A DNA stretch of 64,000 nt from Thysanoteuthis rhombus (lineage: Eukaryota > Mollusca > Cephalopoda > Oegopsida > Thysanoteuthidae). Positions 1 through 64,000 of the stretch are shown here, piece after piece. Where the stretch lies: assembly GCA_963457665.1 (NCBI GenBank), contig OY735207.1, positions 37,038,316 to 37,102,315 on the forward strand, in the 5' to 3' direction. The translations under genes and the position numbers were made by a program. The notes under the pieces are model-generated. The model searched no databases. It worked only from the letters and a program-made list of their open reading frames with translations, and had not been told where the DNA came from. Numbering within the stretch: the first letter of the stretch is position 1; every line of letters begins with the position of its first letter.

Positions 1-1560
1 AACAAATGTCTGTTCAGTCATTCAATTAACTTGTCAACTCCTCCCTTCCCTACTCTTTGCTTATAGTCAGCTACACCGCTGATAATTACTACTATACATG
101 TGTCCTTATTTATCCAAACTCCCATGAGAACAGTTGTGTGTAATTCCCATTGTACTATTAGAATTGAATTGATATGTTCATACATTCATAACTTGCATAC
201 ATTTTAGGATGAAAAATATGACCACCTAATGAGGTTTATATTAGAATTCACATTTTCTGATATACGGCAAACATCTAACAGTTTAGAGATGCCGATCGGA
301 TCAAAGAAGTAGGTGTGGAGTAAACATGGCGAAAATGCATATTTCATTTGAAATTGTAGCACAATCAGGAGGCATAGCTTGTTTATGGTAGTCAATTATA
401 TGTGAGGAATTATGGTGAGTGAAAATGGTGGGATTAATTGGAACAACTATAGAAAAATTCAAACAAGCCAATGAATTTAAACAGGGAAGATAATAAAAAT
501 AACCAAAGGATTTTTTTTTTTAGTTATGGAATTCAAAAGCATCATAATTGTTAAGGCCCTCCCATCTAAAGTGAAAAGGTATACGTGCATCTTCAAAGAT
601 CATGTACCTTCAACTGTGTAAAGAAAACCTTTATAGCTTTGTGATATAAAAACAGAAAAAAAAGAAGCCTGGTACCGACCTATTGATTTATTATTATAGC
701 TCTTTTGATCTAGCTTATTGAAAGAAAAGAAAAAAAAAACATCAAATGTTCATCATTATTTCATTTGATGAGTTTTGAATGGTAACATTTTCTTTGAACC
801 TCAACTTGGGATTTCCAACTCCATACCTACACCTACTGTTCAAACACTCCATAGAACCCCTATCGTAGCTGTATGATACTACCTCCTACTTGAATGTCCT
901 TCAATCAAAAGCTTGAAAAGAACAGTAGCCCTGCCGGTAAATCCTTTTTCTCATCATGAAAAGCCTACTTCTCATCCCAATACATTCTACCCTTTTCAAC
1001 TGCTTTAAAAGTATAGGGTTCAGCAAAACTCCCAAAGCCGACATGAGAGATTACTGTTATTACCGTAGAAGTAATCGGCTCTCAGCTCAATTATCATCCA
1101 GTGACTTATAACCAGGATCAATATTATTGTAGAACAATGTTGTAGAAAAAAAAAATGCTTAAAGAATGGTAGTGCCTTTTTTCAAAGAGCTTCTTTTAAA
1201 AGCATTTGTTTACAAAAGAATAAAAGCCCTTAAAAAATATATTTTTTATTGTGTAGTTTTATGCCACATTTGTCTTCTTGAAAAGTTTATTTTATGGGGT
1301 AAGCAATATGCTTTACATTATTGAATTATATTGTCTAAAACTAGTGAGACCAGACGTCAAGCTTTTGAGCATTGTGTCTTCTGTCCAACACCGCCTTAAG
1401 CCAAACATTAACTTGTCCTATTTTTGGGGTACTGACTAGAAAAAAATTTATTTAGATTACCCCAGATATATTTATAATGGTTGGAACTGAGAGCTTCAAC
1501 AACTTATTTTTAATTGTTGATTGTTTGTCTCCAGAATGGGTGAGTTGATATACATTTTAG
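1..1560. other. No gene seen
   Basis: AT-rich sequence with short homopolymers. The 63-codon frame at 204-395 has no recognisable features and no splice context. Confidence 0.5.
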
Positions 1561-1564
1561 TTCA

Positions 1565-1870
1565 GCTTATCTAGTTGCGGGTCATGTTCAATCCCTGGGG
1601 CTGGTTGTGCTGAACAATAATAAACACTGATTCAGTGGAAGAAGCTGACAAATCTCACTGCAAGGATGAATTGACTAGGGAGAATAACTCGTATAAGATA
1701 TCTTCCCCTGGTATGGACAATAGAGTGAGAACAATCTACACCCATAGATTGAATAAAGGGTTCGGTTTAAAATTCCAGGGAGGTTATGGAGTATGACAGG
1801 CATCTGAAGAAGGCCAAAAAGTGCAGCAACTGAAATGTTTTATTGATAACAGCCAAGATAAAGACACTCG
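1565..1870 (+). mobile_element. tRNA-derived SINE, family A
   Basis: GGGTCATGTTCAATCCC is a B box. The body AATAAAGGGTTCGGTTT and the 3' part TCTGAAGAAGGCC...GAAATG...AACAGCCAAGATAAAGA match the copy at 22.2 kb. Confidence 0.55.
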
Positions 1871-3533
1871 TTTAAATAAATTGTTGTACAACGTTCCTAG
1901 TGAAAATCATGTTTTGTCGATGGGTTTTTACTGAGGGATGTCTCATCAATAGATGTTTGTTGTATGGACTTTTAGTCAACTTTTTTAGTAGTATTGTTTT
2001 CTTCAAAAATAGCCATTGACGAAACATTCAGGTCACAAAACTCAGGATGTGGGCAAAGTTTCTACTTCTCTTAATCATGCCAACTGTAAATATCAGGCCA
2101 AATGGGAAAAATTTTGCTGATTAAACCTCAGATTGAGCAATTTCTCAGTTACAATTTGTTGAGCAAATTTTAGCATTCACCTCTATGTTGTGCATTGAAA
2201 ATGAGAGAAAAAGGGATTGTCAGTTGTCAGGAATCACTGACAGCATAGAAATATCATACGTAGAATTATAATACGAAGTTTCAAGTAGTGCTTTAATGAA
2301 TTGAAGATGTGTATTAAAGTGGTCACTTGAAATAGTATCATCCAATGGATAATGAAAGTTATCTATTTTTACAATGCAGTGCTTTGTAAGTAGCTGACAG
2401 AAACATTTTGTACACCCAAATCTAAGGAATTTTTTCTTTATTTCCCAATGAGTGTGGATCAATAAGTCTTTAGCCTGATATGTAGTTATTAGCTGAATTT
2501 TGATCTTGAATTTTCACTAAATAATGTTTGGGCTATATAATATTCACCTCTGACTTGAGAGCATTGACAAGAAGGAGATTATGTTGAATAAAAAAAATTA
2601 TTTAGAATGAATCCTTTTGTCATTAAACTGTGGACATTAATGCACCTATGTAGATTTATTTTAGTGGCTTTAAAAAACTTTTCTTTTTAAAAAAAATCTA
2701 ACCCAAATATGAAGGCTGAAATATAACCTCTGCCCCTCTAAATATTTTTTAGGTGGAGCTCTGTCCCCTTGTGTTATGCATGCAAATTGTTTCTCATTAA
2801 GACTAAATACATAGAAAAAAAACAAACCCTAATCTTATAAAATATATTGAGGACAAAGAACTGTTTGTCATGCAAATAAAACCACTTGACTGAATTCTCT
2901 TAGTGATAAGAACTATTGTTTAACTTGGTTATGTTCTATCAAGTATCTATTATAGGGTAGCCATTTTTTTCTTGAGAAGGGGACATTGCAGATTGAAGAG
3001 AACATTGGTAGACTGACCCTCTCAAGTGCATTGACAATGTGAGCTGTACACTGCAGCTCATCAACAGTGTTAACAATTCAAAGAAAAAATACATTGTTAT
3101 AGCTTCCAGTTCTCACTCTTTAAAGTATACCTGAGGTAATTTACCTCTGTCATTTATAAAAAATTTTTTTAGTCAGAGACCAAAACCCAAGACAAATTAA
3201 TCTCCAGCTTGAAGTAACAGTGCCCAAAAGCTGTACTGTCTGGCTCTGACCATCTGATCACCCAAATCTATTATTATACGTACAGCTTAATTTGGTCTAT
3301 GTATGTGTATTTGTATGCATCTGCTTGTTGATTTGCTGTTGACCAATGTCTGCATTGTATCAAGTGGCTTCTATGTCTTTGTTTGTTCATTATTATAGCA
3401 GTCAAGGTTAACTGCAAATTCTGTTGTTTTTTTTCCTCCCCTATTGCTAACCATTACAACACCCTGTGCCTCCATCACACTTAACAGTATTTTCAGTTAA
3501 AAAATATCTATCTTTTTGTTTTAATACACAATC

Positions 3534-3735
3534 AAGGTCTATCCAGAAAGTATCCAGCCATTTAATATTAACAAAATAATAGCCTACCTAGCACAATGGC
3601 ACAGTACTCCCTTTCTGAGTACTCCCTTTCTGAGTACTCCCTTTCTGAGTACTCCTTTTCTGAGTACTCCTTTTCTGAGTACTCCTTTTCTGAGTACTCC
3701 CATTGAGACCTCACACATATTCTAGTGTCTCTTCC
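3534..3735 (-). mobile_element. Mariner end fragment, same family as 36.1 kb
   Basis: The sequence from AAGGTCTATCCAGAAAG onward matches the left end of the 36 kb mariner, including TAGCCTACCTAG, CAATGGCAC and the downstream ACCTCACACA versus ACCTCAAACA. Its middle is expanded by a 15-bp minisatellite. No opposite end was found. Orientation is taken from the 36 kb copy. Confidence 0.6.
3603..3701. repeat. 15-bp minisatellite inside the mariner fragment
   Basis: About six to seven tandem copies of AGTACTCCCTTTCTG. The first three repeats carry CCC and later ones carry CCT, so variants are grouped by position. Confidence 0.9.
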
Positions 3736-3764
3736 ACTTTTGAAAACAGTTCATTTGTTTTGCA

Positions 3765-3935
3765 ACAAATTATTATAGAGGAAGAGCATACCCTTTTCCA
3801 CTCTCCTTTATAGTTCAGTCTCCTCTTACTTCCCACTACTCAACATCTAACAACTCAACCTAACATACCATGATCACAATTTTGGGGGTCTGAGAATTTT
3901 TCCTGCATGAATTAATGGTAACTAGTGGGGAACCC
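3765..3935. repeat. Dispersed repeat J
   Basis: TTATAGAGGAAGAGCATACC...CAGTCTCCTC...TTTTTCCTGCATGAATTAAT shares landmarks and order with 22,495-22,650. Confidence 0.4.
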
Positions 3936-4784
3936 AGTCAGGATCAAATTCATTACAGTAGTAATTGTCTGTCTTATAAGCTTGTTAACCATGACTGCAT
4001 TGAATTTAGTGAAATTTTCAGGGATTTCATAAAATCACTACAGGTTGAATGCTCCTTCAAAATGGCTGGGACTGGAAGTATTTCATCTATTTTTTTTTCT
4101 TTTTTTTTTTTCAATTTTGAAATATTTCAACGAATAATGACGTAGACAATTTCTCTTTTTCTTGCTACTGTTGTTCTTATGCTTATCAGCAACCTTCCTT
4201 AATCTTTTCAACAATATCGTTGTACAGATGAGAGAATAAGCAAAAATTACACTAATTGATGTATACAGATCTGGCGGTGGTGATTAATCAATATTGATTG
4301 GGACTTGTTTTGTTTCTCACCATTTTTTTTACGTTTTAGAAGTATAAAACTATAGTTACTCAAAAATCTAGTTTTTACTGTAGTCAGAATGAGTTAAATG
4401 CCTTGAAACTCGTTTTGTCTCTTGTTTCTTAATCATACTATAGTGAGGTCTGGTGTGGAATTCCTCATTTGAGCACTTGAGGTGTCATGTTGGCTTTTAA
4501 GAAGTTTTAGATTTTGGAACATTTCAGAGTTTCAGATAAGGGGTACTCAACCTATAGTTTTACAATTTTACTGTAACATCATACATAAAAAAAAATATAT
4601 ATATACTAGCAGGGATACTTAGTGTTACCTGAGGAGAAATAACTCAAAATGTGAACCGGTGGAGAGTGTGTCCCTTAATATATTTCTTAGCTTAGCTTAG
4701 TTTATTCCTTAATCATGTGCTGTTTACAGAATGTTATTGAATTACAACTTGAGTTGAGTTGTGATTAAAAAAAAATTTTAACAT

Positions 4785-5180
4785 TCGTTTAACCACTAAA
4801 ACCTGAAAACTGTACAAGATTTTTTTTTTGTTTTTTTTGTTTGTGGTATTTTCAATCCAGGAGACCTCCGTTATGTTTTGGAAAATGTCAAATTTTCAGA
4901 TTTATTTTTTGACGGAGGTGATTCTATCTACATTCTAAGTATAATTCTCACCTTGACTCTGACTTTTTTTGTTTTTACCTATATTTAGAAAAATTGCTGT
5001 GGTTTTGTAAAAATGATTTTGGACGATTGTACGATAGATGGAAATCAGTTTCCAATTCTGCATTATAGTTACATTGTAAACTGCATCCAGAACCAAAATC
5101 ATTTTTCTTAACAACTGACAAGTATCCAATGGTAACAGCAGTAATATTGATTGGAAGCACTTTTTTGAAAATAAATTTTC
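4785..5180. repeat. Dispersed repeat K
   Basis: CGTTTAACCACTAAAACC, AGGAGACCTCCGTT, GATTTTGGACGATTGTACG, TGCATTATAGTTACATTGTA are shared in order with 14,455-15,060. This copy has the ACATTGTA block once. Confidence 0.65.
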
Positions 5181-7300
5181 AATACATTTTTTGCTTTTAC
5201 TAGTAAGAAAAATCATAACTTAACAATCAAGTTGAATAGCAGTCAAAAATAAATAATGAAGGTTTATAGCAAGCTTTCTTTATTCATGACTAATGAGACA
5301 AATATTTTTTGTGACTCCTACACTCAGTGTCATTAGTCTTTAGTTGTAATCTTACTGTAACTGAACATAGAAACAAATTAAGCCAATCCTCTGAAAAAAT
5401 TGCGAAACAATAATTGCAGTGTTTACTGTTTATTATGAAGAAAAAGACTAAAATGTGACCGGAACAAGATTTGTATTCATAAAATATTTGAATAACATTG
5501 AGTCATTTCACAATAAACATCATCAATAGGAGAAAAATATCTGTATAGAATAAGAAAAAAGAAAGTTTAGTTATAGCATTAATCATAATATTTCTTGAAA
5601 AAACCATTAATTTTTATGCAACCCCCAAGGATTTTCAACCTCTGGTTTACAATAATTGAACTGATGAAGATAAATAGGCTGTTGTGTACAAGTTTTCTCT
5701 GAGGCTGCTGATGTCAGTAAGATCTGTCTTACCTTGCTGCCCCCCCCTTTTTCTTTGCAACTGTCCGGTGTGCACGCAAACACACTTACAGACAACCAAA
5801 TTCATCTATATGAAAGGGTAAAAGTACTAAGCATGTTGCTGAAAAAAGACTTCTTTATTTTTATTAATATAAAAAGTTCTTCAGTCTTGAAGCACTTACA
5901 ATATTACCATGGAAATTTCACAAATTTCACAAATAACTGTTAATCAAAGGATGTTCTGAGGGAATTATTTTTTTCACACAGTATTCAAGTGAAATTCCCT
6001 TGTAGAGATCATCATTTGTTTACCATGGAACTCTTTCGGAGATTTAATAACAAAACAGTTATTTTACCATGGTTCCCCAGCAGTACTGATTAAGCACCAC
6101 CTCCCCTAAAGCTATGATTCTCATATTTTGCTTGTTGTTTTGTTCAAGGTTTGTATCATAACATATGTAGATAGTAATTTTATTTTAGGGCATTGTCATA
6201 ATGTTAGTACATAGACACAAAATGGACCTATATCGTAATCAACCGATGAGGGATAAGTAAGTAGTACAACGGATGGTACTCGTGTGTTCATGTCCCCTGT
6301 TGAGTGTTTAGCCAGTGCAACGATTGAATCCGTTATCACTGTTTTTAAATTCTGACCATAGCTGAACCTACTGGTGATATCATTGGTCTGAATACTAATA
6401 AGAATTAGAAACATTTTCTCCAAGTTAGTTGTCAAACATATTCAACAGAAGAATATGACACAAAATCCCCATCGCTCACTAACTTCAGCTTGACTCCTCT
6501 GTAGAAAGTAGATTACTTTTATCTGGATTTGTTTACAATAGAGTAAACTATTCATGTTTCTAGATGAAATCAAACTGTATTCCATTGTGTGGAAAATTGA
6601 CTAATACTGTTGAGTGGACCCAACCATCAATTTCCTCCAGACATTTGGTCATCTAGCATAGCCATTGTGATGTTATTTCACAGTCCAAAAGACCAAATTC
6701 ATCTCTAATATCCGAACTTTATGAAAGAAATATTTTTTGGTAATGTTGAAAATTGAAATCATCATATACATTTCAATACTTCTGTTTTATTACACTCCCA
6801 CGAAGATATATTTTAATTCATTTGGGTTAAACTGACAAAGTTTAAAAGGCTCAAGATGTGAGCTCATTGCATCATTACATTATCTAAATACTTGATAATG
6901 TTCACATTCTGGTTAAGCATTTTTATCACTGGAGAAGAATCTCTTGGTAGGAAGTGAAATACCACTTTCTCTGTGCAAACGATATGGAATACGTTTGTAG
7001 ATCAAATTTGCCATCTTCGATTTTAATGTACAAATCAAAGAATGTATCACGTTCCATTATGTTCACACTTCAGTTCAAGGTCTTTAGAATAGATGGAACT
7101 ATAAGAATTACCAATTTCTCCCCCATCATTTTAGCCGCACATGTCATTGATAAAGCATGTATATTGGCAATATGCTCATGTCCATGCTACATTATTTCTA
7201 ATTAATGATGACATGAATACATATTCGTGTTCATGGAGAAACAAACATGCCGAATAGGGTTGTAAACCTGAAAGGTGCTGGGTCAATACTCATAGAGATT
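5180..7300. other. No gene called; possible decayed retroelement
   Basis: The - strand between about 6,200 and 7,200 has several coding-looking but broken stretches (for example ERDTFFDLYIKIEDGKFD). I could not match these to a family with confidence. Confidence 0.3.
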
Positions 7301-7312
7301 CCTATACATGTA

Positions 7313-7353
<41 letters not shown>

Positions 7354-7419
7354 CTGAAGTACCTGTCTGTGCTAGGTTGAATATTTTAATGAAAAAAAGG
7401 ACTAAAGCTTCCTGACTTG

Positions 7420-7548
7420 TAAAAGTTTCCTTTCACTTTTGACCCCTTAAAGGGGGTAAAGTTCCCTCTCACCTTTCACCCCATAAAGAAAAGTTCCCCT
7501 CACTTTGAACTCCCCAAGGGAAATGTTTCCGTTCACTTTTTATCTGTT
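7420..7548. repeat. Diverged tandem repeat, about 43-bp units
   Basis: AAAGTTTCCTTTCACTTTTG, ACCCCTTAAAGGG and two or three diverged successors (AAAGTTCCCTCTCACC..., AAAGTTCCCCTCACTTTG, AATGTTTCCGTTCACTTTT). Confidence 0.7.
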
Positions 7549-7767
7549 AAATAATAGTATATGAATGTATAGAATAAGAGGATATATATTTTGAACGACA
7601 AGACCTTCCTTTAAGTCCATTTAGAATGCAATGCCAAATTTGGTAGGGATGTGCTAATGTTCAGATGGTTTCTATAGTGTGACAGACACAGATAGTTATT
7701 ATTTATTTATATATACTTATAAACTATAATATTTGTGTGTATATATATATATATATAATGTATAAGG

Positions 7768-7985
7768 GTGGTCCAAAAATAATGGTAAATTTTCAAGGTT
7801 GTTGTACATAACCTCCACAAATTTGCTATTTGTCCCTGTAGTATGTGAATATTATCTGCTAAATTTCAGCTAGATTAGTGAGTATTTAGGAGTTGTTCCA
7901 TTTTTCATAATATCATTCTTCACAATGAATCGGCGAGCAGTTCTGCCAAATTGATCAAAAGTGACCAAGACACTAAAAAATTCCT
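7768..7985. mobile_element. Possible mariner-like 5' end
   Basis: GGGTGGTCCAAAAATAATGG directly after a (TA)n tract looks like a mariner terminal repeat inserted at TA. About 155 bp later ATGAATCGGCGAGCAGTTC could be a transposase start, but it is interrupted after a few codons. No other end was found. Confidence 0.3.
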
Positions 7986-7989
7986 TCTC

Positions 7990-9320
7990 TGTTTTTACGT
8001 TTGTTAATTTTATATAATTCTAAACCAGTGTTTACGTACTATTCATTAATACAGATATCCATTGCCAATTATGGGTTTTCCATTAGCAGTTTTGATTATT
8101 TGTTGTTCAGTCTTGAATAATTTATTAGGAATATTTTTTTCAAGTTTTGCAGTGTACTGTGTAAAATCGCATCATAGAAAATACATTATGTAGTATAAAT
8201 AAAACCTAAAAATAGAGAAAATCATAGATGTATTCCAGTAATATTTGTGTTGTTATCATTAAGAAAGATTGTAGAAAATTATGAACTAAAAATCATTTAT
8301 GCAGACATTATACCCCAGGTTGAAAATTCAAACTTGTTTACACTTGTGAACTGGTTAGTTGAATGGTATTTCAGACTTATGAATTATTTTCCTCAGTTCA
8401 TTATTCTGTAAACAAAATTATGTATTTTAATAGATGAAGTATTGTAAATCAATAATTGCTTCTTTTTTTTTCATTTTTATGCTTCTATCTACCTTCACCT
8501 TGATATCATTGTTGCTTTATATTGCAACTTTTCTCAGACCAAATGAAATTTTAACTAAGCAACAAAAATATTAAGATGAAGATAGATAGTAATATAAAAA
8601 GGAAAACAAATATCTAATAATCACAGCACTGTGATTTTTATAAAATTCATGTTTTTTTGTTAATTAAATGCACTTTTTTTTATTTTTTTTTTACTTACAA
8701 CTACCACACACTTTTTCTTCTATCTTTTGAAACCTATTGCAATAATTAAATATAACCAAAATGAAAGTTTCAAAGAAGATAACTGCCAGAAAATAAAATA
8801 AAGTCTTAGAAAAAAATAAAATACTTTTGTATACTCATAGAGAACCTCTGAAAAGATTAAGGCCATGTTTGTTTTTTTTTGTAGAAGAAAATATTAATTC
8901 CTCCATGATTGAAGTCAAAATTTCTGAATTTTAAATTTTCGCTCTATTCATTTATTTATTTGTACGTTTACAATTTGAAAATGGTAAAGTTTTTTGTTTA
9001 TCAAAAGGCTTATGGTACAAGATTTATGGGTTTCAAAAGAGGAGTGGTCAGCCAAAAATTATTGGCGGATTTAGCGCATTCTAAGATCCTTAGTGACCTT
9101 GACCTCCATGAATGGCAAGGGTAACTGTATAAGAGATTCATTCAGATTGTATAAAAATCTAAAATATGTAGCTATTGAAAGTATTAAGAGATATATGATA
9201 CAAAAACGAGGCATACAAATTGAAAAATATAACTTTATCTGCATTAAAAATGCAGTGAATCCCATCTAAGATTACTTAGATGATGTGTAAACATATCATT
9301 TCATAAGTTATTTAATCACT
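7990..9320. other. No gene seen
   Basis: AT-rich, with a family B-like TTGTTGCTTTATATTGCAAC fragment near 8,510 and poly-T runs. Confidence 0.5.
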
Positions 9321-9324
9321 AAAT

Positions 9325-10720
9325 TTGATTTGCAAGCAATGGGTTGATTCTCACAGTAGGAAACTTTCAAAGCTTTTTGACTGCTACGTTTCACTGAAGA
9401 AGACTAACGCAAGACAGCAAATGAAGGATAATATCTTTAGAATGATATCCCAAAACTCTGACATCGTAACAAGTCATGCCATGATTACATCTATTAATGA
9501 AGATTTAGAATTCTTACTTGTGCAGCATGACTTGCATTGATGAAATAACAACTGCTCAAGACAAGTGAGAGTGTAGCAGAATAGAGACAGAAGCATCAGC
9601 ACTTGGACAGAATCATCAGGACTTGGACTCTCATCCTCATCTTTATCTATGAACCACTGGATCCAATTGCTTCTCCGCCAGGAGCTCCTCTCGCAAAGCA
9701 TCTCGAGAAGATCGAGGTGAAGAATATTTTCAAGTCCCAAAAAGTAAACAGTACAATGGATCGGGCCAATTTATGGAGCTGTAGTGAAAACTTTGGCTCC
9801 AGATCTGTCTTTGGTTGCATGTTTTCGAAATTCTATCTGCCATCAAAGAAAAAGCAGCAGTGAAAAGACAGTTTGAAAAGATCTGGTATCATTCTCTCTT
9901 GAAGACTCAGCATTGAGATGGGAAACATCTTCCTGATAATGTTTAATTTGCAGGAGAAGCTGCTCAGTGTTTCAAAGATGGATCTGGAAACCGGAGAAAT
10001 CTAAGCTCAGGCATGTCTTCAAACTATAAGACAATGGTATATTGTGTAGTTCATGAAAGGCTTGGTTTTTGATACTACTGCTTTCAATACAGGTTTGCAT
10101 CATGGAGCCTGTGTAAGATTGAAGTAACATTGGGGCATGAGCTCATTTGGATAGCCTGTCGACATCTTATGTTTAAGATCATACTTTCTCATGTCTTTTC
10201 ATCAATATTTGGTCCAGTTAGAGGCCCTGAAACTGGCCTCTCTAAGATATTTAAAAAGGAATGGTAATTTTTCTCAAACAAAGGAGAGATAAGAAAAAAA
10301 TGCTATCTATGTACTGCACTGCACCCATTCATGCTGATGAAGACTATAAGAAATTATTGAAATGTCCTTACTTCCCCTGATGAGATAAACTGATTGTCAA
10401 ACCTTCATTTGATAACGTACCTTTTCCAGATCCAGATTCAGCTCATGCTACATGAGTCACAAGCTGTGACTGACTTTATTTGTCAGTTTAATTTTTGTTG
10501 AATACTGACACAAAGCACCAATGAAGACACATTTTCCTCTTAATGACCTTGAAATGTTGGGCATCCTGGAGAGATATCTCAATAGAGTTAGAGCAGCAGT
10601 TGGAGCAGCCCTAAGCCATCATCTGTGATACTTTTTGGAGCATCTGATTGGACTGGCCATTTTTGATGCAGGAAATTACCCTTATGACTCATATTTTGAT
10701 AAATTTACTGTGCTCGCCTG
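9325..10720 (+). pseudogene. Decayed transposon-type protein gene
   Basis: Broken reading frames on the + strand still show a recurrent transposon-associated pattern. GLVFDTTAFNTG followed by GACV lies at about 10,059-10,115, and after a frameshift GHELIWIACRHLMFKIILSH, then FGP..GPE and FKKEW, lies at about 10,135-10,265. Upstream open pieces at 9,325-9,537 and 9,603-9,860 run in the same direction and may be the N-terminal part. Stops and shifts are many. I know this DTTxxNTG...ACRH pattern from uncharacterised invertebrate repeat proteins but cannot assign a transposon superfamily. Confidence 0.45.
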
Positions 10721-10724
10721 ATAA

Positions 10725-12490
10725 TTTAAAACCCTAAAAATACAAGGCTATAACAAAAATGGCTTCCATTTGTTCACTAGTGTGCAGAATGTTTTCATTT
10801 TTTCAACATTGGTGCAGATTGGTGTTGCCACAATTGTGTCAAATTATTTCCCTTATCTTACTTGAAACTAAATTTGCATAATAATTGGCTAACATACACA
10901 CACACACACACACATATATATCTATATATCTCCTTTATTCAGGTTTCTCTGAGTTCATGCTAATACAGAGAGCCAAATGTGATTAGGAAGATTGGTATAA
11001 CACAATCCAAGTGGGGAGGGAATGTCTGCCTTTTGAATCTGTATTAAAAATCTTATCTTTTATCGGGTCTTTGAATGACCATTTAAATGAATAGCGAGGA
11101 AGTTGTAGCCCTTTAGCCCTGTAAAGCAGTCTATATAAGGAAAAGTTACTCTGACAGAAAGAACCTACAGTTTTGAAGTTGACATTGGTGGTCCCAAGAC
11201 AAGATAAAAGAAAAATTGGACATGGTGGGTCTAGCAACACCACTCAACAAAACCACCTTACTATTGGAATCGTAGCAGAATAGTTGCTACCCTATGCTCC
11301 ACAAGGAGTCTACTAGAAAAAATCAAAGCAAAAAAAAATGATCAGTCTAATAAACATAAAAGGAATACCAACGAGTGAGAGAGAGAATGTAAGGAAATTG
11401 TAAAATCTTGTATTTAGCTTAGTTATTTATGAGTGGACATGTTTAAAATATGAGGTGTGGTCCTATCATTACTCTTTGTCAATAAGAACCCAGCTAGAGA
11501 GATACTGAGTAGGGTCAGGCTAGTGCTCATTATTGTAAACTCTTATCTCAGATCGATGAAAAGTGCTTCAGGTTGTTACCTGAATTATTGGAAGTATTTA
11601 TATACTAATAGGAAAATCTGAGATTCATTCTTCACCATTTGTTATTGGCTTGCTACTGATGCTCTTTGATCTCAGTTATATACGTTAATGAATTTACTAG
11701 AAAGTCAACCATCTACCATTATTTATTGGTGGTAGTAGTAGTAGTAAAAGAGGTCATTGTTTCACTAATCAATCAATGGAAAACCAAGAACAGCATTGGT
11801 ACCCGTCACTTTCCAAGGGAGAATCCAATTTGTTCAACAAAACGTCTTCCAAAATTTGAAAATGCAAAGGAACCACTGTGAATTAATGAAGTGTTGCCGG
11901 TGATTCTTTTCACTAATTTTGTTATTTCATTGAACATCGCTAATTTTTGATGTTGCAATTGTTTAATCATATCGCATATAAGGGATGTCGTCAGTGTGTC
12001 AGTAGATTTGATGTTTAGAATCATCACAAATCATCGAGCAAATTGATCATATCCAGTCAGTTAAGGATATCCCCAGAGGGGAGAATGATGAGAGTGCTTC
12101 TAAGATCATCATAATCTGAAAGCATCATGTACAAACAGGCAGAATAATACATGAGGTCCATTTTTTTTTATAGGCCTTCGGATGCTGAAAGAGAATAGAG
12201 AAGGTTGTCACATGTTGAGACATGAAGAGGTTTAACTGCTAGCGGCCCTTAAAGAAAAACATCATAAAATCATTGATAACAGACAAAAGAAGTAGGTTAT
12301 CAAAGCCATTTATTACAGGTAAATGATGATAAATTGAAAAATTCTTGAGACACTCAGGAAACAGTGTGAACTACAAGAGTGCATTTCCTGAAGGGACTGA
12401 GTTTGATTGCACCAATGCAGCAGTTTTCTGATTGAAAGTGTGTGAAATAACATTTTTTGGTGGGCGCACTCTCCTAGTAATCTATGTCAT
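10725..12490. other. No gene called
   Basis: Contains CA/TA microsatellite at 10,895-10,930 and several short frames on both strands (10,983-11,243, 11,806-12,027) without recognisable domains. Confidence 0.4.
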
Positions 12491-12499
12491 GGTTCTACA

Positions 12500-12840
12500 A
12501 CTAAGTTAAAGATGGATTTTTGAAAAGTTTCGGAGATGCTGTGATGCAAGGAAGGTAACTGAAAAATTCCTGGATCCATCCCAAAATGTTAGCACTTCTT
12601 CCTTCGTCCATTGCCCACCCATCTACAAAATTACATTGAGATTCATTGAGAACTTTTGGAGATCTTGTGTTGTGTACATTTAGCTCCAATACAGGGAGGA
12701 GGAGGTGACTGTGGGAAATTTCTGGATGCATCCCAAAATGTAAATACTTCTTCCGAAGCCCATTGCCAATGCTTCCACAAAATGGCAATGAAATCCATTC
12801 AGAAAATTCTTGTATCCATCCCTGATTGCGGTCAACTTTT
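12500..12840. repeat. Two copies of the CCTGGATCCACCC repeat (G)
   Basis: Each unit runs AATTCCTGGATCCATCCCAA, CTTCTTCC, CATTGCCCACC, TTCCACAAAAT, TTGAAATTCATTGAGAA, TTTTGGAGAT. Such sequence is familiar as a very common marine-invertebrate dispersed repeat, usually linked to non-LTR 3' ends. Confidence 0.6.
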
Positions 12841-13064
12841 TTCTTTATTATGAATTTTTCTGTTATCTTTTAAAATTTTCCCTGAATCATGTATTGATTA
12901 TTCTCAGTTAATAACCTGATTTAATTGCTATCAAGCTCGACTCTAAGGCATACCTTACTGAGGAGCATTATTTGGTAAGAAATTCCAACACAGAACTTAG
13001 GCAATCCAGTTTAATCACATTCAATCATGTATAGTACCTTCAATTTCAATATTTCCTTTTAGTT

Positions 13065-13735
13065 TTAGTTGCATTTTCTATCATCATCAGTCTTTTATTG
13101 TCTGTTGTTAGACATAGACCTTCCCCAGGATTTGGCACATCTCTCTTTGGTGGGCATCGTGGAGCCAGTACTTTCTGAACGTGTTCAGTTTGTCTTGCCA
13201 TCTTGTATTTCCGCATTTGATTTCTGGGGAATCCATATTATGAGTCGTTATGTCCAACAGTTGTCCGCCATTCTTGCAACATGACCATTTGAGTTTCCTA
13301 ATGGTTTGTATGATGTCTCAGACTCCTGCTCTTTTCCTTATATACTGTGCTATCTTGTGGTCTCTCCATGGGATGTTGAGCATGATTCTCTCATGTACAC
13401 ATTGTGTGGTTCTCAGTTTGAGGGTAAGTCGCTCCGTCAAATCCCATGTTCCAGCTCCAGAGGTGACTATTGGGAGGATGCATTGGTTGAATGCCCTTCT
13501 TTTCAGGACCAATGGGATTAACTTGTTCTCGGAGGTTGAGCTTGCTCTATCAAAGGCTTGCCATCCTAGAGTGATTCATTGCTTGATTTCTTCGTCTTTT
13601 GTGGATGTCATTACCCTACAAGTTGTAGACTCCATATGTGTCAGAGTATTGCAACGTATATACTATCATAGCAGCTCATTCCTTCATCAGGTTGCATAAA
13701 GACTTAGCCCTCACAGCTCGAAAAAATGGTAAGAC
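13065..13735 (-). mobile_element. RTE-type LINE, 3' (C-terminal RT) fragment
   Basis: Read on the - strand the translation gives VLKRRAFNQCILPIVTSG, then LTLKLRTTQ, ERIMLNIPWRDHK, QYIRKRAGVRDIIQTIRKLKW and later RWQDKLNTFRKYW. This is the typical C-terminal tail of endonuclease-reverse transcriptase LINE proteins (post-palm ERIML and KLKW.GH region). Frameshifts break it. The ORFs on the + strand here are shadows. Confidence 0.8.
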
Positions 13736-13739
13736 TAGG

Positions 13740-14450
13740 TGATACCAGCTCACCCAAACTCTTTATTATTTAGGAGGTATCAAATAGCACAGGGTGGAAT
13801 TATCATACCCTTTGCAAATTTCTGTATGTCTTAATTTTTGTGAAGCAAGCCAGGATTATCATTCTTTTTTTCTAAATGTCAAGACTGCAATGCTTTCCGT
13901 TCCATTAGGCATGAAAAATTAATGAAACCGTTACTTCTTAACAAGTTAATTAGATATATGTATATTGATGATACTAAATTATTTCTTAAGTATACATTTC
14001 CATGCATTCATCAATGAGATGGAAAGAAAGTAGAAAAAGTGGAATTCAGTGGGTTTTATTCTAAACATTTTACCAATTAGATTAGGCAGATCATAGTAAA
14101 CGATAGTAAAATGATGATCAAACATATAACTCTATCCTGTCAGTAGCATCTATTTCTGACCCATGTCTTTATCCTTATTTTCAATGTATTTCTTTAGTAA
14201 AATCATTACAAATTAATTTGCATTAAATATCAAAATTGCTAACTTGTCAGTTATACTTACCTTAATTCCTGACCACTGACAATCCTACTATGCATTTCTA
14301 TAATTAAATCATTAGCAATGCATTTGATATATGTATAATAGCCCTATTCTGTCAATAACGCTTTGCATTAATTCCTGACTAGACAATTTCTTTTTCCTGA
14401 TTTTCAACACGTTTCTATAGTAAAACGAAAATAAGTTCATGATCGAAATT
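13740..14450. other. No gene seen
   Basis: AT-rich sequence with loose internal similarity (TTCCTGA... and ATTTCTATAATAAA-type phrases at 14,160, 14,285, 14,390) suggesting an old repeat. Confidence 0.4.
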
Positions 14451-14454
14451 GTAT

Positions 14455-15060
14455 AAAATTTGTTTAACCACTAAAAGCCAAAAACTGTATAAGCCCAGTT
14501 TTGATTTTTTTTTCTTCAATTTTTTATTTAATTTTTTTTTTTTTTTTTTTTAATTTTTTTTTTAGAAGAAATTTTTGTCTTCAATCAAGGAGACCTCTGT
14601 TTCATTTTGGAAAGTGTTAGTTGTAGGAGAATCCAAATTTTCAGTTTGTTGTGAAGAGGTTCTACTCGTGTCATTACTTTATTGCTGAGTTGGACCCTTG
14701 CTTCACATCAGTTGCACAAAAATACAACTTAAGTATTCAGGCTACTTCCAACGTGAAATAAATCATATCTGGATTTTTTTTCATTTCTAATGCCCAGGTA
14801 CATTTTCGAAAAATGATTTTGGACGGTCCTACAATAGACAGAAAGTAAATTTCCAGTTCAGCATTATAGTTACATTGTAAATAGCACCCATCGAATCAAA
14901 AAATCTTTGGTTGTACGATAGACGGAAAGCAAATTTCAAGTTCAGTATTATAGTTACATTGTAAATAGCACCCACCGAATCGAATAAATCAATGTTCCCT
15001 ACAACTGGCACCCATCAAAAGGTAACGGGTGTTTTTGAATGGAAGCATAAGAAATATTTA
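14455..15060. repeat. Dispersed repeat K, second copy, with an 84-bp internal duplication
   Basis: Same landmarks as 4.8 kb. The block TACAATAGACAGAAAG...AGCACCCATCGAATC at 14,830 is repeated at 14,914 (TACGATAGACGGAAAG...). The copy ends about 100 bp before the receptor exon A acceptor. Confidence 0.65.
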
Positions 15061-15094
15061 ACATTTTTTTTACTATTACTGGTAACAGAAATTC

Positions 15095-15125
<31 letters not shown>

Positions 15126-15162
15126 AGAAAGTTGCACTTTTTTTCTTTTTTTTTTTTTCCAG

Positions 15163-15384
15163 GATCAACATTTTGTTCAGCTAGTATCGACGACACTCAC
15201 TTGAAATGTACTAATACCAGTGTGATTTTTGTACACAAATTACTGAGTCATGAAATCAATGATTATCAGCCGAATTGTCTGAAGCAATTAAAAGAAATGT
15301 GTAACATGCAGAAGTCATGCACTTTGCCCTCTATTTGCAAACGCCTGCCTCAGGACACCTACATTGCTTATGGATGTGTACCAG
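15163..15384 (+). CDS. Receptor exon A: SUEL/Gal-lectin-like domain
   Basis: The acceptor is a long T-rich tract ending CCAG|GA and the donor is CCAG|gtaagc. The exon opens with two bases of a split codon and closes with one. It encodes the whole cysteine-rich domain as a phase 1-1 exon, the symmetric kind typical of shuffled extracellular modules. An open frame runs past the donor to 15,581, but that extension loses the cysteine pattern and is intronic. Confidence 0.8.
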
Positions 15385-18300
15385 GTAAGCAATATTCATA
15401 TACATACCACCTGAAAGTGATTGTATCTGCATACAGAAAACTGAAATATAACTCTGTAGTAAACTTTATGCTAGCTACAATTAGAATCGTGCCTGCTAGG
15501 GCTCCATATATCTCATTCGTATTAACTCTGCCCACTTGCAATATGGGAATTAGACTTAGAGGTGATGTGCAACATTCATAACACCCTGCACTGAAATATA
15601 CCAGGAAGAAAACAGGAAGTGAGGTTAAAATTATGGTTTACGTTGAATAAATTGATGCTGATATTAGCTAAGATTGGCTTAGTTTGGTTTAGGCCATAAT
15701 TGCGGAGACTCCAGAGAGGATTGAACTTGCTAGCTATGACCTGCTGAACTAACCTGCTAACCATTGGTCTATGACTGACACATTATAAAAGCAATTCAGT
15801 TTACAAACACATTCTTCAATAATACGCATAAGGTCTACTTTTGATGGTACATCTTTATGTAAAATCTTTTTTTGTAAACCCAAATTTAAAATGTTCCCTG
15901 TCTAGTATATTAATGTTGTAACTCCTGGGCCAGGTTCTTCTTGTGAAAAAAGTGATGAAAATAGAAAGTCTTCATTGCTTGTTTAGAATGAGTTTTTTTT
16001 TTTTTTTTTTTGTTGTTTTTTTTAAAAATACAAATTAACCAATTTGTACAACAGAATATCTGACAAATGAATGTGTTAAAAATAAATATCTTGATAATTA
16101 AAACTAATATGAAAATATCTTAAAACAAAAGACCACTTTACATTCAGTACATAGTAAACAAATTTCTCGCCGATTTGCATTTTGTAAGCATACCTTGCAC
16201 TATCTTGTTGGGTTTTGCTATCTTGGGAGAGAATTACAGTCTGTGGCAACGGACTGATGACTTGCTAAGACAAGGTGGCAGCAAATAGATTAAGTATCAC
16301 TGTTTTCTTTGTAAATTCAACTTCTAATTGAGGTCAAAAGCAGCTTCATATAACAATCATGTCATTTTACACTACCAAATTTAACTTAGCCGTCAGAGCA
16401 CAAGATTGAAGGTTTATCAGATTGAAAAGTTGATCTAAAAATGGCCTGTTTGGTGATTCAGTAAATCTCAAACAGAAAAATGAATTACTAATAGAATAAT
16501 GTTGGTAGACTTTATCACCTTATCTGGTCAACCAAAATGCATAGAGATTTACTTGCCTTATATACAAGTCACAAAAGACTAATTTGATCTGGCAGTATGT
16601 GTATTTTTTTAATTCTCTCTCTCTCTTTTTTTTCAGATAGAAATGGTGAGAGATGTAGATAGATGCTTGGAGCAATGATCTCTCTATTTTTCTGTAGTCA
16701 GTATGTTGTGCAATTTCTTTTACTGTGACAAAAGTATGTGTACACTTTTGGATTCGACATGGTGAAACAATATATTTCAATGAAAACTCAGGAATCTGTC
16801 TACAGAATTTGAAATTTTTTGTGTGCACATTAATTTCCTTTGTGCACTGGTTGCAAAACATGTGCACACAAGCACACAGTGTAGAAGGAACTATAGTTGG
16901 GACAGGTGTGGATATGAAGAGATTTGGGGAAGGATATAGATGGAGTCAGGGAGGAATGTAGATTTAGAGATTGGAGATATAGATTTATATAGATGTTTAT
17001 GTATAATTATGAATGCGTTATATTACGAACCTGCAATCAATAGAGTAGCTGCTTCAAGATGATTCCTGCAGCAGACCCATTTTCTTTAATTGTTTATCTT
17101 ATTTGTGCTATCTCTGGCAAATGATACATTCACCATGTAATAACAGGAGATCATTTCAAATAGTGTTTCAGATATAATGTATTTATAATTATTTCTGTCA
17201 GATTATACATCTATTTCTGAATGTATATATATGCATAGAGTGATAGATGTATGTACTTTTTATTTTTCTTACTAATTTTTCTGTTTCATTTTTTTTTCTT
17301 TCCATCCAAACTCTCTTTCCGCAGAGCCACAAAAAAAAATCCAGTGTTCTGACACCCAAGTCCCCATGCTTCTCACTCATCGTGCATTCCTCGTATCACA
17401 ATTATATCCTCGTAAATTATCTCTCTGGGGGAAACAATGTCTGTGGCGGATAAAAGCCACTGTAAATGGCACCATTTCTATTTACATTTTGGACCTTGTG
17501 GAAAAACCTGATCTGATCATCCACAGTTATCCCTCATCAAGTGTCGCTGGTAGGAGGATCCTGGACACAAAAGCCCTGAGCTTAAACATTTCAAGTGACC
17601 AGACACTGGATTTGTCTCTGATGCCCATTTCAAAGGCATGGCTGGCTATTGAATGTAAGTAAATACTCTGTATCTATACGTCTGTTTTGTTCATCTAATT
17701 ATATCTATCTAGTCTTTTAAAAAATTGATGTTCATTGTTCGTACTTAGTTAAATAAAAAGATCATGTTCCTGCAAATTTTGAAGATTACTTTCGTGATAA
17801 TGACTTGTTGAAATCTGCCTGATATTTGTAAAATGGTGTGGTCTAAATTATCAAAGTTGTTGTAAGGGCACTCAGTCAGTTACTACAAAACATTAATTGA
17901 GCTGGTATCAAATCTAATAAAACTTGTAATCAATGTACTCGTAATGTTCAACATGGATAATGCCTTACTGATTTGACCCTTTGAGACCAATTGGGTTGGA
18001 GAAATTAAATCTAAATGTATTATTCCGCTTACTTCTCTATCATATTATTTGTTCATAGTAGTTATGAGACTTCAGATGTCAGAATTCCTCAGACTAAGCA
18101 TTTTCATTATTAATTTTGCCTAGTTCATCTTTCGTCTTATTGTTGCTTTTTATCGAAAATCAGGTCATTTTACATTTCAATAAAAAGCAACATTGAAATA
18201 AGATTTGAAGGGCTCCATGGGCGCCAAATTTGAAATCCCGATTTACGCCCCGTAGTCATTTCCTCGGAGAACAATCTATTGATATTTGCCTTGCTATTCC

Positions 18301-19012
18301 CGCAAACCACATTTTAAGCCTTCCTACACATCGAGAGAAAATTTCATTTTGATGAAAAATGCATTATACAGAATTAACATTTTTCCCTTCCAAGAAATTT
18401 CAATATGATGTGCTTTGTCATGGAGCCGTTTTCAAAATTGATAAGGATTATCCTATGTTCTAAAATGTTCTCTCTGTCATCCAAACTTTGATGGTTTGGA
18501 TAATGACTGTTGTAAAAGTTCTCATGGCAGATTTCTTTGTATCATTTATTCTTGCAAAAGAATTTTCTATGAAGTTCTTTTGGTGTTTCTTATCTAGATC
18601 CCTTGGGAAATAAACAAGTTATATCAATATATTTCCATGTGTTGATGTCTCTTTTCAGTGGGTGAAGTCAGTAATAAAAATGTATCTCTGAGAGACCATT
18701 TTTTCTGCCGCCCAACCACTACTTACAATGAAAAGTTCCGGACTTTATGTGGTAATTGCTCTTCTAATTTAGCAGGTAAGAATTTATTGCTCTTTGATTT
18801 TGAACAAGTGTTCATTGTGTGTGTCTGATGTATACAAGGAGCTACCTGAGAGTTTGTGGAAATTACCATTGATAAAAAAAATGCCCAGTCTAATCTTTAG
18901 TTTCCACTGTCTCCTTCGACATGTTTGCATAATGGCTTATGAAAGGTAGTGGCAGAAGTCCATCCTACTTTTAAATTAAATGTATCATTCAAATTCCCCA
19001 ACTTTAGGGTAT

Positions 19013-19061
<49 letters not shown>

Positions 19062-19350
19062 GATGCTCCCCTATTCAGGGTTGAGCACTAGTTCATTGTA
19101 AGCTTATGCAATGCTCTTCTTCCAATAAAGGAATAGAGCACTCTGGTGGATGGGGAATATATGTGTAAATAAATATATTGCTTAAATTCAACCTTACTGA
19201 CCATCCAGTTCTGTGGAGCAGCAGTAGGATACCAGCCTCTGGGTCTGAAGTGAAGGTTTCAATCCTACCTCATGGTACTGGATTGGATAATGGATAGTCT
19301 GTAGCCACACTGAAGAGTTGTAATACAATGAAACAGCTGTCTGTGGATGA

Positions 19351-19396
<46 letters not shown>

Positions 19397-22300
19397 TCTA
19401 TAAACTTTTTTTTTTTTTTTTCTTCAAATATAGTATCAGAAAAAGTCTTTGATCATTTTTCAAGAAATTTTACTGTTGAGAATTACCTATGAACTTCCAG
19501 TCACGAATGATCTAGCCCTACCATGTTAAAATTGAGAACTCTATGTGAACGGTTGAGAGCATATACATATAAGAATGTTAAAAAAAATATCTTTCTATAA
19601 TAAAAAATGAACCCTGGGTCTGCCCCAAATCTTAATCAATTCTTCCTTAGCCCATAACCTATTCATCTATCCTTCTTCCAAATGTCATTGAAATTCATTG
19701 AAAACTTCTAGAGACTCCACTATACAATGCTCTTAGATCAGGTTTCAATGAACTTTTGGGTATATTACTCAAAATTTATTTGTGTTAAATGATGTTACTC
19801 CCTTAGTAATTGTAAGTTACCATTTAGAAATTAAATTTCTCAACCATGTACAAAGCAAAGCTGTAAAATGCACTTGAAAAAAGTTGATTACAACACAAAT
19901 TCATTTCCAATTTTCATATATGGAGCTAGGGGGATGAAAATTTAAACATTCACTCCTTAAAATTAGAATTTTTTTTACCCCCCCCCCAATAAGTCTTTAG
20001 ATAGGGGGGGGGGGGTCAATTTCCTATGTAAGTTGAATGGGTCCCTTACTTTGTTTCCAGCAGCGTTCACACTTTTTTGTAAAATTGGACGAGTAACATA
20101 TACACTGATCACCCCTTTTTTCCAATTTTTTTTATAATTGATCAGTCCCAACATGACATGCTGCCAAAAAGCATGGGTCACATAACAATTTCTATTGTGT
20201 GACTTACCAGACCTGTCTTTTTTTGTTTTCCCTTAGCCTTCTTTACTCCCAAAATTTTAATTTTTACCCTACTTCCCCAATCCCTTGACTTCTTGAAAGT
20301 CATTCGGGCTGACTGCAGCATTGTTTTGATTAAATTAGCTCTTACAATTTGAAATTTAGCAGTTTGATTATTCATTCAAGATGTGAAGCAGCGTTAGCTT
20401 ATTTTTCAATGCCAAGTGATTTTCCCCAAAACTTTGCTACTCACTGGCCTCCATTTGTCAAGGTTAGCAATGGATGCAACAATCATTTTATTACAATTAC
20501 CTGAGAGCAAGTCATGATTAATTATAGAGGAGTGGATATTCTGTATACTCACTCACATTTTCCTGCTGGTGAAATGATCATGGTAAAAAGGCAGTGCATA
20601 GAAAGTTGGATTCAGGTCTCTCTAGAATGTTAGGTTTGGAACAGCCATAGCAATGAAAGACCTTCTTCCCTAAGCTAGTCTGGGTAGTGGGAAGTTTAAG
20701 CAACTTGACAGCTTCTCTCTTTTCATGGTTGTGTTGCAAAATAGTTGTTTTAACTTACTGTTATTTCTTTTTTATTTTCCAGGAATGAGAATTGCCTTGA
20801 TTGTTATGAGCTGCATTATACTCATTTTGATTGGATGTTTGTGTATCATTGTTCACTGGTAAGTTGAATCATTGCTCGTGCATGGAAAGGACATGCTGTG
20901 TGCTCACTTGAATTAAAACTCTTTATACTAATATGACCTGCTACAGAATGCTGAAAAATCCAATCTTTGTTCAGACAATGAAACTAACTCCTTTGTGTTG
21001 TCTACATGTTGATATCACAATGTTTCATTTGATTCATTTTACAGACTTCTTTGGGTGTAAAGTTCATAAAAGGTGGAGATAATGAAAACGATGGCAACAG
21101 AAAACAGTCAATAATACTCCAACACTGTCATCATCATCATAATAATAATGATAATGATAATGATGATAATAATAATAATAATGATGATAATGATAATAAT
21201 AACAGTAATAATAATTACAATGATAATTACTATAATAATAATGATAATAATAATTACAATAATAATAATAATAATTACAATAATAATAGTTACAATAATA
21301 ATGATAATAATAATTATAATTACAATTACAATAATAATTATAATTACAATTACAATAATAATAATAATGATAATTATAATTATAATAATAATGATGATGA
21401 TAATGACTAATTCTACAACTATTTTCTTTGATTTGTTCTGTAAATGTTTATGAAATGTTAAGTGACCAAAAATGTTCGTTTGGTTTTCAAGGTTTTAGGT
21501 TGAGATGTTGAAGACGGTTTCTTTCCTTTTGTTTTCTTGTAATAAATCCATTTTCCACCATCAGCAACCATTTTGTACAGAACTGACTTTTTTGTCTGGT
21601 TTAGCAAGAAGAGAAAACAAGTGATATTCATTTCTCCCAGTTCATGCGGAATCCATTTTCCTAGTTTCTGAATTTCTCCCTGGGGCTTGTAAATGTCATA
21701 CTACAGTCGACTGATTGCACCAGCAATCAAAAGCTGAGTAACTTTCAAAGACACGCCTAAGATTTTCCTTTGAATTGTACAATAAAAGATGTCCCTGAAC
21801 TTCTACATCAACCTTACGAAATAAATGTAAGAGAACAACGCAAATCTTACTGTAAAAGTACAGCACAATTCTCTTTGCTATTTTGGTTACTTAACTCATG
21901 ATCAAAGTGTACTATCTGGCTGGAAGCGGTTGTGTCTTGTCTTCAGGTAGGGTAGAATAAAATTGAAACTGGTGTAGGTTGACCTTGAAGATTCTAACTC
22001 TGTACATAAGGAGGAAGGGTCGTGGGTCATCAGTCGCCCTGACACATTTGCAGTACTGGCCGAAGGAACCAGGCAATTTTTGCCTCTACGCACATCCACT
22101 TTTTCGCTTTGATGAAAAAAAACTGAATTGCAAAAATGGTATTTCTATTATTATTTGGACACATAGCGTAGTGGTTACAGAATCAGACAGAATTACTGCA
22201 AGTAATCTAATGGTTCTAGGTTCAATCCCAGTGTGAGACAATAATAATTCGATAAATACTACTACTGCTAAGAGGGGAGTGTGATCAATATACCCCCGTC

Positions 22301-23746
22301 GGTTAAATAAAGGTTTCGGTTTGTTACTTCCCCACACCTACCAGATGATACCTGATGGAGGCCATAGAGTACAACGGCCGAAACGTTGTATGAAAAACAA
22401 CCAAGATGAGGATCGTCCGAATAATAATAGAAATAATAATAGTACCTTATCTCAAAAATTCAGAGAAACACTGCAAAAATAATGTTCAGCATTTGTTTTA
22501 CAAGCTGTTATAGAGGAGCACACATCCTCTTCCTTTCTCTTCTACACCCCAATCTCCAGTACCTCCTACAATTCAGTCTATTACAACATCATTACCGTTT
22601 TTTGGATCAGGGAACGTTCAAGAAATTTCCCTGTATGAATTAATGATAATTGCTTCTTTACTTTATGCTATTTCAGCTTACAAAAGGTAAGGTTTTCTAC
22701 TTCCAGATAGAGGGAGAAACCTGTAACTAGATTTTGCATTGCACCCAATGTGTTCATACTGATGATGAGAGGCTTGTTGATCGCTGAGGGATCAGGATGT
22801 GTTATAGTTAGCAGAAGTTTTTTTTTAGGAAAAGCTCTTGTAAAACATGCATGTTGTAGACAAGCTAATATTGAGTGTGTGTGAATTTATGTTATTGTTA
22901 GTGAATCTGCATGAACTGGATTCAGCATTATGCAAATGTAATTTCTTGCTTTTGTTTTATTCATTTATTTATTTCTATATCTAAGCGGCCATTTTGATTT
23001 CTTAGAAACAAAAAACTCTTAAGCCTTTTCCCTTTGTCCATTTTCCCTTGGTTCTTTTTAAAGATCTGGTTTGACCAGTTTTAACACATTTTGTGGGAAG
23101 TGGATGGAAAATAAAACCAATATAAAACCATAAGCAGAAATCTTTTCCCCCTTGAAAGTATTCTTTTAGTAAATGACTTGAATTTTTCTTTTTCAACAAC
23201 GGTTAGATTAATTTAAAAAAAAATTTTTATTTCTTATTTCCTCTCATGTTGAGCTTTTCAAGTTTTACATACAAATTTTTGCCTAATGAGAAATATTGAT
23301 TTAGATTTTTTTCATTAATCAACTATATTCAAGAAGTCGTAGAGCAAGTTAACACAAAATTTTCTTGATATATTTTTCTCTTATATCTGTGATTAATCAA
23401 CTGTTGCATATAATTAATTTTGTAAAATCAACAAACTTGAAGTAAATTTGAATCAATAATGTGTCTTTTATCTATTATTAAACCATCAATTGATTATACA
23501 CAGTATTTTTTAATATTTTTTAAAAAGTTTTTTTTTGATGATAATTTGATTCTTAGAATTACTATCTACATCAGTGGTTGTCAGAGTTCCAAGTCAGAAG
23601 ATTCCTCCCTTTTAGAAATTCCACCCCTAAGAGCCAAGTGCCACCCATTTTCAGAATCACCAGCCTGCATAGAATTTCAATATTGTTGCTTTTGCTCTTT
23701 CATATGCAATAATTGATTAATCAGTTATATCTGTCATACAACTAAT

Positions 23747-23798
<52 letters not shown>

Positions 23799-26700
23799 CA
23801 GTATCTTTTTTTTACCTTCTGCCTTTAAACTCTTGAATGACTGGCATTTGTTAAACGCAACCATTGATACATCTTTTTTCAGAAGCAGCTGTTTAAACAG
23901 AAAAAATGTACAAATCTGAGATTAATAGTAATGCCTATACCCATGATATGAATAATTTAATGTACAGAAATGTTAAATGCTCTCGTCTCTTTAAAAAAAA
24001 TTTTTTTCTACTAATTTGGTCTGAAAGAGGTGTCAATCCTTGGTATACCAATTTTTGGAATCTAGAAGTCACTCCCAAATACGAAAAAATTAAAAAGGAA
24101 AACCTATCTAAATTGGCAATCCTAGAAGTTGCCAGTGATCTACCTGAATAGAAGTTTATCTACACATATAGAATGTGTATAATTGTGTAGACCATAAGTT
24201 CATGGCCTAATCATAAGTGATTCATTTTTTAACATAATCTCCTTATTTGTCAATGCACTCAATGATATCAACATATAAAACATTATGCAGGAAAAAATTT
24301 AGATCAAAATTCAGATAACTGTATCAGGCTATGAACTCAATGATCCACTCTTGTATATTATATATATTGTAATTATTATCATTTCTATTTTTGCCAGTGC
24401 AAACAAGCCTGGAATGACATAGTCATCATCAATGACATTCTTAACATAAACTATTCAGATGAGGTACTATCTGTGATTACATAAAAATAAATAAATAAAT
24501 AAATAAATGAATGAATAAAATGAATGAATAAAATGAATGAATAAAATAAATAAATAAATAATAGAATAAATAAATAAATAAATAAATAATAGAATAAATA
24601 AATAATAGAATAAATAATAAAATAAATAAATAATAAAATAAATAAATAATAAAATAAATAAATAATAAAATAAAATAAATAAATAATAAAATAAATAAAT
24701 AAATAATAAAATAAATAAATAAAAAAATAATAAAATAAATAAATTAATAAATAAAAAAAATGATAAAATAAATAAATTAATAAATAAAAAAAAATTAAAA
24801 AAAAAATATAATAAAATAAAAAAATAAATAAATAATAAAATAAATAATAAAATAAATAAATAAAGAAATGAATAATAAAATAAATAAATAAAGAAATAAA
24901 TAATAAAATAAATAAATAAAGAAATAAATAATAAAATAAATAAATAAAGAAATAAATAAATAATAAAATGAATAAATAAAGAAATAAATAAATAATAAAA
25001 TAAATAAAGAAAGAAATAAATAAATAATAAAATAAATAAATAAAGAAATAAATAAATAATAAAATAAATAAATAATAAAATAAATAAATAAAGAAATAAA
25101 TAAATAATAAAATAAATAAATAAAGAAATAAATAAATAATAAAATAAATAAATAAAGAAATAAATAAATAATAAAATAAATAAATAAAGAAATAAATAAA
25201 TAATAAAATAAATAAATAAAGAAATAAATAATAAAATAAATAAATAAAGAAATAAATAAATAATAAAATAAATAAATGAAGAAATAAATAAATAATAAAA
25301 TAAATAAATAAAGAAATAAATAAATAATAAAATAAATAAATAATAAAATAAATAAATAAATAATAAAATAAATAAATAAATAAAATAAATAAAGAAAGAA
25401 ATAAATAAATAATAAAATAAAGAAATAAAGAAATAAATAAATAATAAAATAAATAAATAAATAAATAATAAAATAAATTAAAATAAAATTAAAAGCACTT
25501 GGAGATTGCATACCTCTACCAAAGCCATTGTCTGGGGAAGTAATTGTGCATGGATCCACCCTAAAATTCAATCAGTTCTTCCTTAGCCTATTGTCCATCC
25601 TTTCACCAATTATTATGAGAACCAATTGAGAACTTCTACAAAATGTCATTTATTGATAACTGTTGTAGATATCATTAGGACAGTCATGAACATATACATT
25701 GATGTAATTATAAAAATAAAAAAAAAAAGGGAAAAAAATCTGTCGATCAGAGAAATTCCTGGATCCACCCTTGCCCAAAATTCATTGATCATTTCTTGAG
25801 AGATTGTCTGGATGGACATGGGATTTTGGTGATATCATGTGGTGTGGACACAAGATAACGATAGAGGGGAGGTAATTGTTCATGGATCTTCTCAAATTTG
25901 ATTAGTTCCTCCATGGTTGGTTTCTCATCCTTCCCTCAAAATATCATTGAAACGATCATTGAGAATTTTGCAAACAGAAAGAAAAGGGCAATAATATGTA
26001 ATTTTGGCGTATGACTGCGACGTAGGGGAGATAATTGTGTATGGATCTACTCCAAAATTGAATCAGTTCTTCTGTAGCTTATTGTCTACCACCTCACAGA
26101 ATTTCAGAGAAATTTTTTGAGAATGTTGTCTGGAAAGTCACAAGCAAGTACATTAATGTAAATAAATTGAAAAAAAAAAAAAAAAAAAAATGGAAAAAAT
26201 ATCTGTCAGACAGAAATACCTGGATCCACCCCCAAATTTTACTACCTCTTTCGTACCCCATCGTCAACCTTCCCACAAAGTTTCTTTGAAATTCATTGTG
26301 TACTTTTGGAGATATGTGGACTGACGAACAAATATACAAACGGACAGATAAATAGCCACAACCAAAAACATATACCTTTTTTCAACTTCATTGACAGGTA
26401 AAAAAAGATCATGAATGCATTCGAGTGATAAAACCAAACCTAATACATACTACAAAGTATGTTGAAAAATTACAGTTCCTCTTGGTAAACAGTCAGGATT
26501 GTTGACATATCATTGAAGGAGCAACAAAATAATTCTCCTTAATGAAGAGTCCAGAGTTGTATAATATAAACAATTAATGCAGGTTTCAAGCTATGCTTTT
26601 CTATTCTTTTGTTTGTATCTATTATGTTTTCTAAATGTGAATTTTCTCTTTCAGCTCCGTGGGAATATTCAGTTGTCTTTAAAAAATTTTTTTTTGATGA

Positions 26701-28815
26701 ATTGACATGTGTTACAAGTCCTCGTGGTCAACAGTACTCTATTAGAAAATGTCAACACGAGTTTCTTCAGTTTTTGAGTTGGTGCGGCTTACTATCTATG
26801 TATCACCTGTACATTTGTTTTTAGTTGACAGTGATTACACATTTTTTATTTGACCATGATAATGCGTTGAATTGAAACACTTATTGATCACCAAAATCAA
26901 CTCATTATTTGGGGTATCTGAAGAAGTGGATCATTTGTATAATGTTATTTGAAGGAGAAGCTATCCTATAACCCAGATAATTTGATTTTATTGCTGTTCC
27001 TATTCAACAAATAAGACATAACTTTCTTTTGAAGTTGGGGACCTTAAAAGAAAAGTGAAATATGTGATATTTTTTTTTCTCTTTTTTTTTTTAGTTCTTT
27101 TTCTCAGTGTGATAGAAATAAACTTTTTTTTTTTAAGGTCTGAAGTATATTTACTAGTGATTGTGCATAATTAGTAATTGACTCCTTGGGTCGGAAATGG
27201 GGTAGGTTTAAGGGTTTAGATTTGATTCTACTGAACCATCGAGTTCTCTTAGCTTAGCAGCTGGTACACCTAACCTGGTTTGCCCATGACAAAAGGGATG
27301 TGAGTTCATCTTATCCTTTATTTTCGATTTGCTCTGTTTACTCTGTTGTAAATTGACGGCCTGAGTATAGTTGTGATAAAAAGCAACTACAAAAAAAAAA
27401 GAAAAGACTAGTCAAAAATTATTAATAATAATGGCTGATAATTCTTCATCTAATGAGAAGTAAAGATAAGATTTTTAACTCTTGAATTAATTTTGTCTTG
27501 ACATTTTACTTATCATACACCTAGTAAAAAACTTTCAAAGATAACTTTTTGATTATTTATTCATTGTAATTCATTCAATTGACGTTTGAAAACGATACAT
27601 AAACTGACTTTAGGAGATACAAAGTACTTGAACTTTTACTTTGGTACGAAGATTGACTAAATGTTTTGTATTCATAACTGCTGAAAAATACCAAAACTCT
27701 ATTTGGTGAACAATAACAGTCTTAGTAATGACTGACTGGTCAAATGAGTCATTGTGCTGCTGAGAGGAAGAAATATTTGAATGATACAGTCAAAATATGC
27801 ATGTCAATGAAATGACTATGCATTAAAATTCAACAGCTATATTGATCCTTACTTTTGATTGGCTGTTTCTAAAAACTCAAGGTTAAATCATCATCTCATT
27901 ACAGACAGCTAATACTTCCAATTTTCATTGTTTTCTAATGGCTGGATTTTACGCTTTCTACTTGGTTCAGCATTCTTGCTTACTTATATTAAACCTTGTA
28001 TTGCTATTTTTAGTAAAAGAAAAAAAAGTAGACCGAAATTGACATTTAATCTAAGGATATTCCACGTGATGATAAAAATTTTCAGAAGTAATACCTGTTA
28101 TTTCTCTTAAATTTTTCATAGCCATCCAATTGTCAAATTACCATCAAGTTGGATTATGTATGCAATTATCAAATCATAGTTTGATCACGTGGAAATGTGT
28201 GTAGTCTTCGAATGAGGCAAAAGTCTGATACAGTAAAACATTTGCAAAATGAAGTTTCAAAACAAATTATATTTGGAATAAGATGCTAATGGCCTAACAA
28301 TTAACGGTGCAGGGAATGGAAATCGTCGACCTGAGTTCACAACTTTGACAATATGTGCTCACTTTGCACTAATGACCTTGGGAAAGGCATGAATTTTTTT
28401 TACGTGCTCCCTTCCCCAGCTGTAGGGCAGACTAGACTCTCTAGCCATGGCTGACTACCAGTGTAGGAGATGAACAATTCTGATTCCAAACTAGAGATCT
28501 ATCCCCCTGGACCTTGTCTGGGCTGAATATACAAACAGGAGTAGATAAAAAAAAAAACAATGTCTATATTTTGGGGATAAAAAAATTCTAGAATTATTAT
28601 GTGATCAAAGATTTTAATTTGGGGACCATATGGCCTTCACAGCCATTCAGGTTATACAGTATCAGATAAATCTTTTTAGAATATACTCAATTATTTTGAG
28701 CCATTATTTGAGTCTCCTTTCCTTCCAGTTCTGAAAGGATTAAGGTCAGCAATGCATTGTTGTGTGAGAATAGTGACGTAGTCATCCATCAACTGTCTGT
28801 CTCCAATTGCTCTCA

Positions 28816-28850
<35 letters not shown>

Positions 28851-30055
28851 CTGGTTATTATTTGAGAAAAAGTTGGCAGATATGTTTGTATTTCTATGAG
28901 AATACTAATTAAGAAAATAGTCGCATATATTTACAAATACTTACAGCTGTGTTTATTTAATTACGACATTTTTGGTTGATGTAATAGCTATGGGTCTGTA
29001 GAGGAAAGAAAATAATGAAATTAAACAGAGATTTCTAATGACACTTTTCCCAGTATGGTATGGACAGAAAAATTCTATTTTTCAAGATTTTACAAATTAA
29101 CTAATTTACCTTGATAGAAAGAAATTTAAATTAAAGCAAGAAAATAAAAACCGGAAAATGCATTTAAAAAATTGCATGACACTTGTCAACATTGTCCAAA
29201 TTGTATTTCTTGATGATTTTAGTTGAATTTTTTTTTTTTTCCAAAAAGTATCTTTTTTTTTTTTTTATCAAAAAAAATTTTCTTCATATCTAATTTTAGA
29301 TGATTAGTCCTGGTACACATGTGGGCTATAGTTATTCATTTATGCAAGTTACAGATAGATTTTAAATTAAAATAAAAAGAAAAACAACTAATTCTTTAAT
29401 CTATAAAGATTTCGTGGAAAGTAATCAATAGCTACTTATCTATCTAAATACTTATGAAACTCAAAATCCGTCCATCTGTTCCGCTTTGTGGGTCGCAATT
29501 TTGCATGTAGACAGCAGAAATTTTGCACAGCCGTACATCTTTTCATGATTGAGGACAAAGGATGGATGATTTTTCAAAGTTTTGTAGTCGGGCTCAATTT
29601 ACAATGCAACTATAATGCTAAACTGGATCCTGACTTTCAGTTCGATGTAACCAGAAGTTAATTTTGCATCTAGGAAGCTGAAATTTGGCAAAGTACATCT
29701 TTTCACAGTGAAGAACATGGACTATATGAGGTTGACCAAAGTCATCAGAGGTCATTTCTTGCCTAATGAAGCAGTTGAAGACTTTGATTTGCCTTCAAGA
29801 TTATGATAATTTCTAGCCAATCAGAGCAATTATAAGGCACAACTTTGCATCTAGGAAAGTGATATTTGGCATATGGGCTCACCTTTTTACAGCAAAGGTA
29901 TGAGCTGCGTGACGTCAGGGGTCATTTTTAATTTTTGATAAGATGAATGTGAGGGAGATGCCTCATTTATCCAAATTTCTCAAAAAATCGGTAAAAATTG
30001 AGAAATCTTCAGATATTTGTCTTTTGAAAGACTTTCAACTGATAATGATATTGGG

Positions 30056-30100
<45 letters not shown>

Positions 30101-33100
30101 ATGATTTTAAACATTTTTACTTCATAATTTTTGTTTTGATATTTACTTTTTTACAATATCATTTTTATGATTTACCCATGTATTTTTTTTTTACAAATAT
30201 TTCAAGATATTTTTCACTTCATTATTCCTGACAATTTGGGCATTTTAGATGATATTTCAATACTTTTGTTATTTTTCCTCATATCTAACCTTAGGCAGGC
30301 CCATACACAGTCTTTGGCAGACCCATCTGCAAATATTTGTCTGATTCGAAAATTTGAAATGAAAAATTTTTGGAAGTAACTTTTTGTGCTTTCGATCCAT
30401 ATGACCTCAGTTTCCTTTGGTTATTTGTCACATGTGAGGACAATTGATTTTCAAGCTTTTCGGAGGGTGCTTCTGCATAACTAAGTAACAACAGTGCTAA
30501 ACTTGACATGGTAGTGTGCGTTAATAAGCATTTAAAATGAATGGACTTTATGAAGTATGATTTGTTTTCCTGTGTAAATTTAACACAGGAAAACAAAATC
30601 CCTGCTAATAGATTACAAAAGCTCATTTACTGATAAATTTTCATAGAAGTTATTTCACACTTTTTTTCAGATTGTTTCCATGTTATCTATCTATAAAAAA
30701 ACAAAACTTGAAGTGATTCATTTTTCTTTTTTAGCTACTGTAAGAAATTCAAGTCTTTTGACTCTACTCCAAGGCCGGCTGACCCATACAGACCACGCCA
30801 GACATCTGCAGTTACCCCATACCATACAACGGTAGTTCAGCCCCTCATGTCAACCAATGTGAATGGAGTATCCGAAACAGACAAGTAAACCTAATTTTTT
30901 TTTTTTTTTTTTTCTTCAGGAAGAAAAAACTCTTGACCAGAACAAATCATTTGCACAATTTTTTTTCTATATTCCATTTCTGTTTATTTTACCAGTTTGG
31001 TTTAAAAAGATGAGGACTTTGGTTTGTATTTATCTTACACGAGTCTTCGATTAGATCTTTTCAAACAGATAGATGTTAACTTGCACTTATATAAACATCT
31101 CCGGAACTTCTGACTGTGTAAGTGCTTATATGCTCACATGTGTACGTGTGTGCGAACATTTGTAAGTATATGCATCTATATTCATGCATGTGTGTAAAGT
31201 GAATGCATAGTTCTATATAGGTTTATCATATGTGTGCATATATAATGTAAGAAAGATATAGATATTTGTGTATAGTTATGTGCATATATATATATGTATA
31301 CAGACACATGCATATTTATGTACCTATATTAGTATGTGTAGTACTTTTAAATGTGCATATTTATTTCTAGGTATACATGTCTGTACACGTAAGCACTTTT
31401 GTTTATTTCTGTTGTGGTTTTAATTCTGGCATTTCTGTTTACATACATTTGTGTTTATTCATATATATATATATGTTTGCATTGTGGATGTGAATGATCT
31501 GACAAAATGTTGATGAAAAAGACAATTTGAAGATGAAGAGAAAAACTCAAGAGATAGTTGTTGAATCTCAAAATTTATATATATATATAAAGAGAGAGAA
31601 TGAACTTTTTATATTATTATTAAAAATTTTGTGTAAATATAAACAAAATAAGAATTTTAGTTCAGACTTAATCTGAGTTTATCTGTAACACACATGAAAT
31701 TAATACGTGTAAAATAATTTTATTTTTACCTAAATCCAGACTAACAGAATAATAACCAAAGGTTTTTTCATTTCAAAATAAATTAGAATTATGGAGTAGT
31801 TATATTAATGGAGATATTGATGAATATGTCAGGGAGTGTTATAGCAAGAAACCTGATTATTTTTTTATACTCCTGAAACAGCTCTATGAGAAAACAGCTA
31901 ATGAACTCCTTAACAGAAATACAGATAAATTACATGCAACAAGATCCTCAAATTGCACAATGAACAGTTATAAGACTAAATGTTGAAATAAGACATATCA
32001 GATTAAAAATGGCTTGTGTGACACATGGTCATGGATACTTTGGGACTATACATGAAAAATAGACTAAAGACTGACTGATTCAGCATTACAATATGAGAAG
32101 TTTACATGACTATATATATATATATAATGTGTACTTTAGAGAGTGAGACAGACTCGGGAGTGAAGTTTTTGGTGGTAAGGTTTATTAATCCTTATATGTC
32201 AATAGTCCATACATGTTTCGGGATTTCTTCCATCATCAGTGGTGTGCGTTGTGTGAGTGTGAATTAAAATGTACCATGTGGAACCAGAGTCCACTGCCAG
32301 GGGCTATGCATTGTGGGTAAGTTTTGTTGTCAGGGCTACTAGAGGCCTTCTGCTGAATGTAAGAATGACCAGCAGGTATTGGGATTTTGGTAAAGCAGCA
32401 GCAGTTGGTCTTGGGGAGGGCAGAGTGTGTCAAGGTAGGGGGTAGTGTTGTGGAGGTGGATTTTTTGGTATGTTTGATATATATATATGAGATATATATA
32501 TATATGTATATTGTGTCATCCAGACAGCTGTTTCGATGTATTACATTTCTTCAATGTGGCTATAGACTTTCTATTAACCCATCCAGCGAGGCAGGATTGA
32601 AACCTTCGCTTCCGATCCGGAAACCGATATCCTGCTTCAGAACTGGACAGTCAGTAAGGCTGAATTTAGGCGATATATTCATTTACACATAAATCCACCA
32701 TCAACCAGAGTGCTCTATCCCTATAGAAGAGCATTGCATAAGCTTACAATGTATGGATTACCTCAACCCTGAATATATATTACAGGGTGACTAAGAAAAA
32801 TTGAGCTCTTTTAAATATTACTCAGTCCAAAAGTGTTGTATGAACAGGAAGTATATACCGCACTATTGAGAGAATTTTTGAAATATTTTTGCATACTCTT
32901 ACAAATGCTCTATATGTAACCCGTGTGTCACACAGCCCATGTAAATCCTATAATGTAACCAGACTTTTTGTATTGCCTTTGGTAGCAAACATGATTACAA
33001 AGAATTCCTTTATTTCTCTGTGGTTGTATGGATCACTTGGTAGTTATCCCTACAAGAAAAAAGTTTACGTTTTTTAGTGACCACTCTTCCAGAGACGGAT

Positions 33101-34618
33101 CGGTATCTTGAACGGAATGCCCAATTTAGTCCTATGATCAACACTAGTGGCCTCTGATGGTAGAAATGCGTACTACAATCTGAAAGCCAAAATTCAAATG
33201 TTGCTCTATAAATTATGCTTCATTGTATATTCGTATGGTACTTGGGTTCTGAGTAACAAATATTTGAATGTGTTTTTTTTTTTTTTCCCCCTCCTCTATG
33301 AATATTTGTATGCATGTATGTATATATACACACATGAGGGTAAGTCAAAAAATGTTGCCGCCAGTATTCCAATTTATACACAAACAACAAAATTGGTTTA
33401 AACATGTTTCATGGATCCTTGGATGGAAGTCAAGATAAAGTCAAGATCTTTCATTTAAACACTTGTCTTTGACTCAATGGGGTGTGTTCATGAAGAGGAT
33501 ATTTTTCGTGCCATGGATAAAATAATTTTGAGGTCAGGGCTAACATCCAATTCTTGAAAACTTCAGTGGAAATCTTCCCAAATTATTAAGGGTAGATAAA
33601 TATACAGACACGTGTGCATATGTTTGCACATATTTATTAATATTTATTAATATTTATACCCGCATGACTGTGTAAATTTATATCCTACCTTCATATGATT
33701 GGTAGAAGGAAGTGGGTATCCTCTGTCTGTCTTGCATACCATGAATTTTATTCATGAAACAAGTTATAAGGTTTGCTTTATCTCTAACAATAGGCTAATG
33801 ACACAGACATGCTCTTTAGTATTTATTTTTCATGACGTAAAAAAAACAAAAAATGCAGTGTATTTATATTTCAAAACACAGTCATCTCTTCCCTCCAGTA
33901 TTTTCTTTCATTCTGTTTGACTATTCTTTAACAGAGAAAGATTTTGAATTCAGAACCCATGAGTGATCAACATTCTTATATATTTGACGTGTATGTGTGA
34001 GAGAGAGCCTCTTGGCTATATGTATTGTCTAAAAGCTTCTTTTGTCCTATCTGCCCGGAGATAAAGTTACTTGAAGCTGAAAAATAATATTCTCTTCTCC
34101 TCACTAATATTGCATAAGGCCAATTCTTTTTTTAAACATTCTTTCTTTGTGAGTCTGATAAAATGTATACTTGTTTATGTGCTGTGTAGGTGGATGAATA
34201 AACAGTGGGCAATACTGGAGAGGCTGATGTAAACCGCTTCTATCTTGTCTGCAGATTCATAAAAAGTGTCACATTGATAAGTCTTTTGAAAATGTTTTAT
34301 TTTACTCAATGCTAGGATATCTCAACAAAAGTGAAGTACTCAACCATGTTTGCTGGCGTGTATTACCAGACGTTTGAAAACGTTTAAACTTCTTCACATA
34401 AGTAAGCTCTGTTTACTTTTTTTATACTTTTCAGGTTCAAGAAACCATTCAAAGAGCACACCTATGATCATTTGAACAATTTCCACACTGTGAATTACAA
34501 CCTTAATAGTCCTCAGAGTGTCAAGATTGACCCACACAAGCAGAAACCGTTCCGCAAACGCTCCCTTGAGGATGACGACTCTGATTCTACATATGCCACT
34601 GTTGGAGAGAATGCCTAG
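15163..34618 (+). CDS. Single-pass membrane receptor-like protein, SUEL-lectin-like + CUB-like ectodomain, ITIM-like tail (5' incomplete)
   Basis: Six exons join without a frame break: 15,163-15,384, 17,325-17,654, 18,659-18,775, 20,783-20,858, 30,735-30,884 and 34,435-34,618 (TAG). Junction phases are 1,1,1,2,2 and every intron is GT-AG. They give 359 residues of an incomplete protein. Residues 1-75 carry seven cysteines (5,16,39,47,53,59,72) in a SUEL/galactose-lectin-like spacing ending YIAYGC. Residues about 82-185 resemble a CUB domain (LYPR..., QCLWRIKA, then a hydrophobic strand and D131). Sequons lie at N18, N122, N162, N192 and N217, all extracellular. Residues 228-247 form one transmembrane helix. 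The tail (248-359) is basic and proline-rich at first, then acidic, and ends with Y352 in SxYxxV; Y309 sits in YDHL, a possible endocytic motif. The first exon begins inside a split codon, so a signal-peptide exon must lie upstream; I could not find it. Domain names are by eye; no known orthologue is recognised. Confidence 0.85.
15640..15780 (-). repeat. Family D tRNA-like unit in receptor intron 1
   Basis: AGAGAGGATTGAACTTGC and CTAACCTGCTAACCATTGG are an inverted B box and A box as in the 46.6 kb array, next to AGCTAAGATTGGCTTAG. Confidence 0.5.
15870..16293. mobile_element. Diverged copy of the 34.9 kb MITE
   Basis: Contains TTGTAACTCCTGGGCC and GAAAATAGAAAGTCTTCATT, then ends GGCAGCAAATAGATTAA at 16,277-16,293, matching the right terminus of the 34.9 kb copy. 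The left terminus is eroded. A poly-T run interrupts it near 15,990. It lies in receptor intron 1. Confidence 0.5.
17325..17654 (+). CDS. Receptor exon B: CUB-like domain
   Basis: The acceptor is CTTTCCGCAG and the donor is GAAT|gtaagt. The split codon from exon A (G+AG) gives Glu. The exon encodes 109 full codons with C82, C113, a YPR motif, the tryptophan-containing QCLWRIKA strand, two sequons (N122, N162) and alternating hydrophobic strands expected of a CUB-type beta sandwich. It is also a phase 1-1 symmetric exon. Confidence 0.8.
18659..18775 (+). CDS. Receptor exon C: juxtamembrane cysteine-containing stalk
   Basis: The acceptor is CTCTTTTCAG and the donor is GCAG|gtaaga. It encodes residues 185-224 with three cysteines (C201, C215, C218) and sequons N192 and N217. 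It links the CUB-like domain to the membrane helix. Phase 1-1 again. Confidence 0.8.
19062..19352 (+). mobile_element. Repeat family C (SINE-like), between two (TA)n tracts
   Basis: About 290 bp from ATTGATGCTCCCCTATTCAG to GATGACACTATA. It contains GGTTTCAATCC, resembling a B box, and is nearly the reverse complement of 32,510-32,785. Both ends abut (TA)n microsatellites. It lies in receptor intron 3. Confidence 0.7.
19600..19740. repeat. Repeat G copy
   Basis: CCCAAATCTTAATCAATTCT, TCCTTAGCCCATAACC, AATGTCATTGAAATTCATTG, AAAACTTCTAGAGA follows the same consensus. Confidence 0.6.
20050..20230 (+). repeat. Dispersed repeat H (GATCACCCCTTTTTTCC)
   Basis: ACACTGATCACCCCTTTTTT, CCAATT..., TTGATCAGTCCCAACATGAC, ATGCT is shared with 54,120-54,325 and, inverted, with 44,120-44,370. 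It lies in receptor intron 3. Confidence 0.5.
20783..20858 (+). CDS. Receptor exon D: transmembrane helix
   Basis: The acceptor is TATTTTCCAG and the donor is CACTG|gtaagt. Only 76 bp long, it encodes GMR followed by about 20 hydrophobic residues (ALIVMSCIILILIGCLCIIV). The exon ends in phase 2, so reading into the intron gives TGG TAA, an immediate stop after the helix. Confidence 0.8.
21125..21412. repeat. AAT/GAT/TTACAA triplet array
   Basis: AATAATGATAATGATAA-type triplets with interspersed AATTACAA blocks over 285 bp. The overlapping poly-Asn/Asp and poly-Ile frames are composition artefacts. It lies in receptor intron 4. Confidence 0.85.
22155..22430 (+). mobile_element. tRNA-derived SINE, family A
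   Basis: A box-like TAGCGTAGTGGTTA and B box GGTTCTAGGTTCAATCCC open the element. The body TTAAATAAAGGTTTCGGTTT and tail CCTGATGGAGGCC...GGCCGAAACGTTG, AACCAAGATGAGGAT follow, ending in an AAT-rich tail. It is the most complete of the three copies. Confidence 0.7.
22495..22650. repeat. Dispersed repeat J, second copy
   Basis: TTATAGAGGAGCACACATCC...TTCAGTCTATTAC...TTTCCCTGTATGAATTAATG matches 3.8 kb. Confidence 0.4.
22655..24480. other. Intron 4 sequence without recognised elements apart from (CA)n
   Basis: Short frames at 23,459-23,716 and 23,906-24,151 show no domain or splice support. Confidence 0.4.
23746..23797. repeat. (CA)n microsatellite
   Basis: About 26 CA repeats, in receptor intron 4. 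Confidence 0.9.
24482..25490. repeat. AAAT-type array with 28/32-bp higher-order units
   Basis: About 1 kb of A, T and sparse G. From about 24,860 to 25,440 it is ordered into units GAAATAAATAAATAATAAAA plus TAAATAAATAAA (32 bp), with 28-bp variants lacking one TAAA. The open - strand frame of 258 codons is a by-product of base composition, not a gene. It lies in receptor intron 4. Confidence 0.9.
25493..26380. repeat. Four head-to-tail copies of repeat G
   Basis: Units start near 25,495, 25,740, 25,860 and 26,020-26,210. They share (A)TGGATCCACCC, AATCAGTTCTTCCTTAGCC and TTCATTGAGAACTT. Two contain poly-A runs. The last ends in GACTGACGAACAAATATACA, ACGGACAGATAAATAGCC. The cluster begins directly after the AAATAAAT array. 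Confidence 0.6.
27230..27395 (+). mobile_element. tRNA-derived SINE, family B
   Basis: A tRNA-like head (CTTAGCTTAGCAGCTGG, then GGGATGTGAGTTCATCTTATC) is followed by CTTTATTTTCGATTTGCTCT, GTTTACTC, CTGAGTATAGTTGTGAT and an A-rich tail. The 38.1 kb copy has the same order. Confidence 0.6.
28285..28545 (+). mobile_element. tRNA-derived SINE, family E
   Basis: TGGCCTAACAATTAACGGTG and CGACCTGAGTTCACAAC form A- and B-box-like segments. The body (ACCTTGGGAAAGGCA, CCTTCCCCAGCTGTAGGG) and an A-rich tail follow. Only one copy is in the window. Confidence 0.5.
29490..29900. repeat. Three diverged direct repeats, spacing about 165-180 bp
   Basis: AATTTTGCATGTAGACAGCA at about 29,498, AATTTTGCATCTAGGAAGCT at about 29,660 and AACTTTGCATCTAGGAAAGT at about 29,840 are each followed by a GAAATTT(G)GCA-type block and CATCTTTTCAC-like sequence. 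Receptor intron 4. Confidence 0.6.
30559..30600. repeat. Near-perfect palindrome (hairpin)
   Basis: GATTTGTTTTCCTGTGT and ACACAGGAAAACAAAATC form arms of about 18-21 bp around AAATTTA. It sits 130 bp upstream of receptor exon E. It could form an RNA hairpin in the pre-mRNA. Confidence 0.8.
30735..30884 (+). CDS. Receptor exon E: proximal cytoplasmic tail
   Basis: The acceptor is TTCTTTTTTAG and the donor is GACAA|gtaaac. The phase 2 junction with exon D gives Cys and the sequence continues YCKKFKSF. It is rich in Pro, Arg, Ser and Thr, with tyrosines in PYRP and PYHT contexts. Reading into the intron gives AAG TAA, a stop directly after SETDK. Confidence 0.8.
31055..32120. other. Intron 5 sequence, TATG/TGCATA-rich
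   Basis: 31,090-31,480 is a loose TGTATATGCATA-type low-complexity stretch. 31,790-31,985 is open on + without ATG (WSSYINGDIDEYVRECYS...), unrecognised. Confidence 0.4.
32125..32470 (-). mobile_element. Penelope-like or SINE 3' region, tentative
   Basis: On the - strand CACTGATGATGGAAGAAATC, CCGAAACATGTATGGAC, then ATTAATAAACCTTACC resembles the 3' regions of Penelope-like and related retroelements. No RT was found. Confidence 0.35.
32510..32785 (-). mobile_element. Repeat family C, inverted copy
   Basis: Reads GTGTCATCCAGACAGCTGTT... to CCTCAACCCTGAATATA, the reverse complement of the 19.1 kb copy, with shared landmarks GGATTGAAACC, AGAGTGCTCTAT and GCATTGCATAAGCTTACA. It is again flanked by TA-rich tracts. 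It lies in receptor intron 5. Confidence 0.7.
33336..33560. mobile_element. Possible mariner-like end
   Basis: GAGGGTAAGTCAAAAAATG after a TATATA tract has the look of a mariner-type terminal repeat. No catalytic motif was read, so this rests on the terminus alone. Confidence 0.25.
34435..34618 (+). CDS. Receptor terminal exon F: distal tail with ITIM-like motif and stop
   Basis: The acceptor is TATACTTTTCAG. The first base completes AAG (Lys) from exon E. Sixty further codons run to TAG. The segment holds KKPFK and FRKR basic clusters, a YDHL motif and an acidic DDDSD run directly before the terminal STYATVGENA. The 3' UTR runs into CT, TA and GA microsatellites; no clear AATAAA was seen close by. 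Confidence 0.85.
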
Positions 34619-34747
34619 AATTTGAATTGGCGTTTTCCTTTTTAAAATCCTTGGAAATGTCAGTCATAGCATACCAAAGCTGACTTAAAAATTCTGTCTA
34701 TCTGTCCCCTGTGTGTGTGTCTCTCTCTATATATATGTGAGTATGTG

Positions 34748-34789
<42 letters not shown>

Positions 34790-34911
34790 TTTGTGTTTAA
34801 AAGAGAGATGTCTGAGAGAGAGACGTTTGTGTGTCTATGGATGAAAAACAGTTTTTAATCAAGAGGCTCGTTCTCTTTAATTTCCTTGTATATTTAAAAA
34901 AAAAAAAATTA

Positions 34912-35229
34912 GTTCAACCTGTTTGCTGCAAAATATATTTTTTAATGTAACTCCTGTGCCGGAATTTTCTCATAAAAAAATTGAAGAAAATAGAAAATCT
35001 TCATTCACTAGTTGCCATATCACCAAAGTAAATATGTAAATTTCTTTGTTTGCACAAAAAGATGCTGCCATCTTGTAAAAAGAATAACTCACTATTATGA
35101 GATGAATTATCTCATCCATGTCACTGGGCTGGATAATGCACTATCATTAAACTAGTTATCTTGTCCATGACACTTGACTGACAACTTGATCAGATGAGTT
35201 ATTTTGTCCTGGCAGCAAACAGGTTAAAC
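34912..35229. mobile_element. MITE with 17-18 bp terminal inverted repeats
   Basis: GTTCAACCTGTTTGCTGC at the left and GGCAGCAAACAGGTTAAAC at the right bound 318 bp without an ORF. It sits between the receptor stop and the 35.3 kb ORF. It shares an internal block (ATGTAACTCCTG..., GAAAATAGAAAATCTTCATT) with 15.9 kb. Confidence 0.7.
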
Positions 35230-35339
35230 GAATGATTAAAATTTGAATCAATGGTGCTTGTATTTGCATTAAAATTTGGGTTAGGATAAGGTGATCAAAA
35301 CAAAAGCTTAACTACCTGCCTCTTTTTTTTCCTTAACAG

Positions 35340-35864
35340 AATTTCACAACAGCAAACTGCTCTCAAATGTCCCTGGGTTCACTGAATCGGACAAGACTGA
35401 CAACTTCTAGTATCCAAACAAACTTCAATGCAATGGTTCATTATAACTTGTGTTTTATACAAGTTCTGTTTCTTGTTCATATTCATCTTTACCTTTTCAA
35501 GACTGACCTATTAAGATTCTTAATAGTTGAATTAAAACATCCTAGTAGACTAAAGAGAATATGTATCCCAACAGTTATAAAAACATCAGGATATACAAGT
35601 CCCAGGATTCTCAGAAGGTTCAAGTGGCCACTTGTTTTTTGGGGTTTCTTTCCTTTTTCAATGATTGGTGAATGTTTGAACATCACAATATTGAAAAAAG
35701 GAGTTCTGTATCTCTATAAATTGAAGCATCACCTGAATCTGGAGATTGCAAGTTTGAATCTTGTAAAAGGTGTAAAGATTTACCCTAAGCCAAAAAATAT
35801 GGATAAGTTAGAAAATTCTGAAATTGATGATGAATATGTTAGCTTTACAAAACTTTTAGAATAA
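35340..35864 (+). CDS. Unrecognised ORF, possibly a terminal exon (about 165-175 codons)
   Basis: A good acceptor (T-rich tract, CCTTAACAG) at 35,339 opens into a frame that stays open to TAA at 35,864; the first internal Met is at 35,367. The product has hydrophobic N-terminal stretches, an arginine/lysine-rich middle, WPLVFWGFFPF, and a hydrophilic end DDEYVSFTKLLE. I do not recognise it. It lies 0.7 kb past the receptor stop. If spliced from receptor exon E in phase 2 the frame would be different and end quickly, so it is not an obvious alternative receptor tail. It could be chance in AT-rich DNA, a retropseudogene or a real lineage-specific gene. Confidence 0.25.
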   Translation, partial: NFTTANCSQMSLGSLNRTRLTTSSIQTNFNAMVHYNLCFIQVLFLVHIHLYLFKTDLLRFLIVELKHPSRLKRICIPTVIKTSGYTSPRILRRFKWPLVFWGFFPFSMIGECLNITILKKGVLYLYKLKHHLNLEIASLNLVKGVKIYPKPKNMDKLENSEIDDEYVSFTKLLE

Positions 35865-36072
35865 TTACCTTTTCAGTTATTAAAAATCAAGGTAATCGTA
35901 CGTTTTTGCTTTCATTCGGACATTAACCTGATTTTAAATAAGATAGAAATAGAATGAGCTCAGGTTCAATGTTGCTGAATTCTTTGTCTAGCTTTTTATA
36001 CAGAATTTTTCTTTTTACTTTGTTTTATATTATGAATGCACATTATTTTAGTTTGAGTGCATAAATTATTAC

Positions 36073-36615
36073 GAAGGTTTTACAAAATATATATCCAGCC
36101 ATTCTATATTAATAAAAAAAATAGCCTACCTAGGGCAATGGCACCATAGTCCTCTATAGAGTACTCCTCTTGGAACCTCAAACACTTGTCCCTACGACTG
36201 CCAAGATCTCTTTTGGGATTACCATCAGCTGCTTTATTGTGTTCTCCTTAATCTTGTCAATGATCTGGAATCTAATTGTAAAAAGCCAGAAGTTGCAGGG
36301 AGAAAAATCTGGACTGGGTGGGGGTAGGGGGTGTCTGATAGACCTAAATGATGTGATGAATTGCAAAAAAAAAAAAAAAAAAAAAAAAACATGCATGAAA
36401 TGTGAAGAATAGGCAAGTTTGGTCATTGTAAATGTGACAGTTACAAGGTACACAAGCTCACTTAATAGCATCTCACTACTGACTGAGTAACCCGATGGGA
36501 GAGTGTCTGTTCATATATGAGCAGTAATGTACCCTCTGGTTGCCAAGTCGCATTAAGCCTGTGCAACCGGTTCTGAAAATATTTAAAATGGCTTGATACT
36601 TTTCAGACGGACCTC
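36073..36615 (-). mobile_element. Internally deleted mariner element
   Basis: Imperfect inverted ends of about 28 bp (GAAGG...TATCCAGCCATT at 36,073 and AATGGCTTGATAC...GGACCTC to 36,615) bound 0.54 kb. The - strand carries the mariner catalytic end signature HPLPPPSPDFSPCNFWLF, then a degenerate helix to about 36,178. The rest of the transposase is absent. A run of about 27 A lies inside at 36,364-36,390. Confidence 0.75.
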
Positions 36616-37564
36616 ATAAATATTAAAGTTCTGGAAATTTTGATAAAACCAGAAATGACTATGACAAGCCAGATTGTCATCATTATAGTTTGGTCCTATT
36701 ACCAAATACAATTGTCTTCTTAATTTAATGCCAAATTTCTCATGTGTTGTAAAAGACCAGACAATTACTGTCACTTGTTTGGTCACTTTTTGAGAAAAAA
36801 GTAATGTAATCTGATGGGACCAGAATGAACATTAAATTCAAAGACCTGATTGCACCTGGATTTTTTTAATGTATTTGAAAATAAATAGATAAATAAATTA
36901 AAAATAACTATTCAATAATTAGCATTTGATAATTATTTCCCCTGATAAAATGGTTCATTAGAGAGGTGAGTGCAGAAACCGATTCCACACTGATATTATT
37001 TAATTGTTAATCGCCTAGATTTTTTATGCATTCTTCAAGTCAGTACATTTTAAGGTTACCTTAATTCAATATATATATACACACACACAATACACAATTT
37101 AAATGAGAAATTTTGTATTATATAGATTATTTGTGGTAGTCATTTTTCTGTCATGTCCACAAATGTTAGCATTCTCCTGGGTGACATTATTTACAACCTT
37201 GAAGGAGAGTATTGATTTTCATTTTGAAAAAGTGTATGTACAATATGAAGCAAGGTAAAACGTTTTTAAGAATTTTAAGGCTTTTTAATTTCATTTTACT
37301 TCTTTAAATCAATGTAGAAATTTTGATAATTTTTGAGTTAGATTATTTTTTTCTTACCCTATTATATTTTAAATTTTGTTACATGTTTTAAAGTGATCTT
37401 TCCAAAGGCATTTACTTATTTGAGCTTTTCCCTGAATTATTGTGAAGATTTTGATTAAAAAAAAAAGAAACCTTTAGTCTGTTTTTCCAGAGAATTAGCT
37501 TTAAAAATCCCTTACCTTAAAATAATCTTTTTAAATCAGGTAGTGCTGTATATGTAGTAAAACT

Positions 37565-37860
37565 AAAAAGCACTCGGAGATGCATGCTTCAGCCAATCCC
37601 ACTGTCACTAAAAACTGAATGAAAATCAGTGCAAATATAGCTAAGAGGCCGGAGAAGTGACAGTGAAAATTCCTGGATCTAACACCCAAATTTTATTAGT
37701 CCTTTTGTAGCCCATAGCTTGCTTTTTCACAGAATATCATTGAAAATCATTGAAAACTTTTGAGATATTTTATGGACAGACAGACGAATAAGCATAAGTG
37801 AATTCATATACCTCTTTCAACCTCTTTCAACTTTGTTCACAGAAGTAAAAGATGTACATT
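37565..37860. repeat. Repeat G copy, near full length
   Basis: AAAGCACTCGGAGATGCATG, AATTCCTGGATCTAACACCC, TTTTATTAGTCCTTTTGTAG, CATTGAAAATCATTGAAAAC, GGACAGACAGACGAATAAGC match the 25.5 kb cluster including its AAAGCACTTGGAGAT start. Confidence 0.6.
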
Positions 37861-37934
37861 GATATTAGTAGCATTATCTTGATTAATTTTTCTTCTTGGA
37901 TGAAGCATTGTAAACTATTATTAATTTTTGACTA

Positions 37935-38010
37935 GTATTTCTTTCATCTTTATTTTAGTTGCTTTTCACTGCAACTACTCAGACCAACAGTCTACAACAG
38001 TGGGTAATTA
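37935..38010 (-). repeat. Inverted fragment of SINE family B tail
   Basis: AGTTGCTTTTCACTGCAAC, TACTCAGACC is the reverse complement of the family B tail (CTGAGTATAGTTGTGATAAA...). It lies about 100 bp before a head-complete family B copy in the other orientation. Similar fragments lie near 18,140 and 8,510. Confidence 0.4.
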
Positions 38011-38099
38011 ATAATTGATTTTTCAAAATATTTTTGATTAATAATGGTTGACAATGCTTCGTCTAATAGAAAATGAATCAAAATGATATTACTCCTACT

Positions 38100-38295
38100 T
38101 AGAGTTCTGGTGGCTTAATCAGTTGAGCAGTTGCCATACATGGGCAGGCTTCCCAAAGTGAAGCAGATGAGAGGTTGAGTCTCGACCCAAACTTATTCTT
38201 TATTTCCGATCTGCACTGTTTACTCACCACCATAGACTGATTATTTGAGTAGTTGTGATGAAAACTATCCAGAAATAAGATGAAAGAATTACTAG
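38100..38295 (+). mobile_element. tRNA-derived SINE, family B
   Basis: GGTGGCTTAATCAGTTGAGC (A-box region) and GAGAGGTTGAGTCTCGACCC (B box) form a clear tRNA-like head. The body CTTTATTTCCGATCTGCACT and TGAGTAGTTGTGATGAAAA matches 27.2 kb. Confidence 0.7.
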
Positions 38296-38299
38296 TGAA

Positions 38300-39610
38300 A
38301 AATTTATGATCCTGAGTAATAATTGTTCATAGATATTATCTTTTAACAGTTATCAAAACATTAGCCAAAGATATTCTTAGTTTGAAAGAAGACTGATTTG
38401 GCTGCTACGGTTCATTTCTTTGGTACAGGACTAAACCACCTGGGGGGGAAAAGAACCTCTCAGCAATGTAAGACAAACCCCCTTCAGTCAAAACATGACA
38501 AAAAAAAATATAATCAGTTACAGTATTAATTTGTTTTCCTTTATTATTCTTGAGAGAAAAATGTTCAACCGGCTTCATATTCTAATCTATAATTTTTAAA
38601 GGTTGACCTTTTTTTAGGGCATGGGGTTAGGGTTCTTATACTACAAATAATAAGAGGAATGAAAATTATGATATAAAAATTCTGTATAATATTTTTTCTA
38701 AGGGGTTTTTGTCCTACTCTCGTAAACCACAGAGAAAATGTTTTTTTTTTTTTCTTTCAGACTTTTGTATGAAGGTTTTGATTCTTTTTTTTTTCTCTGA
38801 AATTTCACTGATATCATAATTGGAAATATCAATAATATTTATTGTCTGTATCTAAAAGAAAGATCAGCAAAATATTTTTCCTCTTTTCTTTTGCTTTCTT
38901 TCTTGCTCATTTCTCTCCCATTTGGTTGAAAAAAAAAAGATTTTGTTACCATTTTGATTATTGTTCATATTATTTTAAAAAAAAACCCTGCATTTTTTTA
39001 AGGAAAACTCTATAGTCTAAAATTATTTTATGTACAACTTGACTTTTCTGTAGATATTTTTCATCATTTAATAATGTCATTATTTAGAACCAGAATAGTG
39101 CATAAACTTCTATATAGGGCCACAAGTCAGGAGTACTGCACTGTATAAAATTTCACATTTTCTAAACGTTTACCTTGATGAGTATAAGCATTGGCAGCTC
39201 ATCAGCATTTGCTTTGAGTTAAGAAAAAAAAATCAACGAATTTGAGTCTGAATAGAAGTTTTCAAAGATTTTATGATTATTAGATTATAAATTTATATTT
39301 CCATAGTCTGATTTGAAACAGAGTATAGAATTGTTTGTTTTTTTTTAAATTTTGATTACTTTCTAACAAGTTATACAAAGTGTCACATCTACAAATAAAA
39401 CTAAATAAAAATATTCTTTGACCTGATAAATTAACCACAACATAACATTTTCCACCATAAAAGAAGATATGGCTAATACTGAAGTCATACTTTTGTCTCA
39501 AAAGACCCACTGAGGTTATAACATTATATAATGGTTGGAATATTCTGTTTTATTATGTATAGAAAAGGAGTTGCTTGTATAGATGAATGATATAAACTAG
39601 AGGGGGGATG
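38300..39610. other. No gene seen
   Basis: AT-rich, poly-T and poly-A runs. A 76-codon - strand frame at 39,280-39,510 has no support. Confidence 0.5.

Positions 39611-39613
<3 letters not shown>

Positions 39614-39680
<67 letters not shown>
39614..39680. repeat. (TA)n microsatellite with one TGTA interruption
   Basis: About 33 TA units. The 65-residue Ile/Tyr frame here is an artefact. Confidence 0.9.
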
Positions 39681-39682
<2 letters not shown>

Positions 39683-39859
39683 ATATAATAATTTTTGATA
39701 TATTCTTTTGAGGATTTATTCCAAACTTCATGTAAATTAGTAGTGTTCAAGTTATTTCAATTTCCTAGGTAAAGCACTTTCACTACCAATTTTTCACTTA
39801 GATGAAAGATAAACTAACCAAAAATTGTAATATTGCAAATAAACACTGTGGCACAAGGG

Positions 39860-41100
39860 AGGTAACTACATCATCAGCTTTTCAGCGTCCTTAGATGGAC
39901 ATGAACTTTCCCCCAAGATTCACCAGACCATTTTATCATGGGTGTCACGGAGCCAGTGTTTTATGAATTTGTCTAGTTTGTCACACTATCTCATTTTTTG
40001 CTGGACACAATTTCGCACATGATCTCTAGAGCCATGTTGTGTGTCGTGATGCCCAGCAGTTGTCTGACATTTTTGCTACATGACCATCCCATTGCCATTT
40101 GAGTCTTATAATGAATTCTATGATATCTCTGACTCTTGTTTTTTCTCTAATGTATTGTGCTCTTGTAATCCTCTCTTCTGTGCACATTGCATGGTTCTCA
40201 ATTTTGGGGTCGATATTTTGGTTATTTTCCATTTTTTTTTCAGCTTCTTTTTAGAACTAATGGGATTTTTGAAGGTTGGGCTTGCTCTACCAAAAGCTTG
40301 CCAACTGAGAGTGATTCTTTGCTTGATTTTTTTTCATTTGTGGATTTCATGGCGATTCATTGTCCCAGGTAGATATAGCGGTTTACTTTCTTCAACTCTG
40401 TGTCTTTTATTTTAGTCATTGTGTCTTTGTCCTCAACATGTTTATTGTACATGATATTTGTTTTTCTGAAGTTTATGTGAAGCTCTCCTTACTTACTTTC
40501 TTCATTTAGTTTGTCTAGCATTATCTAAAGATTATGAAGGTTCACAGCAAAAAAAGATGATGTCATCAGCAAATCTGAGGTTACTTAGGTAATTATCATT
40601 TATTCTCATTCCTTTATTTGTCCAGTCTAGGTTTATGGGAGATCAACTTGAGGCAGGCTGTGAAGAGTTTATGTGAGCTGGTATCACCTTGTGTTACCTC
40701 TTTTCCAAGCTGAAAGGGCTCAGCCTTCATATAGCCTGAAAAAGAAACTGCCGTATTGGTATATATGCTGTAAGACTCTGACATATATGGAGAATATTCA
40801 TTGCTGCATGATAGTATCAATGACCTTTGGGATTTCCGCTGAATCAAAGGCCTTTTTGAAGTCAACAAACACTACAGTGAGAGGCATTTTATATCCTGCT
40901 GTTTTATCTTTTAGTTAATTTAGTGAATGAAGATGGTCAAGTAGCTCCTTCTGAGGCCAGCCTGTTCCCATGGTTGGTTTTCATCTAACTTTTGGTGATC
41001 ACTTTGATGGAAAATTTTGTAGATGCAGTTGAATAAGCTTAATGAACTGCAGTTGTTTAGATCTTTCAGATTCCCCTTTTTATATAACTGTATTATGATT
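39860..41100 (-). mobile_element. RTE-type LINE, RT palm to C-terminus, degenerate
   Basis: On the - strand, in shifting frames, VVFVDFKKAFDSAEIPKVID (about 40,820-40,895), QGDTSSHKLFTACL, LRFADDIIF (about 40,550-40,590), a YLGQ motif and finally ERITRAQYIREKTRVRDII, RLKWQWDGHVAKM appear in the right order for a non-LTR reverse transcriptase. The FADD catalytic motif is intact, but stops and frameshifts make the copy dead. It shares its C-terminal tail with the 13 kb fragment. Confidence 0.85.
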
Positions 41101-42290
41101 GCTTAGATGATAATGAATATGTTCACCAAATTTTGAGTTGGTACAATTTGAACATCATTTACAACAAAAAAGAATCATCAGTTTTTTTTTTCTGTATTTT
41201 TTCACTTGTGTATTAGTATGCAGCCTTGTTCATGAAGCTGTCATTTCTTGGATTAGTATTACTCTCACAAAATATCTATTAAGTTTGTCAAATGGAAACT
41301 TTTACTCAAATTGTTGTCATGAAATTAATTTTTGAAAAAATTCCAGCATCACGAGAAAGTGTTTACTCATTGTAGTTTATCTGAGACACCCTATTTAGTT
41401 TATTTTATGTATTGTCTCCGTTAAATATTTTTCTTACCTTTCTTTTGTATAAGCACATATACATGTATGCATTCTTTATCCTATTCCCATGACAATATAT
41501 AGACACAAACCAAAAGGCACTTTGCTTGGTTGCTAGTCTTAAATTAAATTTGAATCATTAACTTTGTCAGGTTGTGAAGAGTAATAGTTATTACTATTAC
41601 TGGTAATGGGTTATAATATACATAATTCCCCAAGAGACATTGATCTGATTCAATTGGTTAATACAAAGTGTGGTATGAATTAGTTAAGTAATAATGGGCC
41701 ATTTGATTCATAAACGTTGACTAAAAAAGAAATTAAGTAACATTGGTTTTAGTTTTTCTTTGTACAATAGCAACTTTATTCTTTTGATTATACAAATGAC
41801 CTACTGGAAGAAAATTTCTGATCTTAAAATAGTCTCCATATAAAGCAACATTCTAAGATTAGAAAGAGGGAAAGAGAGATGTCATATTAATGTTGGGCCT
41901 ACCACACGTACCCTGATGATAATACAAGCAGCATGTATAGTGTATATATATATAGAAGTGACACGAACAACGAGCCATGTCTGTTGTTATATTTAGTGAT
42001 CCCTCATCATCAAATATGTTTTTGGGTAACCTACATTTAAGCCCAGTGTTTGGGTGGGGGGAATTAAAGGATGTGTAATCTAAAATAACATCTATTTACA
42101 ATACATTATGATAATACACTCTATAAAATAACAGACCACATGTTGTATGACAGAAGCTATGTATAAAAATCATAGCTGAAATGGAGGTGGTGTTTGATCA
42201 ACACTGCTGTGGTGCCATGTTCATATAACTGTTTTGTTTTTAAATCCCCAAAATGGTTACATGGTAAACAACTGATGATCCCAACAAGAG
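41100..42290. other. No gene seen
   Basis: AT-rich sequence with a short TA tract at 41,942. No protein motif read on either strand. Confidence 0.5.
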
Positions 42291-42293
42291 AAA

Positions 42294-42386
42294 ATTACCT
42301 CATAGTACCATAATATCAAAGTGTGTGTAAAACACAAGAAAATTACCTCATAGTACCATAATATCAAAGTGTGTGTTAAACACAAA
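42294..42386. repeat. Two-copy 46-bp tandem duplication
   Basis: GAAAATTACCTCATAGTACC, ATAATATCAAAGTGTGTG is repeated almost without change 46 bp later, with the seam AAAACACAA. Confidence 0.9.
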
Positions 42387-42494
42387 AAAACACTGAAGAA
42401 AATTACAGATATTACATTAACAGGTATTGGGAAATAAGTGATTAAAAAATGATCAAAAGTTTTTTCAATGTGTTTAAAGCTGTAAAGCTTTCTT

Positions 42495-42524
<30 letters not shown>

Positions 42525-42527
<3 letters not shown>

Positions 42528-43060
42528 TCATTAAGTTAAGTTATTCTGGTATGAGGCACCCAGTGAGGATTGAACTCAGTAAACAATAGCAGTAGTCTTT
42601 GAGATTAGCTTCTTAACCATTACCTCATGCTGAAGTGCTCCTGTTCCACATCCTACATAGTACATACAGGATGAAAATGAAATAACCACCACAAAGAAAT
42701 GTAAAGAAGTTGACTGTTTAGATAAAATCAAGCTTTAATATATTTTTTCTTTTATTGTATGAAGCATTAGGAGTGCATAGATATTTACAAAGCCTAATAT
42801 GGCACAAGACCACAGGTTTGGATCACTCGGTGAGGATAGAATTTGCTATCATAGTAATGGTCTGCATAGCTCAATGATTAATGTCAATGCTGAAGTAGAC
42901 ACGAATGGAAGTATTTACTAAGCTTAGCTGGGTATGGCACAAGGTCACACATATAGGGCAGGCAATGAGGATCAAACTCAACGCACAATATCAATGGTCT
43001 GCAAGACTTGCTTGTTAACCACTACTCTATAGTTGGGTTCCCAGTAGGTAAGGTCTTAAT
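42525..43060 (-). repeat. Cluster of three tRNA-like repeat units (family D)
   Basis: Three units of about 110-140 bp share, in + orientation, (T)GGCACAAG..C, an AGTGAGGATTGAACTC-like inverted B box and CTTGCTTGTTAACCA-like inverted A box. On the - strand each reads as TGGTTA.CAAGC...GTTTGATCCTCA, a tRNA-like head. Units begin near 42,540, 42,795 and 42,925. Confidence 0.55.
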
Positions 43061-43388
43061 GCCAAAATTTGCTGGACTTATGGCTATTTTTTTGTTGTGT
43101 GAAAAATAGTTCAACAACAATATATCAGTCCATAACCGAATGATGAAGAAAAAAAAAACACTGATCAATCTGCTGAAATTCCCTGAATCTTTGAGTAGCA
43201 TCTCCTGTAAAAGGTGCTACTAAAGAGTTAGTGGAATTTGAGCAGCTTGCATGAAGTGTATGTTTGTTGTTACCCTTTGTGAGCAATAACCTAACATCTA
43301 ATTTCCACTGTTTCCTTCAAAGAAGGTATGTGTTAGGGCAAGTAATTCGCCTTTTCTTTTTTATCTTACCAAATTCTGTGAAGGTAAT

Positions 43389-43428
<40 letters not shown>

Positions 43429-43433
<5 letters not shown>

Positions 43434-44042
43434 TTTGGACAAAGAATCATAGGACCGCAGCTCCAAAAGTGACCTGAGCTTGACCAGTATCTAATAAACC
43501 CTACTTCAACCAAGACTGTTTGTTGAGAACTTCATGGAGTTGGACACTGTGGAAGGATTGCAACTGCCAACACTTGATTTGGGCAGGAATATCAGGGAAT
43601 TTTCTTGGCAGTGTGAACTCCTTAGACTACCTGTCAATTTTGGCTGACTAGTTGCATCCCAAGGTGCCAACACTCACTCCCAATGGCAGTGCCATCTTTC
43701 AGGATGATAATACACCCATTTTTGCTACTCAAGCTGATAATAACTGGTGTGAAATGCATGAAAATGAACTTCAATACTTGGCTTAGCCATCACCAGATCT
43801 TAATATAATCGAGCATTTGTGGTGTCAATAAGGAATCGATTCCTTCCATTGGCATCCCTGAAGAAGCTGGAACAGGTTTTGTTTAAGGAATGACACTAAA
43901 TCCCTCCAGATATTGTCCAAAAACTGTGTGAATCAATTCCTTGACATTTTGAAGCTGTTAATAAACGCTAAAGGAGGACCAACTCTATAATAAACATAGG
44001 TAATTAAAATGTTGTTTCCATTATTTTGTCCAAGCCATATAC
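43429..44042 (+). mobile_element. Internally deleted Tc1-family DNA transposon
   Basis: Terminal inverted repeats TATGGTTTGGACAAA (43,429) and TTTTGTCCAAGCCATA (ending about 44,041) flank 0.6 kb, with TA sequence on both sides as expected for TA target sites. Inside, + strand translation shows the C-terminal part of a DDE transposase: SILADQL, PNGSAIFQDDNTP and SPDLNIIEHLW. Stops interrupt it and the N-terminal DNA-binding half is missing. Confidence 0.85.
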
Positions 44043-44119
44043 ATACATATACTCATAAATGAGTGAATTCAGGATTTTTCAGCAAGTCATAATGGGAAAA
44101 TCAAGTTTTACACATATAT

Positions 44120-44370
44120 GAAAAATATATGAAAAAGAAAACAAAATAAGGGAAATAATGAATAACCACTACCCATATATGCTGTGTTGGGGGTGGTGGT
44201 GATCATTTGAAAAGTTGGAAAAAGGGGTTGATCAATGAATAAGTTACTTCTCATCTTCTGTTGGGCTGTGATCACTGAAAAAAGTTTTGAATTTTCAAAA
44301 AACAAGCAGGCAGAAACTTGAGACGAGTGTGTGTTCATGCAAGATTTTAAGTTTCTATTATGGGCTGGGT
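44120..44370 (-). repeat. Dispersed repeat H, inverted
   Basis: TTGGAAAAAGGGGTTGATCA and CTTCTGTTGGGCTGTGATCA are the reverse complement of the 54.2 kb copy. Confidence 0.5.
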
Positions 44371-44585
44371 GAAGTCCAGATACATACAAAATAAATGTCA
44401 GAAAACATGAATAACCTAAATCTAGAAACAGTAATTAAACTGGTCTGTTGTGTGTAGCAGTGATTAATCAGTTTGCTGTTTGTTGAAAAAAATTTTTTCT
44501 CTTTCAAAATTCAAAACAAGATTTTTTCCCATTACAATAAATCTGTACATTTAATTTTCTTTGTCCTTTTTCAAGATTCTGGTGC

Positions 44586-44662
<77 letters not shown>
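44586..44662. repeat. (TA)n microsatellite
   Basis: About 38 TA units with one TATACATA interruption near 44,600. Confidence 0.9.
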
Positions 44663-44669
<7 letters not shown>

Positions 44670-46100
44670 ATATGATTGCTTGGAGTAAATTGGATTTGAA
44701 TTAATCACTCAATTGTGTAAAAATCAGTTTTGGTGATCTGCTTTGATTGTAGGCTATAATATCAACTGAATATAAAGGATACTATTGAGAAGTTATAAGT
44801 ACAGTAAGTATTTTTGCAAATAAAAAACTGATCGAATACTAATGTACAATAAGGATTGTTTGTATAGGTCTTCTATACTGAAAATTCACCAGTGGGGCTT
44901 TTTTAATATTGGTCTTTCTGAAACCTGTTGAGGACTTTTCAAGAGGAAAAGTTGAAAAAAAAAAAAATCTCATCCCATTTATTTGAATTTTTTTTTTTTT
45001 TTTTTGTATTTAGGCAAAGTTTGCCTACTGTTTATGACATAGCTTTCAGATTATCATAACATTCCTCTGTAAACGGTGTGATATGAATGATATTTTATGT
45101 GATTCTGAATGAGATCTTGCAAAACTTTAACATTATCACTGGTCATATGTTACAAGAATATATGTTGCACCGAGACTGACTGATATGAAAGTGAAATGCT
45201 GATATTTTGATTTTGACATTAGGTAACATTGTTGAGAGAAATATTTATAGGCCAGTGATATAGTACTACTGCTCATCATTCCATCAATTTTGTTTAAAAC
45301 TTTCTGCCAGTCAGTCTACTGTCAAGTCTGTCAATCTCTGCTCTGTAAATTGATATTGGTTACCAATTTGTTCTCGGCAAGAGCATGCAGGCCTGACTAG
45401 ACAGGCAGCCATTATGCATTTGGAGAGCCATCTTAACTTTTAGCTTATTTGAAAAAATGAAATGCAATCCCTTCATTTTGTGATTTTTTATCTCTGCTTG
45501 TGACATTTCTGCCAGTATTGATTTCTGGCGACAAATATTGTTTTACCTGAATAAAATATTTGCTGGTATTTTGTTGCAGCTGGGGCTTTTATTTGAATTT
45601 TTTTTTTTCCTTTCTTTCTTTCTTTGTGTCTCAGGAACTCTCTAAAAAAAAAAGTTTTGTTCAAACTTCTCAAGATACATTGTATCATATCTTGTGAATA
45701 ATCTTTTTTTCATACTAGACTCTGAATCTCTTTAAAACTGCACCACATTTGTCAAATGTGGGAAGGTTTCTGCTTCATTTGGAAGGGATGGAGAAGTTGA
45801 ATCAGTTCAGAACTCTAATCAGAAAATTTCTGCCACTGGGATTATAAATTTATATATATATATGTATGTATTTTATTCAATGACATACCTTATGAATGAA
45901 TCTGTTGGCTTTCTTTATTGCAGTTTTATTTTTTGTAATTTAATAAATTCTGTAAATAAAAAAAGAAATGTTTTTGTTTGTGTTTCTTGTAATCTTTTAG
46001 AAACTTATCACATCAAAATAAATATTTACTCAGGATACATTTCTATTTCAAACTATATCCATCAATTTTAAAACAAAGGATTAAAGTTACCCTGAAGAAC
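44670..46100. other. No gene seen
   Basis: AT-rich; a 66-codon - strand frame at 45,488-45,688 is lysine-rich because of poly-T/TTTC runs. Confidence 0.5.
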
Positions 46101-46104
46101 AAAC

Positions 46105-46217
46105 CTGTTGATAACTTAGGGTAGCCAACATCTGTATTTCCACAGGCATGTCTCCAATTAGGAAGGAACTTTTAGAATCCTTCAAAAGTTCAGAATGTTG
46201 GCTCCCTTCATTTTCTC
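46105..46217 (-). CDS. Candidate isolated internal exon
   Basis: On the - strand a strong pyrimidine tract (TTTCTTGTTTTCCCCCAG) precedes 113 bp of open frame ending CAACAG|gtttgt. Phase is 1 in, 0 out, giving about 37 codons of hydrophilic protein (ENEGSQHSELLKD..., then FLIGDMPVEIQMLATLSYQQ). No partner exons were found and the + strand is open over the same bases, so the call is weak. Confidence 0.22.
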
Positions 46218-46569
46218 CTGGGGGAAAACAAGAAACTTGTAATGATTTTAAGAAAGAGGGGGAAGATGCCTGCACAGTATTGTCGACAACAGTTCTAGAG
46301 CTAGCATGTATTGCCATTGTACTGCTTTTTCTTGTTCTTCAACCACATGCATTATTCTTTCATATTGCTATTATAGCCATGAATGAAATGTTGAAGTACA
46401 CCATTCTTTCTAATAGCTTTGTTACTTTTGTTGTAGCATTTGTTCTATAATCCTACATTGTTTTGATATTTGAATGTTTATTTACATCATTATCAGAGCA
46501 GTTTTTTTTTCTTCTCAAATTTGGATGAAGTAATTCTCTTTGCTGATTTCATCCTTTTATATTCTTATG

Positions 46570-47090
46570 GTTATTTATTTAGCTTATACTGGCACAAGGC
46601 CTCTACACTAGGGTACTAATGAGGATCAAACTTACTTCACTACCTGATGGTCAATCAGACTAGCTGGCTCACCATCTCAAAAATGTAATGCTAAGCTAAG
46701 CTTAGTCCTGGCACAAGGCCTCTAGTTTAGGACACCCAGTGGGAATCAATCTCACTATTATTACAAATTAGGTTTTGAGACAGGCTTGCTAACTATTGTA
46801 CAATGGTAGGTCCCTAGATATTAACCAAGATCAGCTTAGTTCTAGCACAAGGCCTCAATAATGGGATACTCTGTAAGAACTGAATGGGTCTGCTGGGCAA
46901 GCTTGCTCACAATTGCTATAAGCTAGACACCCTAAAATGGAATACTAAACTTAGTTCAGGATGTTATAATCCCACAAGTGCGAGGCGCTCAGTAAGGTTT
47001 AACCTCACTACACTTGCCAATTGATTTACAAGACATGCTTGTAAACCAACGTGCCATCATAGGTACCCAGATTGAACCTACCTACTTCGT
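46570..47090 (-). repeat. Four consecutive tRNA-like repeat units (family D array)
   Basis: Units start near 46,580, 46,690, 46,830 and 46,950. The first three share CTGGCACAAGGCCTC or CTAGCACAAGGCCTC, and units share inverted B-box-like GAGGATCAAACTTAC-type sequence and inverted A-box-like GCTTGCTAACCA-type sequence. Linkers carry AGCTTAG. Units are 110-140 bp and well diverged. A further unit is at 47,380-47,530 and single copies lie near 15,640-15,780. Confidence 0.6.
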
Positions 47091-47379
47091 CATGAAAGCA
47101 AGATGAAACGGACGGTCTGTTTAATGTAGGGTCCCATGTTCAGAACATTAAAAAAAAATTGCTCCTGTTTCCACCACAGTTTCAAAGATGTCAGAGTGAG
47201 CCTGACCCTCCCCGCCTTTTTTTTTTTTTGTGTGCAATTGGAAGATGCTGCCCCACGGATTACTGATTCCCCTCAAAACTAGTCAGAGTGAATTTTTTTT
47301 GAGGCCACAGGACGAATCCTAAGCTGCTGTGCTTGGCAACACCGAGCCTCAGTAAGCCCTCATAAGCCTCGGCATAGCA

Positions 47380-47530
47380 CTGGCACAAAGCTAATGTAGA
47401 ATGTACAGCAAGTACATGATAAGAGCCTCTAAGTTTAGCACAAGTGATGATAGTGAGGACTAAACTCCCTACACTAGCTAACCATCTGTAAAGGAAACTT
47501 GCTGACCATTGCTCTTAAGCCGGGCACCCT
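47380..47530 (-). repeat. Family D tRNA-like unit
   Basis: TAGCACTGGCACAAAGC..., GTGAGGACTAAACTCCC and CTTGCTGACCATTGCTC match the array units at 46.6-47.1 kb in order and orientation. About 290 bp of unrelated sequence separates it from the array. Confidence 0.5.
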
Positions 47531-47534
47531 TTTG

Positions 47535-49990
47535 TTACATCCTAATGTTTTCATAGAAGATTGATGTTATATATCAATTCTGATACAGGTTTCATCTGCT
47601 ATCCGAAAGTAGAACGTTTCTATAAAAACCTTTTGTAAGCTGAAATGGCATAAAATGAAGAGGTAATTACCATTAATGTATAACGTAAAATTTTCTTGAG
47701 CGTTATTAGACCTCTATCCCCACTTCCACCCCAATAAGTGATGGATTTTATATTAGGCTGAGTTGTTGGAGATTGAGAAGGTGGGAGGTCCAGGAGACTG
47801 TGGTGTAAGAGGAAGAAGGTATAGGTTGCAAAATAGATTTTTTTGCATTATTATTTTTCTAATTTTTTCATTTTTTAATTTTAATTTTTATCTATTTATT
47901 TTTTTTCATTGCAAAAAGTTGGAGTGGAGCTAATTTTCAAAAAGTGTGTGTGTGCATAATATATATATATATAAAAGAGTCTGTATCTAAATCTCATGAA
48001 CAAGTAAGGCACACAAATTAAAGACAAGTGAACTGAATAGATGAATATAAGTAATAATCACATATATACAGTCACTGCAAATGTTAATTTTTTAAAGTGA
48101 AATCAGTTAAAACTTGTCTCTTTATATATTTTGTTTAAATGATAATTTATTTTTAGTTTTAACTTGGGTATCAGATTTATAATCTTTCAGATTTACTCAA
48201 TTGTGATTTTGATGTTGGTCAGTGTGAATTCTGGTTGAATTAGAAGAAAAAAAAATAATCAAAACGATAAACTTATATTCACTCATGAAAGTTCGAGGTC
48301 TGATGGGGACTGATAAAAAAGCCCTAAAATGCTGTTCTATATTGCTTTTTTTTTCTTCATTTCAATCTTTTGACACCGTTAGCCTCTTCACGGGGCAAAG
48401 CTGCAAAAAATATGACTTTACTGATCTGGGATCTAACTAAAAAGATAGACAAGATTGACTATTCAGAAGAGAAGTTGAAATGTTTTAATTCTCCAAGATT
48501 AAATTGCTGTTGAAATTTGACCCCTAATTAATACTACAAACTGAGTGTCTAGTTGGCAAGAAAGTGTTAATCTAATCTTCTGTCTTTTAAGGTTTCTATA
48601 CTTTAAAATCATGGATGTATGAATGAAATAGCCCTGAAATGTTTTTAGCAACGAAAAATGAGTTCTGTTGTCTGAACATCTCGTGGAATTATAATAATTC
48701 ATCAGGATTACTTTAAAAGTTACATCTTTAATTTCGAGATGAGTCTTACCATTTCTAGAACTGATAATACTAATGAATTCAAATCATTTCAACAAAAGCA
48801 ACAAAGAATAAGTCCAATAGTTCAAACAACACTTGGAATTAGGTCAATGTTTTCAAATCTTTTTCACCCCCCACCTTTTTTTGGGGGGGGTCACATCTGA
48901 CCGACTTCTCTCTAACTTATCCCTCTTTATTCACACTTGCACATGTTAAAGAAATACTTGTTTAATAATTGTTTCTCAGACTAAAACAAAAGTTGGAGCT
49001 ATTTTGATGGATATTTTGCATATGATCCCGTGATTTGGAGCACCCGAAGTAGCGGCACTAACTTCGCCGTATCGGGTCTCTTGAAAAACTTCGCAAGATT
49101 GAAGTCATTATCTTACAAGACATTCGTTAAAGGGAAGTAATCAAATTTTCAATGTTATACCTGAAAAATTACCCGTAAGTTGTTAACGAATTCAGATCTA
49201 ATAAATAAGCTTATTGGAAGCTTTCAAATTTTCAGCATCGAATAAAATTCAAGCAGCAGTCATTGGTAAACTTATGGGGAAAACTGCCACCATTTTTTAT
49301 AATTTTTTTTATTGCAATAGTTTTAAAAAGTAGTAGAATTTAGAATTGGGGATATTTTATAAGGCAAGAATTTTTTTGCGATCTTTCGTTTTAAATTAAT
49401 GATTTAATAATAAATAAGAACGAATATTTAAATCATCAATTTAGTCTGTCAAAATGTAGACAATTTGAATTTCAAACACACATTAAGCAATCATATTTGC
49501 ACAATATTTGGGGCCTGATAGTCTAATAAACAATTTTTCTTGAGTGAACAAATATCTTTGCATGAGATAATTTTTTCACTTTTTTATAAAAACATGTTGT
49601 TAGTCACGCAATAAAAACCGTCACATAACCAACGTCTTTTGACAGCATGCCAGCCGCTCAGACCAAGTTGAAATGGAAGAAACTTTGTTGACAGTTTGGG
49701 TTGCTGTTATCTAAAAGAAGAGTGATTATCTCCCTTGAACTCTTTCCGGCAGTTGAATTTCTTTCCTTGAAATTGTTATGAACGGGGGCTTTGTATTTGG
49801 AAGAGTGACATTCTCCGGAACGAAACAAAGCTTATTGATATCAAATACGGATAATGTCGATATTCTATTCGTGGAACAAACACTGTTTGTCTTGTTAAGT
49901 ACTTGTCAAAAAAAATCTTTTTTTAAAATGTGTATACCCATATATCGATGGGATTCTTTTTACATATTATACAGATGTTAGTGTTTATTC
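47535..49990. other. No gene called
   Basis: Contains the GC-rich hairpin at 49.04 kb and a TTATCTCCCTTGAA motif at 49,724. The stretch 49,620-49,980 is less AT-rich and has a 67-codon + frame, which might be a 5' gene end, but nothing downstream confirms it. Confidence 0.35.
49041..49078. repeat. GC-rich imperfect hairpin in AT-rich DNA
   Basis: CACCCGAAGTAGCGGC and GCCGTATCGGGT can pair around ACTAACTTC. Its CpG content stands out from the surrounding sequence. Confidence 0.5.
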
Positions 49991-49999
49991 CTGTAAAAC

Positions 50000-50335
50000 C
50001 TTTCTAGGACATAAGGGTTGCAACCACTTGACTGCCGTTTCAGTAGCAAGTAGGTTTTATAGGATGGAGTTGCTAGCCCCAAGCTCAACCCGCTTCCTTT
50101 ACACAGGCAAGAGACCACCAAGCTGAAGAAATTTTTTTCTATGAGAGTAATCTTTTTTTGGATGGACTGCATTACAGAGGTAAAAAGCTTCAAATGCTCA
50201 TAGGGGAGTAGTTGATTCATGCTTTTCTGCAAGACATTAGTGTAAAGCGAATATGAATAGCCTCGGCCGAAACTTGAATTTGGTCTGCTAATTCCATTTA
50301 GGAGACTCTGCACCTCCACACAGATCTTTTGCAGA
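50000..50335. repeat. Dispersed repeat F
   Basis: Contains TAGGATGGAGTTGCTAGCCC, CAAGCTCAACCCGC and then ACATTAGTGTAAAGCGAATA, GCCGAAACTTGAATTTG. The last part matches 54,590-54,650. Confidence 0.45.
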
Positions 50336-50339
50336 TTTT

Positions 50340-51650
50340 ACAAATAAATACTTCAAGTCAGCCATTTGCAAATATAAATCTTCAGTTCATAATGTGGAGT
50401 TGATCATTGATGATAGGGAATTGTATTTATGTCATTATCAATATAGGTATCCCTCACTTTAGGAAATTTTCTTTACACCACTTTGCTTTTACAAAAAACC
50501 TCAAGCTGCCTTAGCATCAAACTGTGCCTGTGAGCATCTGTGTTTTATCTCAATTTAGTTTATTCACCTATTTCCAGAAAAGTCTACGAGCTCTTAAGGG
50601 TGCTACACTTAATGTAAAACTAGCAAACATAGAAGAAGTTTATGGGGAGAGGTCTGGGGATGCTTAAAATTTTTTCCCCATATAAACTATTAGAAATTGC
50701 TTCTTTGCTTTGCACGATTTCAACTAATGAAAGGTTTCATAGGAACGCTCTACTTTCAGATTGTAGGGGAAACCTTTATATGCATACATGTTGGATATAC
50801 AATGAAAGGCATAAGGATTGTGCAGCACCCATCTTTTAAGCATAATGTAAGTGTACGTATATCTTACTGAAATTTAATAAGTGAAATCTGGCATTTTTAA
50901 CTATTGAAGAAATGATGATTATGATCAAAATAGGGATAAAAACAATTGTCATATCATTATTTGGTACAATCAGTAACATACCAAATGATCTTCATTGGGG
51001 TGAGGAGCATGCTGACAGAGTAGGTATATCAATCAAGAAAAGGTGAAGAAATTGGAGACATGGATATATACAAACTTCTGATCCATTTGAAAAAGGAAGA
51101 AATTTGGCAATAGAAATAGTGAGGGAGGGACGAATTCATATTTAAAGACAATAGCACACAGCTGAGACTCAAGAACAAATTAATAAAAATTGGACAACAT
51201 TGTGAATTTTTTTTAATTGGCTAAATTTGACAAAAATACCTCAGATGTTGTAAGAACGAGTTGATCGTAATCTAGGGATATTGTATCACAGTATACAAAT
51301 TGTTTTTGTTTTCAGTGGGAGAAATTGTTGATTAAAATAAAAATATATACACAAATTAATAAATACATCCAATGGTGTTCCCTCCTCTGATATAGATATC
51401 AAACTTAATCCCATCTCTAATACTTAGTTTGATTTAATAATTTGATATTTCTGTGAAAGAATCTTGTCTCTGATATTTGATCTATTCCTTTAGGAGTATT
51501 TAGACAGAATTTTTATACACTTCCACATTAGCAATTCAGATTGTAACGATTAGTGAAAGATTGCCCAGGTAATTATTTATTGCATTAGAAAGAGTAATAA
51601 TGAATTCAGATTAATTTTAATGATTTCAAAGTGTAAGCTTCATAATGAAT
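50340..51650. other. No gene seen
   Basis: A broken frame near 50,980-51,150 (WGEEHADRVGISIKKR) looks protein-like but could not be assigned. Confidence 0.35.
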
Positions 51651-51654
51651 TTGT

Positions 51655-51898
51655 AACTTATGAATTTTTACTTAATTAGCACGAATTCAGTTGACATTTT
51701 GGCCTGATGCCTTTATACTGAATGCAGTTGTAATTTGCAGTAGTTAATATTACACTGTTGTCCTTTTGATCTTGAAGACATCAGTCGAAAGGACAACAGT
51801 ATAATATGGACTACTGGAAGTTATAATCACATTTGGTCAAAAGGCATCAGACCAAAATATTAACATTGTAGTACAAATTTTTCAAGTGAATTTGTAAT
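51655..51898. mobile_element. Fold-back element (about 110-bp inverted arms)
   Basis: Left-arm blocks TTTTGGCCTGATGCCTTT and ACACTGTTGTCCTTT reappear inverted as AAAGGACAACAGTATAAT and AAAAGGCATCAGACCAAAA. The arms meet around a spacer of about 20 bp near 51,776. No ORF. A single transcript would fold into one long imperfect hairpin. Confidence 0.7.
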
Positions 51899-52334
51899 AA
51901 TCAAGTAATTTAATTTAGTATGTTTTCATGTAAATTTGAATAGATATAAGTAATATAATTCTAGATAATAATATGTATAATTCTAGATGCATTTTCTGTG
52001 TTTTAATGGACAAAGAGTCTAAATATATATCATTAGATGGCTCCTGGCAGAATCCTGAACAAAAATTTTTCAGGAGTTAGGAAATTTTCATTTTGGCATG
52101 GACTGTGGGAACCAAGTAGCTGATCCCATTTGAAAAAAATACATCTAAGTTAGTTTATAGATGTAGCAAATTATCATATATATATATATATAAACATTCA
52201 GTAATAAAACAGATAAAAACATAGGAACCCATATTTTTTTATAAAAATCTAGTTGGGGAGAGGCTAGCATATCACTCATAGTTCTGAAATCTTTGCATTT
52301 ATAGTCTCATTGTGCATAGATTTGATTTCTGTTA

Positions 52335-52335
52335 C

Positions 52336-52367
<32 letters not shown>

Positions 52368-52369
52368 TT

Positions 52370-52401
<32 letters not shown>

Positions 52402-52553
52402 TAAGAAGTAGTAGTAGTAGTAGTATTATCATCATCATCATTATTAAGAAGAAGAAGTATTATCATCATCATCATCATCATCAAGAAGTAGTAGTAGTAT
52501 TATCATCATCATCATCATTATTAAGAAGAAGAAGAAGAAGAAGAAGAAGAATA
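52335..52553. repeat. Compound triplet array GAA/ATC/GTA
   Basis: Blocks of (GAA)n, GTATT, (ATC)n, ATTAA, then (GTA)n or (GAA)n alternate at least four times, each time joined by the same GTATT and ATTAA-type seams. Confidence 0.85.
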
Positions 52554-53154
52554 TCATAAATAAGTATTATCTAAATTGAACCTAATCTGTAGTTATATAT
52601 CTTTAGTATAGCTTATTTATTCAAGAATTTTACATAAAAATGACATCAGAATTATGATAAATATTGTTTAGCTGGATAATCCTGTATTCAGCTGGATATC
52701 CGGTGATAATAAATAAGATCCGAGTATCAAAAACTCACATTCAATACATCACTAGAATCAAGATTTTGTCAAAAAATGCTGGAAACCTGATCATCAACCT
52801 AGTCTACAAAAGGCAGTGTAGGGGTCATAGAAAACCAGGGAAAATACTTTGATGACTAAATAATGATGTTGGGGATTTATATGAATAGAATTTTTGGCTT
52901 TTTCTTTCACAATGTAGAGACACAGTTAGTTTACACCTTAGTCTGGCAGCTTCTTTATCGTATAGGTTACGTTTATTTTAAAAAAAATTATTTATGATAC
53001 TTTTGTTTAATAATCATTTTATACAAGGTATAATTTATACACTTCATTCAGGTCATATATAGGAGTCCAGATTACTTTTTAGCATTGAATACCTCCCTCT
53101 GGGGTCAGTATATATAAACTAACCTTCAGCCTGTAGGATTGGGAAAAAAAAAAA

Positions 53155-53300
53155 AAAAAAATCTCGGCAAGACTCAAACTCACATCTCTTTTTGCCCCAG
53201 GAAACCAGATTATCCGTACTAGCTGCTCTGCGGATTGAACTCCAAGAGCCCTCCGGCTGGCAGATCAAATCTAACCATATGACTTACCCTTTTTCTCTCT
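53155..53300 (-). mobile_element. tRNA-like SINE head
   Basis: On the - strand CTGGTTTCCTGGGGC and GATGTGAGTTTGAGTCTTGC resemble an anticodon arm and B box, ending in a run of T on that strand. Only one copy was found. Confidence 0.35.
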
Positions 53301-53639
53301 CCTATGGCTTGGTACCATATTTTGGTAAAAAATTTTGAGACTTATTTTGGGAAAAAAATAGCATTTTTGATGCTGGTATATATAAATATAATATACATTT
53401 AGTAAATAAATATATTAGTTCTAGGGTCAGTTTACATGGTAAAATGTAGCAATGGAAGCTAAAAATCGTTAACCTACATTATTTTCAACTTTTTCCCACT
53501 AATTGTTGTTCAGAATCATGAGAAATTTAAAGAATGAGGCAAAAAATTGACTGACAGGTAAAAAAAAAGGTATGTCCTGTATTTCTAAATGATCAAAACT
53601 CGAATACCATTGTTTTTCATGGTAAATAAATTGAGTGGT

Positions 53640-53835
53640 ATTGTGCTGTGCTGGATACCAAGTATCCTCTATTTTTATCAACCTGTGGATTATTTCGACC
53701 AGTATCCTCATCTTTGTGGTTTTTATATGTTGCAGCCGACACAATCTCCAGCCGGTACATTCTAGCAGATTTTGGGGTCTTCTTCGTTACTCCCCAACAC
53801 ACTAAATTACAGCTCACCACATTTTTGTTTGCTGA
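53640..53835 (-). mobile_element. SINE family A, 3' part
   Basis: On the - strand GGCTGCAACATATAAAAACC, ACAAAGATGAGGATACTGG corresponds to the conserved 3' domain of the 22 kb copy. The tRNA-like head is missing. Confidence 0.5.
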
Positions 53836-54119
53836 ATAAATATAAATTTTAAAAAAAGTTGAGGAATTTTAGCAACTCAGACATTATCATCTTATTGATA
53901 TACAAACCTAGAATTAGTGTTGGGGTTAGTCAGTCGGGATAAAGGTTAGCTCGTGTTGGGGGCCTTGAACTCAGAAACCATCAACCAAAACTGTCAACAT
54001 AGGTTTCATCAGTTCTGGAGTTGTTCTGGCTAGCGAAGAGTGTGTTTTGAAAATTCCTCCAAGAATAAGATTTTAGTGAGGAGTTCAATTTGCAATGTAA
54101 GTTTATACTGAATTAATCA

Positions 54120-54325
54120 CTTAGTTTGTGTCTGGCAGTGCTGACACTTGTTTCTTTGAAAATTGGAACTTTTTTAAAGATCACAGCCCAACAGAAGAGA
54201 GAAGTAATGTATTCATTGATCACCCCCTTTTTCCAATTCTTTGATTGATCAACCCCAACATGGTATGCTATCAAGACATTGGTCACATGATGGTTTTTAT
54301 TGAGTGATAAACCAGACCTTTTTTA
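54120..54325 (+). repeat. Dispersed repeat H
   Basis: GATCACAGCCCAACAGAAG, TTGATCACCCCCTTTTTCC, TTGATCAACCCCAACATGG matches the 20.1 kb and 44.2 kb copies. Confidence 0.5.
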
Positions 54326-54429
54326 TTTACATTTATTTAGTGAAAATAAAAAGTGAGCTTTAATGGCTAGTTATTTGGTGGGGACCAACAAAACAAAATC
54401 CAATTCTTTTTATAGCTTCTGCTGCAGAG

Positions 54430-54710
54430 GCATGTGAGGTAGTAATGGGAGAGTGGTTTGCCAGAGTTTTCACTCACCTATGCTTCTCTCCATTAACCAT
54501 TGTCATATGCAATGAGACATTTTTTGTCAAGATACTTGTTGATGAAATGGAGCGCAAGAATTAGATACATACCTTTTCAAATGACATTGGCGTGAAGTGA
54601 ATATATATAACCTCAGCTGGAAGTTGAACTCAATTTACTGACTCTTGTTTTCCGTGCTGGTTATTATGCTACTTTGTATCACTGGACTCTCAAACAAGTG
54701 CCGATTCAAA
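54430..54710. repeat. Dispersed repeat F, second copy
   Basis: ACATTGGCGTGAAGTGAATA, AACCTCAGCTGGAAGTTG, AACTCAATTTACTGACTC follows the 50.2 kb copy position by position with substitutions. The left half is harder to align. Confidence 0.4.
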
Positions 54711-55187
54711 GTCCCCCCCCCTTTCAGACAAACCTCAATAAATAAAATATTTTTTTAAATACCTAGTTGGAGAAACTTTATAAATAATAAACCCAAATAA
54801 TTCCTAATAATCATGAAAAAGCCTTAAAAACAAAAATTTATTATTTTGTTCATCTAAAATAATTATGATGTTTCCCCGTCTAAATCTTTATAAATATTTT
54901 TATTTATTGATTCGGTGCTAAATTTCTTGAATTAATTTTTCTTACTTGACTCTTTTGTTACTACTAGTGCTAAAAGGCTGAGATTCAAATATGAGTAAAA
55001 AATGCAGGATCACATTTTACTTTCTTGTTTTTCATGTTTTGAATTTTTCTTTTACATATATTTATTTGTAGAAATAAATTATTTTGAATAGGATCCTAAC
55101 TTGCTCAAAATTTTGGATTTGTCCCTGTCAAGTTATAATGGTACTTTTTAGATAGACAGATATTTTGGTAGATAGATACCTAATCTT

Positions 55188-55193
55188 TTTATT
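55188..55193 (-). terminator. Poly(A) signal overlapping the FANCG stop codon
   Basis: On the - strand the last sense codon and stop read AAA TAA followed by AAAA, so AATAAA spans the last Lys codon, the stop and one base beyond. If used, the 3' UTR would be only about 15-30 nt. No alternative was looked for exhaustively downstream. Confidence 0.5.
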
Positions 55194-57447
55194 TGGAATG
55201 TAATAATCTACGCAAGATACAAATGTCAAATCTCAGTAAAGTGCATGATGTTGGGGGGTCAGTAATTTTGGTTGCATCAGCATCGCTCTCACAATTTGCA
55301 TTTTGTAACACCTCTAGTTCTTTTTGTTTTTCACTTATTTCTTTTTGCAGTTGTACTGTGTTGACACTGAGGTCAAATTGCCTGTGTCTGGCCCAGAAAA
55401 GTGCTGCCTCTTCAACTTCTTTTAATTGTATAAGAGTAAGGGCACAGTTGAAATTGAGGGAAGGATCACAGCTATTAATCTGTAACCCCAATCGAAAACA
55501 ATGAAGGGATTCCTGAAACTGCCCTCTACACTGCAGAAGTACTCCAGTATTGTTATACATTGAACTGATGAGGCTGTTTCGGTAGTCCCTCTTGATTTTC
55601 AATTCCACTTGATTTGGGTCAGAAGTTGGCTGACTCTTCAAACTTACTTTCTGGCGCTTGGACAATGGCTGTAATTCTGGGGACGCCGGAATTAAATTGG
55701 CACCTTCACTTTTTATGATATTAGTAGCTCTCTGCAAGGAGCTGAAAACATTTTCTATTTCTTTAAGATGGAAATATGCATCAGCCTTGTACAGAAGTGC
55801 ACTTAACAAAACATCATTCACTGAAGATGGCTCTGATTTACAATGTTTCGCATAGCTTGGAAGGAAGTTTGTTGAGCTTATCTCTGAGTGGTGACGTTTT
55901 TTTGAGAATTCAGAATCGCCAAAGAGAAAATCATTTTCTTCCTGATCAGAATGGTTATTCTTGTCAAAGATAGATGATTCTTCAAAACTCTCAGGAAAGG
56001 ATGCTGGTATAGAGTCAGAAATACAGGATAGTAACCAGTTGCAGATTGCAATGCATTCTGGGTAACGTTCAGCAGACAACATGCAGAATGCTGCTTCCAA
56101 ATGGATTTCTGCTACTCCTGGTATCGGTGTGGAATTAGAGTCCGATGGCTGAAAAATGGGAGTTTCCATGAGAACAGTAAGAAGATCAAGGAAGTTTTCA
56201 GAAGCTTGAGAGAAATGTTTGAGTTGAAGAGATCTATGGCTCTGCAAGTACAAGGCGTAAGGTAAAGTTAATAAAGAATTAGAGGAAGACTTGGATATTT
56301 CAAATCTGTTGAGACAAAACTCTACACACTTCTTCGATTCATTTCTTTTGCTTTCCAAAGCTTTCACAAGGTATTTCAAGCTTTCAAGTTCAGCATCTTC
56401 TTTCTGTTGGTGCCTGTAAATCACTGTAACATTGTACAGGGGAAGAGGGGAGAAGTTCTTTTTCAGTGCCGATTGAAATTTCTGTATTCCACTCCAGCAG
56501 TTTCCAAGTTTAAACAAACAACATCCTTTCAGATTTAAAACGAATGATTCTAAGATATCACCGATGAAATTTTGTTCTAAATTATTTAAAACATCAAGAG
56601 CTTTTTGATACTCACATTCTCTATATAAGCAGTAACCTTGAACATAATGTATGTATGGTATCCAACGAATGTGGTCAATTTGCTTGGCAATCTGAGAATG
56701 AAAAGAGTAAGTCCTCAAAGCAAGGTCAAGAATCTGAAACATAGCAGTCATATTGTTGCTTATATTGTCACTAAGTGGGTTCTTATTGTCTAACCCAGGT
56801 GCAGCAGGAAGGGCAAACCGAAGATCCCATTTACATTTAACCATCTCTTTCGAATTTTCTGCCAACAGTTTTTTAACCAATGATTCCAGCTGTTGTTTTT
56901 CACTGGTTGAAACAACACACGACCATAAATATAAAACAGGCCTAAGACAGCATAAAAGAGATTCGTTAATAACAGTTTTCGACAAAACAGAATCAGGGTC
57001 ATTATCAAGAAAATAGGTACTCGGATACGTGTCAGTGGCAAGAATACGTTTCACAGTGATTTCAAGGTGTGAATTTAAATTCTCTCCAGAGGAATTCACG
57101 GTGGAATTCGATTCTGGTTGATTTTTAGAGTCGAGTAAAATTAGGTTATAAAGAACGGCACATTCTATCACCAGTCCGAAATTATTTTCTGTTGAGTTGA
57201 AGCTCCTGATTTTGGTTAATAGATTTCCTAATGTGACCCGGGTGGAGTCAGTGTCCGCTATTTGCGAAGCTGTTTGGATGTATTGTTTCGATACAAGGCT
57301 ACAAATAGTGACATTGTTGTCTCTCACCCATTCCAAGAGGTCAAAGGTCGGGAACTGGATGCTTTCTAAAGTTTTTAAACACTGTGAATATTTGCCACAT
57401 TCAAATTCTTTTAAAGAATCGTGGATTACTGTCGCTATCGAGCTCAT
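55189..57447 (-). CDS. FANCG: FANCG-like Fanconi anaemia core-complex TPR protein, intronless
   Basis: An uninterrupted 752-codon frame. FANCG is a TPR scaffold of the nuclear Fanconi core complex, which ubiquitinates FANCD2-FANCI during interstrand crosslink repair. Recognition rests on segments that line up with vertebrate FANCG: AELESL at 352-357, a YLDLLALL-like NFLDLLTVL at 418-426, E-x-x-LEAA at 447-453 with a following helix, and an ALFWAR-like stretch at 682-687. Helical TPR-type pairs sit near 264-297, 301-333, 335-365, 396-430, 447-475, 546-580, 627-658 and 663-690. Residues 698-716 look like a short coiled coil. An acidic/serine insert (about 480-545), with KKRHH and a later SKRQK as possible nuclear signals, makes it longer than the 622-residue human protein. 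The start is the first in-frame Met, 30-45 bases downstream of a TTATCTCCCTTG motif. Human FANCG has many exons, so the single exon suggests intron loss or retroposition. Confidence 0.82.
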   Translation of the reverse strand: MSSIATVIHDSLKEFECGKYSQCLKTLESIQFPTFDLLEWVRDNNVTICSLVSKQYIQTASQIADTDSTRVTLGNLLTKIRSFNSTENNFGLVIECAVLYNLILLDSKNQPESNSTVNSSGENLNSHLEITVKRILATDTYPSTYFLDNDPDSVLSKTVINESLLCCLRPVLYLWSCVVSTSEKQQLESLVKKLLAENSKEMVKCKWDLRFALPAAPGLDNKNPLSDNISNNMTAMFQILDLALRTYSFHSQIAKQIDHIRWIPYIHYVQGYCLYRECEYQKALDVLNNLEQNFIGDILESFVLNLKGCCLFKLGNCWSGIQKFQSALKKNFSPLPLYNVTVIYRHQQKEDAELESLKYLVKALESKRNESKKCVEFCLNRFEISKSSSNSLLTLPYALYLQSHRSLQLKHFSQASENFLDLLTVLMETPIFQPSDSNSTPIPGVAEIHLEAAFCMLSAERYPECIAICNWLLSCISDSIPASFPESFEESSIFDKNNHSDQEENDFLFGDSEFSKKRHHSEISSTNFLPSYAKHCKSEPSSVNDVLLSALLYKADAYFHLKEIENVFSSLQRATNIIKSEGANLIPASPELQPLSKRQKVSLKSQPTSDPNQVELKIKRDYRNSLISSMYNNTGVLLQCRGQFQESLHCFRLGLQINSCDPSLNFNCALTLIQLKEVEEAALFWARHRQFDLSVNTVQLQKEISEKQKELEVLQNANCESDADATKITDPPTSCTLLRFDICILRRLLHSK

Positions 57448-57475
57448 TCTGTTTTGATTTTAGGCGGGAAATACT

Positions 57476-57490
57476 AGTTATCTCCCTTGA
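57476..57490. promoter_or_regulatory. TTATCTCCCTTG motif just upstream of FANCG
   Basis: AGTTATCTCCCTTGA lies about 30-45 bp upstream of the FANCG ATG. The same core recurs at 49,724-49,739, 59,894-59,908 and 60,838-60,854, with near reverse complements elsewhere. Position suggests a 5' UTR or core-promoter element, but it may equally be the end of a dispersed repeat. Confidence 0.3.
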
Positions 57491-57904
57491 ATCAGACACA
57501 TGGCTCAGGGATGCAATGCATCGTTTCTAGTTGTTTTGCACAATTTCTGCGCAAAGAAAGATTTTTTTTTCATTTTCTACTAATTCTTTTTCAAGGAAAG
57601 TTGGAAAAACAAGTACAAAATGAAGAGGGTAGAGTTTGCTCCCTGAAATAGCTATAATAATAATAATAATCGCTCCCCCCCAAAAAAAAACTTATCGTTG
57701 ACAATTGACTGCGAACGATACTGATCATTTTAGCTGAGTTCTCATTTTATGTTTTTTTCCCTATCAAAATACAAAGAAAAAATACAAAAATTTTTGCTTA
57801 TGAACAGCAACTATAATAATGATAATTTATGACTTTCTTATTTTTTCAAAATTAGTAACGAAAAATATTTTTTTACGAATGGAACGAATAGAAATGAATA
57901 GAAT

Positions 57905-60050
57905 GCGAAGTCTGACGTCGTGATGGACTTCCGGATCCAGCCAAGATTCAGTTCATACTAAACTACTAGAAGAATCATGCTCAGTTTTTATTCATTTATT
58001 AATTCATACATTCGTTTATTTATTTATTTCGACTGCATTTTCGTACAGTTTGTCAGTATAGGACATCTAGTTTATACTTGATAAAAGATAACGTTTAGTT
58101 ATTTTCATGCATTCTTCCATTGGAAAGCAGACGACAATGTGTAACTAAAACACGGAGCCATAATAGTTGTATGGTTTGTTGTCGATAACAATCATAGATC
58201 GTAACAGTTGCAACTTGCAATTGTTACATGTGATTTCCCAACGATGAGAGACGATCCTGGTCTTTGAAAGCACCAATTACTCGTTCTTATAACTTTAAAA
58301 AATATTTTTAGGCTAGAATAGGAACTTTTCTGGGTCATAACAACAACAAAAACAACCCGGGCCGAGTTGGTTGTATAAGCTAATAAGAGCCCCTGTTTTG
58401 CGTACATATTGTTAAAAAGGGTTCTTATATGAAGAAAAAAAAACATTTATTAACAAATATCTGAACGTAATTTCTAAAAGAATTTCTGTACAGCCAGGTG
58501 GTAAAATCTGACAGCAGCAGATTTGAAAAAACAACAAAAAAAAAACCGTGTCGTTTGAGTTCGTATTACCTAATCAGTATACGCAGAGAATTTGAATATT
58601 TACCATGATATTTAAGAAAAATGAGTAGATTTTTTGTTCATTATCTTTGATTGAATATTTGTTGCTTGTTGTCCTAAAAAGGGGCGCCTTTTTAATATAA
58701 CATACGCTAAACACAGGTTCTTACTAGCTTACTGACCAACTTTTGGTTAGGATTTTTGTTGTTGTTACGACCTCGAAAAACGCGTGAAAGTTGATAAAAA
58801 TAACTAAAAGCTATTTTAATTTTGATCAAGCATAGATTAGATGTCCTTTGTTGACAAACAGGAAAATTGCGGTCGAAATGAAAAAAAATTAAACGAGCAC
58901 ACTCCCTAGTAGTTAACAAGGGGGATAACTCTCAGAACAAGAATGAAAGGAGGTAGATGGTTAGCTCTCAAAAAGGGAGATGCTTACATTTCAATAAGGA
59001 AAATTCTACTTTTAATAAATTATTATAAAGAATAATGAAAAGAGAAACAGGAAATTAATTTTTAGATATAGTTGCTGCAACTTCACCAAGTAGTAGAAAT
59101 CATACTAAACGATTAGAGGAATCAATAATTATTCTATATTCAAACAAGAAAACAATTAAAAACAAAAACAAAACGGATGATCATTTGTTGCCATCGCAAT
59201 ACTCTGAACAGTTATGGAGATCACTCTCCCTAGGGATTCGGAATTTAATTCCATGTAGTAATTTTCTCGGGAATTTGAAATGCATTCCATTCATTCCACT
59301 TGATATCGAGTGTGAAACATCTACGCGACCCTATCTATGATTTTTTTTTCCAACTTTTAATGAGGGCCATCCCAAACTTATTTGTTCATGTTAAGTTCTG
59401 GATAAGTTGGAAGCTATCACTGCTTTTACGAATGGATCCCGATTTTAAGATAATCGTGAGGAATTAATCGCATGAGTGCACCAATATGGATTATTGGCTA
59501 TGAGATGTCCAAACCCGGCGTGTTAATGGGGCAGTCTGTGGCGAGCAAAAGTACCAGCGATTTGTAAATTCGAAGGGGGTCCCAGGGCAATTACAATCCA
59601 ATACCTTTCCAGTTTTCTTTCGATTATTTTGGGGCAAAATGACATTCCAATAAAGCCTGTTAAATTTTCTTTCATTACCAAAAAATATTTCTCCCATCGA
59701 CTCTACGAAAAATAAGGCCTGTAAGAATTTATTTAATTATTAATTTTTTCTCTCTTCGTTGTGAAAGAGAAACATTCCACTTTTTCAAAAAAAATCATTT
59801 TCGATTTAAAAAATTACAATTTTTTTTTTCATCGTTATGAAAAGTAACCTCCCTTATTAAAAAGTGAGCCTCTCACTTCTTTCAGTGGTAAATATTTATC
59901 TCCCTTTATTTTTCTATCGTGTGTTAATCCCCTTGTAAACTGCTTAGGGGGACAGAAGTGAAATCTTCTCCACTCCTCGTACTAATTCAGTATGAACTGA
60001 GTCTAAGCTGGAATTGGAAGTCTGGTTACATGACGTTATGTCTTGGCCAC
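57905..60050. repeat. Inverted repeat pair, possible ends of an unclassified element
   Basis: GACTTCCGGATCCAGCC, AAGATTCAGTTCATACT at 57,927 is the reverse complement, with changes, of AGTATGAACTGAGTCTAAGC, TGGAATTGGAAGTC at 59,990-60,023. CATACTAAAC-TAGA-GAATCA at 57,952 also recurs at 59,100. No ORF of note lies between. Confidence 0.4.
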
Positions 60051-61519
60051 TCTATAACAGGCTCAAACCGTTGTTTTTATTCATGTGTTTCCTGTTACTG
60101 TTTTCATTGTAAATTTTTAAAGATCTAAAAATCAAATTATATACGACCAGAGAAAATACTATTCACGTTCCAGTTGCCCCCACTTTTTATTTTCATATTA
60201 AGACTCATTTTTTACTCAGCAACTCAGGGAGGTGGTTCACACTCGATGTTAAAAACGACACACATGTAAAAAAATCCAATTCCAAGATAAACCAAGGAAG
60301 ATAACTCTGACCAACAATAATTACAATCAATAATTAATGAAGGACAATAAAACGTGAAAAAAAAAAAAAAAAACTAAAACAAAATAAAACACGCATCAAA
60401 CGAATAACAAGAAAATATGAATAGCTCACTGTACTTTAATGCGATGATTGCACATAATGAATGGCACAACTACAAAATAATCATTTAAAAGGGCAATGAA
60501 AATAAGATTGTTTTTACGTATTGGATTTCACTATCAACTTAGGAGATATTTTAAATATTTTTTCACGGAAGTTTGGGTTATCTCTATTTTTTTTTCCGAA
60601 ACGTCAATTTAAAACCTAATACTTCTCAAAGATGGAGAAATTCTTGATTCGTGATGAAACAATTATTCTAAATGTTAAAATTTGAGAGAAAAAAAGTATC
60701 TTAATAGAATTTTATGTTTATAATGCACTATTATAATATTTTGTTATCCATTCGATGAGCAATTTCTTTCCTATCATGTTTTTATTGAATTTTAAAATTT
60801 ATTGTAATTTCCTTGTTATTCGTTCAATGCTAAATTTAGTTATCTCCCTTAATGTATCGTGGAAAGTCAAAAAAATTCAAATCTTTTAGTAATTGATGAC
60901 AAAAATAATAATAATTGATAGGACTCATAATCCCTAATGTATGATATTGAATTTTCTTTTGCATTCATCCAAAAATTAAACACACCTGTTGTTTGAATCG
61001 GATTTTAATTTTTTCCATAAATCTTACACATGATGTATATTGTAAATACTTAATCCTTGCAGAAATAAATAGTACTTTTACGATAGATGCTTTCGTTTTC
61101 ATAAATTGTACTCATACCTCCATTGCACTGATTTTAGAAAGAAATATTTTTGTATATGATTAACTTTAAAACAAAAGCCCTCAAACTGTCTTTCTTTGAT
61201 TTGTGGGCAATTCAGAATCGGACAATTGAGCTCAAGCAAATGAACTTTCAGTTATCCGAGATTTAGGGAATTGAATGCCACCTGAAGCAGTGCATTCTCG
61301 TAATAAAGCACTTTGCTTTGTAGCCTTGACAAGTGCAGAGTATTTTTAGGTGATTGGAAAAAAATAAAAGTAAAAGTCACATTCAATTTATTTTAATAAA
61401 GAAAAGTTTGTTGATAAAACTCATATTTAATTTAATTTGATATTCCACTAAGTGAACGTGGTCCTTTCATTGAGCAACACACACATTTTTGATGCATTAT
61501 TTATTTATTTAATAATGAT

Positions 61520-61550
<31 letters not shown>

Positions 61551-61719
61551 TAAGCAATGGGTCTATTCAAAATAGATGAATGAATAAATGAAAAGATGAT
61601 TTCAAATGTGAATTTTTTCTGGTCTGATATCAAAAGAAATATCTGACTGAACTTAAAACACATTTTGAAAGCAATAACTGAAGTAAACAGATTTCATGTT
61701 GCATGTGTCGAAACAATAT

Positions 61720-61721
<2 letters not shown>

Positions 61722-61802
<81 letters not shown>
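61722..61802. repeat. (TA)n microsatellite, longest in window
   Basis: About 40 uninterrupted TA units followed by poly-T. Other (TA)n tracts lie near 7,317, 7,740, 15,100, 19,025, 19,354, 28,820, 30,058, 34,750, 39,614, 43,397, 44,586 and 62,846; several directly border transposon ends. Confidence 0.9.
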
Positions 61803-61811
<9 letters not shown>

Positions 61812-62069
61812 TTATTGTTCACAGTTTGAATACACATATATACTTTCTCTGAAATTATTAGGTTTAAGAAATTGTTCCTAACCTTTATAAAATTATTTAA
61901 ATGATTTAATTAGATTAGATTATGGAAATTTTCATGTATTTTCTCTTTGATAAAGATTAAATTCATCTGTATGAATTTCTGATATTCACTTTCTCAAGCA
62001 AGAGGACTTTTAAACAAATGTTTTATAAAAAAGTACAACAGTTCCTTTCAATTTTATTGTCTGTCTGTG

Positions 62070-62195
62070 CCCTCAAAGTAAATATCCTGTTTATGCTTCC
62101 ATAAACACTTATTTAAAAAATGCATTGATTGATTTTTAACCCCTTTCCAGCCTGCCATTGTTACTAATGTACACTCAAAGTAAATATCCTGTAAG
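62070..62195. repeat. Duplicated CTCAAAGTAAATATCCTGT
   Basis: The 19-mer occurs at about 62,074 and 62,175, each followed by a diverged T(A)TGCTTCCAT or GTGCATCCAT. A small local duplication. Confidence 0.7.
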
Positions 62196-64000
62196 TGCAT
62201 CCATGAGGTGAAATGGACAATGTTTATAATATCATTGTGTTTAGGATACTCAACTCGACCAGAACCATATATGTTGTCCATTTTCAATGCTTTTATCTTT
62301 TTTTATGACTAAATGTGTCGGCCCCACTCAGAAGTTAAAGGCTGAACAGTCAAGGGGAAGTAACTAGTTCGCAGGTCATGGGGACTTGATTAACAGCGCC
62401 TTTGAAGGCTACAGTAAAAGCTGGAAGTAAGGCCATACCAGAAGGCCTTTTTTATTGCAAATAAGATCATTGATAGTATGTCTTGGTTATAGCAAGGGTG
62501 GAAGCTCCAGATCAAAGGAGCTGTTGGTCTGTTGTGTAAGAGTGATGTTGGATCTAATGCAATGGAATAGAATGGCAAAGTGGTGATGTCATCAGTGTAT
62601 ATCCGTTCCCAGGGTTTATTATAATAATACAGGAAAAATCTCACTCAAAGTACTGATAGTGTAGGGGAGTAGCTTTTAAGCTTATAGAGAGAGTGGGAGT
62701 GGATGACTTAGATTGCTGGTTGAAATACTAATTTTATCTTCAATGTTAAATTGATTTAAGTGAATGTTCTTGATTATTTAAGGTGTTCATTTTGCATTAA
62801 AAACTGATTAATATGAAAAATGTGCTTGACGCATGGAGCTGAGCCATATATATATATATATATATATATATTTCGGTAAAATAGAAAATTGACAAAAATT
62901 GATTTGATAAAGTTTGTCAGTTGTTTTTATTTTTGGTATTGTGTTGATACAATGTATAGGTAAACTAATTATGATAAAATATATTTTTTGGTGAATAAAG
63001 GACAGATATCATTTTAAAAGATTATAAAATTGTTATATATATATAATTTTTCAGATTCTTCTTAATGTTGGAAACCATTCTCCTTGGTGAGTCTATGTTT
63101 TTACAATTTTATCAAAAATTAAGGAGGTGTCTTTCACTTAAACTTCTACTTGAACCCTTTTCTTTGGGCTAATATCTTCACCAGATCCCATGATGATAAT
63201 ATTGGACAAGCATGCATGGTAATCATGACTCAAAGTGTAAGATGTTTGATTTGAGGCCTGGTATCTTAACTGAGGTTGAATGTGCACATGGTAGGAAACT
63301 AGGATTCTTAAAAGAGTATGCTGGCTCACCTGGGATCAGCCACAATCCTAGGTTGGGATGAGATCATATTTGCTTGAGGTAAACCTGAGGTACCATGAGG
63401 TCAACAATGGTTTGAATCCCCCTTTTGCAGAATACTATATTGAATGCCGGATTCAAAAGAGAACATGTATTGCTTTTCATATCTTTGTAGTTTGAATAGG
63501 ATTTTGAAATTAAATAAGTTGATTTTCAAAAAAAGGGCACAATATTTTTCGCACTACTATATATAAACATATACATACAAAAAAGGTGGACTACAACATG
63601 TGTGTAGGTTGAAAAAAAAAGATAACTCTAGGAATTTTTAATGTGTTGTTTTTGGTCTCACACAAAAATCAACCATGTGAAATGACTGAGTAGTTGGAAC
63701 TGAATTCCCTCTTCTCTGCTCTCACAAAACCTTGTAAAAATATTTCATTGATATACATGAATTTGTATCACTTTGTCGTTTTTTTTAGTGTCTGCTCATT
63801 TTTCTCTCTACTTTTTCAGAAACATACACATGCACACGCATTCACTTACCAACAAATGGAACTGTTTTTATTCCTCAGAATTTTCCTCATGTCTCATCTT
63901 ATGATTTTCATACCTTACCTAATCAGATTTATTTCCAGAAGGACATATGTCCAAATAACCCCCAGGATTCTGGAACACCTGGATTCTTATGTTATTAATC

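Follow-up and report, generated by a model that had tools for sequence, protein, structure and literature searches.

The window, a 64,000-nucleotide stretch of a squid contig, carries on its minus strand a long open frame that is very probably an apparently single-copy cephalopod orthologue of FANCG. The encoded protein is a helical scaffold of tetratricopeptide repeats (TPRs), and the coding introns of the gene have probably been lost, likeliest by way of reverse-transcribed mRNA or of replacement by a retrocopy. From its sequence we read the gene as a putatively functional orthologue in this genome; it is an ordinary FANCG orthologue with an unusual gene structure.

An intronless FANCG coding frame

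The FANCG coding sequence occupies 55189..57447 on the minus strand as a single unbroken frame of 752 codons plus stop, with the ATG at 57447 and the TAA stop at 55189-55191; measured from stop to stop, the open run extends over 756 codons. In assembly coordinates, the 752 codons lie at C10:37093507-37095762. A 752-codon, single-exon open frame had been claimed for this place by the first-pass annotation, whose coordinates proved exact and which left the strand unstated. At the mean stop frequency of the window (0.064), the chance of a 756-codon open run is ~1.5e-22 per start position, and the runner-up elsewhere in the window has a length of 176 aa (frames of at least 120 aa compared, simple-repeat arrays set aside). 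Among 318 frames of at least 50 aa that passed a complexity filter, the FANCG frame reaches a codon score of 206 against 13 for the next best, the score having been trained on the FANCG gene itself. GC contents at codon positions 1/2/3 of the frame are 0.43/0.35/0.36. The coding sequence is intronless at the DNA level, and an intron in the 5′ UTR is possible.

Upstream of the ATG, at a distance of 16 bp, lies a candidate site (57464..57471, minus strand) with the sequence TTTCCCGC, which we take to be an E2F-like motif. This 8-mer is present as a single copy in the window, both strands included, where ~0.55 copies are expected (~0.0009 per 100 bp); the looser pattern TTTSSCGC is found twice. 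Predicted E2F sites are described in a passage of PMC3149625 as common to human core-complex promoters. At the other end of the gene, AATAAA (55188..55193, minus strand) overlaps the stop codon as a possible poly-A signal, and the next such hexamer starts at 55066.

Elsewhere in the window, a 1-kb AAAT tandem array of ~247 copies and very low GC spans 24485-25478. A 436-aa frame near FANCG (L004:4406-5713) was recognised by eye as reverse-transcriptase-like, and a stretch of the window at 40923-41102 may be a remnant similar to it. Ten small frames of the window returned one weak sub-cut-off match in Pfam, and no neighbouring gene could be named. In NCBIfam, six families matched at E ≤ 1, each far under its own cut-off.

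Identity and architecture of the protein

A phmmer search was carried out against the sequences of solved structures (PDB), which served as the set for the best-relative test rather than a full proteome, and human FANCG is the only significant match (E 2.8e-11), followed by an entry at E 0.15. The FANCG identity proposed in the first-pass annotation is thus supported, and within the PDB no other TPR family gives a better match. The homologous block comprises residues 303-482 (56002..56541, minus strand), which phmmer aligns to residues 267-449 of the human chain 7kzp_G; identity extends to 56 of the 176 aligned residues. In a two-sequence BLASTP comparison of the squid protein with the human FANCG block stretch, 27 of 82 residues are identical (E 7e-4). 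The helix motifs on which the earlier assignment to FANCG had drawn could all be located: AELESL at residue 352, NFLDLLTVL at 418 and EIHLEAA at 447, these three inside the block, and ALFWAR at 682. Searched alone, residues 1-300 yield no FANCG at E ≤ 10 and nothing below E 0.4, and the last 269 residues likewise yield no FANCG at E ≤ 10, their best match being the TPRs of OGT (E 0.005). Homology is therefore shown for the centre of the protein and assumed for both ends.

Pfam places a tetratricopeptide repeat at residues 265-288 (56584..56655, minus strand; TPR_2, whole-protein E 1.4e-8, above cut-off) and another at residues 631-658 (55474..55557, minus strand; TPR_1, whole-protein E 2.9e-6, slightly under cut-off). 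Weaker Pfam matches, to models that are TPR-like or unrelated, are sub-cut-off. We consider it very unlikely that the frame encodes some other TPR protein, for example an OGT- or APC-like one. Such an assignment would draw on the generic TPR matches, on the preference of the last 269 residues for OGT and on the weak TPR-type Pfam models that overlap the FANCG block, but the FANCG match is better than the runner-up by nearly ten orders of magnitude, and neither of the two best TPR_2/TPR_1 stretches falls within the FANCG block.

The FANCG block is followed by an insert at residues 483-545 (55813..56001, minus strand) that is serine-rich and probably disordered; residues 479-532 are without helix in a very low-confidence predicted model. 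An acidic insert at about 480-545 had been part of the initial description: the insert is present, but its acidity is modest, with 13 D/E against 6 K/R in 63 residues. AlphaFold2 single-sequence models have a mean pLDDT of 35 for the whole protein and of 37 for residues 250-485 alone, values too low for a fold comparison. The conserved central block overlaps the first part of the human FANCG stretch 416-491, and for that stretch PMC7467173 reports, in its account of the map, a better fit by two long helices than by four shorter TPR-homology helices.

Copy number and FANCL

A second FANCG copy and a FANCL gene had both been named beforehand as worth looking for in the same genome; the former was not detected at E ≤ 0.001 and the latter was found. 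The copy search covered the 2.73-Gb assembly (514 contigs) in six frames at E ≤ 0.001 and returned the query itself as the sole match; because 6 candidates were scored, a strongly diverged FANCG exon could be missed. For FANCA, a genome search with PF03511 gave no match at E ≤ 0.001, and none of 14 control genomes matched either.

The contig that carries FANCG also includes FANCL, at a distance of ~0.95 Mb. The RING domain of FANCL was recognised as FANCL_C (E 3.8e-27) in a 289-codon frame, with two further matches at E ≤ 1 that fall under cut-off; in the control for this search, a match was obtained in E. coli only, also under cut-off. The gene was read as two coding exons (L012:862-1710 and L015:7975-8223; C10:38040717-38044452 in the assembly), both without internal stop. 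The second coding exon opens at an AG acceptor, runs for 282 codons up to the stop and matches human FANCL with E 6.8e-87. The upstream exon matches FANCL_d1 (E 8.3e-21); it begins after a pyrimidine-rich acceptor that directly precedes the ATG, and its GTGAGT donor lies ~2.6 kb before the terminal exon. As read, with splicing predicted from the sequence, FANCL would contain one coding intron and a probable 5′ UTR intron, so that its 3′ three quarters are intron-free and the sole coding intron is closer to the 5′ end. Human FANCL has 14 exons. Within the first coding intron of the squid gene, ~100 bp from its start, we observed the E2F-like palindrome TTTGGCGCGAAA (L015:8320-8331).

With FANCG and FANCL both found, a scaffold and the catalytic subunit of the Fanconi core complex are encoded in a protostome. 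By homology, squid FANCG would act in this complex, where it would bind FANCA and help to hold together the FANCL ubiquitin ligase, which in turn would modify FANCD2-FANCI at DNA crosslinks. FANCA binding and support of the nuclear core complex by FANCG are described in PMC7102982. We infer that FANCG is expressed in this animal and is a member of its complex.

The same genome was searched for the mollusc haemocyanin domain PF14830. The search gave 52 matches, one of them weak, and within the match list three clusters with eight domains apiece can be discerned; eight units per haemocyanin subunit is the pattern of decapodiforms (squid, cuttlefish). One unit scored 708.7 bits against PDB haemocyanin 6r83, which we take to be squid haemocyanin, with 66 of 79 residues identical in the stretch compared, and 465.8 bits against 3j32. 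Nine domains that agree exactly in score and frame length follow one another at a spacing of ~2.18 kb (G000:C25:56607734-56625492), and this run reflects either recent tandem duplication or an error of assembly. Judged by these matches, the haemocyanin genes fit a cephalopod host that is probably decapodiform.

How the introns may have been lost

The first-pass annotation had suggested either that introns were lost or that a retrocopy took the place of the parental gene. The coding introns are indeed absent, against 14 exons in mouse, but neither mechanism is established. The introns of FANCG would have been lost via reverse-transcribed mRNA, or a retrocopy would have replaced the parental gene. 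Loss in place, by recombination with reverse-transcribed mRNA in a process that would also have struck FANCL in the same lineage, is a serious possibility that we hold to be only a little short of probable. It accounts for a FANCG gene without any coding intron together with a FANCL gene with a single one nearer the 5′ end and an intron-free 282-codon terminal exon. A bias towards the 3′ end is expected of cDNA-mediated intron loss, and the intron-free 3′ three quarters of FANCL fit this expectation. Two intron-poor Fanconi genes, with the FANCL intron placed 5′-ward, are therefore suggestive of loss via reverse-transcribed mRNA, although the sample is n=2 genes, without a control gene for the intron density of other repair genes here. 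The core-complex genes of the cephalopod lineage could even have been stripped of introns as a group via germline cDNA, FANCG of all and FANCL of all but one coding intron, and a protostome would then possess an ancient and essentially complete core complex; we regard this broader reading as improbable.

Replacement by a retrogene, in which a spliced FANCG mRNA was copied into another site and the multi-exon parent later disappeared, is possible but rather doubtful. The coding frame without an intron and the lack of a second detected copy agree with it, amphioxus SYCP1 provides a precedent (PMC5803294), and for FANCG taken alone it fits equally well. A 14-bp AT-only direct repeat also flanks the gene, with one copy 415 bp upstream of the ATG and the other 432 bp downstream of the stop, and block shuffling of the flanks reached this length in just 3 of 200 trials. 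We rejected this repeat as a target-site duplication: when the same geometry is slid across the window, a shared stretch of at least 14 bp appears in 72 of 544 placements, which makes it ordinary here, and no A tract precedes its 3′ copy, so that it does not count as a retrocopy mark. Downstream of FANCG, no A8+ run is found within 1.5 kb, and around the gene the marks of a recent retrogene (poly-A tract, target-site duplications) gave nothing convincing; such marks decay in old events. The E2F-like box so close to the ATG likewise speaks against a copy inserted elsewhere, but the counterpoints from poly-A, repeat and E2F box are all weak if the event is old. That an intron-poor FANCG is instead ancestral in protostomes or molluscs, with the vertebrates as the intron-rich side, appears unlikely, given that intron loss is generally commoner than intron gain in animals.

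Age of the FANCG scaffold

The age of FANCG is a firm result. Since the genome is that of a cephalopod, the FANCG scaffold predates vertebrates, and the claim of a pre-vertebrate core-complex scaffold made at the outset is borne out; a protostome with FANCG and a FANCL gene puts the origin of the scaffold at least as far back as the bilaterian ancestor. FANCG is often portrayed as having arisen in vertebrates, and in the literature most of the core complex is assigned to that group. Section 5 of PMC4657327 attributes to most lower eukaryotes a simplified pathway with a core reduced to FANCL and FANCM, for a set of species in that section that includes no mollusc. Passages in other papers state that any invertebrate model organism has only a fraction of the genes (PMC6328202) and that fungi are without FANCG (PMC11061109), and PMC12126235 cites, with reservations, a proposal that the scaffold subunits arose at the cusp of vertebrates.

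Among the titles listed in searches of the open-access literature, none had a mollusc or other invertebrate FANCG as its subject. FANCG-like proteins are already named in automated annotations of invertebrate genomes, and the presence of the gene is therefore likely known to databases, even where little discussed. For structure work, squid FANCG provides a distant sequence that could show which FANCG surfaces are old, and an intron-free gene is easy to clone.

Comparison with known systems

Compared with vertebrate FANCG/XRCC9, the squid protein is likewise a TPR scaffold and shares the homologous block at the centre, where 56 of 176 aligned residues agree, but it has 752 aa against 622 aa in human (PMC4657327) and contains the serine-rich, mildly acidic insert. 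The gene structures differ more strongly: mouse Fancg has 14 exons (as given in PMC10342586), whereas the squid gene has zero coding introns. Human FANCF resembles squid FANCG in that it belongs to the core complex and has just one coding exon, according to PMC4657327, yet it encodes a different core-complex protein and is single-exon already in human. The amphioxus SYCP1 retrogene is similar in that this invertebrate copy has a single exon, whereas most animals have the gene in several exons; unlike the present case, its authors conclude that a retrogene at a new locus replaced the multi-exon parent, which was lost (PMC5803294).
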